A stretch of DNA of 64,000 nucleotides from Klenkia brasiliensis. Its GTDB lineage: Bacteria; Actinomycetota; Actinomycetes; Mycobacteriales; Geodermatophilaceae. The translations under genes and the position numbers were made by a program. The DNA lies in contig NZ_FNCF01000004.1 of assembly GCF_900100695.1 (NCBI RefSeq), positions 1 through 64,000 of the forward strand. The letters run 5' to 3'. The notes beneath the pieces are model-generated. The model ran no database searches, had not been told where the DNA came from, and was given only the letters and a program-made list of their open reading frames with translations. This document shows positions 1 through 64,000 of the stretch, piece after piece (position 1 is the stretch's first letter; each line of letters opens with the position of its first letter).

Positions 1-441
1 TTCCACGCCACGTTCCTGGTGCAGCACTGGCTGGGTGCCGAAGGCATGCCGCGCCGCTACGCCGACTACCTGCCCACCGACGGGTTCACCACCCTGAACA
101 CGATCTCCACCATCGGGTCCTTCGTGCTCGGGGCCTCCACCATCCCGTTCCTGTACAACGTGGTGAAGTCCTGGAAGTACGGGCAGCTGGCCCTGCGCGA
201 TGACCCCTGGGGCCACGGCAACTCCCTGGAGTGGGCCACCTCCAGCCCCCCGCCGCGGCACAACTTCGTCGAGATCCCCCGCATCCGCTCCGAACGCCCC
301 GCCTTCGAGCTCCACTACCCCCACCTGCGGGACCGTCTCGAGGCTGAGGCCCACGCGGGGAAGAAGCACGGGCCCTACGCCAGCGAGCTGCTGGACGGCA
401 CCGGCACCCGGGCCGGGGCCAACGACCCCGACCCGTTCTAG
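1..441 (+). CDS. ctaD: Cytochrome c oxidase subunit I, C-terminal part (5' end outside window)
   Basis: Only the last 146 residues are present, read in frame from base 1. The visible part holds the last transmembrane helix of subunit I of the aa3 oxidase, around [16 protein letters not shown], followed by the cytoplasmic tail with [14 protein letters not shown], which is typical of actinobacterial CtaD. Subunit I carries heme a, heme a3 and CuB in the membrane and reduces O2 to water. The metal-ligand histidines lie upstream of the window. It sits directly before serB, an order also found in M. tuberculosis (ctaD-serB2), and is separated from it by a strong hairpin, so the two are probably not one transcript. 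Identification is firm; completeness cannot be judged. Confidence 0.93.
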
Positions 442-451
442 ACCGCAGCAC

Positions 452-490
452 CCAGGACGCCCCCTCGGCCCGGCCGAGGGGGCGTCCTGG
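452..490. terminator. Perfect hairpin between ctaD and serB
   Basis: Bases 452-470 and 472-490 are exact reverse complements (19-base arms starting CCAGGACGCC, one central base). There is no T-run, as is usual for high-GC actinobacterial terminators. It starts 10 bases after the ctaD stop, so termination of ctaD is the likely role. Confidence 0.8.
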
Positions 491-512
491 CGTTGCGGCA
501 CCATGGGCACCC

Positions 513-1736
513 GTGACCGGCCCTGATCTGGAGACCGCCGTCCCGCACGCCGGCGCACTGCTGACCGTCACCGGCGCCGACCGGCCCGGGGTCACCGCCC
601 GGCTGTTCGCCGCGCTGGCCGGGCTGCCCGGCCTGGAGGTCGTGGACGTCGAGCAGGTGGTCGTGCACGGCCAGCTGGTGCTCGGTGTCGTGGTCCACGA
701 GCACGGCGGCACCGACGACGCCGACCTGGTCGCCCGGCTGCGGCCGCTGACGTCGGAGGTCGGCAGCGCCACAGGGGTGCAGGTTGCGGTCGAGGCCGCG
801 TCGGGGGCCAGCGGGCTGGCGGCCGACGGTGTCCGGCGGCACCACGTGATCGTGCTGGGGCGGCCGGTGCCCCCCGACGCCGTCGGCGGTGCGGCGCGGG
901 CCATCGCCGACGTGGGCGGCAACATCGACGCCATCCGCCGGCTGTCGGACTACCCGGTGACCAGCTTCGAGCTCACCGTCTCCGGCGCCGAGGCCGGGCC
1001 GCTGCGCGCCGCCCTCGGTGCGGTCGCCGCCGCCACCGGGGCCGACGTCGCCGTCGAGCAGGTCGGGCTGGCCCGGCGCAGCAAGCGGCTGATCGTGCTG
1101 GACGTCGACTCCACGCTGGTCCGCGGCGAGGTCATCGACGAGCTGGCCGCCCGCGCCGGCCGGGCCGCGGAGGTCGCCCGGATCACCGCGGCCGCGATGA
1201 ACGGCGAGCTGGACTTCGAGCAGTCCCTGCGCGCGCGGGTGGCGGCGCTGGCGGGGCTGCCGGTCGGCGTGCTGGACGAGGTGCGGGAGCACCTGGTGCT
1301 CACCCCGGGCGCCCGCACGCTGATCCGCACGCTGCAGCGGCTGGGTTTCCGCTGCGGCATCGTGTCGGGCGGGTTCAGCCAGATCACCGACCGGCTGGCC
1401 GAGGACCTGGGCCTGGACTTCGCCGCCGCGAACACCCTGGAGGTCGCCGACGGCGTGCTGACCGGGGGCCTGGTGGGGGAGATCGTCGACCGCCCCGGCA
1501 AGGCGCGGGCGCTGGCCCGGTTCGCCGGCGAGCACGGCATCCCGCTGGAGCAGACCGTCGCGGTCGGCGACGGCGCCAACGACCTGGACATGCTGACCAC
1601 CGCCGGGCTGGGCATCGCGTTCAACGCCAAGCCCTTCGTCCGCGAGCAGGCGCACACCGCGCTCAACCAGCCCTACCTGGACGCCGTCCTGCAGGTGCTC
1701 GGGTTCACCCGCGACGAGGTCCTGGACGCGGTCTAG
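513..1736 (+). CDS. serB: Phosphoserine phosphatase with N-terminal ACT domains
   Basis: 407 residues. It removes phosphate from O-phosphoserine in the last step of serine synthesis, in the cytosol. The N-terminal half (about 1-170) is ACT-like (LLTVTGADRPGVTARLFAAL) and may sense serine or another amino acid. The C-terminal HAD domain starts with DVDSTLV (D197 and D199, nucleophile and acid/base), followed by SGGF and GDGANDLDML near the end. Length and domain order match SerB2 of mycobacteria. Start is GTG 513; an ATG at 503 is in another frame and stops at once. It is probably transcribed alone, since the hairpin lies just upstream and pncA faces it downstream with a 4-base overlap. OPS-dependent CysM at 5647 draws on the same substrate pool. 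Confidence 0.95.
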   Translation: MTGPDLETAVPHAGALLTVTGADRPGVTARLFAALAGLPGLEVVDVEQVVVHGQLVLGVVVHEHGGTDDADLVARLRPLTSEVGSATGVQVAVEAASGASGLAADGVRRHHVIVLGRPVPPDAVGGAARAIADVGGNIDAIRRLSDYPVTSFELTVSGAEAGPLRAALGAVAAATGADVAVEQVGLARRSKRLIVLDVDSTLVRGEVIDELAARAGRAAEVARITAAAMNGELDFEQSLRARVAALAGLPVGVLDEVREHLVLTPGARTLIRTLQRLGFRCGIVSGGFSQITDRLAEDLGLDFAAANTLEVADGVLTGGLVGEIVDRPGKARALARFAGEHGIPLEQTVAVGDGANDLDMLTTAGLGIAFNAKPFVREQAHTALNQPYLDAVLQVLGFTRDEVLDAV

Positions 1737-2311
1737 AACCGCTGCGGTTCGCCGTCCAGGCGCACGCCCGCCGTCCGCAGCTGGTCGAGGGCGGCCTCGG
1801 TGCTGCCCTCGGCGACGCCGGCGGTGAGCGGCAGCAGCACGTGGGTGGTGAACCCGGCGCCGACGGCGTCCAGGGCCGTGGCCCGCACGCAGTGGTCGGT
1901 GGCGATGCCGACCACGTCGACCTCGTCCACGCCGTGCTGGCGCAGCCAGTCGGCCAGCCCCACGCCGTCGGCGGCGCCCTCGAACCCGGAGTAGGCCGCC
2001 GCGTGCTCGCCCTTGTCGAACACCGCGCGCAACAGCCCGCGGTCCAGGTCCGGGTGCAGCTCCACGCCGCCGGTGCCCACCACGCAGTGCCGCGGCCAGG
2101 TCTCCAGGAAGTCGGGGGAGTCGGAGAAGTGGCCGCCCGGGTCGACGTGGTGGTCGCGGGTGGCGACCACGTGGGCGTACTCGCCGCGCTCCAGGCCCTG
2201 CCCGGCGTGCTGGGTCACCGCGCGGGCCACCGCGGCCCCGCCCGCGACGGCCAGGCTGCCGCCCTCGCAGAAGTCGACCTGCACGTCCACCACGATCAGC
2301 GCCTTGGTCAT
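1733..2311 (-). CDS. pncA: Nicotinamidase
   Basis: 192 residues, isochorismatase-like fold. It hydrolyses nicotinamide to nicotinate and ammonia in the cytosol for NAD salvage. The catalytic triad is visible: D9 (IVVDVQVDF), K100 (FDKGEHAA) and C141 (ATDHCV). The metal site D53, H55, H61, H75 fits the mycobacterial PncA pattern. ATG start. It lies 18 bases downstream of pncB on the same strand, so the two probably form an operon that converts nicotinamide to nicotinate and then to nicotinate mononucleotide. In mycobacteria this enzyme also activates pyrazinamide. Its 3' end overlaps the end of serB by 4 bases. Confidence 0.95.
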   Translation of the reverse strand: MTKALIVVDVQVDFCEGGSLAVAGGAAVARAVTQHAGQGLERGEYAHVVATRDHHVDPGGHFSDSPDFLETWPRHCVVGTGGVELHPDLDRGLLRAVFDKGEHAAAYSGFEGAADGVGLADWLRQHGVDEVDVVGIATDHCVRATALDAVGAGFTTHVLLPLTAGVAEGSTEAALDQLRTAGVRLDGEPQRF

Positions 2312-2329
2312 GGCCCCATCCTGCCGCGC

Positions 2330-3607
2330 TCAGGCGGAGAGCGTGTCCAGGGCCGGCTCCCCGCGGGACAGCGCCCACGCCTCGGCGGGCAGGGCGGTGC
2401 GCACCCGCTCGTGGTGCTCCCTGGCCGCGCGCAGCCACGCCGCGGCGTCCAGGTCCTGCACCGGGGCGCCCCCGCGCACCAGCGGCACGACCAGGTCGCG
2501 GTCGCCGTCCTGCGGGGTGATCGGCCCCGGGACGACGACCTCCGCGGTCGCCGTCCCCGCGGCGTCGTGCCGCCGGACGGCGGACTTGCGGCCGCCCACC
2601 GACCGCTTGCCCTCGGCGTTCTTGGCCACCGGCACGCCGTCGCGCTCGACCAGCTTGTAGACCATCCCGGCGGTGGGGGCGCCCGAGCCGGTGACCAGCG
2701 AGGTGCCCACGCCGTAGCCGTCGACCGGGGCCGCCGCGAGCGCGGCGATGGCGTACTCGTCCAGGTCGCTGGTCACCGTCACCCGGGTGCGGTGCGCACC
2801 GAGGGAGTCCAGCAGCGCGCGGGCCTGCCGGGCGAGGTCGGCCAGGTCACCGGAGTCCAGCCGCACCGCGCCGAGCCCGGGGCCGGCCACCTCGACCGCC
2901 GTCCGGATGCCCTGCAGGGTGTCGTAGGTGTCGACGAGCAGCGTCGTGCCGGTGCCCAGGGCCGCGACCTGCGCGCGGAAGGCCGCCGCCTCGTCGTCGT
3001 GCAGCAGGGTGAAGGCGTGCGCGCTGGTGCCCGCCGTCGGCACCCCGTAGCGCGCCCCGGCGGCCAGGTTGGACGTCGACCCGAAGCCGACCAGGTGGGC
3101 GGCGCGGGCGGCGGCGACCGCGGCCTCCTCGTGCGTGCGCCGGGACCCCATCTCGATGCACGGCCGTCCACCGGCCGCCCCGACCATCCGGGCGGCCGCC
3201 GAGGCGATGGCGCTGTCGTGGTTGAGGATCGACAGGACCAGCGTCTCCAGCAGCACCGCCTGGCCGAAGGGGGCGCGGACGGTGAGCACCGGGGAGCCGG
3301 GGAAGAAGACCTCGCCCTCGGCGTAGCCGTCGACGTCCCCGGTGAACTCGAACGCGGCCAGGTGCTCCAGCAGCGCCGGGTCGGTGAGGCCCTGCTCGCG
3401 CAGCGCGGCCAGCTCGGCGTCGCCGAACCGGAAGTCGGCCAGCTGCTCCAGCAGCCGTCCGGTCCCGGCCAGGACGCCGTAGCGGCGGCCGTGCGGGAGG
3501 CGCCGGGCGAACACCTCGAACACGCAGTCGCGGTCGGCGGTGCCGTCGGCGAGGGCGGCGGCGAGCATGGTCAGCTCGTACCGGTCGGTCAGCAGCGAGG
3601 GGCGCAC
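2330..3607 (-). CDS. pncB: Nicotinate phosphoribosyltransferase
   Basis: 425 residues from the chosen GTG. It joins nicotinate and PRPP, with ATP hydrolysis, to give nicotinate mononucleotide (Preiss-Handler pathway). The N-terminus SLLTDRYELTMLAAAL is the family hallmark. The stretch GSRRTHEEAA is the region where the phosphorylated His occurs in relatives, and RLDSGDLADLARQAR is the phosphoribosyl-binding segment. The frame stays open far upstream, but homology starts at this GTG, and clpS begins only 25 bases away on the other strand. The two divergent promoters must overlap. On this strand TAGGCT lies 8 bases before the start, so the message may be leaderless. In M. tuberculosis pncB1 (Rv1330c) is likewise divergent from clpS (Rv1331). 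Confidence 0.94.
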   Translation of the reverse strand: MRPSLLTDRYELTMLAAALADGTADRDCVFEVFARRLPHGRRYGVLAGTGRLLEQLADFRFGDAELAALREQGLTDPALLEHLAAFEFTGDVDGYAEGEVFFPGSPVLTVRAPFGQAVLLETLVLSILNHDSAIASAAARMVGAAGGRPCIEMGSRRTHEEAAVAAARAAHLVGFGSTSNLAAGARYGVPTAGTSAHAFTLLHDDEAAAFRAQVAALGTGTTLLVDTYDTLQGIRTAVEVAGPGLGAVRLDSGDLADLARQARALLDSLGAHRTRVTVTSDLDEYAIAALAAAPVDGYGVGTSLVTGSGAPTAGMVYKLVERDGVPVAKNAEGKRSVGGRKSAVRRHDAAGTATAEVVVPGPITPQDGDRDLVVPLVRGGAPVQDLDAAAWLRAAREHHERVRTALPAEAWALSRGEPALDTLSA

Positions 3608-3619
3608 GACCCCGGAGCC

Positions 3620-3625
3620 TAGAGT
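3620..3625 (+). promoter_or_regulatory. Probable -10 box of leaderless clpS
   Basis: TAGAGT is followed by 6 bases and then the GTG of clpS, and no Shine-Dalgarno sequence is present. The same spacing recurs at many starts in this window. Confidence 0.55.
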
Positions 3626-3631
3626 GGCCCG

Positions 3632-3928
3632 GTGGCCGCACCGCTCGCGCCGGAGATGACCCCGGGCACCGTCGTGCGCGAGGAGTCCGAGCTGGACCGG
3701 CCGTGGGTGACCGTCGTCTGGGACGACCCGGTCAACCTGATGACCTACGTGACCTTCGTGCTGCAGGAGCTGTTCGGCTACGACGAGGCCACTGCCACCA
3801 AGCTCATGCTGCAGGTGCACCACGAGGGGAAGGCGATCGTGAGCTCGGGCCCGCGCGAGCGGATGGAGCACGACACCAGCCGGCTGCACGCCTACGGCCT
3901 GTGGGCCAGCTACCAGCGCGACTCGTGA
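3632..3928 (+). CDS. clpS: ATP-dependent Clp protease adaptor ClpS
   Basis: 98 residues. ClpS brings N-end-rule substrates to the ClpAP or ClpCP protease. The core matches the family: [25 protein letters not shown] (the D-P-V-N-x-M segment binds the N-degron), then [14 protein letters not shown] and [12 protein letters not shown]. Start is GTG 3632, directly after a leaderless -10 box. Its stop overlaps the GTG of the next gene (GTGA), which implies translational coupling with the DUF2017 protein. The same pair is conserved across actinobacteria. Confidence 0.96.
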
Positions 3929-4404
3929 AGCCCTTCCGCCGCCGCGGCGACCAGGTGGTCGCCGGGCTGACCGACGCCGAGTCCGCCGTCGTCGGCCTGC
4001 TGCTGGACCAGCTCGAGCAGCTGCTGGCCGAGGACGCGCCGGCCGACGACCCCGTGGTGGGCCGGCTGTTCCCCGCCGGCCACGCCACCGACGCCGAGCT
4101 CGCCCGCGACTACCGCGAGCTGACCGGGGCGGCGTTGCGGCAGGGCAAGGTCGAGGACCTGGCCACCGTGCGGGCGACCCTGCCGGCCGACGGCGGGGAC
4201 GTGTCGCTGGCCGACGACCAGGCCCGGGCATGGCTGCGCACCACCAACGACCTGCGGCTGGCGCTGGGCACCCGGCTGGGCATCACCGCCGACACCGACC
4301 ACGACGCCCCGGCGTCGCAGGAGATGACCGTCTACTCGTGGCTCACCGCGGTGCAGGGCTCGCTCGTCGACGCGCTCGTGGCGGGCGGGGGGCGGCGGAG
4401 GTGA
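3925..4404 (+). CDS. DUF2017 protein, partner of clpS
   Basis: 159 residues, start GTG 3925 overlapping the clpS stop. Matches the actinobacterial DUF2017 family (Rv1332-like). No catalytic motif is visible. It is mostly helical and acidic, with the recurrent family segment [19 protein letters not shown] at the end. Strict pairing with clpS suggests a role in adaptor function or proteolysis, but that is inference from position only. The last 62 bases overlap the 3' end of a small membrane protein gene on the other strand. Confidence 0.85.
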
Positions 4405-4708
4405 GCACCACCAGCGCCGCGAGCAGCAGGTCCAGCACGAAGGCCACGTAGACCAGGCTCGGCAGGTCGTCCAGGTCGCGGACCAGCGCCCCGACCGTGG
4501 CCACCAGCACCAGGGCCGACAGCAGCAGGATCAGCAGCAGACCCAGCAGCCGGCCGACCAGCACGACGACGAACTCCGACCGGCTGCCGCCCGGGCTGCG
4601 CAGGCTGCGCGGCCCCCGCTTGGTCAGCCGGCGGCTGCCCACGACCAGGGCGGGCAGGGCGAGGACGACGACACCGGCGGCCATCAGGACCTGGATCAGC
4701 ACGTGCAC
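4343..4708 (-). CDS. Small integral membrane protein, unknown function
   Basis: 121 residues, GTG start. Hydrophobic segments lie around 3-23, 47-72 and 82-103, with a basic stretch (SRRLTKRGPRSLRSP) between the first two and an Arg/Pro-rich tail. I do not recognise the family. On the minus strand TAGCGT lies 13 bases upstream of the chosen GTG, a plausible -10 box. Its 3' end overlaps the end of the DUF2017 gene. It could instead be a shorter gene starting later, but the membrane pattern argues that it is coded. Confidence 0.6.
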   Translation of the reverse strand: MHVLIQVLMAAGVVVLALPALVVGSRRLTKRGPRSLRSPGGSRSEFVVVLVGRLLGLLLILLLSALVLVATVGALVRDLDDLPSLVYVAFVLDLLLAALVVLTSAAPRPPRARRRASPAPR

Positions 4709-4776
4709 ACCACGATCCGGGACGCTACCGTCCGGGCCCCCCGTCGGTGCACTGCGTGCGGTCGCTCGGGCCCCCG

Positions 4777-4782
4777 TAGAGT
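4777..4782 (+). promoter_or_regulatory. Probable -10 box of leaderless mec
   Basis: TAGAGT, 6 bases before GTG 4789; no Shine-Dalgarno in between. Confidence 0.55.
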
Positions 4783-4788
4783 GGGGCC

Positions 4789-5262
4789 GTGCTGCGCATC
4801 GACCGGGCGTCCTACGACGCGATCGTCGCGCACGCCCGTCGTGACCACCCCGACGAGGCCTGCGGCGTGGTCGCCGGGCCCGAGGGCAGCGACCGGCCCG
4901 AGCGGTTCATCCCGATGCTCAACGCGGCCCGCTCGCCGACGTTCTACGAGTTCGACAGCGCCGACCTGCTCAAGCTCTACCGCGAGATGGACGACCGGGA
5001 CGAGGTGCCCGTGGTCGTCTACCACTCGCACACCGCCACCGAGGCCTACCCCTCGCGCACCGACATCAGCTACGCGTCCGAGCCGTTCGCGCACTACGTG
5101 CTGGTCTCCACCCGCGAGCACGGCGACCAGACCGGCCTGGTCGGCGACGACGTCGAGCTCCGGAGCTTCCGGATCGTCGACGGCGTGGTCACCGAGGAGG
5201 ACGTCGACGTCGTCGAGTCCTACCTGTTCGGGCACTCGCCCACCACCGTCGTCTACGACTGA
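4789..5262 (+). CDS. mec: JAMM/MPN metalloprotease, CysO-cysteine hydrolase (Mec)
   Basis: 157 residues. In M. tuberculosis Mec cuts cysteine off the C-terminus of the carrier CysO. The zinc site is complete: E23 (HPDEACG), then H79-S-H81, seven residues, S89, two residues, D92, an exact JAMM motif. It is followed by cysO and cysM in the order known from Rv1334-Rv1336, so the function is well supported by both motif and context. Start is GTG 4789 with a leaderless promoter signature. A 103-base gap with a hairpin separates it from cysO, so the two may be partly uncoupled. Confidence 0.93.
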   Translation: MLRIDRASYDAIVAHARRDHPDEACGVVAGPEGSDRPERFIPMLNAARSPTFYEFDSADLLKLYREMDDRDEVPVVVYHSHTATEAYPSRTDISYASEPFAHYVLVSTREHGDQTGLVGDDVELRSFRIVDGVVTEEDVDVVESYLFGHSPTTVVYD

Positions 5263-7280
<2,018 letters not shown>

Positions 7281-7291
7281 CCTTCCCCTCG

Positions 7292-8098
7292 ATGGGGACC
7301 GCAGCGAGCGCCGACGCACCGATCGGGGTGTTCGACTCCGGCGTGGGCGGGTTGACCGTCGTCCGGTCGATCCTGGACCAGCTGCCGCACGAGGCGGTGC
7401 GCTACGTCGGCGACACCCGCAACGGCCCCTACGGCCCGCTGCCCATCGCGCAGGTGCGCGCGCACTCCCTGGCCGTCATGGACGACCTCGTCGAGGCCGG
7501 CGTGAAGATGCTGGTGGTGGCGTGCAACTCGGCCAGTGCGGCCTGCCTGCGCGACGCCCGCGAGCGGTACGACGTCCCGGTGGTCGAGGTCGTGCTGCCC
7601 GCCGTCCGCCGGGCCACCGCCGCCACCCGCAACGGCCGGGTCGGCGTCATCGGCACCCAGGCCACCATCACGTCGGGTGCCTACGCCGACGCGTTCGCCG
7701 CCGCCCCGCAGATCACCGTCACCAGCGCGGCGTGCCCGAGCTTCGTGGACTTCGTCGAGCGCGGGGTGACCAGCGGCCGGCAGCTGCTGGGCCTGGCGCA
7801 GTCCTACCTGGACCCGCTGCTGGCCGCCGGCGTCGACACCGTGGTGCTCGGCTGCACGCACTACCCGCTGCTCACCGGTGTGCTCTCGCTGGTCCTGGGG
7901 CCCGGGGTGACGCTGGTGTCCAGCGCCGAGGAGACCGCGCAGGACGTCTACCGGGTGCTCACCGGGGCGGACCTGCTGCGCCCGGACGACGCACCCCCGC
8001 CCCGGCACGCCTTCCTGGCCACCGGCGACCCGGAGCCCTTCGCCCGGCTCGGCCGCCGGTTCCTCGGCCCCGAGGTGGAGACGGTGGTGCCGGCATGA
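7292..8098 (+). CDS. murI: Glutamate racemase
   Basis: 268 residues. It interconverts L- and D-glutamate for peptidoglycan. Motifs are typical: [22 protein letters not shown], the two catalytic cysteines C78 (VVACNSAS) and C188 (GCTHYPLL). ATG 7292. Its stop overlaps the ATG of the metallo-beta-lactamase gene (ATGA), as in the Rv1338-Rv1339 pair of M. tuberculosis. Confidence 0.96.
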
Positions 8099-8835
8099 AG
8101 CTGACCGTGGTGGGCTGCTCGGGGTCCGGCCCCGGCCCGGACTCACCGGCCTCGAGCTACCTGGTCGAGCACGACGGCTACCGGATCGTGCTCGACCTCG
8201 GCAGCGGTGCGTTCGGCGCCCTGCAGAAGGTGCTGCCGCCCGACGAGGTGGACGCCGTCCTGCTGTCGCACCTGCACGCCGACCACTGCCTGGACGTGGC
8301 GCCGTTCGTCGTCTGGCGGCGCTACTCCGGCCTGGCCACCCGCAACCCGCTGCCGCTCTACGCCCCGGTCGGCGCCGACCGGCGGCTGCGGCTGGCCTAC
8401 GACCTCTCCGACGGGCCGATCGACGACGTGTTCGAGGTGTTCGGCATCGGCGCTGGCGCCTTCGACCTGGGTCCCTTCCGCGTCGAGACCGCCCGCACCG
8501 CCCACCCCGTGGAGTGCTACGCCTACCGGCTCACCGCCGGCGGCCGGTCGCTGGTCTACACCGGCGACACCGGCGCCTGCCCCGCCGTGGTCGAGCTGGC
8601 CCGCGGCGCCGACGTCCTGCTGGCCGAGGCCGCCCACCCCGACGTCCCCGGTCTGCCGCCGGACCTGCACCTGACCGGCCGGGAGGCCGGCGAGCACGCG
8701 CGGGACGCCGGGGTGGGCCGCCTGCTGGTCACCCACGTGCCGGCGTGGGTGGACCCGGCCGTGCAGCTGTCCGCGGCCCGCTCGGTGTTCGGCGCCGCGG
8801 AGCTGGTCCGCCCGCTCGGGGTGTACGAGGTCTGA
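8095..8835 (+). CDS. Metallo-beta-lactamase-fold phosphodiesterase, Rv1339/CpdA type
   Basis: 246 residues. Zinc motif HLHADH at 59-64, then the later His and Asp (TAHPVE, YTGDTG, THVP). The opening [17 protein letters not shown] and VVWRRYSG closely resemble M. tuberculosis Rv1339, which has been reported as an atypical class II cAMP phosphodiesterase. Position after murI is also that of Rv1339. Cyclic nucleotide hydrolysis is therefore likely, though RNase-Z-like or other phosphodiesterase activity cannot be ruled out. Its stop and the next ATG share one base (TGATG). In relatives rph follows directly; here about 6.2 kb of other genes intervene. Confidence 0.87.
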
Positions 8836-9767
8836 TGGACGAGGTCCGCTTCTCCTCCCTGGACGACGAGCTCGGCGACGGGCTGGGGGTGACGAAGCGG
8901 GCGCTCGTGGAGCACTACGACGCCTTCGCCGACCGTTTGGTGCCACTGTTGTCCGGTCGCCCGCTGACGATGGTGCGGATCCGGCCGGGCGCGGCGGCGT
9001 TCGTGCAGCGGGACATCCCCAAGGGCGCCCCCGACTGGGTGCCGACGGTGGCCACCTGGTCCGACCGCACCCGGCGCGAGGTGCACCAGGTGCTGGTCCA
9101 GGACCGCCGCACGCTGCTGTGGCTGGCCAACCAGCGCGCCGTCGAGCTGCACGTGCCGTTCTCCCCGGTGGTCGACGGCGCGTTCGCCGAGCCGACCGGG
9201 CTGGTGCTGGACCTCGACCCGCCCGAGGACGGCCACGTCGGCCAGGTCGTGGCCGTGGCCCGCCTCGCCCGCGAGGCGCTGGCCGGCCTGGGCCTGTCGG
9301 GTGCGGTGAAGACCAGCGGGTCGACCGGTCTGCACGTGGTGGTGCCGGTGCGCGGTTCCTCGCACGAGGACGTCGCCGCCGCGACCCGCGCGCTGGCTGC
9401 CCGCACGGCCGCGCTGGACCCCGGGATCGCGACGACGGAGTACGTGGTGGCCGACCGCGGCGGGCGGGTGTTCGTCGACTCCACCCGGTCCGGGCGGGGG
9501 ACGATCGCGGTGGCCTACTCGCCGCGCGCCCGCCCCGGGCTGCCCGTCTCGGCACCGGTGGCCTGGGACGACCTGGACTCGGCCGACCCCCGGGGGACGA
9601 CGGTCGCCGACGCGGCGCAGCGGATCACCGGCGACCCGTGGGCGGAGTCGCTGCCGGCGCCGCAGGAGCTGCCCGCCGACCTGGTCGCGGAGGGCCACAC
9701 CATCCCGGTCGCCCGGGTCGCCGCCATGCACGAGGGCAAGCGCCGCAAGAAGGCCGCGGGCGGCTGA
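8835..9767 (+). CDS. Stand-alone LigD-type polymerase/primase domain protein
   Basis: 310 residues, archaeo-eukaryotic primase fold as in the PolDom of NHEJ ligase LigD. Metal motif TGLVLDLDPPED (D126 and D128), then KTSGSTGLHVVVP, then VFVDSTRSGRGTIAVAYS with the third Asp. There is no ligase or 3'-phosphoesterase domain, and the protein ends in a basic tail (GKRRKKAAGG). Such proteins fill gaps or add ribonucleotides in end joining, with Ku and a separate ligase; neither partner is in the window. The ATG overlaps the previous stop. It is not part of the conserved murI-rph block in relatives, so this is an inserted gene. Confidence 0.88.
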   Translation: MDEVRFSSLDDELGDGLGVTKRALVEHYDAFADRLVPLLSGRPLTMVRIRPGAAAFVQRDIPKGAPDWVPTVATWSDRTRREVHQVLVQDRRTLLWLANQRAVELHVPFSPVVDGAFAEPTGLVLDLDPPEDGHVGQVVAVARLAREALAGLGLSGAVKTSGSTGLHVVVPVRGSSHEDVAAATRALAARTAALDPGIATTEYVVADRGGRVFVDSTRSGRGTIAVAYSPRARPGLPVSAPVAWDDLDSADPRGTTVADAAQRITGDPWAESLPAPQELPADLVAEGHTIPVARVAAMHEGKRRKKAAGG

Positions 9768-9768
9768 G

Positions 9769-10146
9769 GTGCTGCGCCGTGTCCCGCTGCCGGTCGCTGT
9801 CCTGCTGCTGGCGGTGTCGACCGCGGCTGTGCAGGTCGGTCTGCTCGCGTGGGACACCCAGCGGGACGTCGACCCGGTCACCGGGATGTCCACCGGGCCG
9901 TACGAGGCGTGGCAGGTACTGACGGTTGGTGTCCTGCTGCTGGGACTCGGGCTCGCCGCGGCATGGCGGGGGCCGGGGTGGCTCGTGCTCGTGGTGCCCG
10001 TGGCCTTCACGGTGGCGTGGTCGGTGACGGCGGCCACCGCGCCCGACGGCGACGGGCTCTGGCCGGTAGGTGCGCTCCTGGTAGCCGCGGGCACCGCGGT
10101 CGGCGGGGGTCTGTGCTGGGTGCTGGCGTCAGCGTTGCGCCGTTGA
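9769..10146 (+). CDS. Small membrane protein, unknown function
   Basis: 125 residues with about four hydrophobic segments (8-27, 47-64, 70-88, 97-122). GTG one base after the previous stop, so it is probably cotranscribed and coupled with the polymerase-domain gene. No known motif. The last 18 bases overlap the end of the acetyltransferase gene on the other strand. Confidence 0.6.
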   Translation: MLRRVPLPVAVLLLAVSTAAVQVGLLAWDTQRDVDPVTGMSTGPYEAWQVLTVGVLLLGLGLAAAWRGPGWLVLVVPVAFTVAWSVTAATAPDGDGLWPVGALLVAAGTAVGGGLCWVLASALRR

Positions 10147-10686
10147 CCGCGAGGCCGAGAACACCAGCATGTCCCGCTCCGTCCCGCCGATCTGCGTGTG
10201 CTCGCGCAGCAGGCCCTCCTGCCGGTGACCGGCCCGTTCGGCGGTGCGGACGGACGCGGTGTTCCACGGCTCGATGAGCAGCGCGACCCGGTGCAGGCCC
10301 TCGACCGTCCAGGCGAAGGCGGTCAGCGCGGTGAGCGCGGCGGCGGCGTACCCGTGGCCGCGCTGCGACGGCAGGACGGCGTAGCCGGCAGTGGCCCGGC
10401 CCTGCGCGAGCTCCGCGAGGTGCAGGCCGGCCGTACCGACCATCCCGTCGTCGGGGCCGGCGACGGCGAACGAGAACCCGGCAGCGGTGGTCCAGCGGTC
10501 GTGCTGCCGGCCGATCCACGCCCTGGCCTGCTCGTCGTCGGCGTGCGCCGGAAGGCTGCCGATCAGGGGGACGTAGGGGTCGGTGGCCAGATCCCGGACG
10601 GCGCCCAGGTCGTCGTCCCGGAAGGGCCGGAGCACCACCGCACCGCAGCTGGGCGGCTCGGCGGGCCACGGCGGCAGCGACGTCAC
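10129..10686 (-). CDS. GNAT N-acetyltransferase (RimJ/RimL-like)
   Basis: 185 residues from GTG 10686. The fold is clear: VVLRPFRDDDLGAVRDLATDP at the start, the acetyl-CoA loop LPSQRGHGYAAAALTALTAFA, and the last motif HRVALLIEPWNTASVRTAERAGHRQEGLLRE, which is typical of RimJ/RimL-type enzymes that acetylate protein or small-molecule amines. The substrate is unknown. The frame is open further upstream but similarity begins here. It is divergent from the DUF222/HNH gene with 100 bases between. Confidence 0.82.
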   Translation of the reverse strand: MTSLPPWPAEPPSCGAVVLRPFRDDDLGAVRDLATDPYVPLIGSLPAHADDEQARAWIGRQHDRWTTAAGFSFAVAGPDDGMVGTAGLHLAELAQGRATAGYAVLPSQRGHGYAAAALTALTAFAWTVEGLHRVALLIEPWNTASVRTAERAGHRQEGLLREHTQIGGTERDMLVFSASRSTAQR

Positions 10687-10786
10687 CCGTCCACCGTCCC
10701 GGTGCCCGGCGGGGTTTGTCCACAGCGCAGCGGAGTCCGGGTCGAAGCCTCCGAGAACTGTCGTACCCCTGTGGTGAAGTGCAGGT

Positions 10787-12598
10787 ATGGCACTCAGGGG
10801 GCGGTTCGGGGTCGAGGTGAGCACCCGGTTCACCCCTGCCGGTTGGGTCGGACCTGACCTGCCGCCGATGCCGGCGTTGCCGCGGCTGACCGAGACGGCG
10901 GCGGCGTTCGGGGTCACCGGCGCTGCGCTGGATGCCGAGATCGCCTCGGTGCGGGCCAAGCGGTCGGAGCTGGCCGCCTACGAGGCCGGGCTGATCGAGC
11001 GCAAGGCCACCCAGGGGGCTGAGCACGTGCTGCCGCTGCTGCCTGGGGCCCGCACCGACATCGGCGGCGGCGAGGACCCGGCGGCGGTTCAGGCCGCCGA
11101 TGACTTCCTGCCCGATGAGCTAGCGGTGCTGCTGCGGTGCAGCGTCACCTCGGCGCGGCACCTGGTGGAGCACGCGCTGGTGCTGGTGCGGCAGCTGCCG
11201 GGGGTGTGGCACGCCCTGGCCGATGGCCGCATCGACGAGGCCCGCGCCAGGGTCATGGTCGAGGTGCTGCGCTGGCAGGCCACCTCGGTCGGTGGCCCGT
11301 TCGCCGACGAGGACATCACCGCCCTGGCCGAGCGGGGCATCGGCTGGGCCGAGCGGGGCTGCCCGCCCACCACGCTGCGGGAGCGGCTGGAGGCCGGGCT
11401 CATCGCCCTGGACCCCGACGCCGCCCAGCAGCGGCAGGAGCAGCGGGTGCGTGCCGGGGACGTGTCCAGTGCGCCGACCGGTGACGGAACCGCGGAGCTG
11501 CGCGCCACCGGCATCGAGGCCGGCCGGGCGGCGCTGATGCGGGCCCAGCTGACCGCCTACGCCCGCAAGCTGAAGGCCGACGGTGACACCCGTCCGCTGG
11601 GTGCGCTGCGGATCGCGGTCATGGACGCCCTCGTCACCCGCCCCTGGGACGCCCCCGACCCCGCCGTGGCGCACGTGACCATCACCGCCGAGCTGCGCGA
11701 CCTCTTCGACCCCGACCAGCTCCGCACCCTGCGCGACCTCATCACCGCCGGCGGTGAACCGGCCGCCGGCCACCCGGCTTCCGGCAGCCCGTCCGCTGAG
11801 GACCCGGCCGACGACGACCTCCAGGCCGCCGAGACGGACGAGCCAGCCGATGGCGTCAACCCCGCGGCCCCGGCGGCCGAGCAACCCGACCGGGACCGAC
11901 CTGCCCCGAACACGTCTGCCGCGGACACGTCCGCACAGAACTGCTCTGCCCAGGACCTGTCTGCCCAGGACCGGTCTGCCTCGGACAGGGCTGTCGACGA
12001 CACGGTCGCTGACGAGGCGGCCGGTGGTGGCGGGGTGGGTGACGTCGCGGGGATGCCGGTGACCCCGGCGGCGGTGCGGGAGCTGCTGCGCCGCATCGAC
12101 GCCCTCGGCCTCGTCGACCCGGTCGCCGGTGACCTGGCCATCACCATCACCGACCGCGGCCGCACCCTGGCCGTGGCCTCACCGTCCGAGCTGCACGCCG
12201 CCGCCCGCACCGACACCGGCCTGGGCCCACCAGCACCGACCGACCGCTACACGCCGACCGCCGCGCAGTACCGCTATCTGCGCGCCCGCGACCGGCACTG
12301 CCGCTTCCCCGGCTGCCGCCGCACCGCACGGGCCTGCGACGCCGACCACGTCACCCCGCACAGCCGGGGCGGACCGACCTGCGTCCGCAACCTCGCCCTG
12401 CTCTGCCGACACCACCACCGGCTCAAGACCCACGCCCCCGGCTGGCGGTTCCACCTCGACCCCGACGGCACCCTGCACGTCGTCACGCCCGGCGGCACCG
12501 CCCTCACGACCCGGCCCCCGGGGCTGGACCAGGTCCTCGACCCGGCTGCGCCGGCGCCACCGCCGCACGACCCCGTGGCCGACCCGGCGCCGTTCTGA
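10787..12598 (+). CDS. DUF222 / 13E12-repeat family protein with C-terminal HNH endonuclease domain
   Basis: 603 residues. The DUF222 region fills the first half ([33 protein letters not shown] and following). The C-terminal HNH site is complete: CRFPGCRR, then [15 protein letters not shown], then [11 protein letters not shown], with the two-Cys pairs that bind structural zinc. Between them lies a variable linker that is Ala/Asp/Pro-rich and contains five-residue repeats of the form x-S-A-Q-D (see the repeat feature). Members occur in many copies in actinobacterial genomes; the mycobacterial REP13E12 copies serve as phage attachment sites. The real biological role is unknown. ATG 10787. Confidence 0.9.
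11912..12001 (+). repeat. Six 15-bp tandem repeats coding for pentapeptides (xSAQD)
   Basis: Units begin at 11912, 11927, 11942, 11957, 11972 and 11987. They encode [25 protein letters not shown] and RAVDD. Units three and four differ only in their first two bases (best copy CTGTCTGCCCAGGAC). The array lies in the linker between DUF222 and HNH and can change length in frame. Confidence 0.85.
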
Positions 12599-12620
12599 CG
12601 GGCGCCGGGCCGGCGGGGCA

Positions 12621-14057
12621 TCAGGCCTCGACCTCGCGGGCGTCCTCGGACCACATGGTGTGGAAGGAGCCCTCGGCGTCCACCCGGCGGTAGGTGTGCG
12701 AGCCGAACCGGTCGCGCAGGCCCTGGATCAGCGCGGCGGGGGAGCGCTCGGCGCGCAGGCCGTCGTAGTAAGCCAGGGCGCTGGCGAACCCCGGGGCGGG
12801 CACCCCGTGCCGAGCCGCGCCGGCCACCACCTGGCGCCAGCCCTCCTGGGCGTCGGCCACCGCGTCCCGGAAGTAGTCGTTGGTCAGCAGCGTGGTCAGG
12901 TCCGGCTCGTCGGTGAACACCTGACGCACCCGGTCCAGGAACGCCGCCCGGATGATGCAGCCGTCCCGCCAGATCGCGGCCAGCGCAGCGCGGTCGACGT
13001 CCCAGCCGTGGTCCTCCGCACCCTTGGCGATCTGGTCGAAGCCCTGCGAGTAGGCGACCACCTTCGCGGCGTACAGCGCCTGGCGGACGCTCTCGATGAA
13101 CCCGTCCCGGTCGGCGACCTGGTCGTCCCAGTCGCGGCCCGGCCCGGGCAGCACCTGCTGGGCGGCCTTGCGCTGGTCGACGTGGCCGGACAGCGCCCGG
13201 GCGAAGACCGCCTCGGCGATCCCCGACACCGGCGTCCCCAGGTCCAGTGCCGACTGCACCGTCCACCGGCCGGTGCCCTTCTGCTCCGCCTCGTCCAGCA
13301 CGACGTCGACGAAGGGCTTGCCGGTCCGCTCGTCGGTGTGCCGCAGCACCTGCGCGGTGATCTCGATCAGGTAGGACTGCAGGTCGCCCTCGTTCCAGGT
13401 GGCGAACACGTCCCCGATCTCGGCGGGCGAGAGCCCGAGCCCCTGGCGCAGCAGGTCGTAGGCCTCGGCGATGAGCTGCATGTCGGCGTACTCGATGCCG
13501 TTGTGCACCATCTTGACGAAGTGGCCCGCGCCGTCGGTGCCCACGTGCGTGCAGCACGGCTCCCCGTCGACGTGCGCGGAGATGTCCTCCAGCACCGGAC
13601 CGACGATCGCGTAGGCCTCGTCCGACCCGCCGGGCATGATGCTCGGCCCGTTCAGCGCGCCCTCCTCGCCGCCGCTGATCCCGCAGCCGACGAAGTGGAT
13701 GCCCCGGCCCTCCAGCTCCTCGGTCCGCCGGATCGTGTCGGTGTAGCGCGCGTTGCCGCCGTCCACCAGCACGTCGCCCTCGGCCAGCAGCGGGGCGATC
13801 TCGGAGATGACGGCGTCCGTCGGGTCGCCCGCGGCGACCATAATGATCACCGTGCGCGGCTGCTCCAGCTTGTCGACCAGCTCCTGCGGGGAGTCCGCGC
13901 GCACGAGGTCGCCCTCGTCGCCGTGCGCCTCCAGCAGCGCGTCGGTCTTCGCCGCCGTGCGGTTGTGCACCACCACCTGGTGGCCGTGCCGTGCCAGGTT
14001 GCGGGCCAGGTTGGCCCCCATCGTCGCGAGGCCGGTGACCCCGATCTGTCCGCTCAT
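12621..14057 (-). CDS. gnd: 6-phosphogluconate dehydrogenase (decarboxylating)
   Basis: 478 residues, the long form of the family. Oxidises 6-phosphogluconate to ribulose 5-phosphate and CO2 with NADP+ in the pentose phosphate pathway. N-terminal Rossmann motif [20 protein letters not shown] and the NADP-binding HNRTAAKTD; substrate site [21 protein letters not shown]; catalytic Lys in [12 protein letters not shown]-terminal [13 protein letters not shown]. It heads away from bcp with 30 bases between them. A gluconokinase at 52392 could supply its substrate. Confidence 0.97.
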
Positions 14058-14087
14058 GCGTTCGGTCGTGCCCGACCGAACGCGCGG

Positions 14088-14573
14088 CTAACCGAGACCG
14101 AGGTCTCGGCGCAGCTTGGCCACGTGCCCGGTGGCCTTGACGTTGTAGGCGGCCCGCTCGACCTTGCCGTCGGCGTCGAGCACGAACGTCGACCGGATCA
14201 CGCCGACGACCTCCTTGCCGTACAGCTTCTTCGGCCCGTACGCCCCGTAGGCGGCCAGCACCGACTTGTCCTCGTCGGAGACGAGGGTGATCGACAGCCC
14301 CTCCTTCTCCCGGAAGCGCATCAGCTTCTCGGGGGCGTCGGGGGAGATGCCGATGATGTCCAGCCCCGCCTCGGCGAACTCGCCCGCGGCGGCGGTGAAG
14401 TCCACGGCCTGGGTCGTGCAGCCCGGCGTGAGCGCGGCCGGGTAGCAGTAGACGACGACCCGGTGCCCCCGGTGGTCGGCCAACGAGACCGGGTTGCCCT
14501 CGGCGTCGGGCAGCGTGAAGTCCGGCGCCTGGTCGCCGGGGGACAGACGCGTGGCGGTGGGGCTGTCGGTCAT
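14088..14573 (-). CDS. bcp: Peroxiredoxin of the Bcp/PrxQ family, lacking the usual resolving Cys
   Basis: 161 residues. Thiol peroxidase, N-terminal [21 protein letters not shown] and catalytic [16 protein letters not shown]52 after TPG is the peroxidatic Cys. Typical PrxQ proteins have the resolving Cys five residues later; here that position is V57. The only other Cys is C43 (VYCYP), so it may work as a 1-Cys enzyme using an external thiol. ATG. Same strand as yjbQ upstream (42-base gap) and gnd downstream, possibly one transcript. Confidence 0.92.
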
Positions 14574-14615
14574 GCGGGCATGGTGGCAGACCCCACCGAC
14601 GACACCGGTCCGGGG

Positions 14616-15020
14616 TCAGCCGGCCAGGAAGCTCAGCCGTACCTGCCGGGTGGGGTTGTCGCCGTTGGTGTCCACGAAGCAGATCCGCTGCCAGGTGCCC
14701 AGCGCCAGGCGGCCCTCCAGCACCGGCACCGTGGCGTGCGGCGGCACGAACGCCGGCAGCACGTGGTCCCGTCCGTGCCCGGGGGAGCCGTGCCGGTGCC
14801 GCCACCGGTCGTCGGTGGGCAGCAGCTGGTCGAGCTGGGCGAGCAGGTCGTCGTCGCTGCCGGCCCCGGTCTCGATGATGGCCACCCCGGCGGTCGCGTG
14901 CGGCACGAAGACCTGCAGCAGCCCGTCGGCCTCGCCGCGGACGAACGCGGCGCACTCGTCGGTCAGGTCGACGACGGCCGGTGCCCGGCCGGTGCGCACC
15001 TGGCGCAGTTCCGATCGCAT
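14616..15020 (-). CDS. yjbQ: YjbQ/UPF0047 family protein
   Basis: 134 residues. Family motifs are all present: [54 protein letters not shown]. The three histidines form the conserved metal-like pocket. Relatives have weak thiamine-phosphate synthase activity in vitro, but the physiological role is unsettled. ATG 15020, divergent from rph, with 36 bases between the two starts. Confidence 0.88.
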
Positions 15021-15042
15021 GGGACCAGTCTTCCCCGCCCAC

Positions 15043-15048
15043 TACCCT
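15043..15048 (+). promoter_or_regulatory. Probable -10 box of leaderless rph
   Basis: TACCCT, 8 bases before GTG 15057; no ribosome binding site in between. Confidence 0.4.
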
Positions 15049-15056
15049 CGACCCAC

Positions 15057-15790
<734 letters not shown>

Positions 15791-15794
<4 letters not shown>

Positions 15795-16408
15795 CCCGGC
15801 TCGTCCTCGCCACCCGCAACGCCGGCAAGCTCGCGGAGCTGCAGCGGCTGCTGACCACCGCGGTCCCCGGGGTCGAGGTCCTGGGGCTCAAGGACGTCGA
15901 GGAGTACCCCGAGGCGCCGGAGACCGGGGCGACCTTCGCCGACAACGCGCTGCTCAAGGCGCGCGAGGCGGTCCGGTACACGGGCCTGCCGGCGGTCGCC
16001 GACGACTCCGGCATCACCGTCGACGCGCTCAACGGCATGCCGGGGATCCTCTCGGCGCGCTGGTCGGGCCGGCACGGCGACGACCCGGCCAACACCGCCC
16101 TGCTGCTGGGGCAGCTGGCCGACGTCCCCGACGAGCGGCGCGGCGCCGGGTTCGTCTGCGCCGCGGCCGTCGTCCTGCCCGACGGCACCGAGCGGGTGCT
16201 CGAGGCGACCTGGCGCGGCAGCGTGCTGCGCGAGCCGCGGGGCAGCAACGGGTTCGGCTACGACCCGGTGTTCCTGCCCGAGGGGCTGGACCGGACCTCG
16301 GCCGAGCTCGAGCCGGCGGAGAAGGACGCGGTCAGCCACCGCGGCCAGGCCTTCGCCGCGCTGGTGCCGGTGCTGGCCGAGCTGCTCAGCGGGTCGCCGT
16401 CCAGCTGA
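15791..16408 (+). CDS. rdgB: dITP/XTP pyrophosphatase (RdgB/HAM1)
   Basis: 205 residues. Removes dITP, XTP and similar non-canonical nucleotides from the pool. Motifs: [66 protein letters not shown] and [10 protein letters not shown] overlaps the rph stop. It ends the conserved clpS-to-rdgB block. Its last 23 bases overlap a membrane-protein gene on the opposite strand. Confidence 0.96.
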
Positions 16409-16862
16409 CGAAGGCGATCGCGCCGGTCACGAAGACCGGCGGGAAGGCCAGCACCAGGAACGCCGCGACCACCCGGTCGGTCCGCCAGCGCGGGCCCGCC
16501 GCCGGGGGAGCGGAGGAGCGGGTGGCCTGCCAGGCCTCGACCCGGGCCCAGGCGGGCGCCACCCCGCACAGCAGGGCCGCCACGGCCGTCCCGGCCAGCG
16601 CCACTGGCAGGGAACCCGGCTCCAGCGCGACCGCGCCGGCGGTCGCCGCACCCGCGGCGAAGCCGGCGACGGTGATCGCCCCGAGCACGAAGACGGCGCC
16701 GAGGGCCAGCGCCGCGAGCACGCACAGCCCCGGCCAGAGCAGCCGGGTCGGGACGTCGGCGAGCAGTCCGGCCCCCGCGGCGACGGCGAGCCCGGCGAGC
16801 AGCAGCACCAGCACGACCGCCATCGGCAGCCGCACCGGCTCGCGGGGCGCGAGCGTGCTCAT
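16386..16862 (-). CDS. Membrane protein cotranscribed with the GT2 glycosyltransferase
   Basis: 158 residues with about four transmembrane segments (13-35, 43-65, 66-77 with 85-100, and 132-153). No family recognised. Its ATG overlaps the stop of the glycosyltransferase gene (ATGA), so it is very probably made together with it and may be a small partner subunit. The last two-thirds are hydrophobic with an ARVEAWQATRSS cytoplasmic or external loop. Confidence 0.65.
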   Translation of the reverse strand: MSTLAPREPVRLPMAVVLVLLLAGLAVAAGAGLLADVPTRLLWPGLCVLAALALGAVFVLGAITVAGFAAGAATAGAVALEPGSLPVALAGTAVAALLCGVAPAWARVEAWQATRSSAPPAAGPRWRTDRVVAAFLVLAFPPVFVTGAIAFVSWTATR

Positions 16863-19144
16863 GCCGGTTCCAGGGCCCACCCGAGCAGGCCCGGCGCGGC
16901 GGCCGGGGGCTGGGCGGCGTGCCGGGCCCGACGCGGCGCCGGCAGCACCTGCGCCGGCGGCACCGTCGACTCCACCGGCGTGGGCACCGGGGGTAGCGCC
17001 GGGACCGGCTCCTCGACCACCCGGGTGGCGGCCAGCGAGGGCAGCGGGCCGGTGCGGCGCACCACCCGCTCGGCCGGCGGCGGCACCGGCGGCAGTGCGC
17101 CGCCAGTGGGCCGCAGGGCGGGCACCGCGACGGCCGCGGGCATCACCTCCGTGATCAGGTCGTGTTCGTCGAGCGCCTCCAGCGCCTCCTGGAGGGCGGT
17201 CAGGTCGTCGAGGTGCAGCGGGGCCATCGGTTCCTCCGGAGGGGCGGGGGGCGGGGACGCAGGGGAGTGGCTGGTGAGCCCGTGCTGGGTCTTCTCCCAG
17301 TAGAAGGGCTTGGTGACCAGCTGCCAGGCCGCCTTGTAGGAGGCGACCGAGTGGAGCAGCCAGTAGAGGGGCGACAGCAGCGCGTAGGCCACCAGCCGGT
17401 AGCTGCGGCGCTTGAACCCGGCGAGCAGGCTCAGGTAGACGATCAGCCCGTTGCCCAGCAGCAGGTTGCCGAGGCTGACCAGCTGCAGCCACGGCGGCAG
17501 CGGGGCGAACAGGTGCGGGAAGGCCAGCCACAGGCCGAACACCCCCCACAGCGGCGGGGTCAGCAGGAACGTGGCGGGGGTGCCGCCGATGGTGAGCAGG
17601 AACCCGACGGCCTGCCGCGGCCCGATCGCCCGGACCAGCCGCACCGGGTGCCGGCTGTGCACCAGGAAGGTCTGCATGTAGCCCTTGATCCACCGGCTGC
17701 GCTGGCGGACCCAGTTGCCGACGGCCATGTTGGCCTCTTCGTAGGTGGTCGAGTTGACCACCGCCACGCGCCCGCCCCGGGCCGAGGCGCGCACGCCGAG
17801 GTCGGCGTCCTCGGTGACGTTGAAGGGATCCCAGCCGCCCAGCTCGCGCAGCATCGTCGCGCGGAAGTGGTTGCTGGTGCCGCCCAGCGGGATGGGCAGC
17901 CGCAGCGCGTCCAGCCCCGGCAGCGTGTAGTCGAACCACGAGCTGTACTCGAGCGTGAACATGCGGGTGAGCAGGTTCTCCTCGGCGTTGAAGTAGTTCA
18001 GCGCCGCCTGCACGCAGACCAGGTCCTCCCCGCCCTGCGCGAAGGCGACCACGGCCTTCTTCAGCTGGTCGGGGTCGGGCCGGTCCTCCGCGTCGTAGAT
18101 GACCACCAGGTCGCCGCGGGCGAAGGCCAGCCCCACGTTGCACGCCCGCGGCTTGGTCTTGGGCATCGAGTGCGGCACGACCAGGATCCGGACGACGTCG
18201 GGCGGCGCGGCGGCCAGCGCGGCCTGCAGCGTCTCCGGGTCGTCCTCCTCCAGCAGGAGCAGGATCTCCAGCTTCTCCCGCGGGTAGTCCAGGCCGGCCA
18301 GGTTCTGCATGAGCAGCCCGACGATGCCCGCCTCCCGGTAGACCGGGACGAGGATCGTGTAGCGCGGCAGCTCCGCGTCGGCGAGCGCGGCGGCGTCGGC
18401 CGCCGTCACCTGCTCGACGGTCTCCGACGCCGTCCCCACCGTGCTGATCAGCGCCTTCGCGCCGACCGAGAGCCCGATGACGACGTTGACCACGGCCAGC
18501 AGGACGACGACGGTGGTGGGTGCGTCGAGCACCAGGCCGACCACGACGGCGAGCGCGGCGACCACGGCGCTGGCCACCTGCGGCCAGGTGAAGACCGTGG
18601 ACGCCGACTCGTCGGGCCGGCGCTCGGCCAGCGCGGACACCGCCTCGTGCACGACCTCCTCGCGCCACACGGTGCGCAGCGCCCGCTGCACGTCCCAGTC
18701 GGTGGTGACCAGCTGCTGCACCCGGTCGATGCCGGTGTGCTCGGCCACCGAGCGCCGGACGTGCTCGCTGGGCCGGGAGGAGGAGGCGACGACGACCTGG
18801 CGCTCGCCGTCCGGTCCGGTCTCCGTGCGCAGCGGCACCCACATCTCGCGGGCCAGCTGGGGGTACGGGAAGAGCTGGGCGAGGTCGGCGTCCACCTCGA
18901 CCGGGTCGACGAAGGTCATCTCGGTGCCCCACACCTCCGCGAGGGCGACGTAGAGCCGGCGGCGGGTGACCCAGCCGCGGGCCAGCAGCACCGACCCCAG
19001 CGGTTCGCCCACCTCGCGCGAGGCCACCAGCGCCTCGGCCAGCTGCTCCGGGCTGATCGACCCGTCGCCGACCAGCACGTCGCCCAGCCGCCGCTCGGCC
19101 GCCGGCCGCGGCACGGCGGCGTCGGCCCGGAGCGCAGTGGTCAC
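16859..19144 (-). CDS. Processive GT2 glycosyltransferase with N-terminal MshEN-like (T2SSE-N) domain
   Basis: 761 residues from GTG 19144. Residues 19-75 carry two MshEN-like repeats (RLGDVLVGDGSISPEQL and PLGSVLLARGWVTRRRL). Two membrane helices follow at about 180-225. The GT2 domain has the D-x-D-like IYDAEDRPDPDQ near 350, TEDADLG near 445 and QRSRWIKG near 481, the D, TED and Q-x-x-R-W signature of processive enzymes such as cellulose and hyaluronan synthases. Four or more helices follow, then a Pro-rich cytoplasmic tail of about 130 residues. Polymer unknown. MshEN domains of type II secretion ATPases bind cyclic di-GMP, so control by that messenger is possible. A longer reading from 19258 would run into tRNA-Leu and is rejected. 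Confidence 0.85.
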   Translation of the reverse strand: MTTALRADAAVPRPAAERRLGDVLVGDGSISPEQLAEALVASREVGEPLGSVLLARGWVTRRRLYVALAEVWGTEMTFVDPVEVDADLAQLFPYPQLAREMWVPLRTETGPDGERQVVVASSSRPSEHVRRSVAEHTGIDRVQQLVTTDWDVQRALRTVWREEVVHEAVSALAERRPDESASTVFTWPQVASAVVAALAVVVGLVLDAPTTVVVLLAVVNVVIGLSVGAKALISTVGTASETVEQVTAADAAALADAELPRYTILVPVYREAGIVGLLMQNLAGLDYPREKLEILLLLEEDDPETLQAALAAAPPDVVRILVVPHSMPKTKPRACNVGLAFARGDLVVIYDAEDRPDPDQLKKAVVAFAQGGEDLVCVQAALNYFNAEENLLTRMFTLEYSSWFDYTLPGLDALRLPIPLGGTSNHFRATMLRELGGWDPFNVTEDADLGVRASARGGRVAVVNSTTYEEANMAVGNWVRQRSRWIKGYMQTFLVHSRHPVRLVRAIGPRQAVGFLLTIGGTPATFLLTPPLWGVFGLWLAFPHLFAPLPPWLQLVSLGNLLLGNGLIVYLSLLAGFKRRSYRLVAYALLSPLYWLLHSVASYKAAWQLVTKPFYWEKTQHGLTSHSPASPPPAPPEEPMAPLHLDDLTALQEALEALDEHDLITEVMPAAVAVPALRPTGGALPPVPPPAERVVRRTGPLPSLAATRVVEEPVPALPPVPTPVESTVPPAQVLPAPRRARHAAQPPAAAPGLLGWALEPA

Positions 19145-19219
19145 CCTCGGGGATTCGGCACCCGGCCGGCCCGACCCCAGTGCGTTCACCCGTCCGGGTG
19201 GACCGCCCGGACCGCACCG

Positions 19220-19300
19220 TGCGGGAGAGGGGAGTCGAACCCCTACGCCCGAAGGCACCAGGACCTAAACCTGGCGTGGCTGCCGTTACACCACTCCCGC
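19220..19300 (-). tRNA. tRNA-Leu (anticodon UAG)
   Basis: 81 bases without encoded CCA. Acceptor GCGGGAG pairs with CTCCCGC. Anticodon stem CCAGG/CCTGG has loop TTTAGGT, giving anticodon UAG. The long variable arm (GCC-TTCG-GGC) marks a class II tRNA. T arm AGGGG-TTCGACT-CCCCT. Reads CUA and probably other CUN codons. Confidence 0.96.
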
Positions 19301-19354
19301 GCTGCCCGGAGTCTAGGAGCGGTGCGGGGGGCCGGGACGTGGCAGGCTGTGCGC

Positions 19355-19585
19355 GTGCCCCGCAGCCCCGAGCAGATCCAGCAGGAGATCGACGCCGCCC
19401 GCGAGTCCCTGGCGGCCACCCTGGACCAGCTGGTCTACCGGGGCAGCCCCCAGCGGCTGTCCGCCCAGGCGCAGGAGCGCGTCAAGCACTGGCTGACCAC
19501 CCCGGCCGGGCAGGCGACGCTGGCCGCGGCCGGCCTGTTCGTCACCTTCGTCGCGGTGCAGAAGGTCCGGCACGCCCGGCGCTGA
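19355..19585 (+). CDS. DUF3618 small membrane protein
   Basis: 76 residues from GTG 19355. The start PRSPEQIQQEIDAARESLAATLDQL is the DUF3618 signature, a short coiled-coil-like helix, followed by an amphipathic linker and one transmembrane helix (AGQATLAAAGLFVTFVAVQKV) and a basic end (RHARR). Family members are common in actinobacteria and have no known role. It lies 54 bases from the tRNA-Leu 5' end on the opposite strand. Confidence 0.8.
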   Translation: MPRSPEQIQQEIDAARESLAATLDQLVYRGSPQRLSAQAQERVKHWLTTPAGQATLAAAGLFVTFVAVQKVRHARR

Positions 19586-19603
19586 CCGCGCACACTGGCG
19601 GGT

Positions 19604-20101
19604 GTGATGCACCCGCGCCCCGACCCCGTCGGCCCCGGTCAGGAGTCCGTCTGGGACTACCCGCGTCCCCCGTCGGCCGAGGTCACCCCCCGCCGCGTCC
19701 AGGTCGAGCTGGGCGGTGCGGAGATCGCCAGCACCGACCGGGCGGTGCGGGTCTGCGAGACCAGCCACCCGCCGGTCTACTACGTCCCGCGCGAGGACGT
19801 CGCCGCCGGCGTGCTGCAGCGCGGCGAGGGCGCCAGCTGGTGCGAGTGGAAGGGTGTGGCCACCTACTGGGACGCCGTCGTCGACGGCACCCGGTACCCG
19901 GCCGTCGGCTGGTCCTACGAGGACCCGACCCCCGGGTACCGGCACCTGCGCGGCGCGGTCGCCTTCTACCCCTCCAAGCTCGACCGGGCGACGGTCGACG
20001 GCGAGGCCGTGCGCGCCCAGGCCGGCGACTTCTACGGCGGCTGGATCACCGACGAGGTGGTCGGCCCGTTCAAGGGCGAGCCCGGCACCCGCGGCTGGTA
20101 A
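19604..20101 (+). CDS. DUF427 family protein
   Basis: 165 residues. Family segments: VQVELGGAEIASTDRAVRVCETSHPPVYYVPREDV, then WCEWKGVATYWD and AVGWSYEDPTPGYRHLRGAVAFYPSKLDRATVDGE, all typical of DUF427, a compact beta-rich fold of unknown function. GTG 19604 and ATG 19607 are both possible starts. CACACT lies 7 bases before the GTG and may be a weak -10 box of a leaderless message. Confidence 0.88.
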   Translation: MMHPRPDPVGPGQESVWDYPRPPSAEVTPRRVQVELGGAEIASTDRAVRVCETSHPPVYYVPREDVAAGVLQRGEGASWCEWKGVATYWDAVVDGTRYPAVGWSYEDPTPGYRHLRGAVAFYPSKLDRATVDGEAVRAQAGDFYGGWITDEVVGPFKGEPGTRGW

Positions 20102-20105
20102 CCCC

Positions 20106-20120
20106 TACCCCCTAGGGGTA
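20106..20120. promoter_or_regulatory. CsoR-type copper operator
   Basis: TACCCC-CTA-GGGGTA, a 15-bp inverted repeat of the TACCCC/GGGGTA type bound by CsoR and RicR repressors. It ends on the first bases of the -10 box of csoR, so binding would block RNA polymerase. Confidence 0.8.
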
Positions 20121-20124
20121 CCCT
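20119..20124 (+). promoter_or_regulatory. Probable -10 box of leaderless csoR
   Basis: TACCCT, 7 bases before ATG 20132. Its first two bases are shared with the right arm of the operator. Confidence 0.5.
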
Positions 20125-20131
20125 CGACCGC

Positions 20132-20425
20132 ATGGCCGGCTACGAGGGCAACAAGGAGCAGGTGCTCGCGCGGCTCAAGCGCGTCGAGGGCCAGGTCCGG
20201 GGCATCTCCCGGATGGTCGAGCAGGACACCTACTGCATCGACGTGCTGACCCAGGTGTCGGCCGCGACCAAGGCGCTGCAGGCCGTGGCCCTCGGGCTGC
20301 TCGACGACCACCTCGGGCACTGCGTCCGCGACGCGGTCGCCAGCAGCGCCGACGACGACGGCGCGGCCGCCGACGCCAAGATCGCCGAGGCCTCCGCCGC
20401 CATCGCGCGGCTGGTCCGGTCCTGA
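20132..20425 (+). CDS. csoR: Copper-sensing transcriptional repressor CsoR
   Basis: 97 residues, all-helical DUF156 fold. Cu(I) ligands C35, H60 and C64 (YCIDVLTQVSAATKALQAVALGLLDDHLGHC) match the C-H-C site of mycobacterial CsoR. With copper bound it leaves DNA and lets the operon be read. The first gene of csoR-copZ-copA, with the operator directly at its promoter, so autoregulation is expected. The next gene starts 16 bases later after a clear ribosome site (GGGAGGAA). Confidence 0.94.
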   Translation: MAGYEGNKEQVLARLKRVEGQVRGISRMVEQDTYCIDVLTQVSAATKALQAVALGLLDDHLGHCVRDAVASSADDDGAAADAKIAEASAAIARLVRS

Positions 20426-20441
20426 GACGGGAGGAACCCCC

Positions 20442-20648
20442 ATGAGCACGCTCGACTTCACCGTCACCGGCATGACCTGTCAGCACTGCGTCGCCTCGGT
20501 CACCGAGGAGGTCTCCGAGGTCGCCGGCGTCTCCGGCGTCGACGTCGACCTGGCCAGCGGCGCGCTGCGGGTGACCGGCGAGGACGTCGACGGCGAGCAG
20601 GTGCGCGCGGCCGTGGCGGAGGCCGGCTACTCCGCCACCCCGGCGTGA
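20442..20648 (+). CDS. copZ: Copper chaperone (heavy-metal-associated domain)
   Basis: 68 residues, one HMA ferredoxin-like domain. The Cu(I) site is MTCQHC near residue 11-16. It carries Cu(I) to CopA. GGGAGGAA lies 9 bases before the ATG. Its stop overlaps the GTG of copA. Confidence 0.95.
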
Positions 20649-22858
20649 CCGCCACCGCCGGGCCCCGCGAGGAGGTCCGGCTCGACATCACCGGCATGAC
20701 CTGCGCGAGCTGCGCGAACCGGATCGAGCGCAAGCTCAACAAGGTCGCCGGCGTGCAGGCCAGCGTCAACTACGCCACCGAGGCCGCCACCGTCGTCTAC
20801 GACCCGGCGGCCGTGGACACCGACACCCTGCTGGCCACCGTGTCCGCCGCCGGGTACGCCGCGTCCCTGCCGGCACCGCCCAGCGAGGAGCCCCCCGCCG
20901 CGGACGACGAGCCCGCCGAGGACCGCGACCTCCGCCAGCGGCTCGTCGTCTCCGCCGCCCTCGCGCTGCCGGTGCTCGTGCTGTCCATGGTGCCGCCGCT
21001 GCAGTTCGACAACTGGCAGTGGCTGGCGCTGACCCTGGCCAGCCCGGTCGCGGTCTGGGGCGCCTGGCCCTTCCACCGCGCCGCCGCCGTCAACGCCCGG
21101 CACGGCGCCAGCACCATGGACACCCTGGTGTCCCTCGGCATCGTCGCGGCCTACCTCTGGTCGCTGTACGCGCTGTTCCTGGGCGGGGCCGGCGAACCGG
21201 GCATGCGGATGCAGTTCCACCTGCTCGCCGAGCAGGGCGCCGGCAGCAGCGAGGTCTACCTCGAGGTGGCCAGCGCGGTCACCGTGTTCCTGCTGGCCGG
21301 CCGGTACGCCGAGTCCCGCGCCAAGCGCCGCTCGGGCGCCGCGCTCCGGGCGCTGCTGGCCCTGGGCGCCAAGGACGCCGCGGTGCTGCGCGACGGGGTC
21401 GAGGTGCGGGTCCCGGTCGACGCGCTCGCCGTCGGCGACCGGTTCGTCGTCCGGCCGGGGGAGAAGGTCGCCACCGACGGCGTGGTCGTCTCCGGCTCCT
21501 CGGCGGTGGACGTGTCGATGCTGACCGGGGAGTCGGTGCCGGTCGAGGTCGGCCCGGGCGACCGGGTCACCGGGGCCTCCGTGGTCGCGGGCGGGCGGCT
21601 GGTCGTGCAGGCCGACCGGGTCGGCGGGCAGACCACGCTGGCCGCGCTGGGCCGGCTGGTCACCGCCGCGCAGAGCGGCAAGGCGCCGGTGCAGCGGCTG
21701 GCCGACCGGGTGTCGGCGGTCTTCGTACCCGTCGTCCTCGTGGTCGCCCTCGCCACCCTGGCCACCTGGCTGCTGGTCACCGGCGACGTGTCGGCCGCCT
21801 TCACCTCCGCGGTCGCCGTCCTGGTCATCGCCTGCCCGTGCGCGCTGGGCCTGGCCACCCCCACCGCCCTGCTGGTGGGCACCGGCCGCGGCGCCCAGCT
21901 CGGCATCGTGATCAAGGGGCCCGAGGTGCTGGAGTCCACCCGCACCGTCGACACCGTGGTGCTGGACAAGACCGGCACCGTCACCACCGGCGAGATGGCC
22001 CTGGTGGAGCAGGTCGGCGACGCCGGTGCGCTGCGGCTGGCCGCCGCGGTCGAGGCGGCCTCGGAGCACCCGGTCGCCCGGGCCGTGGTGGCCGGGGTGC
22101 CCGGCCCGCTGCCCGAGGTCGACGACTTCGCCGCCCGCCCGGGTCTGGGCGTCAGCGGCACCGTCGAGGGCCACCGCGTGCAGGTGGGCCGGGACGTCGA
22201 CGGCGCGGTGCCGGCCGAGTTGGCCGCCGCGGCGGACCAGGCCTCGGCTGCCGGCCGGACCGCCGTCCTGGTGTCCGTGGACGGGGAGGTGCGCGGCCTG
22301 CTGGTCGTGGCCGACACCGTCCGGCCCACCAGCCGCGCGGCGGTGCGGGCGCTGCGGGAGCTCGGGCTGTCCCCGGTGCTGCTCACCGGCGACGGCGCCG
22401 GCGCCGCGGCCGCGGTCGCCCGCGAGGTGGGGCTGGACCCGGCCACCGAGGTGGTCGCCGGGGTGCTCCCCGAGGGCAAGGTGGACGTCGTCCGCGACCT
22501 GCAGGAGCGCGGGCGGGTGGTCGCGATGGTGGGCGACGGCGTCAACGACGCCGCGGCGCTGGCCCGCGCCGACCTGGGCCTGGCGATGGGCACCGGCACC
22601 GACGTCGCGATCGAGGCCGGCGACATCACCCTGGTGCGCGCCGACCTGGCCGCCGCGGCCGACGCGGTGCGGCTGTCCCGGCGCACGCTGGCCACCATCA
22701 AGACCAACCTGGTCTGGGCGTTCGGCTACAACGTCGCGCTGATCCCGCTGGCCGCGCTGGGCTTCCTCAACCCGCTGCTGGCCGGTCTGGCCATGGCGGT
22801 GTCCTCCGTGCTGGTGGTGACCAACAGCCTCCGGCTGCGCCGCTTCGCCGCCGGCTGA
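20645..22858 (+). CDS. copA: Cu(I)-exporting P1B-type ATPase
   Basis: 737 residues. One N-terminal HMA domain with MTCASC (C20, C23), a short acidic linker, then eight predicted helices. The transport site is C397-P-C399 ([15 protein letters not shown]). The phosphorylated Asp is D441 ([10 protein letters not shown]), with TGES in the actuator, HP in ASEHPVARA, and [10 protein letters not shown] (D631) in the hinge. The last helix has the [17 protein letters not shown] end typical of CopA. GTG overlaps the copZ stop. It pumps Cu(I) out of the cytosol; expression is expected to rise with copper through CsoR. A hairpin follows. Confidence 0.96.
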
Positions 22859-22870
22859 CCCCGGGCACGA

Positions 22871-22908
22871 CAACGGCCCGCCCTCCGGGGGGAGAGGACG
22901 GGCCGTTG
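22871..22908. terminator. Hairpin between copA and the convergent tetR
   Basis: CAACGGCCCG (22871-22880) pairs with CGGGCCGTTG (22899-22908) across an 18-base loop that can pair further (CCCTCC with GGAGAGG). It lies 12 bases after the copA stop and probably ends both converging genes. Confidence 0.75.
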
Positions 22909-22925
22909 GTCTCGAACCCCGCCGG

Positions 22926-23543
22926 TCAGGCGGGGGCGGTCGACCGCGCCAGCGGGAGCACGACGGTCTCCAGCACGGTGTCCACGTAGTCGTCGTCCAG
23001 CGGTTCGCGGGTGATCAGCCACCGCTGCACCAGCAGCGCCGAGGCGGCCTGCGCGACGGCGGTCCGGCCGGTGCCCTCGCGGACCTCGCCGCGGGCCTCG
23101 GCGCGCTCCCAGACGGTGGTCAGCGCCCGGCGCCAGCCGGCCAGCGGGCCGGTGCGGAAGGCCTCGGCCAGCTCGGGCTGGTGCGGCAGGGTGGACAGCA
23201 GCGACAGCGACGCCGAGCCGGTCGGGCCGTTGAGCCGGTCGACCAGCGAGCGCAGCAGGGCCCGCAGGTCCCCGGCCAGGTCGCCGGTGTCGGGCACCTC
23301 GGTCGACCCGTCCATCCCGGTGATGGTGTCCACGACCAGGTCGGACTTGGTGCGCCAGCGCCGGTAGATGGTCGCCTTGCCCACCCCGGCCTCGGCGGCG
23401 ACCGCGTCCATCGTCAGGGCGTTGTAGCCCACCTCGCCCAGCAGCCGCAGGATCGCGGCGCGGATGGCGCAGTCCCGGGAGGGATCACGCGGACGACCAC
23501 CCCGGTTGGGCAGGGCGGTCTCCTGGAGGGTCGACGACGACAT
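22926..23543 (-). CDS. TetR-family transcriptional regulator
   Basis: 205 residues from ATG 23543. HTH at 22-68: AIRAAILRLLGEVGYNALTMDAVAAEAGVGKATIYRRWRTKSDLVVDTI. The C-terminal ligand domain (PHQPELAEAFRTGPLAGWRRAL) is of the TetR_C type with R-x-L-T-x-W. Ligand and targets unknown. It is divergent from the EAL protein, with 60 bases between, and could control it or itself. A possible leaderless -10 box (TAAAGT, 23557-23552) is 8 bases before the start. The frame remains open far upstream, but that part is antisense to other genes. Confidence 0.88.
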   Translation of the reverse strand: MSSSTLQETALPNRGGRPRDPSRDCAIRAAILRLLGEVGYNALTMDAVAAEAGVGKATIYRRWRTKSDLVVDTITGMDGSTEVPDTGDLAGDLRALLRSLVDRLNGPTGSASLSLLSTLPHQPELAEAFRTGPLAGWRRALTTVWERAEARGEVREGTGRTAVAQAASALLVQRWLITREPLDDDYVDTVLETVVLPLARSTAPA

Positions 23544-23603
23544 GCTCCGAGACTTTAGACCGTTCAGTGATGTAGTTGCTCCATACCTGGGGGTGCACAA
23601 CGT

Positions 23604-24770
23604 GTGAGTTCGGGTACCCCGGGGTCCGATCGGGTCCGGTCCCCGCGCGCCTGGGACGGCCGGGGGCCCTCCTGGGCGATGCTCCCGGGCGTGGCCGGGG
23701 CACGACGGGGGGAGCAGCCGCGCTTCCCGCTGCCCGGCCGGGTGGGCCGCCTGCTGCTGGCCAGCCCGCTGCCGCACGTGCTGCCGATCGCCGTCCGCGC
23801 CGCCACCGAGCTGGGCCTGAACGCCGAGACCGCCCCGGGCCTGGTCGACGTCGTCGACGACAGCAGCCCGCTGGACGCCACCCGCTTCGACCGGCTGCTG
23901 GCCCGGCTGGCGCGCGAGCTGACGACCGCCGAGGCAGCCGTGGTGCGGGTGGCCTGCGACCCCGGGGACGACGACGGCGTCGCGGTCGCCGCGCAGCTGA
24001 TGGCCGCCCCGACCCTGGCCGTCGAGCTGGCCCGGCGCGGGATCACCGTCGAGGTCGGGCTGCTGGCCGAGGCCGAGCTCTACCCGGTCTACCAGCCCGT
24101 CGTCGACCTGGCCGACGGCCGGACCACCGGGTACGAGGCGCTGCTGCGCGGCCGGGTGGACGGGCGCGAGGTCGGCGGCGGCGACCTGTTCTTCCTCGCC
24201 GAGGCGGCCGGCTGGGGCGACCGGCTGGACCGCTGGGCCCGGGAGGCCGCCGTCGCCGGGGCCGGACCGTGGCTGGGCGGGGCCGACCTGTACGTCAACT
24301 CCAGCCCGGAGGCGGTGTTCCGCCCCGAGGTGTGCCTGGCCGGCACCGAGCAGGCGGTCCGCGAAGCCGGCATCGCACCCGGGCAGCTGGTGTTCGAGGT
24401 CGTGGAGGCGCACGCCACCCGCGACCGGGGCCACCTGCTCGCCGTGCTGGAGCACCACCGCGCGCAGGGCTGGCGGGTGGCGCTGGACGACGTCGGCGTG
24501 GGCTGGTCGAGCCTGGCGCTGGTCTCCGCGCTGCGGCCGGACGTCGTCAAGCTGGACAAGGCGCTGGTCGCCCGGCTGGACACCGGTGCGGCCCGCGCGG
24601 TCGTGGGCGGGCTGGTCGAGGTGGCGCACTCCCTCGGCGCGGTGGTCGTCGCCGAGGGCGTGGAGACCCAGGCGCGCGCCGACCGGGCCCGTGAGCTCGG
24701 CGTCGACCTCGGCCAGGGCTGGCTGTTCGGCCGCCCGGCGCGGGTGGCCGACGAGCTGCTGGCCGGCTAG
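23604..24770 (+). CDS. EAL-domain cyclic di-GMP phosphodiesterase
   Basis: 388 residues. The N-terminal 150 residues match no domain I know and may be sensory. The EAL domain (about 155-385) has all catalytic residues: E178 (YEALLRG), N232 (VNSSPEAVF), E265 in VFEVVE, D295 and D296 (ALDDVGVG), K316 (VKLDKAL) and E351 (AEGVET). It should therefore hydrolyse cyclic di-GMP to pGpG. No GGDEF partner is visible. Start GTG 23604 is the first in frame; ATG 23679 is an alternative. A GT2 enzyme with a possible cyclic di-GMP-binding domain lies 4.5 kb upstream. The end overlaps the phosphatase gene by 4 bases. Confidence 0.87.
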   Translation: MSSGTPGSDRVRSPRAWDGRGPSWAMLPGVAGARRGEQPRFPLPGRVGRLLLASPLPHVLPIAVRAATELGLNAETAPGLVDVVDDSSPLDATRFDRLLARLARELTTAEAAVVRVACDPGDDDGVAVAAQLMAAPTLAVELARRGITVEVGLLAEAELYPVYQPVVDLADGRTTGYEALLRGRVDGREVGGGDLFFLAEAAGWGDRLDRWAREAAVAGAGPWLGGADLYVNSSPEAVFRPEVCLAGTEQAVREAGIAPGQLVFEVVEAHATRDRGHLLAVLEHHRAQGWRVALDDVGVGWSSLALVSALRPDVVKLDKALVARLDTGAARAVVGGLVEVAHSLGAVVVAEGVETQARADRARELGVDLGQGWLFGRPARVADELLAG

Positions 24771-25351
24771 CCCGCCTGGTTCCAGCCCGACAGCACCGGG
24801 CGGTCGTGCTCGTGGCCCAGCGCCCCGAAGGACCCCGCGTGCAGCGCGAACAGCGCCCCCGCCGCCGGCTCCAGCCCCAGCCAGCGGGCGGTGAGGATGC
24901 GCAGCACGTGACCGTGGGCGACCAGGGCGACGTCGCCGTCGGCCAGCCGGGGCCGCACCCGGTCCAGCAGCCGGTCGCAGCGGACGGCGACCTGCGCGAG
25001 CGTCTCGCCGGGGGTGTCGCCGGGCTCGGTGCCGTCGGTCCACAGCGACCAGGTGCGGCCGAGCTCGGCGGAGATGTCGGGGGTGGTGCGGCCCTCCCAC
25101 CGGCCGTAGTCGACCTCGACCAGGTCCTCGTCGATGGTGTCGGTCGCCAGCCCGGCCAGTTCGGCGGTGCGCCGGGCCCGCTCGCGCGGGCTCACCCGCA
25201 CCTCGACGAAGGACCGGCCGGCCAGCGGGCCGCGCAGGGCCCGGGCCTGCTGCTCGCCCTCGGGCAGCAGCGGCAGGTCGGTGACGCCGGTGTGCTGCCC
25301 CGAGAGGCTCCACTCCGTCTGCCCGTGCCGGACGACGACGATCTCCCCCAC
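24767..25351 (-). CDS. Histidine phosphatase (phosphoglycerate mutase-like)
   Basis: 194 residues from GTG 25351. Catalytic RHGQTEWSLSGQHTG (His of RHG), second Arg in SPRERARRTAEL, and the second His in VALVAHGHVLRI. Acid Glu in EVDYGRWEGRTT. This resembles small acid phosphatases and cofactor-dependent mutase relatives; the substrate is not clear. It starts one base after the MFS stop and is probably made with it. Confidence 0.87.
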   Translation of the reverse strand: MGEIVVVRHGQTEWSLSGQHTGVTDLPLLPEGEQQARALRGPLAGRSFVEVRVSPRERARRTAELAGLATDTIDEDLVEVDYGRWEGRTTPDISAELGRTWSLWTDGTEPGDTPGETLAQVAVRCDRLLDRVRPRLADGDVALVAHGHVLRILTARWLGLEPAAGALFALHAGSFGALGHEHDRPVLSGWNQAG

Positions 25352-25352
25352 C

Positions 25353-26552
25353 TCAGGTCCCTTCCCTCGGGCGCCCGCCGGCGGAGAGCCCGCCGGCCAC
25401 GGCCATGACCACGATCGCACCCAGCACCAGCACCATCGGCGCCGTCCAGCTGCCGGTCAGGTCGTGCAGCGACCCGACGACCAGCGGGCCGGTGGCGGCG
25501 ACCGCGTAGCCACCGCCCTGCACCATCGCCGAGGTGCGGCGGTTCTCCACCAGGTCCCGCGAGCGGGCCACGATGGCGATGAACACGACGGTGATGCCGC
25601 CGCCCTGCGCGACCCCGGCGATCGAGCACCACACCGGCCACAGGCCGGGGGCGGCGAGCAGCCCGACCGGCAGGAACGCCCAGGCGGCCGTCACCGCCAG
25701 CAGCACCGCGGCGGGCCGCCGCCACCAGCGCACCAGCGCCGGGACGGCGAAGGCGCCGGCCACGGCGAACACCTGGAACAGCGCGCTGCTCACCCCGGCG
25801 GTGCTGCGGGACAGGCCCTGCTCGTCGGCCAGCAGCGTGGGCAGCCACGCGGTCACCCCGTAGTAGCTGAACGCCTGCGCGGCGAAGGCGACCGTCAGCC
25901 CCCACACCGCCGGCTGCCGCCACACCGGCCGCACCGGCCCGGCCGGCGGGGGAGGGGGCGGGGCGCCGTCGGCCCGGGCGGCCTGCCGGCGCAGCCCCGC
26001 CGTCCAGACCAGGCACGCCAGCCCGACCAGCAGCCCCCAGGCCGCCAGCGCCCACCGCCACCCCACGACGTCGGCGACCGGCGCGGTGAGCGTGGTGGTC
26101 AGGGTCGCGCCGATGTTGAGGGCCGCGGTGTAGGCCGCGGTGACCACGTTGGTCACGCCGGGGAAGTCGCGGCCGATGACCACCGGCACCACCACGTTGC
26201 CCACCGTGATCGCCAGGCCAAGCACCACCGTGCCCGCCAGCGCGGTGCGCACGTCGCCGACCGACCGGAGCACGGTGCCGGCCAGCACGCCGAGCATCGC
26301 CAGCAGCACGGCCCGGTGCGTGCCCGCCCGGGCGATCACCCACGACGCGAGCGGGGCGGCCAGCCCGAACAGCAGCACCGGGATCGACGTCAGCAGGCCG
26401 ACGGTGCCGGCGCCCACGCCCAGGTCGCTGCGCAGCTCCCCGGCCACCGGGGCCACCGCCACCAGCGGCCCGCGCAGGTTCAGCGCCACCAGCAGCACCC
26501 CGGCCAGCAACAGCCCCGGCACCACCGCGCGTGCCCGCACCCCCGTCGTCAT
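25353..26552 (-). CDS. MFS transporter of the CynX/NimT type
   Basis: 399 residues with twelve predicted helices and a Pro/Gly-rich central loop ([13 protein letters not shown]). The opening [27 protein letters not shown] is the hallmark of the CynX/NimT (cyanate, nitroimidazole) subfamily. Substrate unknown. Start chosen at ATG 26552 because AGGAGG lies 12 bases upstream; a GTG at 26582 is a weaker option. Confidence 0.85.
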
Positions 26553-26611
26553 CGCCGACAGCTTCCTCCTGCCCGGGAACACCGGCCCCCCGGGGCGGTG
26601 CTGCAGGGGGC

Positions 26612-27469
26612 ATGACCTCTCCCACCACCCACCCCGACACGTTCGCCCTCGGCGGCGACCTCACCGTCCACCGCCTCGGCTACGGCGCCATGCAGATCAC
26701 CGGTGACGGCGTCTGGGGTCCGCCGGCCGACCGCGAGGGCGCGCTCGCGGTGCTGCGGGCCGCCGTCGAGCAGGGCGTGGACTTCATCGACACCGCCGAC
26801 TCCTACGGCCCGCAGGTCTCCGAGCAGCTCATCCACGACGCGCTGCACCCCTACGCCGACGGCCTGGTCATCGCCACCAAGGCCGGGCTGACCCGCACCG
26901 GCCCGGGCGTCTGGCCGCCGGTGGGCCGCCCGGAGTACCTCAAGCAGCAGGTCGAGCTGTCGCTGCGCAACCTCGGCGTCGAGCGGATCGACCTGATCCA
27001 GCTGCACCGCATCGACCCGCAGGTGCCCCTGGCCGACTCCCTCGGCGCCTTCGTCGAGCTCAAGGAGCAGGGCAAGGTGCGGCACATCGGCGTCAGCGAG
27101 GTGTCCCTCGAGGAGCTGAAGGAGGCGCAGGGGATCACCGAGATCGCCAGCGTGCAGAACCTCTACAACCTGACCAACCGGCAGTCGCAGGACGTGCTCG
27201 ACCACGCCACCGCCGAGGGCATCGCGTTCATCCCGTGGTTCCCGATCGCCACCGGCGACCTGGCCAAGCCCGACAGCCCGGTGGCCGACATCGCCCGGGA
27301 GCTGGACGCCACGCCGTCCCAGGTGGCGCTGGCCTGGCTGCTGCAGACCTCCCCGGTGGTGCTGCCCATCCCCGGCACCAAGAGCGTCGACCACCTGACC
27401 GAGAACCTCGGTGCGGCGTCGCTGACCCTCTCCGCCGAGGACGTCGCACGCCTGGACGCCCTGGCCTGA
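26612..27469 (+). CDS. Aldo/keto reductase
   Basis: 285 residues, TIM barrel. Catalytic tetrad D60, Y65 ([10 protein letters not shown]), K90 (VIATKAG) and H132 (IQLHRIDP). NADPH-binding end [18 protein letters not shown]. Reduces aldehydes or ketones with NADPH; natural substrate unknown. ATG 26612 with AGGGGG just upstream. Divergent from the MFS gene (59 bases between the starts), so the two may share control. Confidence 0.92.
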
Positions 27470-27492
27470 GCGGGGCTGGTACACCTGCGGGC

Positions 27493-28647
27493 ATGGACGC
27501 CGACGTCTTCGCCCAGGTCCGCAGCGCCGTCCGCGAGCTCGTCCGGGAGCGCGTGGTCCCCCTCGAGGAACGCATCGAGGAGACCGACGCCGTCCCGGAC
27601 GAGCTGCGCCGCGCGGCCGCCGAGATGGGGCTGTTCGGCTATGCGCTGCCCGAGGAGTTCGGTGGCCTCGGCGTGACGATGGCCGAGGACGTGCAGCTGG
27701 CCATGGAGTTCGGCTACACGTCGCCGGCCTTCCGGTCGCTGTTCGGCACCAACAACGGCATCGCCGGCCAGGTCATCGCCCGCTTCGGCAGCGACGAGCA
27801 GAAGAAGGCGTGGCTGCCCGGCCTGGCCGCCGGTGACCTGATCGGCTCCTTCGCCCTCACCGAGGCCGAGGCCGGCTCCGACCCGGCCGGGCTGCGCACC
27901 ACCGCCCGCCGCGACGGCGAGGACTGGGTGATCACCGGCGGCAAGCGCTACATCACCAACGCCCCCATCGCCGACCTGTTCGTCGTGTTCGCCCGCTCCG
28001 AGCCCGAGCAGACCGGCGGGCGCGGCATCTCCACCTTCCTGGTGCCGGCCGGCACGCCCGGGGTGACCGTCGGCCCGCACGACCGCAAGACCGGGCAGTC
28101 GGGCGCCTGGACGGCCGAGGTGTTCCTCGACGACGTCCGGGTGCCCGCCGACGCGCTGGTGGGCGAGCAGGGCCGGGGCTACAGCAAGGCGCTGACCGTG
28201 CTGTCCCGCGGCCGGCTGCACGTCGCGGCGCTGTGCGTGGGGATGGCGCAGCGGGTGCTGGACGAGTCGGTCGCCTACGCGGCCACCGCGAAGCAGGGCG
28301 GTGCACCGATCGGGCGGTTCCAGCTGGTGCAGGCGCTGATCGCCGACATGCACACCGAGCTGCTGGCCGGCCGGGCCATGGTCGCCGACGTCGCCGCCCG
28401 CTACGACTCCGGCGAGGACACCTCGGTCGGCCCGTCGGCGGCCAAGCTGTTCTGCTCGGAGATGGTCGGCCGGGCCACCGACCGCGCGGTGCAGGTGCAC
28501 GGCGGGCTGGGCTACCTGCGCACCACCCCGGTCGAGCGGTTCTACCGCGACGCCCGGCTCTACCGGCTCTACGAGGGCACCAGCGAGGTGCAGCGGGTCA
28601 TCGTGGGGTCGGGGCTGCTGCGAGCGGCGGGCATGGCGCGTGGCTGA
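27493..28647 (+). CDS. Acyl-CoA dehydrogenase
   Basis: 384 residues, complete three-domain ACAD. FAD-binding TEAEAGSDPAGLRTTA and ITGGKRYITNAPIAD; the C-terminal helix bundle has VQVHGGLGYLRTTPVERFYRDARLYRLYEGTSEVQR. The catalytic Glu expected in LYEGT is present, as in short and medium chain enzymes. It oxidises acyl-CoA to enoyl-CoA and passes electrons to ETF. The next gene, a hotdog thioesterase, overlaps by 8 bases, suggesting coupled acyl-CoA turnover. Confidence 0.93.
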   Translation: MDADVFAQVRSAVRELVRERVVPLEERIEETDAVPDELRRAAAEMGLFGYALPEEFGGLGVTMAEDVQLAMEFGYTSPAFRSLFGTNNGIAGQVIARFGSDEQKKAWLPGLAAGDLIGSFALTEAEAGSDPAGLRTTARRDGEDWVITGGKRYITNAPIADLFVVFARSEPEQTGGRGISTFLVPAGTPGVTVGPHDRKTGQSGAWTAEVFLDDVRVPADALVGEQGRGYSKALTVLSRGRLHVAALCVGMAQRVLDESVAYAATAKQGGAPIGRFQLVQALIADMHTELLAGRAMVADVAARYDSGEDTSVGPSAAKLFCSEMVGRATDRAVQVHGGLGYLRTTPVERFYRDARLYRLYEGTSEVQRVIVGSGLLRAAGMARG

Positions 28648-29317
28648 GCTGCTCACCGGGGAGGCCCGGGAGCAGCGCCGCGCCGCCGTCGCCGACCTGG
28701 GCGCCGCGCTGCGCGAGCTGGTCGACGCCGCGGTGCGCACCGAGGTCGGGGCCCCCGGCCTCGCCGCGGCCGCGGCCGCCGCCCGTGACCTGGCCGCCCA
28801 GCTGCGGGCCGGGCAGCGCGGCCTGCTCGAGGTGGCCTCGGTCGACGACCCGGTGGCCGGCGAGCGCTGGTACTCCCCGGTCTACGGCCCCGGCAGCCCG
28901 GTCGCCCCGCCGCTGCTCGTGGACAGCGAGGGCGGGGGGCGGGTGACCGCCCGGGTGACGGTGCCCAAGGCGCTGGAGGGCCCGCCCGGGCTGGCGCACG
29001 GCGGCACGATCGCCACGCTGCTGGACCACGTGCTGGCCCGGGCGCTCCGCTCGGCCGGCCGCGGCGGGCTGACCGCCACCCTGACGGTCACCTACCGCCG
29101 GCCGGTGCGGCTGGGTGTCGAGCACGTGCTGCACGCCGAGGTGGCCACCACGGAGGGACGGCGGTCCACGGCGCGGGCGCGCATCGTGACCGCCGACGAC
29201 CCGGACACCGTGCTGGCCGAGGGCGAGGGCCTGTTCGTGGCGCTGCGCCCGGAGGCCGCGGCCCACACCTTCGCCGGTGTCGACCACGCCCCCGAGGCCT
29301 GGACCGCCCGGCCCTAG
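28640..29317 (+). CDS. Hotdog-fold acyl-CoA thioesterase (PaaI/THEM4-like)
   Basis: 225 residues. The hotdog domain sits in the second half: EGPPGLAHGGTIATLLDHVLARAL (conserved H-G-G before the long helix, with Asp as likely catalytic acid) and LTATLTVTYRRPVRLG. The first 80 residues form an Ala-rich helical extension. GTG 28640 overlaps the acyl-CoA dehydrogenase stop. It should release CoA from an acyl-CoA. The last 4 bases overlap the end of the epimerase gene on the other strand. Confidence 0.85.
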   Translation: MAELLTGEAREQRRAAVADLGAALRELVDAAVRTEVGAPGLAAAAAAARDLAAQLRAGQRGLLEVASVDDPVAGERWYSPVYGPGSPVAPPLLVDSEGGGRVTARVTVPKALEGPPGLAHGGTIATLLDHVLARALRSAGRGGLTATLTVTYRRPVRLGVEHVLHAEVATTEGRRSTARARIVTADDPDTVLAEGEGLFVALRPEAAAHTFAGVDHAPEAWTARP

Positions 29318-30369
29318 GGTTCCAGCAGCGGGCCCTGCCCGCCGTCCCCCCGGCCGAGCGCGGCGACGAAGTCGGCCAGCAGCCGGTCGCCGGGGTGGCG
29401 GGGCGACCACTCGAGCACCTCGCGGGCGCGGGTCGTGTCCAGCGCGGGCACCGCGAGGCCGAGGTCCAGCCAGCCGGGCTCGGTGGGCACCAGCCGGGCA
29501 CGGAACGCCGCGGACAGCGCGGCCCGCAGCACCGCCCGCGGCACGGGCACCCGCGTGCTGCCCAGGGCGGCGGCGAACCCGTCGGGGTCGAGCACCGGCT
29601 CGGCGGAGAGGTTGAACGCACCCCCGGCCCGGCGGTCGACGATGCGCAGCAGCGCGTCGGCGACGTCGTCGGCGTGCACGAAGCCCAGGTGCAGGTCGTC
29701 GGGCAGCGGCAGCGGCACCTTCGAGGCCACCGCGCCGGGCAGCGCGCGGGCGCCGCGCAGCAGCAGCGGGCCGAGGAAGTAGCGGCCGATCTCGCTGGCC
29801 GCGTCGGGCTGCAGCACCAGGGTGGGCCGGACGACGGTGACGGCGACGTCGGGGTGCCTGGCTGCGAACTCGCGGGTGACCTGCTCGACGGCGACCTTGT
29901 CGCGGCTGTACTGGGAGCTGGGCACCCCGCTGGTCGGCCAGTCCTCGTCGATCCGGTCGGCCGGGTTGCCGGGCGCGTAGCTGCCGAGGGAGGACATCAC
30001 CACCACGTGGCCGACCCCGGCGTCGGCCGCGGCGGACAGCACCCGGCGGGTGCCGTCGACGTTGACCTGGGCCAGCCGGTCGGGCTCGCGACCGGGCTGC
30101 AGCGCCCAGGCCAGGTGCACCAGGGTGGTGGCCCGGTCGAGGAACCCGCGCAGCGGCCCGGCCGACGCGGGGTCGCCCAGGTCGGCGTGGGTCCAGAAGA
30201 CCGAGCTGTAGGGGGCGGTGTCCGGGGGCTCGCGGCGGGACAGGCCGCGGACCTGGTGCACGCCGGTGAGGGACAGCTGGCGCAGCAGCGCCGTCCCCAG
30301 GTTGCCGGTCGCGCCGGTGACGGCGACCGTCTGCCCGTCGAGGTGGCCGGGGTCGGCTGGAGGAGTCAC
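29314..30369 (-). CDS. NAD-dependent epimerase/dehydratase (extended SDR)
   Basis: 351 residues. NAD motif [18 protein letters not shown]; active site Ser in [12 protein letters not shown] and Tyr/Lys in [11 protein letters not shown], an extended SDR. Substrate unknown; the closest in style are nucleoside-sugar epimerase-like proteins of actinobacteria. GTG 30369, with TAGGGC 6 bases before the start, a -10 box with the last base off consensus. Confidence 0.87.
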
Positions 30370-30397
30370 CAGGTCGCCCTACCCGGTCGGGCCTGCC

Positions 30398-31243
30398 TCA
30401 CGCGGCCCCGCCGCCCCGGACGTGCGCGGTGACCAGTTCGGCGAGCCGGTCACCGGCGGTCTCGGGCACCCAGTGCGTGACCCCGGGCAGCACCTCCAGG
30501 CGGTAGGGGCCGGTGACGTACTGCGCCGTGGCCTCGGTGCCCGCCCGGCCCAGGAACCCGTCGCGGTCGCTCCAGACGTGCAGCGTGCGCACCCGCACCC
30601 GCACCCGGCCCACCGGGTCGCTCGCCCCCAGCGGGAGCGCCCGGTACCAGTTCAGCGCCGCGGTGAGCGCGCCCGCCGGGCGCAGCCGGGCGACGGTGTC
30701 CTCGGCGTCGGCCCGGGGCAGGCCGGCCCGCACCAGGGTGTCGCGGAGGAACGCACCGTTGCCGCGGGTGAGCAGCGCCTCCGGGACCCCGGGCAGCTGG
30801 AAGAACGCCATGTAGGCCGACTTCAGCCCCTGCGAGCTGGTCAGGAAGGACTTCGTGAACGCCGCCGGGTGCGGCACGGAGACCGCGGTCAGGCTGGACA
30901 CCCGCTCGGGGTGCCAGGCGGCCAGCGCCCAGGCCACCATCGCGCCCCAGTCGTGGCCGACGACGTGCGCACGCTCCAGGCCCGCGGCGTCCAGCAGCGC
31001 GCGGACGTCGTCCACCAGGTCGCGGACGACGTAGGCGCGGCGGCCGGGGGGCCGGGCGGCGGGGGAGTACCCGCGCTGGTCGGGGGCCAGGGTGCGCAGC
31101 CCGGCGCCGTGCAGGCCGGGGACGACGCGGTCCCAGCTGCCGGCGTGCTGCGGGAAGCCGTGCAGCAGCACCACGGGCTCGCCGTCGGCCGGGCCGGCGT
31201 CGCGCACGTCGAAGGTCAGGCCGGATCGGGTGAAGGAGTCCAC
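30398..31243 (-). CDS. Alpha/beta hydrolase, epoxide-hydrolase-like
   Basis: 281 residues from GTG 31243. Oxyanion motif [13 protein letters not shown] (H-G-F-P), nucleophile Asp in [12 protein letters not shown], cap-domain region [23 protein letters not shown], acid in [10 protein letters not shown] and His in GVTHWVPE. The Asp nucleophile points to epoxide hydrolases or haloalkane dehalogenases rather than esterases. It is upstream of the epimerase on the same strand (28-base gap). Confidence 0.87.
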
Positions 31244-31325
31244 CCGCCCAGCATGCCGGGCGGCCGGAACGGATGCGTCTGCACGCATCCGGTTGAGGGC
31301 GGCCGGATCGGGCACCACCCCGGCC

Positions 31326-31721
31326 ATGCCGATCACACCCACGGGGTTCGCCCACGTCCGCCTGACCGTCACCGACATCGCGCGCTCCAAGCAGTTCTAC
31401 GACCAGGTCTTCGGCCTCGACGTCGCCGTGGACGGCCGCGACGGCGACCCGGAGTGGGCCTTCGGCGGCGTCGTCTACCAGATCGACGACAAGACGCTGT
31501 GGGGTCTGCGCCCGGTGGGCGACGACGGGTTCGACCCCGACCGCACGGGCCTGGACCACCTGTCGGTCTGGGTGGAGTCGCACGCCGCCCTCGAGGACGC
31601 CGCCCGGCACCTGGACTCCCTCGGCATCCCGCACGAGGAGATCAAGGACATCGGGATCATGTACATCCTGGAGTTCAAGGACCCCGACGGCGTCGCCCTG
31701 GAGCTCTCCGCCCCCAAGTAG
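31326..31721 (+). CDS. VOC-superfamily (glyoxalase/dioxygenase-like) protein
   Basis: 131 residues, two beta-alpha-beta-beta-beta modules. H10 (FAHVRLTV), H in GLDHLSVWV and E in VALELSAPK form the metal site. The short length and DPDGVALEL end suit a lyase or dioxygenase-like enzyme; substrate unknown. ATG 31326; 82 bases separate it from the divergent hydrolase. Confidence 0.88.
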
Positions 31722-31734
31722 TCGCGCTGCCCGG

Positions 31735-31762
31735 CCCCGGGACCCCTCGTAGGGTCCCGGGG
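31735..31762. promoter_or_regulatory. 11-bp hairpin overlapping the ung promoter
   Basis: CCCCGGGACCC (31735-31745) and GGGTCCCGGGG (31752-31762) are exact reverse complements around the loop CTCGTA. TAGGGT (31750-31755), 7 bases before the ung GTG, lies inside it. It may end the VOC transcript and also contain the -10 box of a leaderless ung. Confidence 0.55.
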
Positions 31763-32482
31763 GTGGGTGCACTCAGCGGGCTGGTCGACCGGGGGCTGAT
31801 GGCGCCGGACTGGGCGGAGGCGATGGCCCCCGTCGAGGACCGGATCACCGCGCTCGGGCAGTTCCTGCGCGACGAGGTGGCCGCCGGCCGGCCCTACCTG
31901 CCGCACGGCGACCACGTGTTCCGGGCGTTCCAGGCGCCGCTGGCCGACGTCCGGGTGCTGGTCGTCGGCCAGGACCCCTACCCGACGCCGGGGCACCCGA
32001 TCGGGCTCAGCTTCGCCGTCGACCGGCACGTGCGGCCGCTGCCCAAGTCGCTGGTCAACATCTACAAGGAGCTGCGCGACGACCTCGGGGTCGAGCCCGC
32101 GCAGCACGGTGACCTCACCCCGTGGCGCGACCGCGGCGTGATGCTGCTCAACCGCGCGCTCACCGTCCGTCCCGGTGCCCCTGCCTCGCACCGCGGTCAG
32201 GGCTGGGAGCACGTCACCGCGCACGCCATCGCGGTGCTGGTCGAGCGGGCCGCCGCGGGGCAGCCGCTGGCGGCGATCCTGTGGGGCAAGGACGCGCAGG
32301 GCCTGGAGCCCCACCTCGGGTCGGTGCCCTTCGTGGCCTCGCCGCACCCGTCGCCGCTGTCGGCGTCCCGCGGCTTCTTCGGGTCGAAGCCGTTCAGCCG
32401 GGTGAACGCCCTGCTGGTCGAGCGGGGCGGGGAGCCGGTCGACTGGACCCTGCCCCCGCTCGACGAGCTGCCCGCGGCCTAG
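31763..32482 (+). CDS. ung: Uracil-DNA glycosylase, family 1
   Basis: 239 residues. Removes uracil from DNA. Catalytic [18 protein letters not shown] (Asp), the uracil-pocket [11 protein letters not shown] with Asn, and the minor-groove loop [22 protein letters not shown] 31763 with a probable leaderless promoter. Convergent with paaZ (4-base overlap). Confidence 0.96.
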
Positions 32483-34527
32483 CCCGCCGGCGGCCACTCC
32501 TTGGCCACCATCGTCAGCACGTCGTAGGTCGCCACCGGGCGGCCCTGCGAGTCCACGACGACGGCGTCCCAGCGCACCTCGCCGTGGTCGGCGCCGCCGC
32601 GCGGGGTGATCTGCTTGGCCGTCAGCGTCACGGTGACCTGCTCGCCCGGCTTGACCGGGGTGAGGAACCGCAGGGCGTCCACGCCGTAGTTCGCGAGCAC
32701 CGGGCCGGGCTCGGGGTCGACGAACAGGCCCGCGGCCCAGCTCAGGATCAGGTAGCCGTGCGCGACCCGGCCGCCGAACAGCGGGTTCGCGGCCGCGGCC
32801 GCCTCGTCCGTGTGCGCGTAGAACGTGTCGCCCGTGAACTCGGCGAAGTGCTCGATGTCGGCCAGCGTGATCTCCCGCGGCCCCGCCGTCACCGAGTCCC
32901 CGATGCGCAGCTGCGCCAGCGACTTGCGGAACGGGTGCACGCCGTCGTCGACCCGCGCCGCGCCGGTCACCCAGCGCCGGCCGACGCCGGTGAGCACGTC
33001 GGGGGAGCCCTGGACGGCGGTGCGCTGCATGTGGTGCAGCACGCCGCGGACGCCGCCGAGCTCCTCGCCGCCGCCGGCCCGCCCCGGGCCGCCGTGCACC
33101 AGCACGGGCAACGGCGAGCCGTGGCCGGTGGACTCGCGGGCGTCGTCCCGGTCCAGCACGTGCACCCGGCCGTGCGCCGACCCCGCGCCCAGCACGAACT
33201 CCCGGGCCACGGCCGGGTCGTGGGTGACCAGCGAGGCCACCAGCGACCCCTGCCCGCGGCGGGCCAGGGCGACCGCGTCGGCCACGCCGTCGTAGGTCAG
33301 CACGGTCGACACCGGGCCGAAGGCCTCCACGTCGTGCGGCTCGGGCGCGGCGGGGTCGTCGCAGCGCAGCAGCATCGGCGGCAGGAAGGCGCCCCGCTCG
33401 CGGTCGGCGCCCACGACCTCGAACCGGTCCGGGTCGCCGACGACCAGCGACGCGTGGGTGCGCAGCCGCCCGACGGCCCGCAGCACCTCCTCGCGCTGGT
33501 CCCGCGACGCCAGCGCGCCCATGGTCACGCCGTCGGCACCCGGGGCGCCGACGACGACCTCGGCCAGCTTCGCGCCCAGCGCCTCGACGACGGCGTCGGC
33601 GTGCTGGCGGGGCACGATCGCCCGCCGGATCGCGGTGCACTTCTGCCCGGCCTTGACCGTCATCTCGGTGACCACGCCGTCGATGAACAGGTCGAACTCG
33701 GGGGTGCCCGGGCCGGCGTCGGGGCCCAGCACCGAGCAGTTGAGCGAGTCGGCCTCGGCGTTGAACCGCACCGCCCGCTCGGTCACCGCGGGGTGGGAGC
33801 GCAGCAGCGCAGCGGTGGACGCCGACCCGGTGAAGCCGACCAGGTCCTGGCCGTCGAGGGCGTCCAGCAGCCCGGACGCCGAGCCGGCCAGCAGCTGCAC
33901 CGACCCCTCCGGCAGCAACCCGCTCTCGACGACCGCCCGGAACACCGCCTCGGTCAGGTAGGCGGTCTGCGAGGCCGGCTTCACGATCGTCGGCATGCCC
34001 GCCAGGAAGGCCGGCGCCAGCTTCTCGAGCATGCCCCAGACCGGGAAGTTGAAGGCGTTGATCTGCACCGCGACGCCGGTCAGCGAGGTGTACACGTGCT
34101 GGCCCAGGAAGGTGCCCCCGCGGCCGAGCGGGGTGGGCGGGCCGTCGAGCACCAGCACGTCGTCGGGCAGCTCGCGGCGGCCGGTGGAGGCGTAGGACAG
34201 CACCGTGCCGAACCCGCCGTCGATGTCGACGAGGTTGTCGGCGTCGGTGGCGCCGGTGCGGTGGGACAGCGCGGCGAACTCGTCCTTGCGGCCCATCAGG
34301 TGCAGGCCGAGCGCCTTGAGCAGCGCGGCCCGCTGGTGGAAGGTCAGCTCCCGCAGCGCCGGCCCGCCGACGGTGCGGGCGTGGGTGACCATCGCGCCGA
34401 CGTCCAGCCCGCGGCTGCCGATCCGGGCGACGGTCTCACCGGTGACGGCGTCGGGCAGCGGCGTGCCCTCCTCGGCCGAGGCCCACCAGCGGCCGGCGAC
34501 GTAGCTCTCGAGCAGCGGTGCGGTCAC
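32479..34527 (-). CDS. paaZ: Oxepin-CoA hydrolase / semialdehyde dehydrogenase (PaaZ)
   Basis: 682 residues, two enzymes in one. The N-terminal aldehyde dehydrogenase (1-520) has Cys in [11 protein letters not shown] and Glu in [10 protein letters not shown]. The C-terminal MaoC-like hydratase (530-682) has D and H in [14 protein letters not shown] and the [13 protein letters not shown] helix. It opens the oxepin-CoA ring and oxidises the aldehyde product in phenylacetate breakdown. GTG 34527 overlaps the paaR stop (GTGA), so it is the last gene of paaK-paaR-paaZ. Confidence 0.95.
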
Positions 34528-35114
34528 GGGGTGCCTCTCAGTCCGGAGAACAGCGTGGTGACCAGGCCGTCGGCCAGGTCGTCGGCGGACAGCCCGCCGT
34601 CGGGGCGGTACCACTCGGTGAGGGAGTTGACGGTGCCGAACAGCAGCCGGCTGGTCAGTGCCGGGTCGACGTCCGGGCGCACCGAGCCCTCGGCGACGCA
34701 GGCGCGGACCAGCTCGGTGACCACCCGGTCGAACTCGCGGCGCCGCTGCAGGGCGCGGGACTCCACCTCGGAGTTGCCGCGCACCCGCAGCAGCAGGGTC
34801 ACGAAGGGCAGCTCGCTGGTCAGCACCCGCACCGACCCGCGGACGACGGTCTCCAGGCGGTCGACCGCCGGGCCGCTGCCGGCGTCGTCGAGCACCGCGA
34901 ACAGCCCGTCCAGCGCGCGGTCCAGGGCGAGCTCGAGCAGCTCGGTCTTGGAGCGCACGTGGTGGTAGATCGCGGACTTGGTGACCCCGAGCCGCTCGGC
35001 CAGGGTGTCCATCGACGTCGCCTCGTAGCCGCGCTCGATGAAGACCGCGACGGCGGTGTCGAGCAGGGAGTCCAGCGAGTGGCCGGGGCGCCCGCGCCGG
35101 GCGGGTGCGGTCAC
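34524..35114 (-). CDS. paaR: TetR-family regulator of the phenylacetate genes
   Basis: 196 residues. HTH: LLDTAVAVFIERGYEATSMDTLAERLGVTKSAIYHHVRSKTELLELAL. The rest is a TetR ligand domain of the kind found in actinobacterial PaaR, which probably binds phenylacetyl-CoA. It lies inside paaK-paaR-paaZ with 4-base overlaps on both sides. Two copies of one 24-bp palindrome, before paaK and before paaA, are its likely targets. Confidence 0.9.
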   Translation of the reverse strand: MTAPARRGRPGHSLDSLLDTAVAVFIERGYEATSMDTLAERLGVTKSAIYHHVRSKTELLELALDRALDGLFAVLDDAGSGPAVDRLETVVRGSVRVLTSELPFVTLLLRVRGNSEVESRALQRRREFDRVVTELVRACVAEGSVRPDVDPALTSRLLFGTVNSLTEWYRPDGGLSADDLADGLVTTLFSGLRGTP

Positions 35115-36442
35115 CGGTTGCGCACGTCGGTCAGCCGCTGCAGCTTGCCCATCGAGCGGGGCAGTGTCTCGGGGTCGACGACGACCACCTCGACGCTGGT
35201 GCCGACGGTCTCCTTCAGCCCGACCTGCACCTCGGCCGCCGCCGGGGCGCGCCGGTCGGGCGGGCAGTCGGGGCGGGCCTCGACCGAGACCACGAGGTGG
35301 TCCAGCCGGCCGCGGGTCGACAGCTCGAGCGCGAAGTGCGGCGACAGCCCCGGGGTGCGCAGCACGACCTCCTCGATCTGGGTCGGGAACAGGTTCACCC
35401 CGCGCAGGATGATCATGTCGTCGGTGCGGCCGGTGACCTTCTGCATCCGCCGCATCCCCGGCCGCGCGGTGCCCGGCAGCAGCCGGGTGAGGTCGCGGGT
35501 GCGGTACCGGATGATCGGCAGCGCCTCCTTGGTCAGCGAGGTGAACAGCAGCTCGCCCTCCTCGCCGTCGGGCAGCGGCTCGGCGGTGGTCGGGTCGACG
35601 ACCTCGGGCAGGAAGTGGTCCTCCCAGATGTGCAGGCCGTCCTTGGTCTCCACGCACTCCTGGCTGACGCCGGGGCCCATGACCTCCGAGAGGCCGTAGA
35701 TGTCGACCGCGTGGATGTCGAGGCGGTCCTCCATCTCCCGGCGCATCTGCTCGGTCCAGGGCTCGGCACCGAAGATGCCGATCCGCAGCGACGAGGCGCG
35801 GGGGTCCAGTCCCTGCCGCTCGAACTCGTCGACCAGGGCGAGCATGTAGGACGGCGTCACCATGATGATCCGCGGGCCGAAGTCGCCGATCAGCTGCACC
35901 TGACGGGGCGTCATGCCGCCCGAGACGGGGACGACGGTGCAGCCCAGCGCCTCGGCGCCGTAGTGCGCACCGAGACCACCGGTGAACAGCCCGTAGCCGT
36001 AGGCGTTGTGCAGCACGTCGCCCCGGCGCCCGCCGGCGGCCCGGATGGAGCGGGCCATCACGGTGGCCCAGGTGTCGATGTCGTGCCGGGTGTAGCCGAC
36101 GACGGTGGGCTTGCCGGTGGTGCCGGAGCTGGCGTGCACCCGGGCGACCTGGTCCTGCGGGACGGCGAACATGCCGAACGGGTAGTTCTCGCGCAGGTCG
36201 GCCTTGGACGTGGTGGGGAACCTGGCGATGTCGGCCAGCTCGCGGCAGTCGTCGGGGTGCACGCCGTGGGCGTCGAAGGCCCGCCGGTAGTGCGGCACGT
36301 TCTCGTAGGCGTGCCGCAGCGTCCACTGCAGCCGGTCCAGCTGCAGGGCCCGCAGCTCGTCGGTGCCCATCCGCTCGGCCGCGTCGAGCAGGGCCGGGTC
36401 GGGGGCGTCGCCGAGGCGCTGCGCTGCGGACGTCGTCGGCAC
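35111..36442 (-). CDS. paaK: Phenylacetate-CoA ligase
   Basis: 443 residues. Adenylate-forming enzyme, makes phenylacetyl-CoA from phenylacetate, ATP and CoA. Motifs: HASSGTTGKPTVVGYT (P-loop), YGYGLFTGGLGAHYGAE, VDIYGLSEVMGPGV, YRTRDLT and TGRTDDMIILRGVNLFPTQIEE, and K in SMGKLQRL near the end. Length matches PaaK. GTG 36442 with GGGAG upstream. First gene of the minus-strand paa unit; its stop overlaps paaR. Confidence 0.96.
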   Translation of the reverse strand: MPTTSAAQRLGDAPDPALLDAAERMGTDELRALQLDRLQWTLRHAYENVPHYRRAFDAHGVHPDDCRELADIARFPTTSKADLRENYPFGMFAVPQDQVARVHASSGTTGKPTVVGYTRHDIDTWATVMARSIRAAGGRRGDVLHNAYGYGLFTGGLGAHYGAEALGCTVVPVSGGMTPRQVQLIGDFGPRIIMVTPSYMLALVDEFERQGLDPRASSLRIGIFGAEPWTEQMRREMEDRLDIHAVDIYGLSEVMGPGVSQECVETKDGLHIWEDHFLPEVVDPTTAEPLPDGEEGELLFTSLTKEALPIIRYRTRDLTRLLPGTARPGMRRMQKVTGRTDDMIILRGVNLFPTQIEEVVLRTPGLSPHFALELSTRGRLDHLVVSVEARPDCPPDRRAPAAAEVQVGLKETVGTSVEVVVVDPETLPRSMGKLQRLTDVRNR

Positions 36443-36462
36443 GTGGACTCCCGGGCTCGCGG

Positions 36463-36486
36463 ATTACTGACCGTTCGGTCAGTCAT
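36463..36486. promoter_or_regulatory. PaaR operator 1 (paaK side)
   Basis: ATTACTGACC - GTTC - GGTCAGTCAT; the inner arms ACTGACCG and CGGTCAGT (36466-36473, 36476-36483) are perfect. The same motif recurs at 37218-37241. It lies 21 bases before the paaK start. Confidence 0.8.
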
Positions 36487-36510
36487 GCAAGACCCCGGGG
36501 ACGGCGGCTG

Positions 36511-37122
36511 TCAACCCGCGGTCATGTCGCCCGTGCCGGGGGTGCCCTCGGCCAGCCCGTACCGCAGCAGCACGCTCCCGGTGGGGGTGGCGGCCGGCGG
36601 GTCGAGCAGGCGCAGGACCGAGGGCACGGTGCCGTCGGCGAACACCTTCTTGCCGGTCCCCAGCGTGATGGGGTGCAGCCACAGGTGCAGCTCGTCGAAC
36701 AGCTTCTCCCGCAGCAGGGTCTGCACCAGGTCCAGGCTGCCCACCACCTTGACGACCTCGTGCCGCTCGCGGACCTCCCGGACGGCGGCGGGCAGGTCCG
36801 GGCCGAGCAGGGTCGACCCGGCCCAGGTCAGCTCCGGGGACCGCCGCGAGGCCACGTACTTGGGGACGGCGTTGAACAGCTCGGCGAACGGGCCGGACTG
36901 CAGCGGCCAGTGCGCGGCGAAGATGTCGTAGGTCCGCCGGCCCAGCAGCAGCGCGTCGGTGCCCGCGTAGGAGGCCTGCACCTGCGCGCCGCCCTCCGCG
37001 CTCATCAGCGGGGCCTGCCAGCCGCCGAAGGCGAAGCCGCCGCCGGGGTCCTCGTCGGGACCGCCGGGCGCCTGGCCCACGAGGTCGAGGGTGGCGAACA
37101 GCTCGAGGTGGATCTGGCCCAT
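36511..37122 (-). CDS. Dihydrofolate-reductase-like (RibD C-terminal domain) protein
   Basis: 203 residues from ATG 37122 (GGGAGC upstream). Family pattern: ELFATLDLVGQ at the start, LLGRRTYDIFAAHWP in the NADPH-binding region and FDELHLWLHPITLGTGKKVF near the end, as in RibD_C/DHFR-like oxidoreductases. These are of unknown substrate in most actinobacteria. It sits in the gap between paaK and paaA, with a paa operator on each side, and may be controlled by PaaR. Nothing in its sequence ties it to aromatic metabolism. Confidence 0.85.
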   Translation of the reverse strand: MGQIHLELFATLDLVGQAPGGPDEDPGGGFAFGGWQAPLMSAEGGAQVQASYAGTDALLLGRRTYDIFAAHWPLQSGPFAELFNAVPKYVASRRSPELTWAGSTLLGPDLPAAVREVRERHEVVKVVGSLDLVQTLLREKLFDELHLWLHPITLGTGKKVFADGTVPSVLRLLDPPAATPTGSVLLRYGLAEGTPGTGDMTAG

Positions 37123-37217
37123 GGCGTGCTCCCGGGTGTCGGCGGTGTCGGGGTGGGGACCGGCCGCCGCGCCGGAACTCATCGGGGTTGTGCCGGGCCG
37201 GCTTCCGGGGCACACTC

Positions 37218-37241
37218 ATTACCGACCGGATGGTCAGTAAT
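37218..37241. promoter_or_regulatory. PaaR operator 2 (paaA side)
   Basis: ATTACCGACC - GGAT - GGTCAGTAAT, arms differ at one base pair. Spacer of 4 and arm sequence match operator 1. It is 20 bases before paaA and 95 before the DHFR-like gene. Confidence 0.8.
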
Positions 37242-37261
37242 TGCCGCTGGAGGTTCGCCGG

Positions 37262-38212
37262 ATGTCCGCTCCCACCGCTGTCCGCCCGACCGAGGACGAG
37301 CTGCAGGCGCAGTTCGACGCCACCATCGCCGCCGACCGCCGGATCGAGCCGCGCGACTGGATGCCCGAGAAGTACCGCGCCGGCCTGGTGCGCCAGATCG
37401 CCCAGCACGCGCACTCGGAGATCATCGGCATGCAGCCCGAGGGCGACTGGCTGCTCCGGGCGCCGTCGCTGCGCCGCAAGGCCGTGCTGCTGGCCAAGGT
37501 GCAGGACGAGGCCGGGCACGGCATGTACCTGTACTCCGCGGCCGAGACCCTCGGCGCCGACCGGGCCGACCTGACCGACAAGCTGGTCACCGGCAAGCAG
37601 AAGTACTCCTCGATCTTCAACTACCCCACGCTGACCTACGCCGACTGCGGCGTCATCGGCTGGCTGGTCGACGGCGCGGCCATCTGCAACCAGGTGCCGC
37701 TGTGCCGGTCCAGCTACGGGCCCTACGCCCGCGCGATGATCCGGGTCTGCAAGGAGGAGTCCTTCCACCAGCGGCAGGGCTACGAGCTGCTCATGACGAT
37801 GATGCGCGGCACCCCCGAGCAGCGGGCGATGGTGCAGGACGCCGTCGACCGCTGGTGGTGGCCCTCGCTGATGATGTTCGGCCCGCCGGACGACGACAGC
37901 CCCAACTCGGCGCAGTCGATGGCCTGGGGCGTCAAGCGGCACAGCAACGACGAGCTGCGCCAGCGCTTCGTCGACATGTCGGTCCCGCAGGCGGCCGCGC
38001 TCGGCGTCACGCTGCCCGACCCCGAGCTGGCGCTGGACGAGACCACCGGCCGGTACCGCTTCGGCCAGATCGACTGGACCGAGTTCAAGCAGGTCATCTC
38101 CGGCAACGGGCCGTGCAACGAGGAGCGGATCACCCGCCGCCGCGCCGCGCGCGACGACAACGCCTGGGTGACCGAGGCCGCCACCGCCTACGCGGCCAAG
38201 CACTCGGCATGA
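37262..38212 (+). CDS. paaA: Phenylacetyl-CoA 1,2-epoxidase, catalytic subunit
   Basis: 316 residues, ferritin-like diiron oxygenase. Epoxidises the ring of phenylacetyl-CoA with O2 and electrons from PaaE. Iron-binding helix pieces: [19 protein letters not shown] and [18 protein letters not shown]-terminal [35 protein letters not shown] is typical of PaaA. ATG 37262, with GGAGG 9 bases upstream; a GTG seven codons earlier would sit in the operator. Overlaps paaB (ATGA). Confidence 0.96.
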
Positions 38213-38583
38213 GCGAGACCACCGCCGAGGGCGGCCACGGCGCGGTCCCGACCAGCCCCGACGTCCCCAGCGGTGCGCACCCCTCGCCGTCGGGTGCCGC
38301 CCGGAAGGATTGGCCGCTCTACGAGTGCTTCGTGCGCGGCAAGCGCGGGCTCAACCACGTGCACGTCGGCTCGCTGCACGCCCCCGACGACGAGATGGCG
38401 GTGCACGCCGCCCGCGACCTGTTCACCCGCCGCAACGAGGGCGTGAGCATCTGGGTGGTGCGGGCGGCGCACATCACCGCGTCCAGCCCGGACGAGAAGG
38501 ACCCGATGTTCGCGCCGTCAGGCGACAAGGTCTACCGCCACCCCACGTTCTACGAGATCCCCGAGAACGTCCCCCACATGTGA
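38209..38583 (+). CDS. paaB: Phenylacetyl-CoA epoxidase subunit B
   Basis: 124 residues. The core (about 34-124) is Paa[56 protein letters not shown]. The usual length is about 95; here the first 33 residues are a low-complexity Gly/Ser/Pro extension. No other start with a better ribosome site is seen inside it, and ATG overlaps the paaA stop. Structural subunit that bridges PaaA-PaaC. Confidence 0.93.
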
Positions 38584-38593
38584 GGACCCCCTG

Positions 38594-39505
38594 ATGGCGC
38601 ACGAGGAGACCGTCTACGACGCGCTGGACCACGCCCACGGCGGCGAGGGCCAGTGGGCGTTCGGCACCGGCTTCGACGACCCGCTGGCCGGGGTCGACAC
38701 CACCGTCCCCGACGGCGTGGACCCCGCCGACCTGGGGGCCTACTGCCTGGTGCTGGGCGACGACGCCCTGGTGCTGTGCCAGCGGCTCACCGAGTGGGCC
38801 ACCCGGGCGCCCGAGCTGGAGGAGGAGGTCGCCCTCGCCAACTGCGGGCTGGACCTGCTCGGCCAGGCCCGGCTGCTGCTGGCCCGCGCGGGCAGCTGCG
38901 GGGTGCTCGGCCGCAGCCGGGAGCTCGCCACCGACTCCGTCCCCGACGAGGACGCGCTGGCCTACTTCCGCGACGCGGGCGAGTTCGGCTGCCACCACCT
39001 CGTCGAGGTCGACGGCGGCGACTTCGCGCGGACCATGGTGCGGCTGCTGGTCGCCAGCACCGCCCGGCTGGCGCTGTTCGCCCGGCTGCGGGGGTCGCGC
39101 GACCCGGTGGTCGGCGCGATCGCGGCCAAGGGCGTGCCCGAGCTGACCTACCACCGCGACCACGCCGCCCGCTGGGTGCTCCGGCTGGGCGACGGCACCG
39201 AGGAGTCCCACCGCCGCGCGCAGGCCGGCGTCGACGCGGTGTGGCCGCTGACCGCCGACCTGTTCACCGCCACCGACGTGGAGCGCCGGCTGGTCGAGCA
39301 GGGCGTGGCCGTCGACCCGGCGGACACCCGCGACGAGGTGCGCGACGTCCTCACCATGGTGCTCGAGCGGGCCACCCTCGCCGTCCCGGAGTGGCCGGCC
39401 GACCGGCCGTCGCCGGGCCGGGCGGGGGAGCACACCGAGGAGCTCGCCCCGCTGCTGGCCACCCTGCAGGGGCTGGCCCGCGAGCACCCGGCGGCCACCT
39501 GGTGA
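38594..39505 (+). CDS. paaC: Phenylacetyl-CoA epoxidase subunit C
   Basis: 303 residues. Ferritin-like partner of PaaA without a full iron site. Typical pieces: LGDDALVLCQRLTEWATRAPELEEEVALANCGLDLLGQARLLL and ELTYHRDHAARWVLRLGDGTEESH. ATG 38594. Overlaps the GTG of paaD. Confidence 0.94.
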   Translation: MAHEETVYDALDHAHGGEGQWAFGTGFDDPLAGVDTTVPDGVDPADLGAYCLVLGDDALVLCQRLTEWATRAPELEEEVALANCGLDLLGQARLLLARAGSCGVLGRSRELATDSVPDEDALAYFRDAGEFGCHHLVEVDGGDFARTMVRLLVASTARLALFARLRGSRDPVVGAIAAKGVPELTYHRDHAARWVLRLGDGTEESHRRAQAGVDAVWPLTADLFTATDVERRLVEQGVAVDPADTRDEVRDVLTMVLERATLAVPEWPADRPSPGRAGEHTEELAPLLATLQGLAREHPAATW

Positions 39506-39990
39506 GCACCGCGCTCGAGGTGGCGCAGACCGTCACCGACCCCGAGCTGCCCATGCTCACGCTGGCCGACCTGGGGGTGCTGCGCGACGTGCGCACCGAG
39601 CACGGCCAGGTGGTCGTGGAGATCACGCCCACCTACTCCGGCTGCCCGGCGATGGGCACCATGCGCGCCGACCTGGTGCACGCCCTGCACCGCGCCGGAT
39701 TCGCCGACGTCGACGTCCGCACCGTGCTGTCCCCGCCGTGGTCCACCGACTGGATCAGCGACGAGGGCCGCCGCAAGCTCGCCGCGGGCGGCATCGCCCC
39801 GCCCGGGCCCGCCCCGCGGCACACCGGCCCGATCCCGCTGTCCCTGGGCCCGACCCGCCGGACGGCGACCTGCCCGGTGTGCGGGTCGGCCGACACCGAG
39901 GAGCTCAGCGAGTTCAGCGGCACCGCCTGCAAGGCGCTGCGCCGCTGCCGCAGCTGCCGCGAACCCTTCGAGCACGTCAAGGAGATCTAG
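39502..39990 (+). CDS. paaD: PaaD, MIP18/DUF59 family Fe-S maturation protein
   Basis: 162 residues from GTG 39502. DUF59 domain: VTDPELPMLTLADLGVLRDV and TPTYSGCPAMGTMRADL. The end has a zinc-ribbon-like pair CPVC and CRSC. PaaD is needed for active epoxidase, likely for loading iron or a cluster. Overlaps paaC (GTGA) and shares one base with paaE. Confidence 0.93.
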   Translation: MSTALEVAQTVTDPELPMLTLADLGVLRDVRTEHGQVVVEITPTYSGCPAMGTMRADLVHALHRAGFADVDVRTVLSPPWSTDWISDEGRRKLAAGGIAPPGPAPRHTGPIPLSLGPTRRTATCPVCGSADTEELSEFSGTACKALRRCRSCREPFEHVKEI

Positions 39991-41057
39991 TGGCGCGCAC
40001 CCGGCCGACCTTCCACCCGCTCACGGTGGCCCGGGTCGAGCAGCTCACCGACGACGCCGTCGCGGTCACCTTCGACGTGCCCGAGGCCCTCGCCGAGGAC
40101 TACGCCTTCGCCCCCGGCCAGGCGCTGACCCTGCGCCGGGTGGACGGCGACCGCGACGAGCGCCGCTCCTACTCCATCTGCGCACCGGTCGGCGACGCCC
40201 CGCGGGTCGGGGTCCGCGAGGTGCCCGGCGGCTACTTCTCCTCGTGGCTGGTCAACGAGGTGCGCCCGGGCCAGGTCATCGACGTCCTGCCGCCCTCGGG
40301 CACCTTCACCGCCGACGTCTCCACCCCGGCCGACCACGTGTTCGTCGTCGCCGGCTCCGGGGTGACCCCGGCGCTCAGCCTGGCCGGCACCGTGCTGCGC
40401 GACGGCGAGTCCACGGTGACGGTGCTCTACGGCAACCGGCGGACCAGCACGGTGATGTTCGCCGACGAGCTGGCCGACCTCAAGGACCGCTACGGGCAGC
40501 GGCTGCAGCTGGTGCACGTGCTCTCCCGGGAGCCGCGCGACGCCGAGGTCACCAGCGGCCGGCTGGACGGCGACCGGCTGCGCACCCTGGTCGGCGCACT
40601 GGTCGACGTCCCCGAGGTCGACCACTGGTGGCTGTGCGGGCCGCACGGCATGGTCACCGAGGCCCGGGACCTGCTCGCCGAGCTGGGCGTGCCGCGCGAG
40701 CGGGTGCACCAGGAGCTCTTCTTCGTCGACGACGCGCCGCCGGAGCCGGTGCGCGGGGACGAGCAGACCGTCGACGGCCCGTCCAGCCAGGTGACGGTCG
40801 TGCTCGACGGCCGGTCCACCACGCTGGCGCTGGAGCAGGGCGTGCCGGTGCTCGACAGCGCGCAGCGGGTGCGCTCGGACCTGCCCTTCGCGTGCAAGGG
40901 CGGGGTCTGCGGCACCTGCCGGGCCAGGGTGACCGCCGGCGAGGTCGAGATGCGGCGCAACTACGCCCTGGACCCCGACGAAGTGGCCAGGGGCTACGTG
41001 CTCACCTGCCAGACCGTCCCGGTCTCCGCGGAGGTCACCGTCGACTTCGACGCGTGA
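39990..41057 (+). CDS. paaE: PaaE, epoxidase reductase (FAD and 2Fe-2S)
   Basis: 355 residues. Ferredoxin-NADP reductase domain (RRSYSICAP for FAD, AGSGVTPALSLAGTVL and CGPHGMVTEARDLL for NADPH), then a C-terminal plant-type 2Fe-2S domain with CKGGVCGTC and the fourth Cys in LTCQTVP. Passes electrons from NADPH to PaaA. GTG 39990 shares one base with the paaD stop. Last gene of paaABCDE; later pathway genes (paaG, paaF, paaH, paaJ) are not in the window. Confidence 0.95.
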   Translation: MARTRPTFHPLTVARVEQLTDDAVAVTFDVPEALAEDYAFAPGQALTLRRVDGDRDERRSYSICAPVGDAPRVGVREVPGGYFSSWLVNEVRPGQVIDVLPPSGTFTADVSTPADHVFVVAGSGVTPALSLAGTVLRDGESTVTVLYGNRRTSTVMFADELADLKDRYGQRLQLVHVLSREPRDAEVTSGRLDGDRLRTLVGALVDVPEVDHWWLCGPHGMVTEARDLLAELGVPRERVHQELFFVDDAPPEPVRGDEQTVDGPSSQVTVVLDGRSTTLALEQGVPVLDSAQRVRSDLPFACKGGVCGTCRARVTAGEVEMRRNYALDPDEVARGYVLTCQTVPVSAEVTVDFDA

Positions 41058-41065
41058 CGACCGCC

Positions 41066-41071
41066 TAACCT
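41066..41071 (+). promoter_or_regulatory. Probable -10 box of leaderless idi
   Basis: TAACCT, 7 bases before GTG 41079, between the paaE stop and idi. Confidence 0.55.
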
Positions 41072-41078
41072 GGGAGCC

Positions 41079-41612
41079 GTGCCCGAAGAGCTGATCGTGC
41101 TGCTGGACGACGACGGCACCGAGATCGGGACGATGCCCAAGCCGCTGGTGCACCACGGGGACACCCCGCTGCACCGCGCGTTCTCGGCCTACCTGTTCGC
41201 CGACGACGGCCGGCTGCTGGTCACCCGGCGCGCGCTGTCCAAGCAGACCTTCCCCGGCATGTGGACCAACACCGTGTGCGGGCACCCCGGCCCCGGCGAG
41301 GACGACGCCAGCGCGATCGCCCGCCGCGCGTCGGACGAGCTGGGCCTGCGGGTCGACCGGCTGGCCCCGGTGCTGCCCGACTACCGGTACCGCGCGGAGT
41401 TCCAGGGCGTGGTGGAGAACGAGATCTGCCCGGTCTACACCGGCGTCTTCCGCGGCGACCCCGCCCCGGCGGCGGCCGAGGTCGAGGAGTGGGCGCTGCT
41501 GGACTGGGGCGCCTTCCGGACCCGCCAGGACACCGAGGGCGACGCCTGGTCGCCCTGGTGCCGTGAGCAGGCGCGGCTCATCGAGGCGACGGGCCTGCTG
41601 CCCGCCGCCTGA
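41079..41612 (+). CDS. idi: Isopentenyl-diphosphate delta-isomerase, type 1
   Basis: 177 residues, Nudix-like fold. Interconverts IPP and DMAPP. C67 (TNTVCGHPGPGE) and E115 (ENEICPVYTGVF) are the acid-base pair, at almost the same numbers as in E. coli. N-terminal histidines (LVHHGDTPLHRAF) complete the metal site. GTG with a leaderless promoter signature, so it is transcribed apart from the paa genes. Confidence 0.95.
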   Translation: MPEELIVLLDDDGTEIGTMPKPLVHHGDTPLHRAFSAYLFADDGRLLVTRRALSKQTFPGMWTNTVCGHPGPGEDDASAIARRASDELGLRVDRLAPVLPDYRYRAEFQGVVENEICPVYTGVFRGDPAPAAAEVEEWALLDWGAFRTRQDTEGDAWSPWCREQARLIEATGLLPAA

Positions 41613-41618
41613 GGTCGC

Positions 41619-42599
41619 TCAGTCCTCGCGGCGGGGGTCGATGACCAACCGGACGACGCAGCCGTCGCCGTCGGCCAGCGGCGCGGTGGTCATCCGGTCC
41701 ACCGCCCGGCGGGCCAGCCACAGGCCCATCCCGCCGACCGACAGGTCCTCGCCGTGCGCCGGGCCGTAGCCGGCCAGCGGCTCGTCGAAGCCGTGGCCGC
41801 GGTCGGCCACCGCGCACAGCACCCGCTGCTCGGTGACCCACAGCCGGACGTCGACCGGGGGGACGCCGTGCTCGGCGGCGTTGGCCACCACCTCGTCGAT
41901 GGCCAGCACCAGGTCCTCGGCCTCGTCGGGGTCCAGCGGACCGTCGGCCAGGCTCGTGGTCAGCTCGCGCCGCAGCTGGCGCACGCTGCCCACGTCCTCG
42001 ACCTCCAGGGTCGGCGGGGTGGCCTCCAGCGGGTCGGGCCCGGGCGCCGACCACAGCGACCGCAGCACCTCGGCGGGGTCCTTCTGGCCGGGGTTGGGCA
42101 CCACGCCGTCGGCGGTCAGCGACCACGGGTGGCAGGACAGCGCGCGGTCGGTCTCGGGGCCGAGGTCGCCGGGGTCGATCACGCAGTAGTGCGCCACGGC
42201 CCGGCCGTCCAGCACGTGGTTGAGCAGCGCCTCGGTCTGCAACCACGCCGGGACGCCGAGGGAGGTGCGGCCGCTGTCGGTGACCAGGTGCAGCCGGGTG
42301 CCGCCGACCGTCAGCCGGTCGACCAGCGCCGTGTGCCCGGCGATCGCGTCGGGGGCCCTGCCGCCGAGTTCGTCGGGGTCCACCACGTGCACGCCGTCGG
42401 CGCCGAGCCGGTCCAGCAGCGGACCGCGCAGGCCGGGGGCGCAGGCCAGCACGACGGTGCCGCCGTCGGCCAGACCCTGCTGCAGCCGGGGCGCCAGCAG
42501 CTCGGCCGAGCCCGGGCCCGGGGTGCCCAACTGGGCGACGTGCACGTAGCCCGGAGGGACGGCAGCCGTCGACCCGACGACGTCCGTTGGCTCCGACAC
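41619..42599 (-). CDS. RsbA-like regulator: MEDS sensory domain plus anti-sigma-type ATPase domain
   Basis: 326 residues from GTG 42599 (a GTG at 42653 is possible). The N-terminal MEDS-like domain (about 15-200: YVHVAQLGTPGPGSAELLAPRLQQGL, LDGRAVAHYCVIDPGDLG) is the sensory module first seen in DcmR. The C-terminal HATPase_c domain has EAEDLVLAIDEVVANAAEHG (N box) and DRGHGFDEPLAGYGPAHGEDLSVGGMGLWLARR (G boxes), as in RsbW/RsbA serine kinases of partner-switching systems. No sigma factor or antagonist lies next to it. The PP2C-type bacteriophytochrome 3 kb away could counteract it. Confidence 0.83.
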   Translation of the reverse strand: MSEPTDVVGSTAAVPPGYVHVAQLGTPGPGSAELLAPRLQQGLADGGTVVLACAPGLRGPLLDRLGADGVHVVDPDELGGRAPDAIAGHTALVDRLTVGGTRLHLVTDSGRTSLGVPAWLQTEALLNHVLDGRAVAHYCVIDPGDLGPETDRALSCHPWSLTADGVVPNPGQKDPAEVLRSLWSAPGPDPLEATPPTLEVEDVGSVRQLRRELTTSLADGPLDPDEAEDLVLAIDEVVANAAEHGVPPVDVRLWVTEQRVLCAVADRGHGFDEPLAGYGPAHGEDLSVGGMGLWLARRAVDRMTTAPLADGDGCVVRLVIDPRRED

Positions 42600-42706
42600 G
42601 GCACCCTGGGTGCCCGGGATCCCTGGTCGCACACATGCTGCGTCCGATTGCACACCGGCGGGGCGGTGCGCGGTTCAGCCTCCCCGGCGCCGGGCAGCGG
42701 TCGGGG

Positions 42707-43732
42707 ATGACGACGGCCGTCGCGGGGGAGCGCACCGGGTGCCCGAAGCGGATGGTGTTCGGCCCCTGCGGCGGGGTGCGCGACGACGCCCGCTGCGAGC
42801 TCGCCGACCACCCCTGCCCGTTCGTGGCCGCACCGGCGCCGCGGTGGGCCGACCCGGTGCCGGCCCCGGCGCCCCGGCCCGGTGGGTTGCTGGACCGCGC
42901 GGCGAGCGGACCCGTCGTGCTGGCCGACCTCACCGTCACCCCCTTCGACGCCGCATCGGTGCGGGCGGTCGTCGGCGCGCTGGCGGGCGCCGTGGACGCG
43001 GTGCTGGTGGGGGAGCACCAGAACCGGCCCGACCTGCCCCCGGTGCTGCTCGCGCAGGAGGTGCTCGCCGCCGGGGGGCTGCCCTGGACGACGCTGGCCT
43101 GCCGGGACCGCAACCGGCTGGTGCTGGAGCAGGAGCTGGTCGGGCTGGCCCGGGTCGGGGTGGACGGCGTGCTGTGCGTGACCGGCGACGGCCGCGGCCC
43201 GGGGGTGCGTCCGGGCGTCACCCAGGTGTTCGACCTCGACGGCGTGCGGCTGACCGCGCTGGCGGCCGGCACCGGGCTGTCGGTGGCCGTGCCGGAGTCG
43301 CCGGAGGCGGTCCCGGTGGCCGACCGCCCCGGCCGGGTCGCGCTCAAGCAGCGGGCCGGGGCGGCGGTGTGCGTGCTCAACCACGTCTCGACGCCGGCGG
43401 GCGTGGCGGCGTTCGTGGCGGCCGCCCGCGCGGCCGGCGCGACGCTGCCGTTCGTCGCCGGGGTCGCGGTCTACACCGACGAGCGGTCGGCCCGGGTGCT
43501 GCAGGCCTTCCCGGGGCTGCACCTGGACGACGCGGCGGTGACCCGGGTGCTGGCCGCCCCCGACCCGGTGGAGGCGGGCACCGCGGCCGCGGTGGCCGAG
43601 GCGCGGGCACTGCTGGCGGTGCCCGGCGTGGTGGGGGTGGACCTGTCCGGCCTGGCGTCCGACCGCGGCGTGCTGGCCGGGGCCCGGGTCAAGGCCGAGG
43701 TGGCCCGGCGGGTCGTGGAGGGGGAGCGGTGA
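42707..43732 (+). CDS. MetV-MetF-like fusion: Cys-rich MTHFR_C motif joined to a methylenetetrahydrofolate reductase barrel
   Basis: 341 residues from ATG 42707. The start GCPKRMVFGPCGGVRDDARCEL with C12, C21, C30 and C37 matches the MTHFR_C (MetV) domain, which in acetogens is a separate subunit that binds zinc or a cluster. Residues 60-335 look like the MetF barrel: WTTLACRDRNRLVLEQELVGLARVGVDGVLCVTGDGRG holds the folate/FAD T-G-D segment. The family Glu/Phe site near the N-terminus of MetF (E-F-F-P-P) is not obvious. It may be a divergent reductase or a non-FAD folate-binding protein. The next two genes, a methyltransferase and a flavin monooxygenase, follow closely. Confidence 0.72.
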   Translation: MTTAVAGERTGCPKRMVFGPCGGVRDDARCELADHPCPFVAAPAPRWADPVPAPAPRPGGLLDRAASGPVVLADLTVTPFDAASVRAVVGALAGAVDAVLVGEHQNRPDLPPVLLAQEVLAAGGLPWTTLACRDRNRLVLEQELVGLARVGVDGVLCVTGDGRGPGVRPGVTQVFDLDGVRLTALAAGTGLSVAVPESPEAVPVADRPGRVALKQRAGAAVCVLNHVSTPAGVAAFVAAARAAGATLPFVAGVAVYTDERSARVLQAFPGLHLDDAAVTRVLAAPDPVEAGTAAAVAEARALLAVPGVVGVDLSGLASDRGVLAGARVKAEVARRVVEGER

Positions 43733-44499
43733 GCGGGCTGGACAGCGAGGCGATGGAGGACGAGTTCGGCGTCGCCGCGGCGTGGACCGAGGAGGCCGCC
43801 CGCGCGCTCGGCCCGGGGCACGCGGTCCCGGCCGGGTGCCGCGGATCGGGCAGCGTGGGGTCGCTGCGCTGGCTGGCCGACCGGCTGGACCTGGCGCCCG
43901 GCGACCTGCTGGTGGACAGCGGGGCCGGGGTGGGCGGCCCGGCCCGGTGGGTGGCCGGTGACCGCCTGGTCGCCCCGGTGTGCCTGGAGCCGATGGTCGG
44001 CGCGGTGCACGCCTCCCGGCGGATGTTCGGCCTGCCCTCGGCCGTCGCCCTCGCCCAGGCGCTGCCGCTGCGCGACGGGGTGGCCGGCGCCGCGTGGAGC
44101 CTCGGGGTGCTGTGCACGACGGCGGACAAGGCCGGGGCGCTGGCCGAGCTGCACCGGGTGCTGCGGCCCGGGGGCCGGCTCGGCCTGCTGGTGTTCGCCC
44201 AGGTCGTCGACGAGCTGCCCGCACCGCCGCCGGACGGCAACTCCTTCCCGACGCCGGCCGAGCTCGACGCCCTGCTCGGGGGCGCCGGCTTCGACGTCGT
44301 CGACCGCGCGACGGCGGACCTGCACGACAACCCGCCCGGGTGGGAGGACGCCGCGGACGCGGTGGACGCCGAGGTGGCCCGCCGGCACGGCGAGGACCCG
44401 CGGTACCGGCACTCGTTGCAGCAGGCGCAGCGGATGGGTGCACTGCTGTCGGCCGGGGCGCTGCGCCCGGAGCTGGTCGTGGCGGTGCGCCGGGCATGA
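43729..44499 (+). CDS. SAM-dependent methyltransferase, class I
   Basis: 256 residues from GTG 43729, overlapping the MetVF stop (GTGA). SAM site LLVDSGAGVGGPARWVAG is motif I; PVCLEPMVGAVHASRRMFG and LPLRDGVAGAAWSLGVL follow, then LHRVLRPGGRLGLLVFAQV. N-terminal segment FGVAAAWTEEAARALG is not typical of small-molecule methyltransferases. The Cys in CLEP and the Asp-Ser of motif I differ slightly from common forms. Target unknown. Paired with a folate-type protein, so a link to one-carbon metabolism is plausible but not shown. Confidence 0.78.
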   Translation: MSGLDSEAMEDEFGVAAAWTEEAARALGPGHAVPAGCRGSGSVGSLRWLADRLDLAPGDLLVDSGAGVGGPARWVAGDRLVAPVCLEPMVGAVHASRRMFGLPSAVALAQALPLRDGVAGAAWSLGVLCTTADKAGALAELHRVLRPGGRLGLLVFAQVVDELPAPPPDGNSFPTPAELDALLGGAGFDVVDRATADLHDNPPGWEDAADAVDAEVARRHGEDPRYRHSLQQAQRMGALLSAGALRPELVVAVRRA

Positions 44500-44527
44500 G
44501 CGCCGGGCCGCCCGCGTTGGGGCGGGC

Positions 44528-45559
44528 GTGCACGCGGAGGTGGTCGTCGTCGGGGCCGGGCAGGCCGGGCTGTCCGCGGCGTACCAGCTGCGCCGCGAGG
44601 GGACCGACTTCGTCGTGCTGGACGCCGACGCCGCCCCCGGCGGGGCGTGGCAGCACCGGTGGGCCTCGCTGCGGCTGGACCGCGCCAACGGCATCGCCGA
44701 CCTGCCGGGGATGCCGCTGACCGGGGACCCGGCCGAGCGGGCCTCGGTGGCGATGGCCCGGTACTTCGCCGACTACGAGCGCACCTTCGACCTCCCGGTC
44801 CGCCGCCCGGTCGCCGTCCGCCGGGTGACCCGGACCGACGACGGGTTCGCCCTCGCGACGACCGGCGGCACCTGGACCGCCCGGGGCCTGGTCAACGCCA
44901 CCGGTACCTGGTCGCGGCCGTTCTGGCCGGCCTACCCGGGCCGGGACACCTTCCTCGGCCGGCAGCTGCACGCCGCGCAGTTCACCCAGGCCGCCGACTT
45001 CGCCGGCCAGCACGTGCTGGTCGTCGGCGGCGGCATCTCCGCGCTGCAGCTGCTCGTGGAGCTCGCCGAGGTCACCCGGACCACCTGGGTCACCCGCCGG
45101 CCCCCGGTGTGGCGGACCGACGACTTCGACGCCGACGCCGGCCGGGCCGCCGTCGCGCTGGTCGAGCAGCGGGTCCGGGCGGGCCTGCCGCCGGCCAGCG
45201 TGGTCAGCGTGACCGGGCTGCCGGTCACCGAGGAGGTCCGCCGGGCCCGTGCGCGCGGCGTGCTGGAGCGCCGGCCGGCCTTCGACCGGATGACACCGAC
45301 CGGGGTGGCCTGGGACGACCCGGCCGAGGAGCTGGCCGTGGACGTCGTGCTCTGGGCCACCGGGTTCCGGGCGGCGCTGGACCACCTGGCCCCGCTGCAC
45401 CTGCGCGCCCCCGGCGGCGGGGTCGTCGTCGAGGGCACCCGGGTCGTCGCCGAGCCCCGGCTGCACCTGGTCGGCTACGGGCCCTCGGCCAGCACGATCG
45501 GCGCCAACCGGGCCGGCCGGTCGGCGGTCCGCGAGCTGCTGACCACCCTGCGCGGGTGA
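44528..45559 (+). CDS. FAD-dependent monooxygenase (CzcO/FMO type)
   Basis: 343 residues from GTG 44528. FAD motif VVVVGAGQAGLSAAYQL; NADPH motif VLVVGGGISALQLLVELAE; the DAAPGGAWQHRWASLRLDR segment typical of flavin monooxygenases; ATGFRAALDHL near the end. Oxidises an N, S or carbonyl compound with O2 and NADPH. Third of three plus-strand genes (28 bases after the methyltransferase); its end is one base from the bacteriophytochrome gene on the other strand. Confidence 0.85.
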   Translation: MHAEVVVVGAGQAGLSAAYQLRREGTDFVVLDADAAPGGAWQHRWASLRLDRANGIADLPGMPLTGDPAERASVAMARYFADYERTFDLPVRRPVAVRRVTRTDDGFALATTGGTWTARGLVNATGTWSRPFWPAYPGRDTFLGRQLHAAQFTQAADFAGQHVLVVGGGISALQLLVELAEVTRTTWVTRRPPVWRTDDFDADAGRAAVALVEQRVRAGLPPASVVSVTGLPVTEEVRRARARGVLERRPAFDRMTPTGVAWDDPAEELAVDVVLWATGFRAALDHLAPLHLRAPGGGVVVEGTRVVAEPRLHLVGYGPSASTIGANRAGRSAVRELLTTLRG

Positions 45560-45560
45560 C

Positions 45561-47942
45561 CTACCGGTCCGGGCGGGGGCGGTCCTGCTCGTGCAGCCGG
45601 ACGGCGACCAGCGCGACGTCGTCCTCGGCCCGCTCGGGGAGCAGGTCGGCCAGCAGCGTGTCGGCCAGCTGCTCGACCGGCCGGCCGGCCAGCCCGCCCA
45701 GCAGCCGCTGCAGCGCCTCGATGCCCTCGTCGAACACCTGGTCGCGGCGCTCGACGAGGCCGTCGGTGTAGAGCAGCACGGTGGAGCCGCGGTCCAGCAC
45801 GGCCTCGTGCTCCCGCCGCGGCGCGCCCGGGTCGACGCCCAGCAGCAGGTCGGCGCGGCCGCCGTCGCCGAGCAGCCGGGTGCCGCCGTCCTCGGTCAGC
45901 AGCACCGGCGGCAGGTGACCGGCGTTGGACCACACCAGCCGGGTGACGCCCTCGTCGAACTCCGTCGGCGTCTGCTCCAGCCGGGCGACCAGCACCGAGG
46001 CGATGGCCTCCATGCGGAGCCCCGCCACGGCGGCGTCCAGCCGGCGCAGCACCTCGGCCGGGCCGAGGCCGCTGTCGTAGGCGATGCCGCGCAGCAGGCC
46101 GCGCAGCTGGCCCATGACCGCGGCGGCCTCGGTGTCGTGGCCGACCACGTCGCCGATGACCAGCACCGTGGCGCCGTCGGGCTGCACGAACGCGTCGTAC
46201 CAGTCGCCGCCGACCTGCGCCTCGCGGGCGGCGGGCACGTAGCGCACCGCCATCTGCACGTGGTCGGGCTGCGGCGGGTCGGACAGCATGCTGCGCTGCA
46301 GCGTCTCCGCGGCCCGGGCCACCCGGCGGGTGCGGGCGTAGAGGGCCTCGAGCAGGTTGGTGCGCAGCTCGGTGGCCTCGGCGACCTCCGCGGCGGTCCA
46401 GGGCTCGGACCGGCCGTGCACCGTCTCCGACCAGCGCTCGAAGGACTGCCGCGGCGAGATCCGCACGTCGTCGCCCTCGGGGACGACGGTGGCCTTGTGG
46501 TGCGGGTCGCCGCCCCAGTCGATCGAGCGCACCTTCTCCTGCCGCAGCCAGACCACCGACTGGCCCTCGGGCAGCGGGACGACGAGGGCGCCGCAGGCCA
46601 GCTCCACCGGCACGTCGAGCTCGGGGGCGTCGGTCGGCAGCGACTCGCTGGACACCACGTCGACGCGCCGGCCGGCCGCCCACTCGGCGACCTGGGCCGC
46701 CACGGCCTCGGGCACCGGGACCCCGCGGACGGCGGCGTGGCCCTCCAGGTGCACCACCACGCTGTCGGCGGGCACCAGGTCCAGCAGGTCGGGCGTGCCC
46801 AGCAGCGACTCGGCCAGCGGCCGGTCCTGGTCGAGGGTGGCCGCGGTCAGCCAGGCCAGGGTGGAGCGGGCCCGCAGCGCGCGGCGGACCTCCTCCTCGG
46901 CGGCCCGGTCGACCAGCCGCAGCGACAGCGTGGAGCCCAGGAACTCCGCCGCGGCGCGGGTGGCGTAGGGCGGGGCGTGCGGCCCGGCGTAGTGGTGGCA
47001 GGCGATGAGGCCCCACAGCTTGTCCTCGCGCAGCAGCGAGATCGACATGGAGGCGGCCACGCCCATGTTGCCCAGGTACTCGACGTGGATGGGCGAGACG
47101 CTGCGCAGCGTGGAGTAGGTCAGGTCCAGCGGCCGGCCGGTGGCCGGGTGGTCGACCGGCTGCAGCAGGGCGGGGGTGTAGGGCGCCTCGGAGATCAGCC
47201 GGATCCAGTTCTTCTCGTACAGCGCCCGCGCCTGCGCGGGGATGTCCGAGGCGGGGTAGTGCAGGCCCAGGAAGCTGGGCAGCCCGCCGTGCTGGGCCTC
47301 GGCGACGACCTCGCCGTTGTACTCGTCGTCGTAGCGGTAGAGCATCACGCGGTCGAACCCGGTCAGGTTGCGCACCGCGGTGACCGTGACGTCGTAGAGC
47401 TCCTGCAGGTCCGAGGCCCGGTTGAGCTCGGCGATGCTGCTGCGCACGGCCTGGTAGGTGTTCGGGAAGCTGAACGGGCGGGGCCCGAAGGCGGGCTCCA
47501 GCTCGACCACGAGCGTGCTGGCCACCGTGCGGCCCTGCTCGTCGACCCGCTGGTGGGCGTCGTCCAGCCGGCCGCCGCCGTGCACGATGCGGTGCAGGAT
47601 CGCGTCGACCGGCACCGGGGTGCCGTCCAGGTCCAGGGTGAGCTCGACCGGGTTGCGCTCGCGCAGGTCACCGAAGGCGGCCGCGCTGCGGGCCACGGCC
47701 TGCGCGGGCACGGTGCCGATGACCTCGGCCAGCGGCCGGCCCAGCGCCCGCTCCCAGGGCGTGCCGACGACGTCGGCGAGGTTCTCCGAGACCTGCTCGA
47801 CGACCAGGTCGGGCTCGCTGACGGCGATGAGCACGCCGCGGGGCTGGATGCTGCCCGGGATGTGGATGGGCTCGCGCTCGCAGTTGGTCAGGTCCACCGG
47901 CGTACCGGGAGCCAGCCACTGCACGGGCTGGGTGTCGGTCAC
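45561..47942 (-). CDS. bphP: Bacteriophytochrome with PP2C/SpoIIE-type phosphatase output
   Basis: 793 residues from GTG 47942. Photosensory core: PAS with chromophore Cys C21 (LTNCEREPIHIPGSIQPRG), GAF with YPASDIPAQARALY (D233), Y202 and H286 (SVSPIHVEYLGNMGVAAS), H316 in LIACHH, and PHY with the tongue motif PRQSFERW (497-504). A helix (525-552) links to a PP2C domain from about 560: VGGDWYDAF, VIGDVVGHD, LYTDGLVERRD and EDDVALVAV carry the metal Asp residues. This replaces the histidine kinase of classical BphPs. The GTG overlaps the heme oxygenase stop, so chromophore supply is coupled. Red/far-red light should control dephosphorylation of an anti-anti-sigma-like protein, which is not in the window. 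Confidence 0.93.
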   Translation of the reverse strand: MTDTQPVQWLAPGTPVDLTNCEREPIHIPGSIQPRGVLIAVSEPDLVVEQVSENLADVVGTPWERALGRPLAEVIGTVPAQAVARSAAAFGDLRERNPVELTLDLDGTPVPVDAILHRIVHGGGRLDDAHQRVDEQGRTVASTLVVELEPAFGPRPFSFPNTYQAVRSSIAELNRASDLQELYDVTVTAVRNLTGFDRVMLYRYDDEYNGEVVAEAQHGGLPSFLGLHYPASDIPAQARALYEKNWIRLISEAPYTPALLQPVDHPATGRPLDLTYSTLRSVSPIHVEYLGNMGVAASMSISLLREDKLWGLIACHHYAGPHAPPYATRAAAEFLGSTLSLRLVDRAAEEEVRRALRARSTLAWLTAATLDQDRPLAESLLGTPDLLDLVPADSVVVHLEGHAAVRGVPVPEAVAAQVAEWAAGRRVDVVSSESLPTDAPELDVPVELACGALVVPLPEGQSVVWLRQEKVRSIDWGGDPHHKATVVPEGDDVRISPRQSFERWSETVHGRSEPWTAAEVAEATELRTNLLEALYARTRRVARAAETLQRSMLSDPPQPDHVQMAVRYVPAAREAQVGGDWYDAFVQPDGATVLVIGDVVGHDTEAAAVMGQLRGLLRGIAYDSGLGPAEVLRRLDAAVAGLRMEAIASVLVARLEQTPTEFDEGVTRLVWSNAGHLPPVLLTEDGGTRLLGDGGRADLLLGVDPGAPRREHEAVLDRGSTVLLYTDGLVERRDQVFDEGIEALQRLLGGLAGRPVEQLADTLLADLLPERAEDDVALVAVRLHEQDRPRPDR

Positions 47943-48607
47943 GCGGCAGCACCTCGACGTCGAGTCGGCGGGTCGGTCGGGTGGGACGCCCGCTGCTGGA
48001 CGTCGGCGCACCACTGGGCCATCAGGACGAAGGTACGGCGTGCCGCGCCGACGACCACGTCGGCGTCACCCCCGCGGGTCACGTGCTCGCGGGTGGCCCG
48101 GCGGAACGCCGCCCACCGCGCGCCGGTGGCCTCGCCGTACGGGCTGAACGCGCGGACCGGGCCGGCACCGGCCAACCCGGGCAGCGCCGCCAGGTGCCGG
48201 TCGATGAACACCCCGCCCAGGGTGGAGCCCTCGAGCACGTACATCGCGCCCAGCGCCTCGTCGGTGGACGCCGGTGCCGGCACCTCGGGCAGCGGGTCGG
48301 CCGCGGGGACGGCGCCCAGGGCGGCCAGGTCGGCGGCGAACAGGCCCGCCCGCCGCCGGTCGGCCCAGTCCAGGCCCGCGGCGATGGCCGGGTGGGCGGC
48401 GGCCCAGCTGTCCAGGCCCGCCTCGGCGGCCACCCAGAAGGCGTGCATCCGCTGCAGCACCGTCGTCAGGCGGGCCACGGTGAGCCCGTCGTCCATCAGG
48501 TCGAGGGTGTCCTCGAGCTGCTGGTGCTCGGTCGCGGTGGCGGTGCGCAGGCGCCGCATCACGTCGTCGGTGGGGGACTCCCCGTCGGTGCTCGCGTCCC
48601 TCGTCAT
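47939..48607 (-). CDS. bphO: Biliverdin-producing heme oxygenase (BphO type)
   Basis: 222 residues from ATG 48607. H28 (LRTATATEHQQLEDTLDLM) is the heme-ligand His; ALGAMYVLEGSTLGGVFIDRHLAAL is the BphO-type distal helix region (L-E-G-S-x-L-G-G). Opens heme to biliverdin IX alpha, the chromophore of the bacteriophytochrome encoded next. Overlaps bphP downstream (GTGA) and the PucR-type regulator upstream (ATGA), so the three are translationally coupled. Confidence 0.93.
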   Translation of the reverse strand: MTRDASTDGESPTDDVMRRLRTATATEHQQLEDTLDLMDDGLTVARLTTVLQRMHAFWVAAEAGLDSWAAAHPAIAAGLDWADRRRAGLFAADLAALGAVPAADPLPEVPAPASTDEALGAMYVLEGSTLGGVFIDRHLAALPGLAGAGPVRAFSPYGEATGARWAAFRRATREHVTRGGDADVVVGAARRTFVLMAQWCADVQQRASHPTDPPTRRRGAAA

Positions 48608-49740
48608 GAGGCCCTCGACCCTAGAGCAGCCCCGGTGGGGGCGGCAGCCAGCCGGGCCGAGCGGACGGCCAGGTGCAGGGCCAGCCGGTCGCCCCCGTCG
48701 GCGAGGTCCAGGCCGGTGAGCTCGGCGATGCGGCCCAGCCGGTAGTACAGCGTCTGCCGGTGCACGACGAGCTCGGCGGCGGCCCGCTGCGGAGAGGCCG
48801 CCCGGTCCAGCCACACCTCGGCGGTGCGGGTGAGCACCGGGTCGGCCAGCAGCGGGGCGAACGCCGGGTCCGGGCCGTCGAGCCGGACCACCTGGCGCCA
48901 GGCACCGAGCTCGGCCCAGGACGCCACCGGGGCCAGCGCCGGGTCGACCGCGGCCACCCGGGCGGCGTCGGTCGCCTCGGCCCACTGGCGGCGCAGCTCC
49001 CCGCAGCCGGTGCGCGCGGCGGCCACCCCGGCGGTGCTGCCGGCGGGCAGCCGCTGCAGGGCCGCCGCGGACAGCGCGACCGCCGGCCGGGCGTCGCCGC
49101 GGTGCGGCAGCGGGATGAGGACGGCCACCGCGGTGCCCAGGACGGCGGACACCGCACCGGCGCCGGGTGCGGTCCAGCCGGCGGGCAGCCCGGGGTCGGC
49201 GGGGTGCAGCGCGACGACGGCCACCGGGGTGCCCGGGCCCAGTGCCGCGGCCAGCCGGTCGGTCGCCGCGGCGTCGCCGGTGAGCGCGGCGCGCAGGTCG
49301 CCCGCGGGGTCGCCGGCGGCGGGCCGGGTGGCCAGCACCGCGCCCGCCCGGTCGGCGAGCGCCACGGCCTCGGCCAGGCCCGGGGCGTCGGCGGCGTCGA
49401 GGTCGGTGCGGCCCTCGTCGAGCAGCCAGAGCCAGCCGTGCAGCCGGCCGCGGTGGCGCACCGGCAGGCACAGCCGGGTCAGGATCCCGGCCGCCGGGTC
49501 GGCCGGGGTGCGCAGCGGCCCGGTCGCGCGGTCGATGCCGAAGTCGGTGAACCAGCGCCGGGTGGCCGCCGGCGAGCCCCGCGTCAGGATCGAGCGGGTG
49601 CGCACGGCGTCCAGGCCGGTGAGCGCGTCCTCGCCCTGGGCGCAGAAGGCCAGCAGGGTGAAGTCGGGGTCCTCCAGGGTCGCGGGCGCGCCGAGCAGCC
49701 GGGACACCTCGTCCACGATGTCCTGCAGGTCGTCACGCAT
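48604..49740 (-). CDS. PucR/CdaR-type transcriptional regulator
   Basis: 378 residues from ATG 49740. The C-terminal HTH_30 is clear: AEVWLDRAASPQRAAAELVVHRQTLYYRLGRIAELTGLDLADGGDRLALHLAVRSARL. N-terminal GAF-like sensory part with a CdaR-like GGDEF-related middle (LGTAVAVLIPLPHRGDARPAVALSAA). Divergent from the proline genes and similar in position to proline-sensing PucR regulators of actinobacteria, so it probably activates pruBA. It also overlaps bphO, so its own transcript must carry bphO and bphP. TACGAT lies 6 bases before the ATG, a leaderless signature. Confidence 0.88.
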   Translation of the reverse strand: MRDDLQDIVDEVSRLLGAPATLEDPDFTLLAFCAQGEDALTGLDAVRTRSILTRGSPAATRRWFTDFGIDRATGPLRTPADPAAGILTRLCLPVRHRGRLHGWLWLLDEGRTDLDAADAPGLAEAVALADRAGAVLATRPAAGDPAGDLRAALTGDAAATDRLAAALGPGTPVAVVALHPADPGLPAGWTAPGAGAVSAVLGTAVAVLIPLPHRGDARPAVALSAAALQRLPAGSTAGVAAARTGCGELRRQWAEATDAARVAAVDPALAPVASWAELGAWRQVVRLDGPDPAFAPLLADPVLTRTAEVWLDRAASPQRAAAELVVHRQTLYYRLGRIAELTGLDLADGGDRLALHLAVRSARLAAAPTGAALGSRAS

Positions 49741-49746
49741 CAGACG

Positions 49747-49752
49747 ATCGTA
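49747..49752 (-). promoter_or_regulatory. Probable -10 box of leaderless pucR-type gene
   Basis: On the minus strand TACGAT is followed by 6 bases and ATG 49740. This is the only promoter signal I see before the pucR-bphO-bphP unit. Confidence 0.5.
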
Positions 49753-49835
49753 CGAACGACTCCGGACAGCTGTCGCTGGTGACCGCTCCCGCCTCACTCC
49801 TACGGTCGGTGCACCCACTGCTCCTGGAGGTCACC

Positions 49836-50762
49836 GTGCTCGGTCAGGCCCTGCTCGTCGCGTCCCGCCGTCCCGGCCTCCGCCGCGCCGTCGTCGGCAC
49901 CCCGGTCACCCGCCGGGTGGTCGACCGGTTCGTCGCCGGCGAGCAGCTGCCCGACGCGCTGGCCGCCGTCCGGGCGCTGCAGTCCGACGGCATCGCCGTC
50001 ACCCTGGACCATTTGGGCGAGGACATCACCACCCGGGCCGAGGCGGTCGCCTCCCGCGACGCCTACCTGGCCCTGCTCGAGGGGCTGGCCCCGCTGCAGC
50101 TGGGCCCGGCCGCCGAGGTGTCGGTCAAGCTGTCGGCGTTCGGGCAGGCCCTGCCCGGCGGGCACGACACCGCCCTGGAACTGGTCCGCCCGGTCGCCGA
50201 GGCCGCCACCGCGCAGGGCACCACGGTGACCCTGGACATGGAGGACCACACCACGGTCGACTCCACCCTCGCGGTGCTGGCCGAGCTGCGCCGCGACCAC
50301 CCGGGCACCGGTGCCGTGCTGCAGTCGGCGCTGCACCGCACCGAGGCCGACGCCGCTGCCCTGGCCGTCGCCGGGTCCCGGGTGCGGCTGGTCAAGGGCG
50401 CCTACGCCGAGCCGCGCACCGTGGCCTTCACCGACAAGGCCGAGGTGGACGCCGCCTACCGCCGCTGCCTGGACGTGCTCTTCCGGGGCGACGGCTACCC
50501 GATGGCCGGCACGCACGACCCCGCGATGATCGCCCGGGTGCTGGAGCTCGTCGCCGAGACCGGCCGGTCGGCCGACAGCTACGAGTTCCAGCTGCTCTAC
50601 GGCATCCGCACCGGCGAGCAGCAGCGGCTGGCCCGCGAGGGGCACACCGTGCGGGCCTACGTGCCCTACGGCGCCGACTGGTACGGCTACTTCATGCGCC
50701 GCCTGGCCGAGCGCCCGGCCAACCTGCAGTTCTTCCTCCGCTCCCTCGTCACCACCTCCTGA
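49836..50762 (+). CDS. pruB: Proline dehydrogenase
   Basis: 308 residues from GTG 49836. Oxidises proline to pyrroline-5-carboxylate with FAD. The start VLGQALLVASRRPGLRRAVVGTPVTRRVVDRFVAG matches actinobacterial ProDH; CTGGAGG lies 6 bases before it. An in-frame GTG at 49779 is less likely, and TACGGT at 49801-49806 looks like the -10 box about 28 bases upstream of this start. Core motifs: TLDHLGED, VSVKLSAFG, RLVKGAYAEP and YEFQLLYGIR. The P5C dehydrogenase follows after 16 bases. Confidence 0.92.
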   Translation: MLGQALLVASRRPGLRRAVVGTPVTRRVVDRFVAGEQLPDALAAVRALQSDGIAVTLDHLGEDITTRAEAVASRDAYLALLEGLAPLQLGPAAEVSVKLSAFGQALPGGHDTALELVRPVAEAATAQGTTVTLDMEDHTTVDSTLAVLAELRRDHPGTGAVLQSALHRTEADAAALAVAGSRVRLVKGAYAEPRTVAFTDKAEVDAAYRRCLDVLFRGDGYPMAGTHDPAMIARVLELVAETGRSADSYEFQLLYGIRTGEQQRLAREGHTVRAYVPYGADWYGYFMRRLAERPANLQFFLRSLVTTS

Positions 50763-50778
50763 AAGGGCTGACTCTCCC

Positions 50779-52391
<1,613 letters not shown>

Positions 52392-52404
<13 letters not shown>

Positions 52405-52931
52405 CGCTCCGCCCGGAGCTCGGCCAGCAGGGCGTCCACCGTCTGCTGCGCCGAGCCCTGGCCGGAGTACGCGTGGCCGGGCTCGTCGTCGCCCAGCGGC
52501 TCGAGGGTGGCGAGCTGGCTGTCCAGCAGCGAGCCCGGCATGTAGTGGCCCCGCCGCCTGCGCAGCCGCTCGACCAGCACCTCGTGCGGGGTGTCGACGT
52601 GGGCGAACCAGACCGACGGGTGGCCCTCGACCAGCAGGTCCCGGTAGGACCGCTTCAGCGCCGAGCAGGTGATCACCAGGTCGGTGCCGGCGGCCTCGTG
52701 CTCGCCGACCCGGGCGGCGACCGCGCGCAGCCAGGGCCAGCGGTCGTCGTCGTCCAGCGGGGTGCCCGAGCGCATCTTCTCGACGTTGGCCGGCGGGTGC
52801 AGGTCGTCGCCCTCGACGAAGTCGCAGCCCAGCGCCCGCGCGATGCCCACCCCCACCGTGGACTTGCCGGTGCCCGACACGCCCATCACGACGACGGAGA
52901 CGGTGGTCGGCGGGGCATCGGGATCGGCCAT
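52392..52931 (-). CDS. gntK: Gluconokinase
   Basis: 179 residues from ATG 52931. P-loop GVSGTGKST (17-25); GDDLHPPANVEKMRSGTPLDDDDRWPWL is the gluconate pocket, and ITCSALKRSYRDLL and RRRGHYMPGSLLDSQLATLE are family marks. Makes 6-phosphogluconate, which Gnd (12621) can oxidise. A leaderless signature (TACGGT, 6 bases before ATG) is on this strand. The frame is open further upstream but not related. Confidence 0.95.
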
Positions 52932-52937
52932 GGCCCG

Positions 52938-52943
52938 ACCGTA
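52938..52943 (-). promoter_or_regulatory. Probable -10 box of leaderless gntK
   Basis: On the minus strand TACGGT is followed by 6 bases and ATG 52931. Confidence 0.5.
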
Positions 52944-52971
52944 TCGGCGGCAGGGCAGGATCGCGGGGGCG

Positions 52972-54150
52972 ATGGACGGGGTGGCGGAGCAGGAGACGGG
53001 GCAGCAGACGGGTCGGGGGACGGGGCCGGTGTGGCGGGTCCCCGCCGTCCGGGCGCTGCTGGCGGCGTCCCTGCTGGGGTTCACCAGCTACGCGGTGACG
53101 CTGGCCGCGCTGCCCTCCTACGCCGTCCGCGGGGGAGCAGGCGTGGCGGCCGCCGGCCTGGTGACCACCGTCTTCCTCGCCGCCACGGTGCTCACCCAGC
53201 TCGCGGTGCCCCGGCTGGTCGGCCGGGTCGGGCTGGGTCCGGTGCTGGCCGGCGGGCTGCTGGCCATCGGCGGGCCCGCGCCGCTGTACCTGCTCGGGGA
53301 CGGCGTCGGGTGGCTGTGCGCGGTGTCGGCGGTGCGCGGCACCGGCTTCGGCGTGCTGACCGTGCTGGGCGCCACCATCGCCGCCCGGGTGGTGCCGCCG
53401 TCCCGCCGCGGGGAGTCCCTGGGCCTCTACGGCCTGGCGCTGGGGCTGCCCACGCTGGCCGCGACGCCGGGCGGGGTGGCGCTGGTGCTCTCCGACCGGT
53501 TCCCGCTGGTGGTGGCCGTGGCCACGCTGCCGCTGCTGGGCCTGCTGGCGGTGCCCCGGCTGGTGCGGGCGGTGCCCCGCGCCGTGACCGCCCCGTCCGG
53601 GGACCCGGCGGGGCCGGCGGTGCGCGCGGCGGCCCCGCCGTCGGCGGTGCTGCTCGTGGTCACCCTCGCCGGCGCCGGGGTGGTCACCTTCCTGCCGATC
53701 GCCCGGCCGGACGGCGTCGTGGCCACCGTCGCGCTGCTGGTGTTCGGTGCCACCGGGGCGCTGTGCCGCTGGGCCGGCGGCGTGCTCACCGACCGGTACG
53801 GCACCCGGGTGCTGCTGCCGGCCGCCCTGCTGCTCGGCGTGCTGGGGCTGGTGCTGCTCGCGGTCGGGCTGGACGCCGACGCCGCGGTGTACGCCGGGGC
53901 CGCGGTCTTCGGGGTCGCCTACGGCGGGTCGCAGAACACCACGCTGGTGGTGGCGATGGCCCGGGCGGGGGAGCGGGGCACGACGACGGCCAGCGCGGTC
54001 TGGAACGCCGCCTTCGACGCCGGCACCGGGCTCGGGGCGCTCGCGGTCGGGGTGGTCGCGGCCGCGGTGGGGCTGGAGCTGTCCTACGCCGTGCTGGCCG
54101 GGCTGCTCGTGCTGGTGCTGCCGGTGGCGGTGCGGGTCACCCGTCGCTGA
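52972..54150 (+). CDS. MFS transporter
   Basis: 392 residues from ATG 52972, about twelve helices with a central loop (SGDPAGPAVRAAAPP). RGTGFGVLTVLGATIAARVVPPSRRGESLGLYGLALGL is the MFS helix 4-5 region, and GGVLTDRYGTRVLLP is the second-half G-x-x-x-D-R-x-G-x-R loop. Resembles drug or sugar efflux MFS proteins. Divergent from gntK with 40 bases between; a role in gluconate is not supported, since these are not GntP-type. Confidence 0.83.
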   Translation: MDGVAEQETGQQTGRGTGPVWRVPAVRALLAASLLGFTSYAVTLAALPSYAVRGGAGVAAAGLVTTVFLAATVLTQLAVPRLVGRVGLGPVLAGGLLAIGGPAPLYLLGDGVGWLCAVSAVRGTGFGVLTVLGATIAARVVPPSRRGESLGLYGLALGLPTLAATPGGVALVLSDRFPLVVAVATLPLLGLLAVPRLVRAVPRAVTAPSGDPAGPAVRAAAPPSAVLLVVTLAGAGVVTFLPIARPDGVVATVALLVFGATGALCRWAGGVLTDRYGTRVLLPAALLLGVLGLVLLAVGLDADAAVYAGAAVFGVAYGGSQNTTLVVAMARAGERGTTTASAVWNAAFDAGTGLGALAVGVVAAAVGLELSYAVLAGLLVLVLPVAVRVTRR

Positions 54151-54484
54151 GGGCGCGGGCCGCGGCGGTGGCCTGCATCTCCCGGACGAACTCCGCCTCG
54201 CGGGCCAGTGCGGCCAGCCAGGGGCGCAGCGCCACCGGGTCGCGGCGCGCGGCGTCGCGCTGGGCGGCCAGCCGCATGTGCCGGCCGGTGGCCTGGGCGC
54301 GCTGGGCGGGGGAGAGCTCGCGGGCGCCGCTGCGGGACACGGCGGTGAAGGCGGCGCCCAGGTAGGTGATCGAGGCCAGGTCGTCGGCGGTGGCGAGGAC
54401 GGCGTCGGCCTCGGCGCGGCGGCCCTGCGCCACCAGCTCCAGGTACTCCTCGGCCCTGCGGTGGCCCTGCTCGGCGGTGCTCAC
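54137..54484 (-). CDS. Small hypothetical helical protein
   Basis: 115 residues from GTG 54484. No membrane segment and no motif known to me. Highly helical and rich in Ala, Glu and Arg (HRRAEEYLELVAQGRRAEADAVL, REAEFVREMQATAAARA). Overlaps the MFS end by 14 bases. The longer reading from 54559 would run into the terminator hairpin and tRNA-Lys, so it is not favoured. Moderate confidence that it is a gene. Confidence 0.5.
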   Translation of the reverse strand: MSTAEQGHRRAEEYLELVAQGRRAEADAVLATADDLASITYLGAAFTAVSRSGARELSPAQRAQATGRHMRLAAQRDAARRDPVALRPWLAALAREAEFVREMQATAAARALSDG

Positions 54485-54513
54485 GGCGTCCTCCCGGGTG
54501 CGGACAGCAGAAC

Positions 54514-54538
54514 GGCCCCGTCCTGGGGGGACGGGGCC
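54514..54538 (-). terminator. Terminator downstream of tRNA-Lys
   Basis: GGCCCCGTCC (54514-54523) pairs with GGACGGGGCC (54529-54538) around a 5-base G-rich loop, 13 bases beyond the tRNA 3' end. Confidence 0.75.
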
Positions 54539-54551
54539 GGCTGGGTGGTGG

Positions 54552-54624
<73 letters not shown>

Positions 54625-54704
54625 GGTGTCGCTGCGCTGCGGCGACCCGAGGAACGGTACACGGGCCCTCCCGACCCCCGCGACCCGGGGTGGCGTGCGC
54701 TGCG

Positions 54705-54720
54705 TGACAGCGAATTGTCA
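54705..54720. promoter_or_regulatory. Palindrome upstream of the L,D-transpeptidase gene
   Basis: TGACA - GCGAAT - TGTCA, 62 bases before ATG 54782. AT-rich for this genome. It may be an operator or part of the promoter; the binding protein is unknown. Confidence 0.35.
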
Positions 54721-54781
54721 GCGGTCGGGGGCACACTGGCTGACGGACCCCGGTGCCACCGCGCCGGTCCTGGTGAGGGGG

Positions 54782-56101
54782 ATGTCGCACGTGGCTCTGC
54801 TGATCAACCGTCGTTCCGCGCTCGCGCTGGGCGCCACCGGTGTGCTGGTGGTGCTGGCCGGCTGCGGGCCCGATGCCACCGGCGGCGGGGCGAGCGCGGC
54901 GGGCACCACCGCCGCGGCCGACCCGGCCGTGGTCAGCCTGTCCGTCGCCGACGGCGCCACCGACGTGTCCCCGGCCACGCCGCTGCAGGCCACGGTGGTC
55001 GGCGGCTCGATCACCGACGTCACGGTCACCGACGGGGCCGGCACGCCGGTGCAGGGCACCCTGACCGAGGTCCCGGCCGCCGCGCCGGCAGCTCCCGCGG
55101 CGTCCTCCTCGTCCGCCACGTCGGCGTCGTCGTCCTCCGCGTCGGCCTCCGCGTCGGCGGCGCCGTCCTCCGGGTCGGCCGCCGCGGGCACCACCAGCGT
55201 CTGGACGCCCGCGGCGCCGCTGGCCTACGGCACCTCCTACACGGTCACCGCCACGGCGCAGAACGCCGACGGCGCGAGCAGCGACGCCAGCGGGTCGTTC
55301 ACCACGGTGGCGCCGGCCTCGGTCAGCACGCCCTCCATCGGCCCGCTCGACGGCACCACCGTGGGCGTCGGCATGCCGATCCGGGTCTTCTTCGACCAAC
55401 CGGTCACCAACAAGGCCGAGGTCGAGCGCAACCTGGTGGTCACCAGCTCCACGCCCACCGACGGCCGCTGGAGCTGGATGAGCGACACCGAGGTGCACTT
55501 CCGGCCCTCCACCTACTGGCCGGCCAACACGCAGGTCACGGTCGACGCGAACCTGTACGGCGTCGACCTCGGCGACGGCGTGTGGGGCGAGAAGAACCGC
55601 ACGGTCTCCTTCACGGTCGGCGACAAGCACGTGTCGGTCGCCGACGCGGGGTCGCACACCCTCACCGTGTACTCCGGCGACCAGGTCGTGCAGACCTACC
55701 CGATGAGCGCCGGCAGCAACGCCAACCCGACCCGCAACGGGGCGCACGTGGTGCTGGAGAAGTTCGCCGACATCACCATGGACTCCTCCACCTTCGGCCT
55801 GGCCGTGGACGCCCCGGGCGGTTACCGCACCGACGTCAAGTACGCGACCCGCATCTCCAACAACGGCGAGTTCGTGCACGCCGCGCCGTGGTCGGTGGGG
55901 CAGCAGGGCTCCTCGAACGTCTCGCACGGCTGCATCAACCTGTCCACCGACCGGGCGCAGTGGTTCTACGACTTCTCCCAGCCCGGCGACGTGGTCGAGG
56001 TCGTGAACTCGATCGGCCCGACGCTGTCGCGCGCCGACGGCGACATCTACGACTGGGCCATCCCGTGGGACCAGTGGGTGGCCGGCAGCGCACTCAGCTG
56101 A
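54782..56101 (+). CDS. L,D-transpeptidase lipoprotein (LdtMt2-like)
   Basis: 439 residues from ATG 54782 (GAGGGGG just before). Lipoprotein signal: NRRSALALGATGVLVVLAGC, lipobox Cys at C28. Two Ig-like domains (about 45-155 and 180-280), then the YkuD catalytic domain with SHGCINLS (H382, C384) and the upstream EFVHAAPW. Makes 3-3 cross-links in peptidoglycan outside the membrane. The domain order is that of LdtMt2 (Rv2518c), which in M. tuberculosis is near orn (Rv2511), as here. The first Ig domain contains a Ser/Ala-rich insert (about 108-137). Confidence 0.93.
   Translation: MSHVALLINRRSALALGATGVLVVLAGCGPDATGGGASAAGTTAAADPAVVSLSVADGATDVSPATPLQATVVGGSITDVTVTDGAGTPVQGTLTEVPAAAPAAPAASSSSATSASSSSASASASAAPSSGSAAAGTTSVWTPAAPLAYGTSYTVTATAQNADGASSDASGSFTTVAPASVSTPSIGPLDGTTVGVGMPIRVFFDQPVTNKAEVERNLVVTSSTPTDGRWSWMSDTEVHFRPSTYWPANTQVTVDANLYGVDLGDGVWGEKNRTVSFTVGDKHVSVADAGSHTLTVYSGDQVVQTYPMSAGSNANPTRNGAHVVLEKFADITMDSSTFGLAVDAPGGYRTDVKYATRISNNGEFVHAAPWSVGQQGSSNVSHGCINLSTDRAQWFYDFSQPGDVVEVVNSIGPTLSRADGDIYDWAIPWDQWVAGSALS
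55107..55190 (+). repeat. Ser/Ala-rich low-complexity insert in the Ldt gene
   Basis: Imperfect repeats of TCG/TCC and GCG/GCC codons (SSSSATSASSSSASASAS...) break the first Ig domain. The run can change length in frame and may be a target for replication slippage. Confidence 0.7.
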
Positions 56102-56111
56102 CCCCGGCACG

Positions 56112-56150
56112 GCAGAGGCCCCCGATCCGGTGCGGATCGGGGGCCTCTGC
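56112..56150. terminator. Strong bidirectional terminator between ldt and tRNA-His
   Basis: Exact 18-base arms (56112-56129 and 56133-56150, starting GCAGAGGCCC) around the loop GTG. It follows the Ldt stop by 10 bases and the tRNA-His 3' end by 9 on the other strand. Confidence 0.88.
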
Positions 56151-56158
56151 GCGTGTGG

Positions 56159-56231
56159 GGTGAGTGACGGGACTCGAACCCGCGACATCCAGGATCACAA
56201 CCTGGCGCTCTACCAGCTGAGCTACACCCAC
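56159..56231 (-). tRNA. tRNA-His (anticodon GUG)
   Basis: Acceptor GTGGGTG pairs with CACTCAC (one G-T). The base before position 1 is G and the discriminator is C, the G-1:C73 pair expected for tRNA-His. Anticodon stem CCAGG/CCTGG with loop TTGTGAT (GUG). T arm GCGGG-TTCGAGT-CCCGT. Position next to orn matches M. tuberculosis. Confidence 0.96.
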
Positions 56232-56276
56232 CGTCGGCCCGCACGGGGCGGGCCGTCGAGAAGCGTACCGGAGCCC

Positions 56277-56921
56277 TCAGCTGCCCTGCGGAGGGGCCAG
56301 CAGGGGCGCGTACACGTCGGTGGCCGCCGCGGCCGCCGCCTGGGCCTGCTCGGTGGTCGGGCCCGGGGCCGGCACGAAGACCGCACCGCGGTAGTACGCC
56401 AGCTCCCGGATGGACTCCAGGATGTCGGCCAGCGCGCGGTGCGCCAGGCCCTTGGGTGGCTGGTTGAAGTAGACCCGGGGGAACCAGCGGCGGGCCAGCT
56501 CCTTGACCGAGGAGACGTCGACCATCCGGTAGTGCAGGTGGTCGTCCAGCGTCGGCATGTCGCGGGCCAGGAAGCCGCGGTCGGTGCCGATCGAGTTGCC
56601 GCACAGCGGGGCGGTGCGCCGCTCGGGCACGAACCGCTTGACGTAGGCCAGCACCTGCTCCTCGGCCTCGGCCAGCGTCACGGTGGACGCCCGCACCGCC
56701 TCGGTGAGCCCGGACTTGGCGTGCATCGCGACGACCACGTCGGCCATCCCGGCCAGGGCCTCGTCGTCGGCGTGGATGATCACGTCCAGCCCGGGGTCGA
56801 GCACGTTCAGCTCGGAGTCGGTGACCACGACGGCGATCTCGATCAGCTTGTCGCTGCCCAGGTCCAGCCCGGTCATCTCGCAGTCGATCCAGACCAGGTT
56901 GTGCGCTCCGTTGCCTGCCAC
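56277..56921 (-). CDS. orn: Oligoribonuclease
   Basis: 214 residues from GTG 56921. DEDDh exonuclease that degrades 2-5 base RNAs and pGpG. D13 and E15 ([12 protein letters not shown]), D in [16 protein letters not shown] and D in [18 protein letters not shown]. It finishes the breakdown of pGpG made by EAL enzymes (one is at 23604). About 20 residues of Ala/Pro-rich tail extend past the usual end. The frame is open upstream but similarity starts here. Confidence 0.95.
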
Positions 56922-57057
56922 GGGAGGCGACAGTACGCACCCGTCCCGCAGCGGCCGCGCCCTTACGGCAGAAGTCCGCCGCGCGCCACTCGAAGGTGCT
57001 GACCCCGGCCCCCCAGGTCGATACGCTGCTGGCTCGCCTGCCGCAGGAGCCGCTCCC

Positions 57058-58248
57058 ATGACCCTGGACACCCGCACGGTCGACGTCCCCCGTCCTGCCC
57101 CCGCCTCGGTGCGTGCCGCCCTGCGGCACCCGGTGGCCGCGCTGCGCTGGCTGTGGGCGTACGCCATGACCCCGGGGCGTCCGGGCCGCGCGACCAGCGA
57201 GACCGAGCTGCGCTGGCTCTACGGCGGCTGGCTGCTGGCCTTCGCGCTGAAGATGCTCGGGTCGTCGTGGGACGTCTCCTGGCACTTCAAGTGGCTGCGC
57301 GACGACCTGGCGCCCCCGCACCTGCTCAACTCCGCCGGCACCGTGCTGGTCGTCGCCCTCGTCGTGGTGCACAGCTACTCCGGCCGCGGGGTCGACCGGC
57401 GGGCGCTGCGCTGGATGCAGGTGGGGACGGCGACCTTCCTGCTCGCGGTGCCGATCGACATCGTCAACCACCGCATCAACGGGCTGGACATCACCAGCTG
57501 GAGCCCCAGCCACATGCTGCTGTACGTCGGCACCGCGATCATGCTGGCCGGTGCGCTGCGCGGCTGGTGGCTGCACGCGGCGCCGGGGCGGGTGGGCGCC
57601 GCCGTCCACCTGGGCCTGTGGTTCTTCTTCCTGGAGAACGTCCTGTTCCCCAACCAGCACCAGGAGTACGGCGTCCTGTCCCTGGCCGACTACCAGGCCG
57701 GGCACACCACCGCCGAGCCCCAGCTGCTGGACTTCGCCGCGGCGCAGGGGCAGTCGCCGACCAGCTTCATGCTCCCGGTGCCGTCGTGGGTGCACCCGGC
57801 GTGGCTGATCTGCGCCGGGCTGCTGACCCTGGTCGTGGCCCGGAAGGTCACCGGCTACCGCTGGACGGCGACCCTGCTCACCGCCGCCTACCTCGGCTAC
57901 CGCGCGGTGACCTGGGGCCTGCTGGTCGCCACCGGGTTCCCGCCCTCGGTGCTGCCGGTGATGCTGCTGGCCGGCGCGGTGCTGGTGGACCTCGCCGTGC
58001 GGTGGCGGGTGCCGGGCTGGGCCGCCGGCGTGCCGGTCGCCGCCGCGGTCTTCCTGGCCGCCTTCGTCCAGGAGTTCGTCGCCGTCATCCCGCCGTGGGA
58101 CTGGCACGTGGCCCCGTTCGTCTGGCTGGGCTTCGCCGTGCTGTGGGCCGTCGTCGACCGCATCGCGGCGTCCCGGTGGTGGGCCCGCTGGCGCACCGCG
58201 TCGGTGGCCGACGTCCCGGTGGCCGCAGGCGGCGCGTCCGCACCGTGA
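57058..58248 (+). CDS. Uncharacterised polytopic membrane protein with conserved-looking His
   Basis: 396 residues, eight or nine predicted helices. I do not recognise the family. Notable are [32 protein letters not shown] and [11 protein letters not shown], where His, Trp and Asp sit in or next to helices and could bind metal or heme; HQEYGVLS and PWDWHVAPF are similar. ATG 57058 with CAGGAG 8 bases before it; TACGCT about 30 bases upstream may be the -10 box. Divergent from orn. Alternative ideas such as a copper or heme transport role are speculation. Confidence 0.7.
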
Positions 58249-58274
58249 GTCCCGGGCCCACCGCGCCGATGTCG

Positions 58275-58280
58275 TAACGT
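58275..58280 (+). promoter_or_regulatory. Probable -10 box for a leaderless message beginning at 58288
   Basis: TAACGT, 7 bases before an ATG that opens a 16-residue frame ahead of the next gene. Confidence 0.45.
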
Positions 58281-58287
58281 CGGGGCG

Positions 58288-58338
58288 ATGACCGAGATGC
58301 GCGCGACCCGGGGGCAGGGCGGCGCAGCGCAGTGCTGA
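58288..58338 (+). CDS. Possible leaderless 16-residue uORF coupled to the next gene
   Basis: ATG 58288 to TGA 58338 encodes MTEMRATRGQGGAAQC. It has a leaderless promoter signature and its stop overlaps the GTG 58332 of the next gene by 7 bases, which itself has no clear ribosome site. The uORF may load ribosomes for it. Too short to test by codon use. Confidence 0.35.
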   Translation: MTEMRATRGQGGAAQC

Positions 58339-60167
58339 TCCTGACGCCCTCCGGGCTCGAGACCCCCGCCGAGCGCGCGTTCTTCGCCGAGCTGGCCAGC
58401 TGGGACACCGGCGGCTCCGTCCGCGGGGCGCTGGTGGCCTCCCTGGCGCTGTCGGACGGCCCGATGGACCGCCGCATCTGCGACGCGGTCGTGCTGGTCC
58501 CCGAGGGCGTCGCGGTGGTCCGCGTGGTCGAGGTCGTGCGGCAGTCCGGGGTGGTCACCGTGCTGCCCGAGGGGTCCTGGACCATCGGTCCCGGGGCCGG
58601 CCCCGGCGACGTGCTGCGCCTGGCCGGGGGCGGCTCCACGCCGCTGGACGGCCTGATGCGGGCCGGCATGGAGGCCGCCACCCGGCTGCGCCGGGCCGGG
58701 CTCGAGCCCGGGCGCATCGCGCGGCTGACGGTGCTGCACGGCGAGCTGACCGGCCTGGTGCCCGCCGACGGCGACCTCGGCGAGGGTGACCAGGTCGCGC
58801 TGCTGGAGTCCCGCTCCCTGCTGCTGGGCATCGCCCGCGCCGCCCGCTACGCCGGAACCGGGAACCCCCGGCTGTGGACCACCGCCGACGTCCGGGCCGC
58901 GCTGGAGGCGCTCGGCGTCGCCGGCCGCAGCCCCGCCGTGGAGGAGCTCAACGGCGAGGGCTTCCCCTACTCGCCCTACGTGCTGCGCCGGCGCGAGCTC
59001 ATCGCCCCGGCGGGCTTCGCCGACCAGCCCAGCGCCCACCCGGCGGGCCCGACCGCCACCCCACCGGCTCCCCGCACCGACTGGCCCGCCACGGGTCCGG
59101 GGTCCTCGGGTGCGCCCGTCGGGTCCCCGCGCGGCCCGCTCGTGGACCCGGCGGCGGCCGCGGCCCTCGCGGCGGCCGCGGCGGCGCAGCAGGCGCCCGC
59201 ACCCCGCGCCGGGGGGGACACCGTCTCGCTGCTGGGCGGCGCGGCCCCCACCGGCCAGCCGTCCGCGCCGGAGGCCCCGCCGTCCCGGCCCGAGGCCCCG
59301 CCGTCCCGGCCCGAGGCCCCCTCCCGACCCGAGCCGGCGTGGCACGAGACCCAGGCCATCGTCCCGCGGCCGGCGCCCGCGGCCGAGGCCCCGCCGCTCC
59401 ACCAGGCCCCGGCGCAGCCCGACGAGACCGGCGGCATCGGCGGGATCTTCGCCGCCCCGGCGCACACCGGCGACGTGGCCGGGCCGCCGTCCTGGACCCC
59501 GCCACCCGGGCCTCCCGGCGACCCGCAGCGTCCCCGGCGGTCGCGGCGCGGCCTGCTGGTGGTGCTGGCGGCCGTCGTCCTGGTGGTGCTGCTCGGACTG
59601 GGCGGTCTGTGGCTGACCGGCCGCGGCTCCGAGGACGGCGGGACCGGGGACGCCGCGCCGACGTCCTCGGCCGCCCCCACCAGCACCGGCCCGACCACGC
59701 CGGCCGCGCAGCCGGTGGGCACGGTGCAGACCGTCGGCGGCACGGACTACACCCTGCAGGTCGTCGAGTACGACACCACCTGCCGTGACCACGCCTACGG
59801 CGCGATCAGCGGGTTCTTCGGCACGACGGACTGCCTCGGGCTCTCCCGCGCTCTGTGGTCGGCCGACGTGGACGGCGTGCCGGCGGTCGTGTCGGTGTCC
59901 CGGGTGACCATGCCCGACGCCGCCCGCGCCACCGCCCTGCTCTCGCTCACCGACGTCTCGGGCACCGGCAACGTCTCCGACCTGCTCCGCGAGGGCGCCC
60001 GCTACCCCGGCGGCCCCGAGGAGCTGCGCAGTGCCGACTACGCCAGCACCACCGAGGACGACGTGGCGGTCATCGTGGAGACGTCGTGGGTTGGCCAGGC
60101 CGGCGCCCCGGCCGGGCTGCAGCAGCTGGCCGACGACGGCCTGGAGCTCGTCGCGACCCAGGACTGA
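58332..60167 (+). CDS. Membrane-anchored protein with Pro-rich cytoplasmic linker, unknown function
   Basis: 611 residues. Residues 1-235 form a compact N-terminal region (LILTPSGLETPAERAFFAELASWDTGGSVRGALVASLALSDGP) that may be a nuclease- or NERD-like fold, but I see no catalytic motif. Then about 180 residues of Pro/Ala-rich linker with a 7-residue repeat EAPPSRP. One helix (GLLVVLAAVVLVVLLGLGGLWL, about 416-438) crosses the membrane. The outer domain (470-611) has a Cys pair in CRDHAYGAISGFFGTTDC. Possibly a sensor linking outside to inside. GTG 58332. Confidence 0.72.
   Translation: MLILTPSGLETPAERAFFAELASWDTGGSVRGALVASLALSDGPMDRRICDAVVLVPEGVAVVRVVEVVRQSGVVTVLPEGSWTIGPGAGPGDVLRLAGGGSTPLDGLMRAGMEAATRLRRAGLEPGRIARLTVLHGELTGLVPADGDLGEGDQVALLESRSLLLGIARAARYAGTGNPRLWTTADVRAALEALGVAGRSPAVEELNGEGFPYSPYVLRRRELIAPAGFADQPSAHPAGPTATPPAPRTDWPATGPGSSGAPVGSPRGPLVDPAAAAALAAAAAAQQAPAPRAGGDTVSLLGGAAPTGQPSAPEAPPSRPEAPPSRPEAPSRPEPAWHETQAIVPRPAPAAEAPPLHQAPAQPDETGGIGGIFAAPAHTGDVAGPPSWTPPPGPPGDPQRPRRSRRGLLVVLAAVVLVVLLGLGGLWLTGRGSEDGGTGDAAPTSSAAPTSTGPTTPAAQPVGTVQTVGGTDYTLQVVEYDTTCRDHAYGAISGFFGTTDCLGLSRALWSADVDGVPAVVSVSRVTMPDAARATALLSLTDVSGTGNVSDLLREGARYPGGPEELRSADYASTTEDDVAVIVETSWVGQAGAPAGLQQLADDGLELVATQD
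59271..59330 (+). repeat. 21-bp tandem repeat coding for EAPPSRP
   Basis: Two exact copies (59271-59291, 59292-59312) and a shortened third (59313-59330) that drops one codon. Lies in the Pro-rich linker of the membrane-anchored protein. Confidence 0.85.
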
Positions 60168-60176
60168 CCGCGCGGG

Positions 60177-60193
60177 GACCGGGTAGCCCGGTC
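60177..60193. terminator. Short hairpin after the membrane-anchored protein gene
   Basis: GACCGGG and CCCGGTC around TAG, 10 bases after the stop. Short, with no T-run, so a weak candidate. Confidence 0.3.
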
Positions 60194-60223
60194 GGGTCCA
60201 CGACCTGAGCAGGAAGGCCCCCC

Positions 60224-60997
60224 GTGCAGCACGCGAGCTTCGACTTCACCGACACCGTCGTCCTGGTCACCGGGGGTGGGACGGGCATCGGGCGGGCCAT
60301 CACCGACGCGTTCCTGGACGCCGGCGCGACCGTGGTCATCACCGGTCGCCGGAAGGAGCGCCTCGAGCAGGCGCTGGAGGGGCGGCCCGCCGACCGCGCG
60401 GTGGCGGTGCCGGCCGACGTGGCCGACGGGGCAGCGGTCGCCGCGCTCGTCGAGCAGGTGGTGCAGCGGTTCGGTCGGCTGGACGTCGTGGTCTCCAACG
60501 CGGCGGGCTACGAGAGCGGTCCGCTCACCGAGCTGGCCGATGAGGACTGGGCCTCGCTGCGGGCCACCAACGTCGACGGCTTCTTCCACCTGGCCAAGAA
60601 CGTGCTGCCGCACCTGGCCACCTCGCGAGGCAACCTGGTCGCGGTGTCCAGCGTGTCCGGGGACCGCGGCGACTGGGGGCAGGCCGCCTACAACGCGACC
60701 AAGGCGGCGATCACCAACTTCGTGCGGTCGCTGGCGCTGGACTGGGGGTCGCAGGGCGTGCGGCTCAACGCCGTCGCGCCGGCGTTCACCCTCACCGAGC
60801 TGACCGAGGGCATGGGCCGGGACGAGGAGTCGCTGGCCCCGTTCGTGGACCGCATCGCGCTGGGCCGGCCGGGGGAGCCCGGGGACGTCGCGCCCGCCGT
60901 GCTGTTCCTGGCCAGCGACGCCGCGCGCTACGTCACCGGCGCCGTGCTCGCCGTGGACGGCGGGACCAGCGCCTCGACCGGGCAGCCCCACCTGTAG
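60224..60997 (+). CDS. Short-chain dehydrogenase/reductase
   Basis: 257 residues. NAD(P) site VTGGGTGIGRAI, N-A-A-G in VVSNAAGYESG, Ser in VAVSSVSG and Y-N-A-T-K in QAAYNATKAAITN; C-terminal VTGAVLAVDGGTSAS. Substrate unknown. GTG 60224 with CAGGAAGG about 9 bases upstream. It is convergent with the TetR gene. Confidence 0.9.
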   Translation: MQHASFDFTDTVVLVTGGGTGIGRAITDAFLDAGATVVITGRRKERLEQALEGRPADRAVAVPADVADGAAVAALVEQVVQRFGRLDVVVSNAAGYESGPLTELADEDWASLRATNVDGFFHLAKNVLPHLATSRGNLVAVSSVSGDRGDWGQAAYNATKAAITNFVRSLALDWGSQGVRLNAVAPAFTLTELTEGMGRDEESLAPFVDRIALGRPGEPGDVAPAVLFLASDAARYVTGAVLAVDGGTSASTGQPHL

Positions 60998-61000
60998 GCC

Positions 61001-61597
61001 TCAGGCGGTGGCCGCCGTCGTCGCCATCGCGGTGAGCAGGGCGGCCATCGCCGAGCGGGACAGCCGCCCGGCGCTGTGCGGTGTGGAGTTGATCAGGCCG
61101 AACAGCGCGTGCGCCCGGGCCCGGCAGTCGGCGGTGGAGGCCTGCGGGTGCAGCGCGGCGAGCACCGCGACCCACCGCTCGACGTAGCGGCGCTGCAGCC
61201 GGCGGACCTGGCGGGCGTCGTCGTCGGACAGGGCACCCAGGTCGCGGTCCTGCACCGTGATGAGCGCGGGGTTGTCCAGCGCGAAGTCGACCTGGAAGGC
61301 GACCAGCGCGGCCAGCTGCGCCGCCGGGTCCTCGCCGGCGTCGGCGACCACCTGGTCGGCACCGGCGAGCAGCCGCTCGCTGATCCGCAGCAGCATCTCG
61401 GCCAGCATCGCGTCCTTGCTGGCGAAGTGCCGGTAGATCGCCGGGCCGGTGACCCCGACCGCCGCGCCGACGTCGTCGACCCCGACGCTGCGCGACCCGC
61501 GCTCGGCGAACAGCCGGGCGGCGGCCTGCAGGATCTGCTCGCGGCGCGAGGGGCGCGCGGCATCGGTGTGCAGCGCGCTGTCCGGCTCCGCGGTCAT
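61001..61597 (-). CDS. TetR-family regulator divergent from the acyl-CoA carboxylase gene
   Basis: 198 residues. HTH: REQILQAAARLFAERGSRSVGVDDVGAAVGVTGPAIYRHFASKDAMLAEML. Related in style to regulators of acyl-CoA and branched-chain catabolism. ATG 61597 has a leaderless -10 box (TAACAT) that lies inside one arm of the long inverted repeat, so it should repress itself and the carboxylase together; the inducer may be an acyl-CoA. Confidence 0.9.
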   Translation of the reverse strand: MTAEPDSALHTDAARPSRREQILQAAARLFAERGSRSVGVDDVGAAVGVTGPAIYRHFASKDAMLAEMLLRISERLLAGADQVVADAGEDPAAQLAALVAFQVDFALDNPALITVQDRDLGALSDDDARQVRRLQRRYVERWVAVLAALHPQASTADCRARAHALFGLINSTPHSAGRLSRSAMAALLTAMATTAATA

Positions 61598-61603
61598 GCC
61601 GCA

Positions 61604-61660
61604 GATGTTAACCCGCGTTCACCCCGAGGTGGACCGCCGACGTGAACGGTGGTTAACATC
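61604..61660. promoter_or_regulatory. Paired 19-bp inverted operators with two -10 boxes inside
   Basis: Arms 61604-61622 and 61642-61660 are reverse complements at 17 of 19 positions (GATGTTAACC..CGTTCAC). TAACAT on the minus strand (61610-61605) is 7 bases before the TetR ATG; TAACAT on the plus strand (61654-61659) is 7 bases before the carboxylase GTG. Confidence 0.82.
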
Positions 61661-61666
61661 CCGGTC

Positions 61667-63280
61667 GTGGACGCACCGGTGCTGACCAGCTCCCCGCCGC
61701 CCGACCCGGCTGCCGCCGCCGGGTGGGCGCAGCGGCACCGCGAGCTGGCCGCCGACCTCGCCGGGCAGCTGGCGGCCGTCGCGCAGGGCGGGGGCGAGCG
61801 CGCCCGCACCCGGCACACCGACCGCGGCAAGCTGCTGCCGCGCGACCGGGTCGACACGCTGCTCGACCCCGGCAGCCCCTTCCTCGAGCTCTCCCCGCTG
61901 GCCGCGCACGGGCTCTACGACGGCGACGCCCCGGCCGCCGGGATCATCACCGGCGTCGGCCGGGTCGCCGGCCGCGAGGTCGTCGTGGTGGCCAACGACG
62001 CCACCGTCAAGGGCGGCACCTACTACCCGATGACGGTGAAGAAGCACCTGCGCGCCCAGGAGGTGGCGCTGCAGAACGAGCTGCCCTGCCTCTACCTGGT
62101 CGACTCCGGTGGCGCGTTCCTGCCCCGCCAGGACGAGGTCTTCCCCGACCGCGAGCACTTCGGCCGGATCTTCTACAACCAGGCGCAGATGTCCCGCCGC
62201 GGCATCCCGCAGCTGGCCGCCGTCCTCGGGTCGTGCACCGCCGGCGGTGCCTACGTCCCGGCGATGAGCGACGAGGCGGTCATCGTCCGCGAGCAGGGCA
62301 CGATCTTCCTGGGCGGCCCGCCGCTGGTGAAGGCCGCCACCGGCGAGGTGGTCACCGCCGAGGAGCTGGGCGGGGGCGACCTGCACAGCCGCACCAGCGG
62401 GGTCACCGACCACCTGGCCGAGGACGACGAGCACGCCCTGCAGATCCTGCGCCGCATCGTCGGCACGCTGGCCCCCGTCGCGCCGGCCCCGTGGGACGTG
62501 CACCCCACCGAGGAGCCCGCGTACCCCGCCGAGACCCTGTACGACGTCGTCCCCCCGGACTCCCGCACGCCCTACGACGTCCGCGAGGTGATCGCCCGGC
62601 TGGTCGACGGCAGCCGGTTCGCCGAGTTCAAGGCCCTCTACGGGCAGACGCTGGTCACCGGGTTCGCCCGCATCCACGGCCACCCGGTCGGCATCGTGGC
62701 CAACAACGGCATCCTGTTCGGCGAGTCCGCGGTCAAGGGCGCGCACTTCGTGGAGCTGTGCGACAAGCGCAAGGTGCCGCTGCTGTTCCTGCAGAACATC
62801 AGCGGGTTCATGGTGGGCCGCGACTACGAGGCCGGCGGCATCGCCAAGCACGGCGCCAAGATGGTCACCGCGGTCGCCTGCGCGCGGGTGCCCAAGCTGA
62901 CCGTGGTCATCGGCGGCTCCTTCGGCGCCGGCAACTACTCGATGTGCGGCCGGGCCTACTCGCCCCGGTTCCTGTGGACCTGGCCGAACGCCCGCATCTC
63001 CGTGATGGGCGGCGAGCAGGCCGCGGGCGTGCTGGCCACCGTCCGCCGCGACGGGCTGGCGGCCCGCGGCGAGCAGTGGTCGGTCGAGGACGAGGAGGCC
63101 TTCAAGGCCCCCGTCCGCGAGCAGTACGAGCGGCAGGGCCACCCCTACTACGCCACCGCGCGGCTGTGGGACGACGGGGTCATCGACCCCGCCGACACCC
63201 GCACGGTGCTCGGCCTGGCGCTGTCGGCGGTCTCGCACGCCCCCCTGGAGGAGGTCGGCTATGGCGTCTTCCGGATGTGA
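61667..63280 (+). CDS. accD: Acyl-CoA carboxylase beta subunit (methylcrotonyl-CoA type)
   Basis: 537 residues from GTG 61667. Carboxyltransferase that moves CO2 from biotin to an acyl-CoA. Two crotonase-like halves: [39 protein letters not shown] and [59 protein letters not shown] is characteristic of methylcrotonyl- and geranyl-CoA enzymes. A biotin-carrying alpha subunit and an isovaleryl-CoA dehydrogenase would be expected in leucine breakdown; neither follows here, although the ferritin gene is convergent. The start is inside no operator, as an earlier in-frame GTG at 61649 would be. Confidence 0.9.
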
Positions 63281-63281
63281 C

Positions 63282-63806
63282 TCAGGCGCCGGCGACCCGC
63301 GGCGCGGTGGGGTCGACGCCCTCGGCGACGTGCTCGCGCTGCACGTAGTCCTCGATCTGCTCCACGTCGTGCGCGCTGCGCTTGGCGACGGCCAGCAGGT
63401 CGCTCATCGTGGAGACCTCCTCGACCTGCTCCTTGATGAACCACTGCATGAACTGGTCGGAGGCGAAGTCGTTCTCCCGCCGCGCGATCGCGGTGAGCTC
63501 GTTGATCTGCTGGGTGACCCGCTTCTCCTGCTCGAGGGCCAGCGCGATCGGCGCGACGACGTCGGCGAAGTCGCAGACCGGGGCCGGCAGGGCGGGGATG
63601 CGCACCTCGGCGTCGGCGTCGAGCAGGTAGCGCACCATCATCATCGCGTGGCTGCGCTCCTCGGCGGCCTGGTCGAAGAACAGCTGCGCGGTCTGCTGCA
63701 TCGTCTGCTGGTCGAAGTAGACGGCGCAGGCGACGTACTGCTGGTGCGCGGCGAACTCGTTGCCGATCTGCACGTTGAGCTGGTTCACGAAGGCTTCGGC
63801 GGCCAC
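63282..63806 (-). CDS. Ferritin (non-heme, BfrB/Ftn type)
   Basis: 174 residues from GTG 63806. Four-helix bundle with the ferroxidase residues E17, E50 and H53 (AAEERSHAMMM), E94 and Q127. Stores iron as a mineral core. No Met for heme is evident, so BfrB/Ftn rather than bacterioferritin. A possible IdeR box is 73 bases upstream. In M. tuberculosis bfrB is activated by IdeR through upstream iron boxes. One base separates its end from accD. Confidence 0.9.
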   Translation of the reverse strand: MAAEAFVNQLNVQIGNEFAAHQQYVACAVYFDQQTMQQTAQLFFDQAAEERSHAMMMVRYLLDADAEVRIPALPAPVCDFADVVAPIALALEQEKRVTQQINELTAIARRENDFASDQFMQWFIKEQVEEVSTMSDLLAVAKRSAHDVEQIEDYVQREHVAEGVDPTAPRVAGA

Positions 63807-63878
63807 GGGGTCTCCTCGTCGGTGCTGGACGTCGACCGCACGGTACCGGCCCCCCGGGACCGTCCCTTCCCGCCCGAG

Positions 63879-63897
63879 GCAGGTATGGCTAACCTCA
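63879..63897. promoter_or_regulatory. Possible IdeR/DtxR iron box
   Basis: AGGTATGGCTAACCT (63881-63895) within a 19-bp site that agrees with the IdeR consensus at 14 of 19 positions. It is 73 bases before the ferritin start and 5 before the next gene; its right half also serves as TAACCT, a -10 box. Confidence 0.5.
63890..63895 (+). promoter_or_regulatory. Probable -10 box of the leaderless gene at 63902
   Basis: TAACCT, 6 bases before ATG 63902. Confidence 0.45.
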
Positions 63898-63901
63898 CCG
63901 C

Positions 63902-64000
63902 ATGGCCAAGCAGCGCATGCCGAAGAAGAAGTGCTGCGTCGACAAGCCGCGCTGCGGGCGCTGCCCGCTGCGCGCCCTCGCCGAGGGCACGCTGCCGCCG
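63902..64000 (+). CDS. Small Cys-rich basic protein, 5' end only
   Basis: 33 codons before the window ends: MAKQRMPKKKCC, then VDKPRCGRCPLRALAEG. The pattern C-C-x(6)-C-x(2)-C near a Lys/Arg-rich start looks like a small metal-binding actinobacterial protein of unknown role. ATG has a leaderless signature inside a possible iron box. Confidence 0.6.
   Translation, partial: MAKQRMPKKKCCVDKPRCGRCPLRALAEGTLPP

Follow-up and report, generated by a model that had tools for sequence, protein, structure and literature searches.

Genes at the locus

The window, that is the whole stretch of 64,000 nucleotides analysed here, comes from the soil bacterium Klenkia (Geodermatophilaceae). It holds three minus-strand genes for a regulator, a heme oxygenase and a phytochrome, next to two genes of proline catabolism on the other strand:

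41619-42653, minus: MEDS plus RsbW-like ATPase, nearest candidate partner kinase, a weak one (PF13581, 2.1e-18; MEDS below its cut-off)
44516-45559: flavoprotein, outer neighbour
45561-47942, minus: bphP1, bacteriophytochrome with SpoIIE/PP2C phosphatase output, 793 residues, GTG start (Pfam, orthologues, PDB matches)
47939-48607, minus: bphO, HemO/PigA-type heme oxygenase, 222 residues (Pfam match, PDB relative)
48604-49740, minus: pucR-like regulator, 378 residues (HTH_30, 5.5e-20; spacer boxes track its presence)
49779-50762, plus: proline dehydrogenase, ProDH (PF01619, 1.5e-33)
50779-52404, plus: P5CDH, P5C (glutamate semialdehyde) dehydrogenase (TIGR01236, 792 bits, cut-off 613.6)
52392-52934: P-loop kinase, outer neighbour

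The minus-strand genes are packed as an earlier note on this DNA had described them, with two 4-nucleotide overlaps that can be read directly in the sequence: the stop of pucR and the start of bphO share ATGA (48607-48604), while the stop of bphO and the start of bphP share GTGA (47942-47939). Later in-frame starts of bphO are present at 48562 and 48559, so that the first overlap hinges on use of ATG 48607. Chance does not explain the bphO/bphP arrangement, which recurs across the Geodermatophilaceae. On the opposite side, pucR and ProDH are divergent, with 38 bp separating their start codons. ProDH reaches 250.7 bits with NCBIfam NF045947, under the cut-off of 500. In the pucR product Pfam sees the C-terminal PucR HTH only, which is the mark of this class of regulators; its solved relative 3onq is weak (0.0018) and its NCBIfam matches stay far under cut-off.

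A phytochrome sensor fused to a phosphatase

In BphP1, Pfam recognizes PAS_2 (residues 21-119), GAF (178-337), PHY (370-537) and SpoIIE (588-783) domains, the first three making up the domain set of bacteriophytochromes. The motifs of the chromophore site are all present, from the N-terminal Cys (C21) through the SDIP motif (PASDIP, 230-235) and the conserved His (H286, with H316) to the PRxSF tongue (PRQSF, 497-501). The SpoIIE domain carries GGDWYD, GDVVGHD, YTDGLVE and EDDVAL, which we take to be the metal-site motifs of a PP2C, and this combination places it in the SpoIIE/RsbU class. The earlier description of a bacteriophytochrome with a complete chromophore site and a PP2C/SpoIIE phosphatase is thus borne out, domain by domain and motif by motif. 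The parts that matter below are the following:

47880-47882, minus: codon of C21, presumed biliverdin-binding Cys in TNCEREPIHIPGSIQPRG (sequence; analogy with PadC C17)
46332-46835, minus: PHY domain (Pfam)
46454-46440, minus: tongue motif PRQSF (sequence motif within PHY)
46194-46439, minus: connector from the tongue to GGDWYD, with fixed-length spacing (spacing count across relatives)
45594-46181, minus: SpoIIE/PP2C phosphatase domain (PF07228, 5.5e-41; Rv1364c phosphatase, 2.4e-22)

The role of C21 is taken from its analogue C17 in PadC, as given in excerpts of PMC9587094. BphP1 matches PDB bacteriophytochromes at E 1.5e-111; with the NCBIfam BphP equivalog NF041576 it reaches 308 bits against a cut-off of 1040, over residues 14-532, the sensor part only. 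It provides the genome's one PHY match (PF00360) at E <= 0.001, and is the sole phytochrome there by Pfam search. For the phosphatase domain the only solved relative at E 0.001 is Rv1364c, a partner-switching protein. Seven of nine motif patterns were found in every full-length bphP1 orthologue tabulated, and the strict PASDIP pattern was missed in several sequences of genus g9 (Modestobacter). A structure prediction from ten sequences was poor (mean pLDDT 59.8, pTM 0.36) and was set aside as evidence. Biliverdin binding, red/far-red control and its sign, phosphatase activity and a dimeric state are what we infer for BphP1 from its sequence.

Chromophore supply may be local. BphO belongs to the heme oxygenase family by Pfam (30.7 bits, cut-off 23) and resembles solved HemO (1j77, E 1.3e-5); no NCBIfam match was found. 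Its proximal His is presumably His28 (codon 48526-48524), an assignment carried over from the heme oxygenase family. BphO is also the genome's one PF01126 match at E <= 0.001. Among the 71 relatives with at least 3 kb of upstream sequence, bphO adjoins bphP1 in 65; the other six, all Modestobacter and perhaps a single lineage, each carry another, canonical heme oxygenase elsewhere (193-199 bits), a class absent from the 8 other genomes in the same search. The view of the neighbouring heme oxygenase as the likely source of biliverdin for BphP1 is supported.

The stretch between sensor and phosphatase is strikingly constant. From PRxSF to GGDWYD there are 81 residues in 137 of the 138 proteins that hold both motifs (140 were collected), while three other spacings take 10-25 lengths. 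In RsbU and its relatives, according to the portions of PMC12143880 at hand, activation of the dimer is driven by the linker. PadC linkers are described in several lengths in excerpts of PMC9587094, whereas the phosphatase fusions collected here have essentially one.

One operon or two adjoining units

Three short elements bear on the transcription of these genes:

48618-48623, minus: TAGGGT, -10-like element of a putative bphO-bphP promoter, within the pucR 3' end (motif count)
49743-49754, minus: box B, CGTACGATCGTC, putative PucR operator directly before the pucR ATG (spacer comparison)
49765-49774, no strand assigned: box A, palindrome GACAGCTGTC, putative PucR operator adjoining the ProDH start (motif search)

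The entire minus strand has 6 sites of the form [CT]TANNNT, one of which is TAGGGT; in Klenkia this element overlaps the pucR coding sequence. Box B overlaps a -10-like hexamer, TACGAT (49752-49747), and box A is the one place in the window where GACAGNTGTC occurs without mismatch. A -10-like element precedes bphO in 75 of 78 genomes, window included, and both putative PucR boxes are found in 62 of 64 ProDH spacers with pucR and in none of 11 without it, all counted in related rather than independent genomes, in the very sequences where promoter motif and boxes had been spotted by eye. Through the spacer boxes PucR may control ProDH. Near bphO, a PucR-type box was seen in one of 56 relatives.

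The earlier note had read the three genes as a single unit under PucR, and had named a separate bphO-bphP promoter as what would speak against this. In such a three-gene operon PucR would regulate its own gene, and proline or nitrogen status would set the amount of light sensor. The overlaps at both junctions in the window argue for it, as do a possible -4 start at the pucR-bphO junction in 18 of the 56 relatives with both genes and the full pucR-bphO-bphP and proline block in 52 of 71 relatives. However, 13 family genomes keep bphO-bphP with no pucR orthologue anywhere in the genome, and the pucR-bphO junction is loose or interrupted in many relatives: seven Geodermatophilus-type genomes have about 1.1-1.3 kb there, filled by two ORFs in both of those looked at. 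Moreover, bphO has its own -10-like element, and the other 55 relatives lack a PucR-type box near it. The single operon thus appears unlikely, if worth weighing. The window has the overlaps; relatives have the coupling loosened or broken, and the putative operators lie at the proline promoter. The sequence, which is the whole basis of this judgement, leans towards the separate promoter. Two abutting units are likelier than one pucR-bphO-bphP operon, and read-through from pucR into bphO-bphP may occur in the window.

The link with proline genes

P5CDH-ProDH adjoin (pucR)-bphO-bphP in 66 of 71 assessable relatives, over eight genera, while the outer neighbours (flavoprotein, P-loop kinase and MEDS gene) stay near in some genera only. 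This conservation, which persists in 8 genomes even without pucR, might reflect functional coupling, selection keeping the genes adjacent either because the phosphatase pathway sets ProDH-P5CDH expression or because proline turnover supports the light response. Against such coupling, bphO-bphP persist in three genomes where nothing matches the window's ProDH (E <= 1e-20), seven genomes without bphP1 still have ProDH and bphO, and the available flanks of 53 BphP-SpoIIE loci from other families contain no ProDH match; we find it decidedly unlikely. Genomes that have lost a single part keep the others, which counts in favour of two units: 13 lack pucR, 5 lack the adjacent proline genes and, of those checked, 7 lack bphP. 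The proline-light link put forward earlier is therefore real as gene order within one family, and neither side needs the other. The tie appears old but weak; it looks separable, not essential.

PucR as a sufficient cause of the adjacency is rejected, since the adjacency outlasts its loss in those 8 genomes. Recent horizontal arrival of the block is likewise unsupported, because eight of the family's genera have it and the bphP1 proteins group in a single clade, next to the mycobacterial one, in a quick tree of 83 of the 140 proteins with SH-aLRT support only.

A probable partner-switching target

The expectation of a partner-switching target, with its suggested search for STAS and RsbW genes near homologues, gains support from many relatives, and from Rv1364c. 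Among the second paralogues fetched, 9 of 10 BphP-SpoIIE loci have both genes no farther than 1.5 kb away; so do 13 of 29 loci from Micrococcales and 3 of 21 from mycobacteria, but neither of two Frankia-type loci. Loci with neither gene that close make up 15 of the 21 from mycobacteria and 15 of the 29 from Micrococcales. Beyond 1.5 kb, the Micrococcales and mycobacterial loci gave 2 STAS matches in 754 kb. Pfam, run on four loci, confirmed STAS in four and RsbW in three. In the window's own clade, STAS or RsbW was found within 1.5 kb in 0 of 76 loci, so that for BphP1 itself the substrate is a matter of prediction: most likely a phosphorylated STAS anti-anti-sigma protein. The genome offers many candidates: two STAS models match 9 times each, in overlapping sets, HATPase_c_2 matches 24 times, and there are 12 SpoIIE domains. 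Copy number consequently tells nothing of the pairing. Three LOV-like SpoIIE phosphatases are also encoded. The MEDS/RsbW gene, 3 kb downstream of bphP1, is a weak candidate: in the loci inspected, its closeness to bphP1 is confined to genera g1, g5 and g9, which have retained further outer neighbours as well.

Orphan RsbW-like genes are common in actinobacteria. This, together with the 0 of 76 count, could point to a target outside the STAS family, for example a Ser/Thr-phosphorylated protein of another kinase. However, the phosphatase is of the SpoIIE class with Rv1364c as its nearest solved relative, and some loci of the sister clade and of remoter BphP-SpoIIE clades adjoin STAS and RsbW, so that a non-STAS target seems quite improbable. 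A redox or scaffolding role for BphP1, free of any control by light, is scarcely credible, since almost every orthologue examined retains the chromophore motifs and a heme oxygenase is either preserved next to bphP1 or found elsewhere in the genome.

A proposed mechanism

The explanation that we hold to be probable as a whole has two units and a light-set partner switch. The first would be a proline-catabolism divergon, ProDH-P5CDH opposite the PucR-type regulator, which would bind the two palindromes of the 38-bp spacer. The second would be bphO-bphP, tightly coupled and using the -10-like promoter element within the last part of pucR. BphO would turn heme into biliverdin, bound by BphP1 at C21; red/far-red light would alter the PHY tongue, and this change would pass along the helical connector of fixed length, reach the dimeric PP2C domains and set their activity. 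BphP1 would then dephosphorylate a STAS anti-anti-sigma protein, encoded elsewhere in this genome, which would pull an RsbW-type kinase off a sigma factor. In short, BphP1 probably switches a stress-gene circuit by light.

A broader scheme for the Geodermatophilaceae is speculative and rather unlikely: a colour-reading stress switch in which BphP and the three LOV-like, presumably blue-light, SpoIIE phosphatases would compete for shared STAS proteins, and the ancestral position of the red branch beside ProDH-P5CDH would link light with how the osmolyte proline is turned over in soils and stones that lie in the sun and dry out.

Comparison with known systems

In BphO-BphP operons elsewhere, such as that of Deinococcus, heme oxygenase adjoins phytochrome as in the window; unlike BphP1, the Deinococcus-type BphP has a histidine kinase output and no PP2C. 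A PucR-type HTH also adjoins ProDH in the case of PutR of Bacillus and PruC of mycobacteria, whereas here the regulator is followed by bphO-bphP. The phytochrome-phosphatase architecture is itself already in print: excerpts of PMC9587094 list SpoIIE/PPM output among bacteriophytochrome effector classes (Fig. 2 legend), with a PAS-GAF-PHY sensor fused to the phosphatase as in BphP1, and give for these fusions no gene neighbourhood, heme oxygenase, STAS/RsbW, proline genes or function. In the open-licence PMC literature we found no paper on the function of any such fusion, and the accessible portions of PMC10979010 and PMC7522486 hold nothing on them. Second-paralogue and Cellulosimicrobium-type loci name STAS/RsbW partners by adjacency, which makes this function testable. 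If a case were confirmed, red light would be one more signal feeding the stress network of actinobacteria, and a red-light-controlled Ser/Thr phosphatase would become available as a tool.

PadC, a phytochrome-activated diguanylate cyclase, shares with BphP1 the sensor motifs and a signal-carrying coiled-coil linker (PMC9587094, in excerpt); its output differs, and linkers of several lengths in phytochrome diguanylate cyclases stand against a single length in the phosphatases. The closest parallel in output is with RsbU/RsbP-type stress phosphatases (parts of PMC12143880, and of PMC3019169 for red light and RsbP), where an N-terminal sensor and a helical linker precede the PPM domain and a STAS substrate is expected, as for BphP1; in BphP1, by contrast, the sensor is a biliverdin phytochrome and the substrate a predicted one.

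A bacteriophytochrome joined to a phosphatase

An earlier note had described three coupled genes overlapping by four bases, the last coding for a phytochrome with a complete chromophore site and a PP2C/SpoIIE output. The coordinates and both 4-nt overlaps are read directly in the window sequence, and all sensor and phosphatase motifs are present together with a Pfam SpoIIE match, so that this description stands. The genes are:

49740..48604, minus strand: pucR, PucR-type regulator
48607..47939, minus strand: bphO, heme oxygenase
47942..45561, minus strand: bphP (bphP1), phytochrome-phosphatase
49779 onward, plus strand: ProDH, proline dehydrogenase
50779 onward, plus strand: P5CDH, second proline gene

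The Pfam search returns PAS_2, GAF, PHY and SpoIIE domains in BphP. Residues 15-538 align with solved bacteriophytochromes (6bap, 1.5e-111) and the phosphatase part with Rv1364c (3ke6, 2.4e-22), the one solved structure related to it at E 0.001. The motifs are C21, PASDIP, H286, H316, PRQSF, GGDWYD, GDVVGHD, YTDGLVE and EDDVAL; part of the roles that we give to these chromophore and PP2C motifs is presumed. Compared with solved structures, the bphO product resembles HemO, and a Pfam search of the genome found one PHY domain and one heme oxygenase.

Excerpts of PMC9587094 name Cys, DIP and PRXSF as phytochrome motifs, and a legend there already displays the phytochrome-SpoIIE/PPM-phosphatase architecture. 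In the open-licence literature, no study of how such a fusion functions came up for bacteriophytochrome with PP2C and SpoIIE (the match concerned photocobilins), nor for bacteriophytochrome with partner switching among the best 20 of 66 matches; bacteriophytochrome with proline dehydrogenase returned no open-licence paper. Excerpts of other articles state that red light activates SigB via RsbP/Q in Bacillus (as cited in PMC3019169) and treat substrate docking of RsbU/SpoIIE (PMC11418112).

Conservation and separability of the block

Besides the window, 76 of the 112 family genomes searched have a bphP1 orthologue (interrupted by a stop in G104). One locus per genome was taken and its neighbours mapped by tblastn; G080, G008, G030, G031 and G104, with less than 3 kb upstream, were set aside, leaving 71 loci. 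The full P5CDH-ProDH, pucR, bphO, bphP block is present in 52 of these, while pucR is absent from eight, bphO from six, and five keep bphO-bphP without pucR or proline genes; bphP1 is thus adjoined by proline genes in 66 and by bphO in 65. At 53 loci outside the family, the flanks compared gave no ProDH match and two bphO matches, both Frankia-type. One genome, G090, carries two bphP1-like copies (contigs C44, C63, C64), the second split across two contigs.

The loci without bphO are of Modestobacter type (L045, L047, L074, L075, L210, L216), and a different, canonical heme oxygenase lies elsewhere in each genome (193-199 bits in a PF01126 search of 14 genomes); that class was not found in the eight other genomes searched, two giving bphO itself, weakly. 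All six belong to one genus and may be one lineage, therefore one event.

In the 13 genomes without pucR at the locus, no PucR orthologue was found genome-wide, ten giving weak matches only (best 43 bits). ProDH was sought in 13 genomes, including eight of the 35 family genomes that lack bphP1, at E <= 1e-20, a threshold below which a more distant ProDH could fall. Among the five genomes with bphO-bphP alone, G110, G003 and G017 gave no match at this threshold, G006 a match of 50%, and G016 an orthologue elsewhere. In G003, G016 and G110 the proline block looks as if deleted: no more than 2.5 kb upstream of bphP, each has a transporter gene on the opposite strand that resembles, by eye, the one lying beyond P5CDH in the window (52669-54150). 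Of the eight genomes without bphP1, G001 had no ProDH match at the same threshold; in the seven others bphO always adjoins ProDH, five have pucR too, and two retain bphP1 remnants downstream of bphO (residues 610-728 in L281, 758-788 in L286). We infer that the heme oxygenase left there can serve their second phytochrome. Since genomes missing single parts keep the others, the simplest account would be an ancestral order P5CDH-ProDH / pucR-bphO-bphP1, from which individual parts were lost on several occasions. Our preferred reading has bphO-bphP standing next to the proline genes from an early family ancestor onward, and nothing at present indicates that one depends on the other.

Junctions and promoter elements

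Candidate starts, ambiguous in some rows, allow bphP to follow bphO through a -4 junction in 58 of the 70 relatives that carry bphO; for bphO after pucR the count is 18 of 56. Seven Geodermatophilus genomes have a pucR-bphO gap of about 1.1-1.3 kb, with two ORFs inside in both inspected. In L055, L238 and L245, loci of Geodermatophilus type, bphO is separated from pucR or ProDH by a gene that looks TetR-like by eye, which in L055 and L238 has another ORF beside it.

The motif [CT]TANNNT occurs in the 95-nt stretch upstream of bphO in 75 of 78 genomes (all but G107, G020 and G066), against 50 of 15,062 random windows from the same loci; on the minus strand of the 64-kb window it has six sites, one at 48624, and is found in 0.8% of random windows. 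Two palindromic boxes, putative PucR operators, are both present in the ProDH spacer of 62 of 64 genomes with pucR (box B alone in the other two) and together in none of 11 without it (a box-A-like match in two), and PucR-type boxes lie near bphO in one of 56. These motifs were first spotted by eye and the counts then made on that very set of genomes, which are related and not independent, so that the figures describe the set and do not amount to blind tests. To the extent that sequence can tell, the biochemical part of the earlier proposal, a phytochrome-phosphatase predicted to act under light control, is upheld; its regulatory part, in which PucR would tie chromophore synthesis to proline, is weakened by the pucR losses, the loose pucR-bphO junctions and the element before bphO.

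Partners and related phosphatases

RsbW and STAS profiles, made from sequences of this genome, were run within 1.5 kb of bphP. Both were found at nine of ten loci of the paralogue bphP2 (STAS only at the tenth; ten fetched of 54 listed rows of 42-46% identity, the fetched copies being 39-46% identical), 13 of 29 Micrococcales loci (seven Cellulosimicrobium-type, six of those near-copies) and three of 21 mycobacterial loci; this profile search found the pair at none of the 76 bphP1 loci and neither of the two Frankia-type ones. Neither was found at 15 Micrococcales and 15 mycobacterial loci. Pfam confirms STAS in L062, L109, L140 and L147 and HATPase_c_2 in L062, L109 and L147; L162, a distant genome left out of the group counts, also has both. 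At the bphP2 loci (L061-L070) STAS lies directly upstream in ten of ten and a divergent RsbW adjoins in nine. In the window, a MEDS and RsbW-like ATPase gene (41619-42653, same strand) lies 3 kb downstream of bphP. The labels of two records look wrong because their genes resemble other genera: L131, titled Bacillus sp. AZ43 and marked unverified, is close to Blastococcus, and L144, titled Sphaerisporangium cinnabarinum, to Cellulosimicrobium. We would say that bphO-bphP is best handled as a putative light-driven stress-phosphatase unit.

Within its genome, the closest PP2C relatives of BphP1 are six proteins, mostly with PAS and GAF sensors, that share 55-63% with it. Three further SpoIIE proteins have a PAS_9 domain carrying GANCRFLQ, GRNCKFLQ or GRNCSFLQ, a pattern, GxNC(R/K/S)FLQ, that we take to be the flavin-cysteine signature of LOV domains. 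Because of these LOV-like motifs, four of the twelve SpoIIE phosphatases may be light sensors. These three PAS_9/GAF-SpoIIE genes lie at L295:1994-4477, L296:3946-6369 and L297:2765-4522. An RsbW-like gene lies within 0.5 kb of a SpoIIE gene in one fetched stretch (L292), and STAS was not found beside SpoIIE genes in any fetched stretch of this genome.

A linker of fixed length

Of the 140 proteins collected, 83 went into a quick tree. In it bphP1 (20 rows) forms one clade beside the mycobacterial clade (SH-aLRT support 98), and bphP2 falls elsewhere; both L162 and bphP2 sit on long branches. The PRxSF-to-GGDWYD spacing is 81 residues in all but one of the 138 proteins with both motifs, and 82 in that one. 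Other spacings take 25 lengths (C-SDIP), 10 (ACHH-PRxSF), 14 (GGDWYD-DGLxE) and 4 (DGLxE-DDxAL); two within GAF vary no more than the linker does (two lengths and one). Because its length is fixed, the linker would hold sensor and phosphatase in one rotational register. RsbU-type phosphatases are activated via dimeric crossing linkers, according to excerpts of PMC12143880. The linkers of PadC occur in several lengths, according to PMC9587094, whereas the phosphatase fusions collected here keep to 81 residues in 137 of 138.
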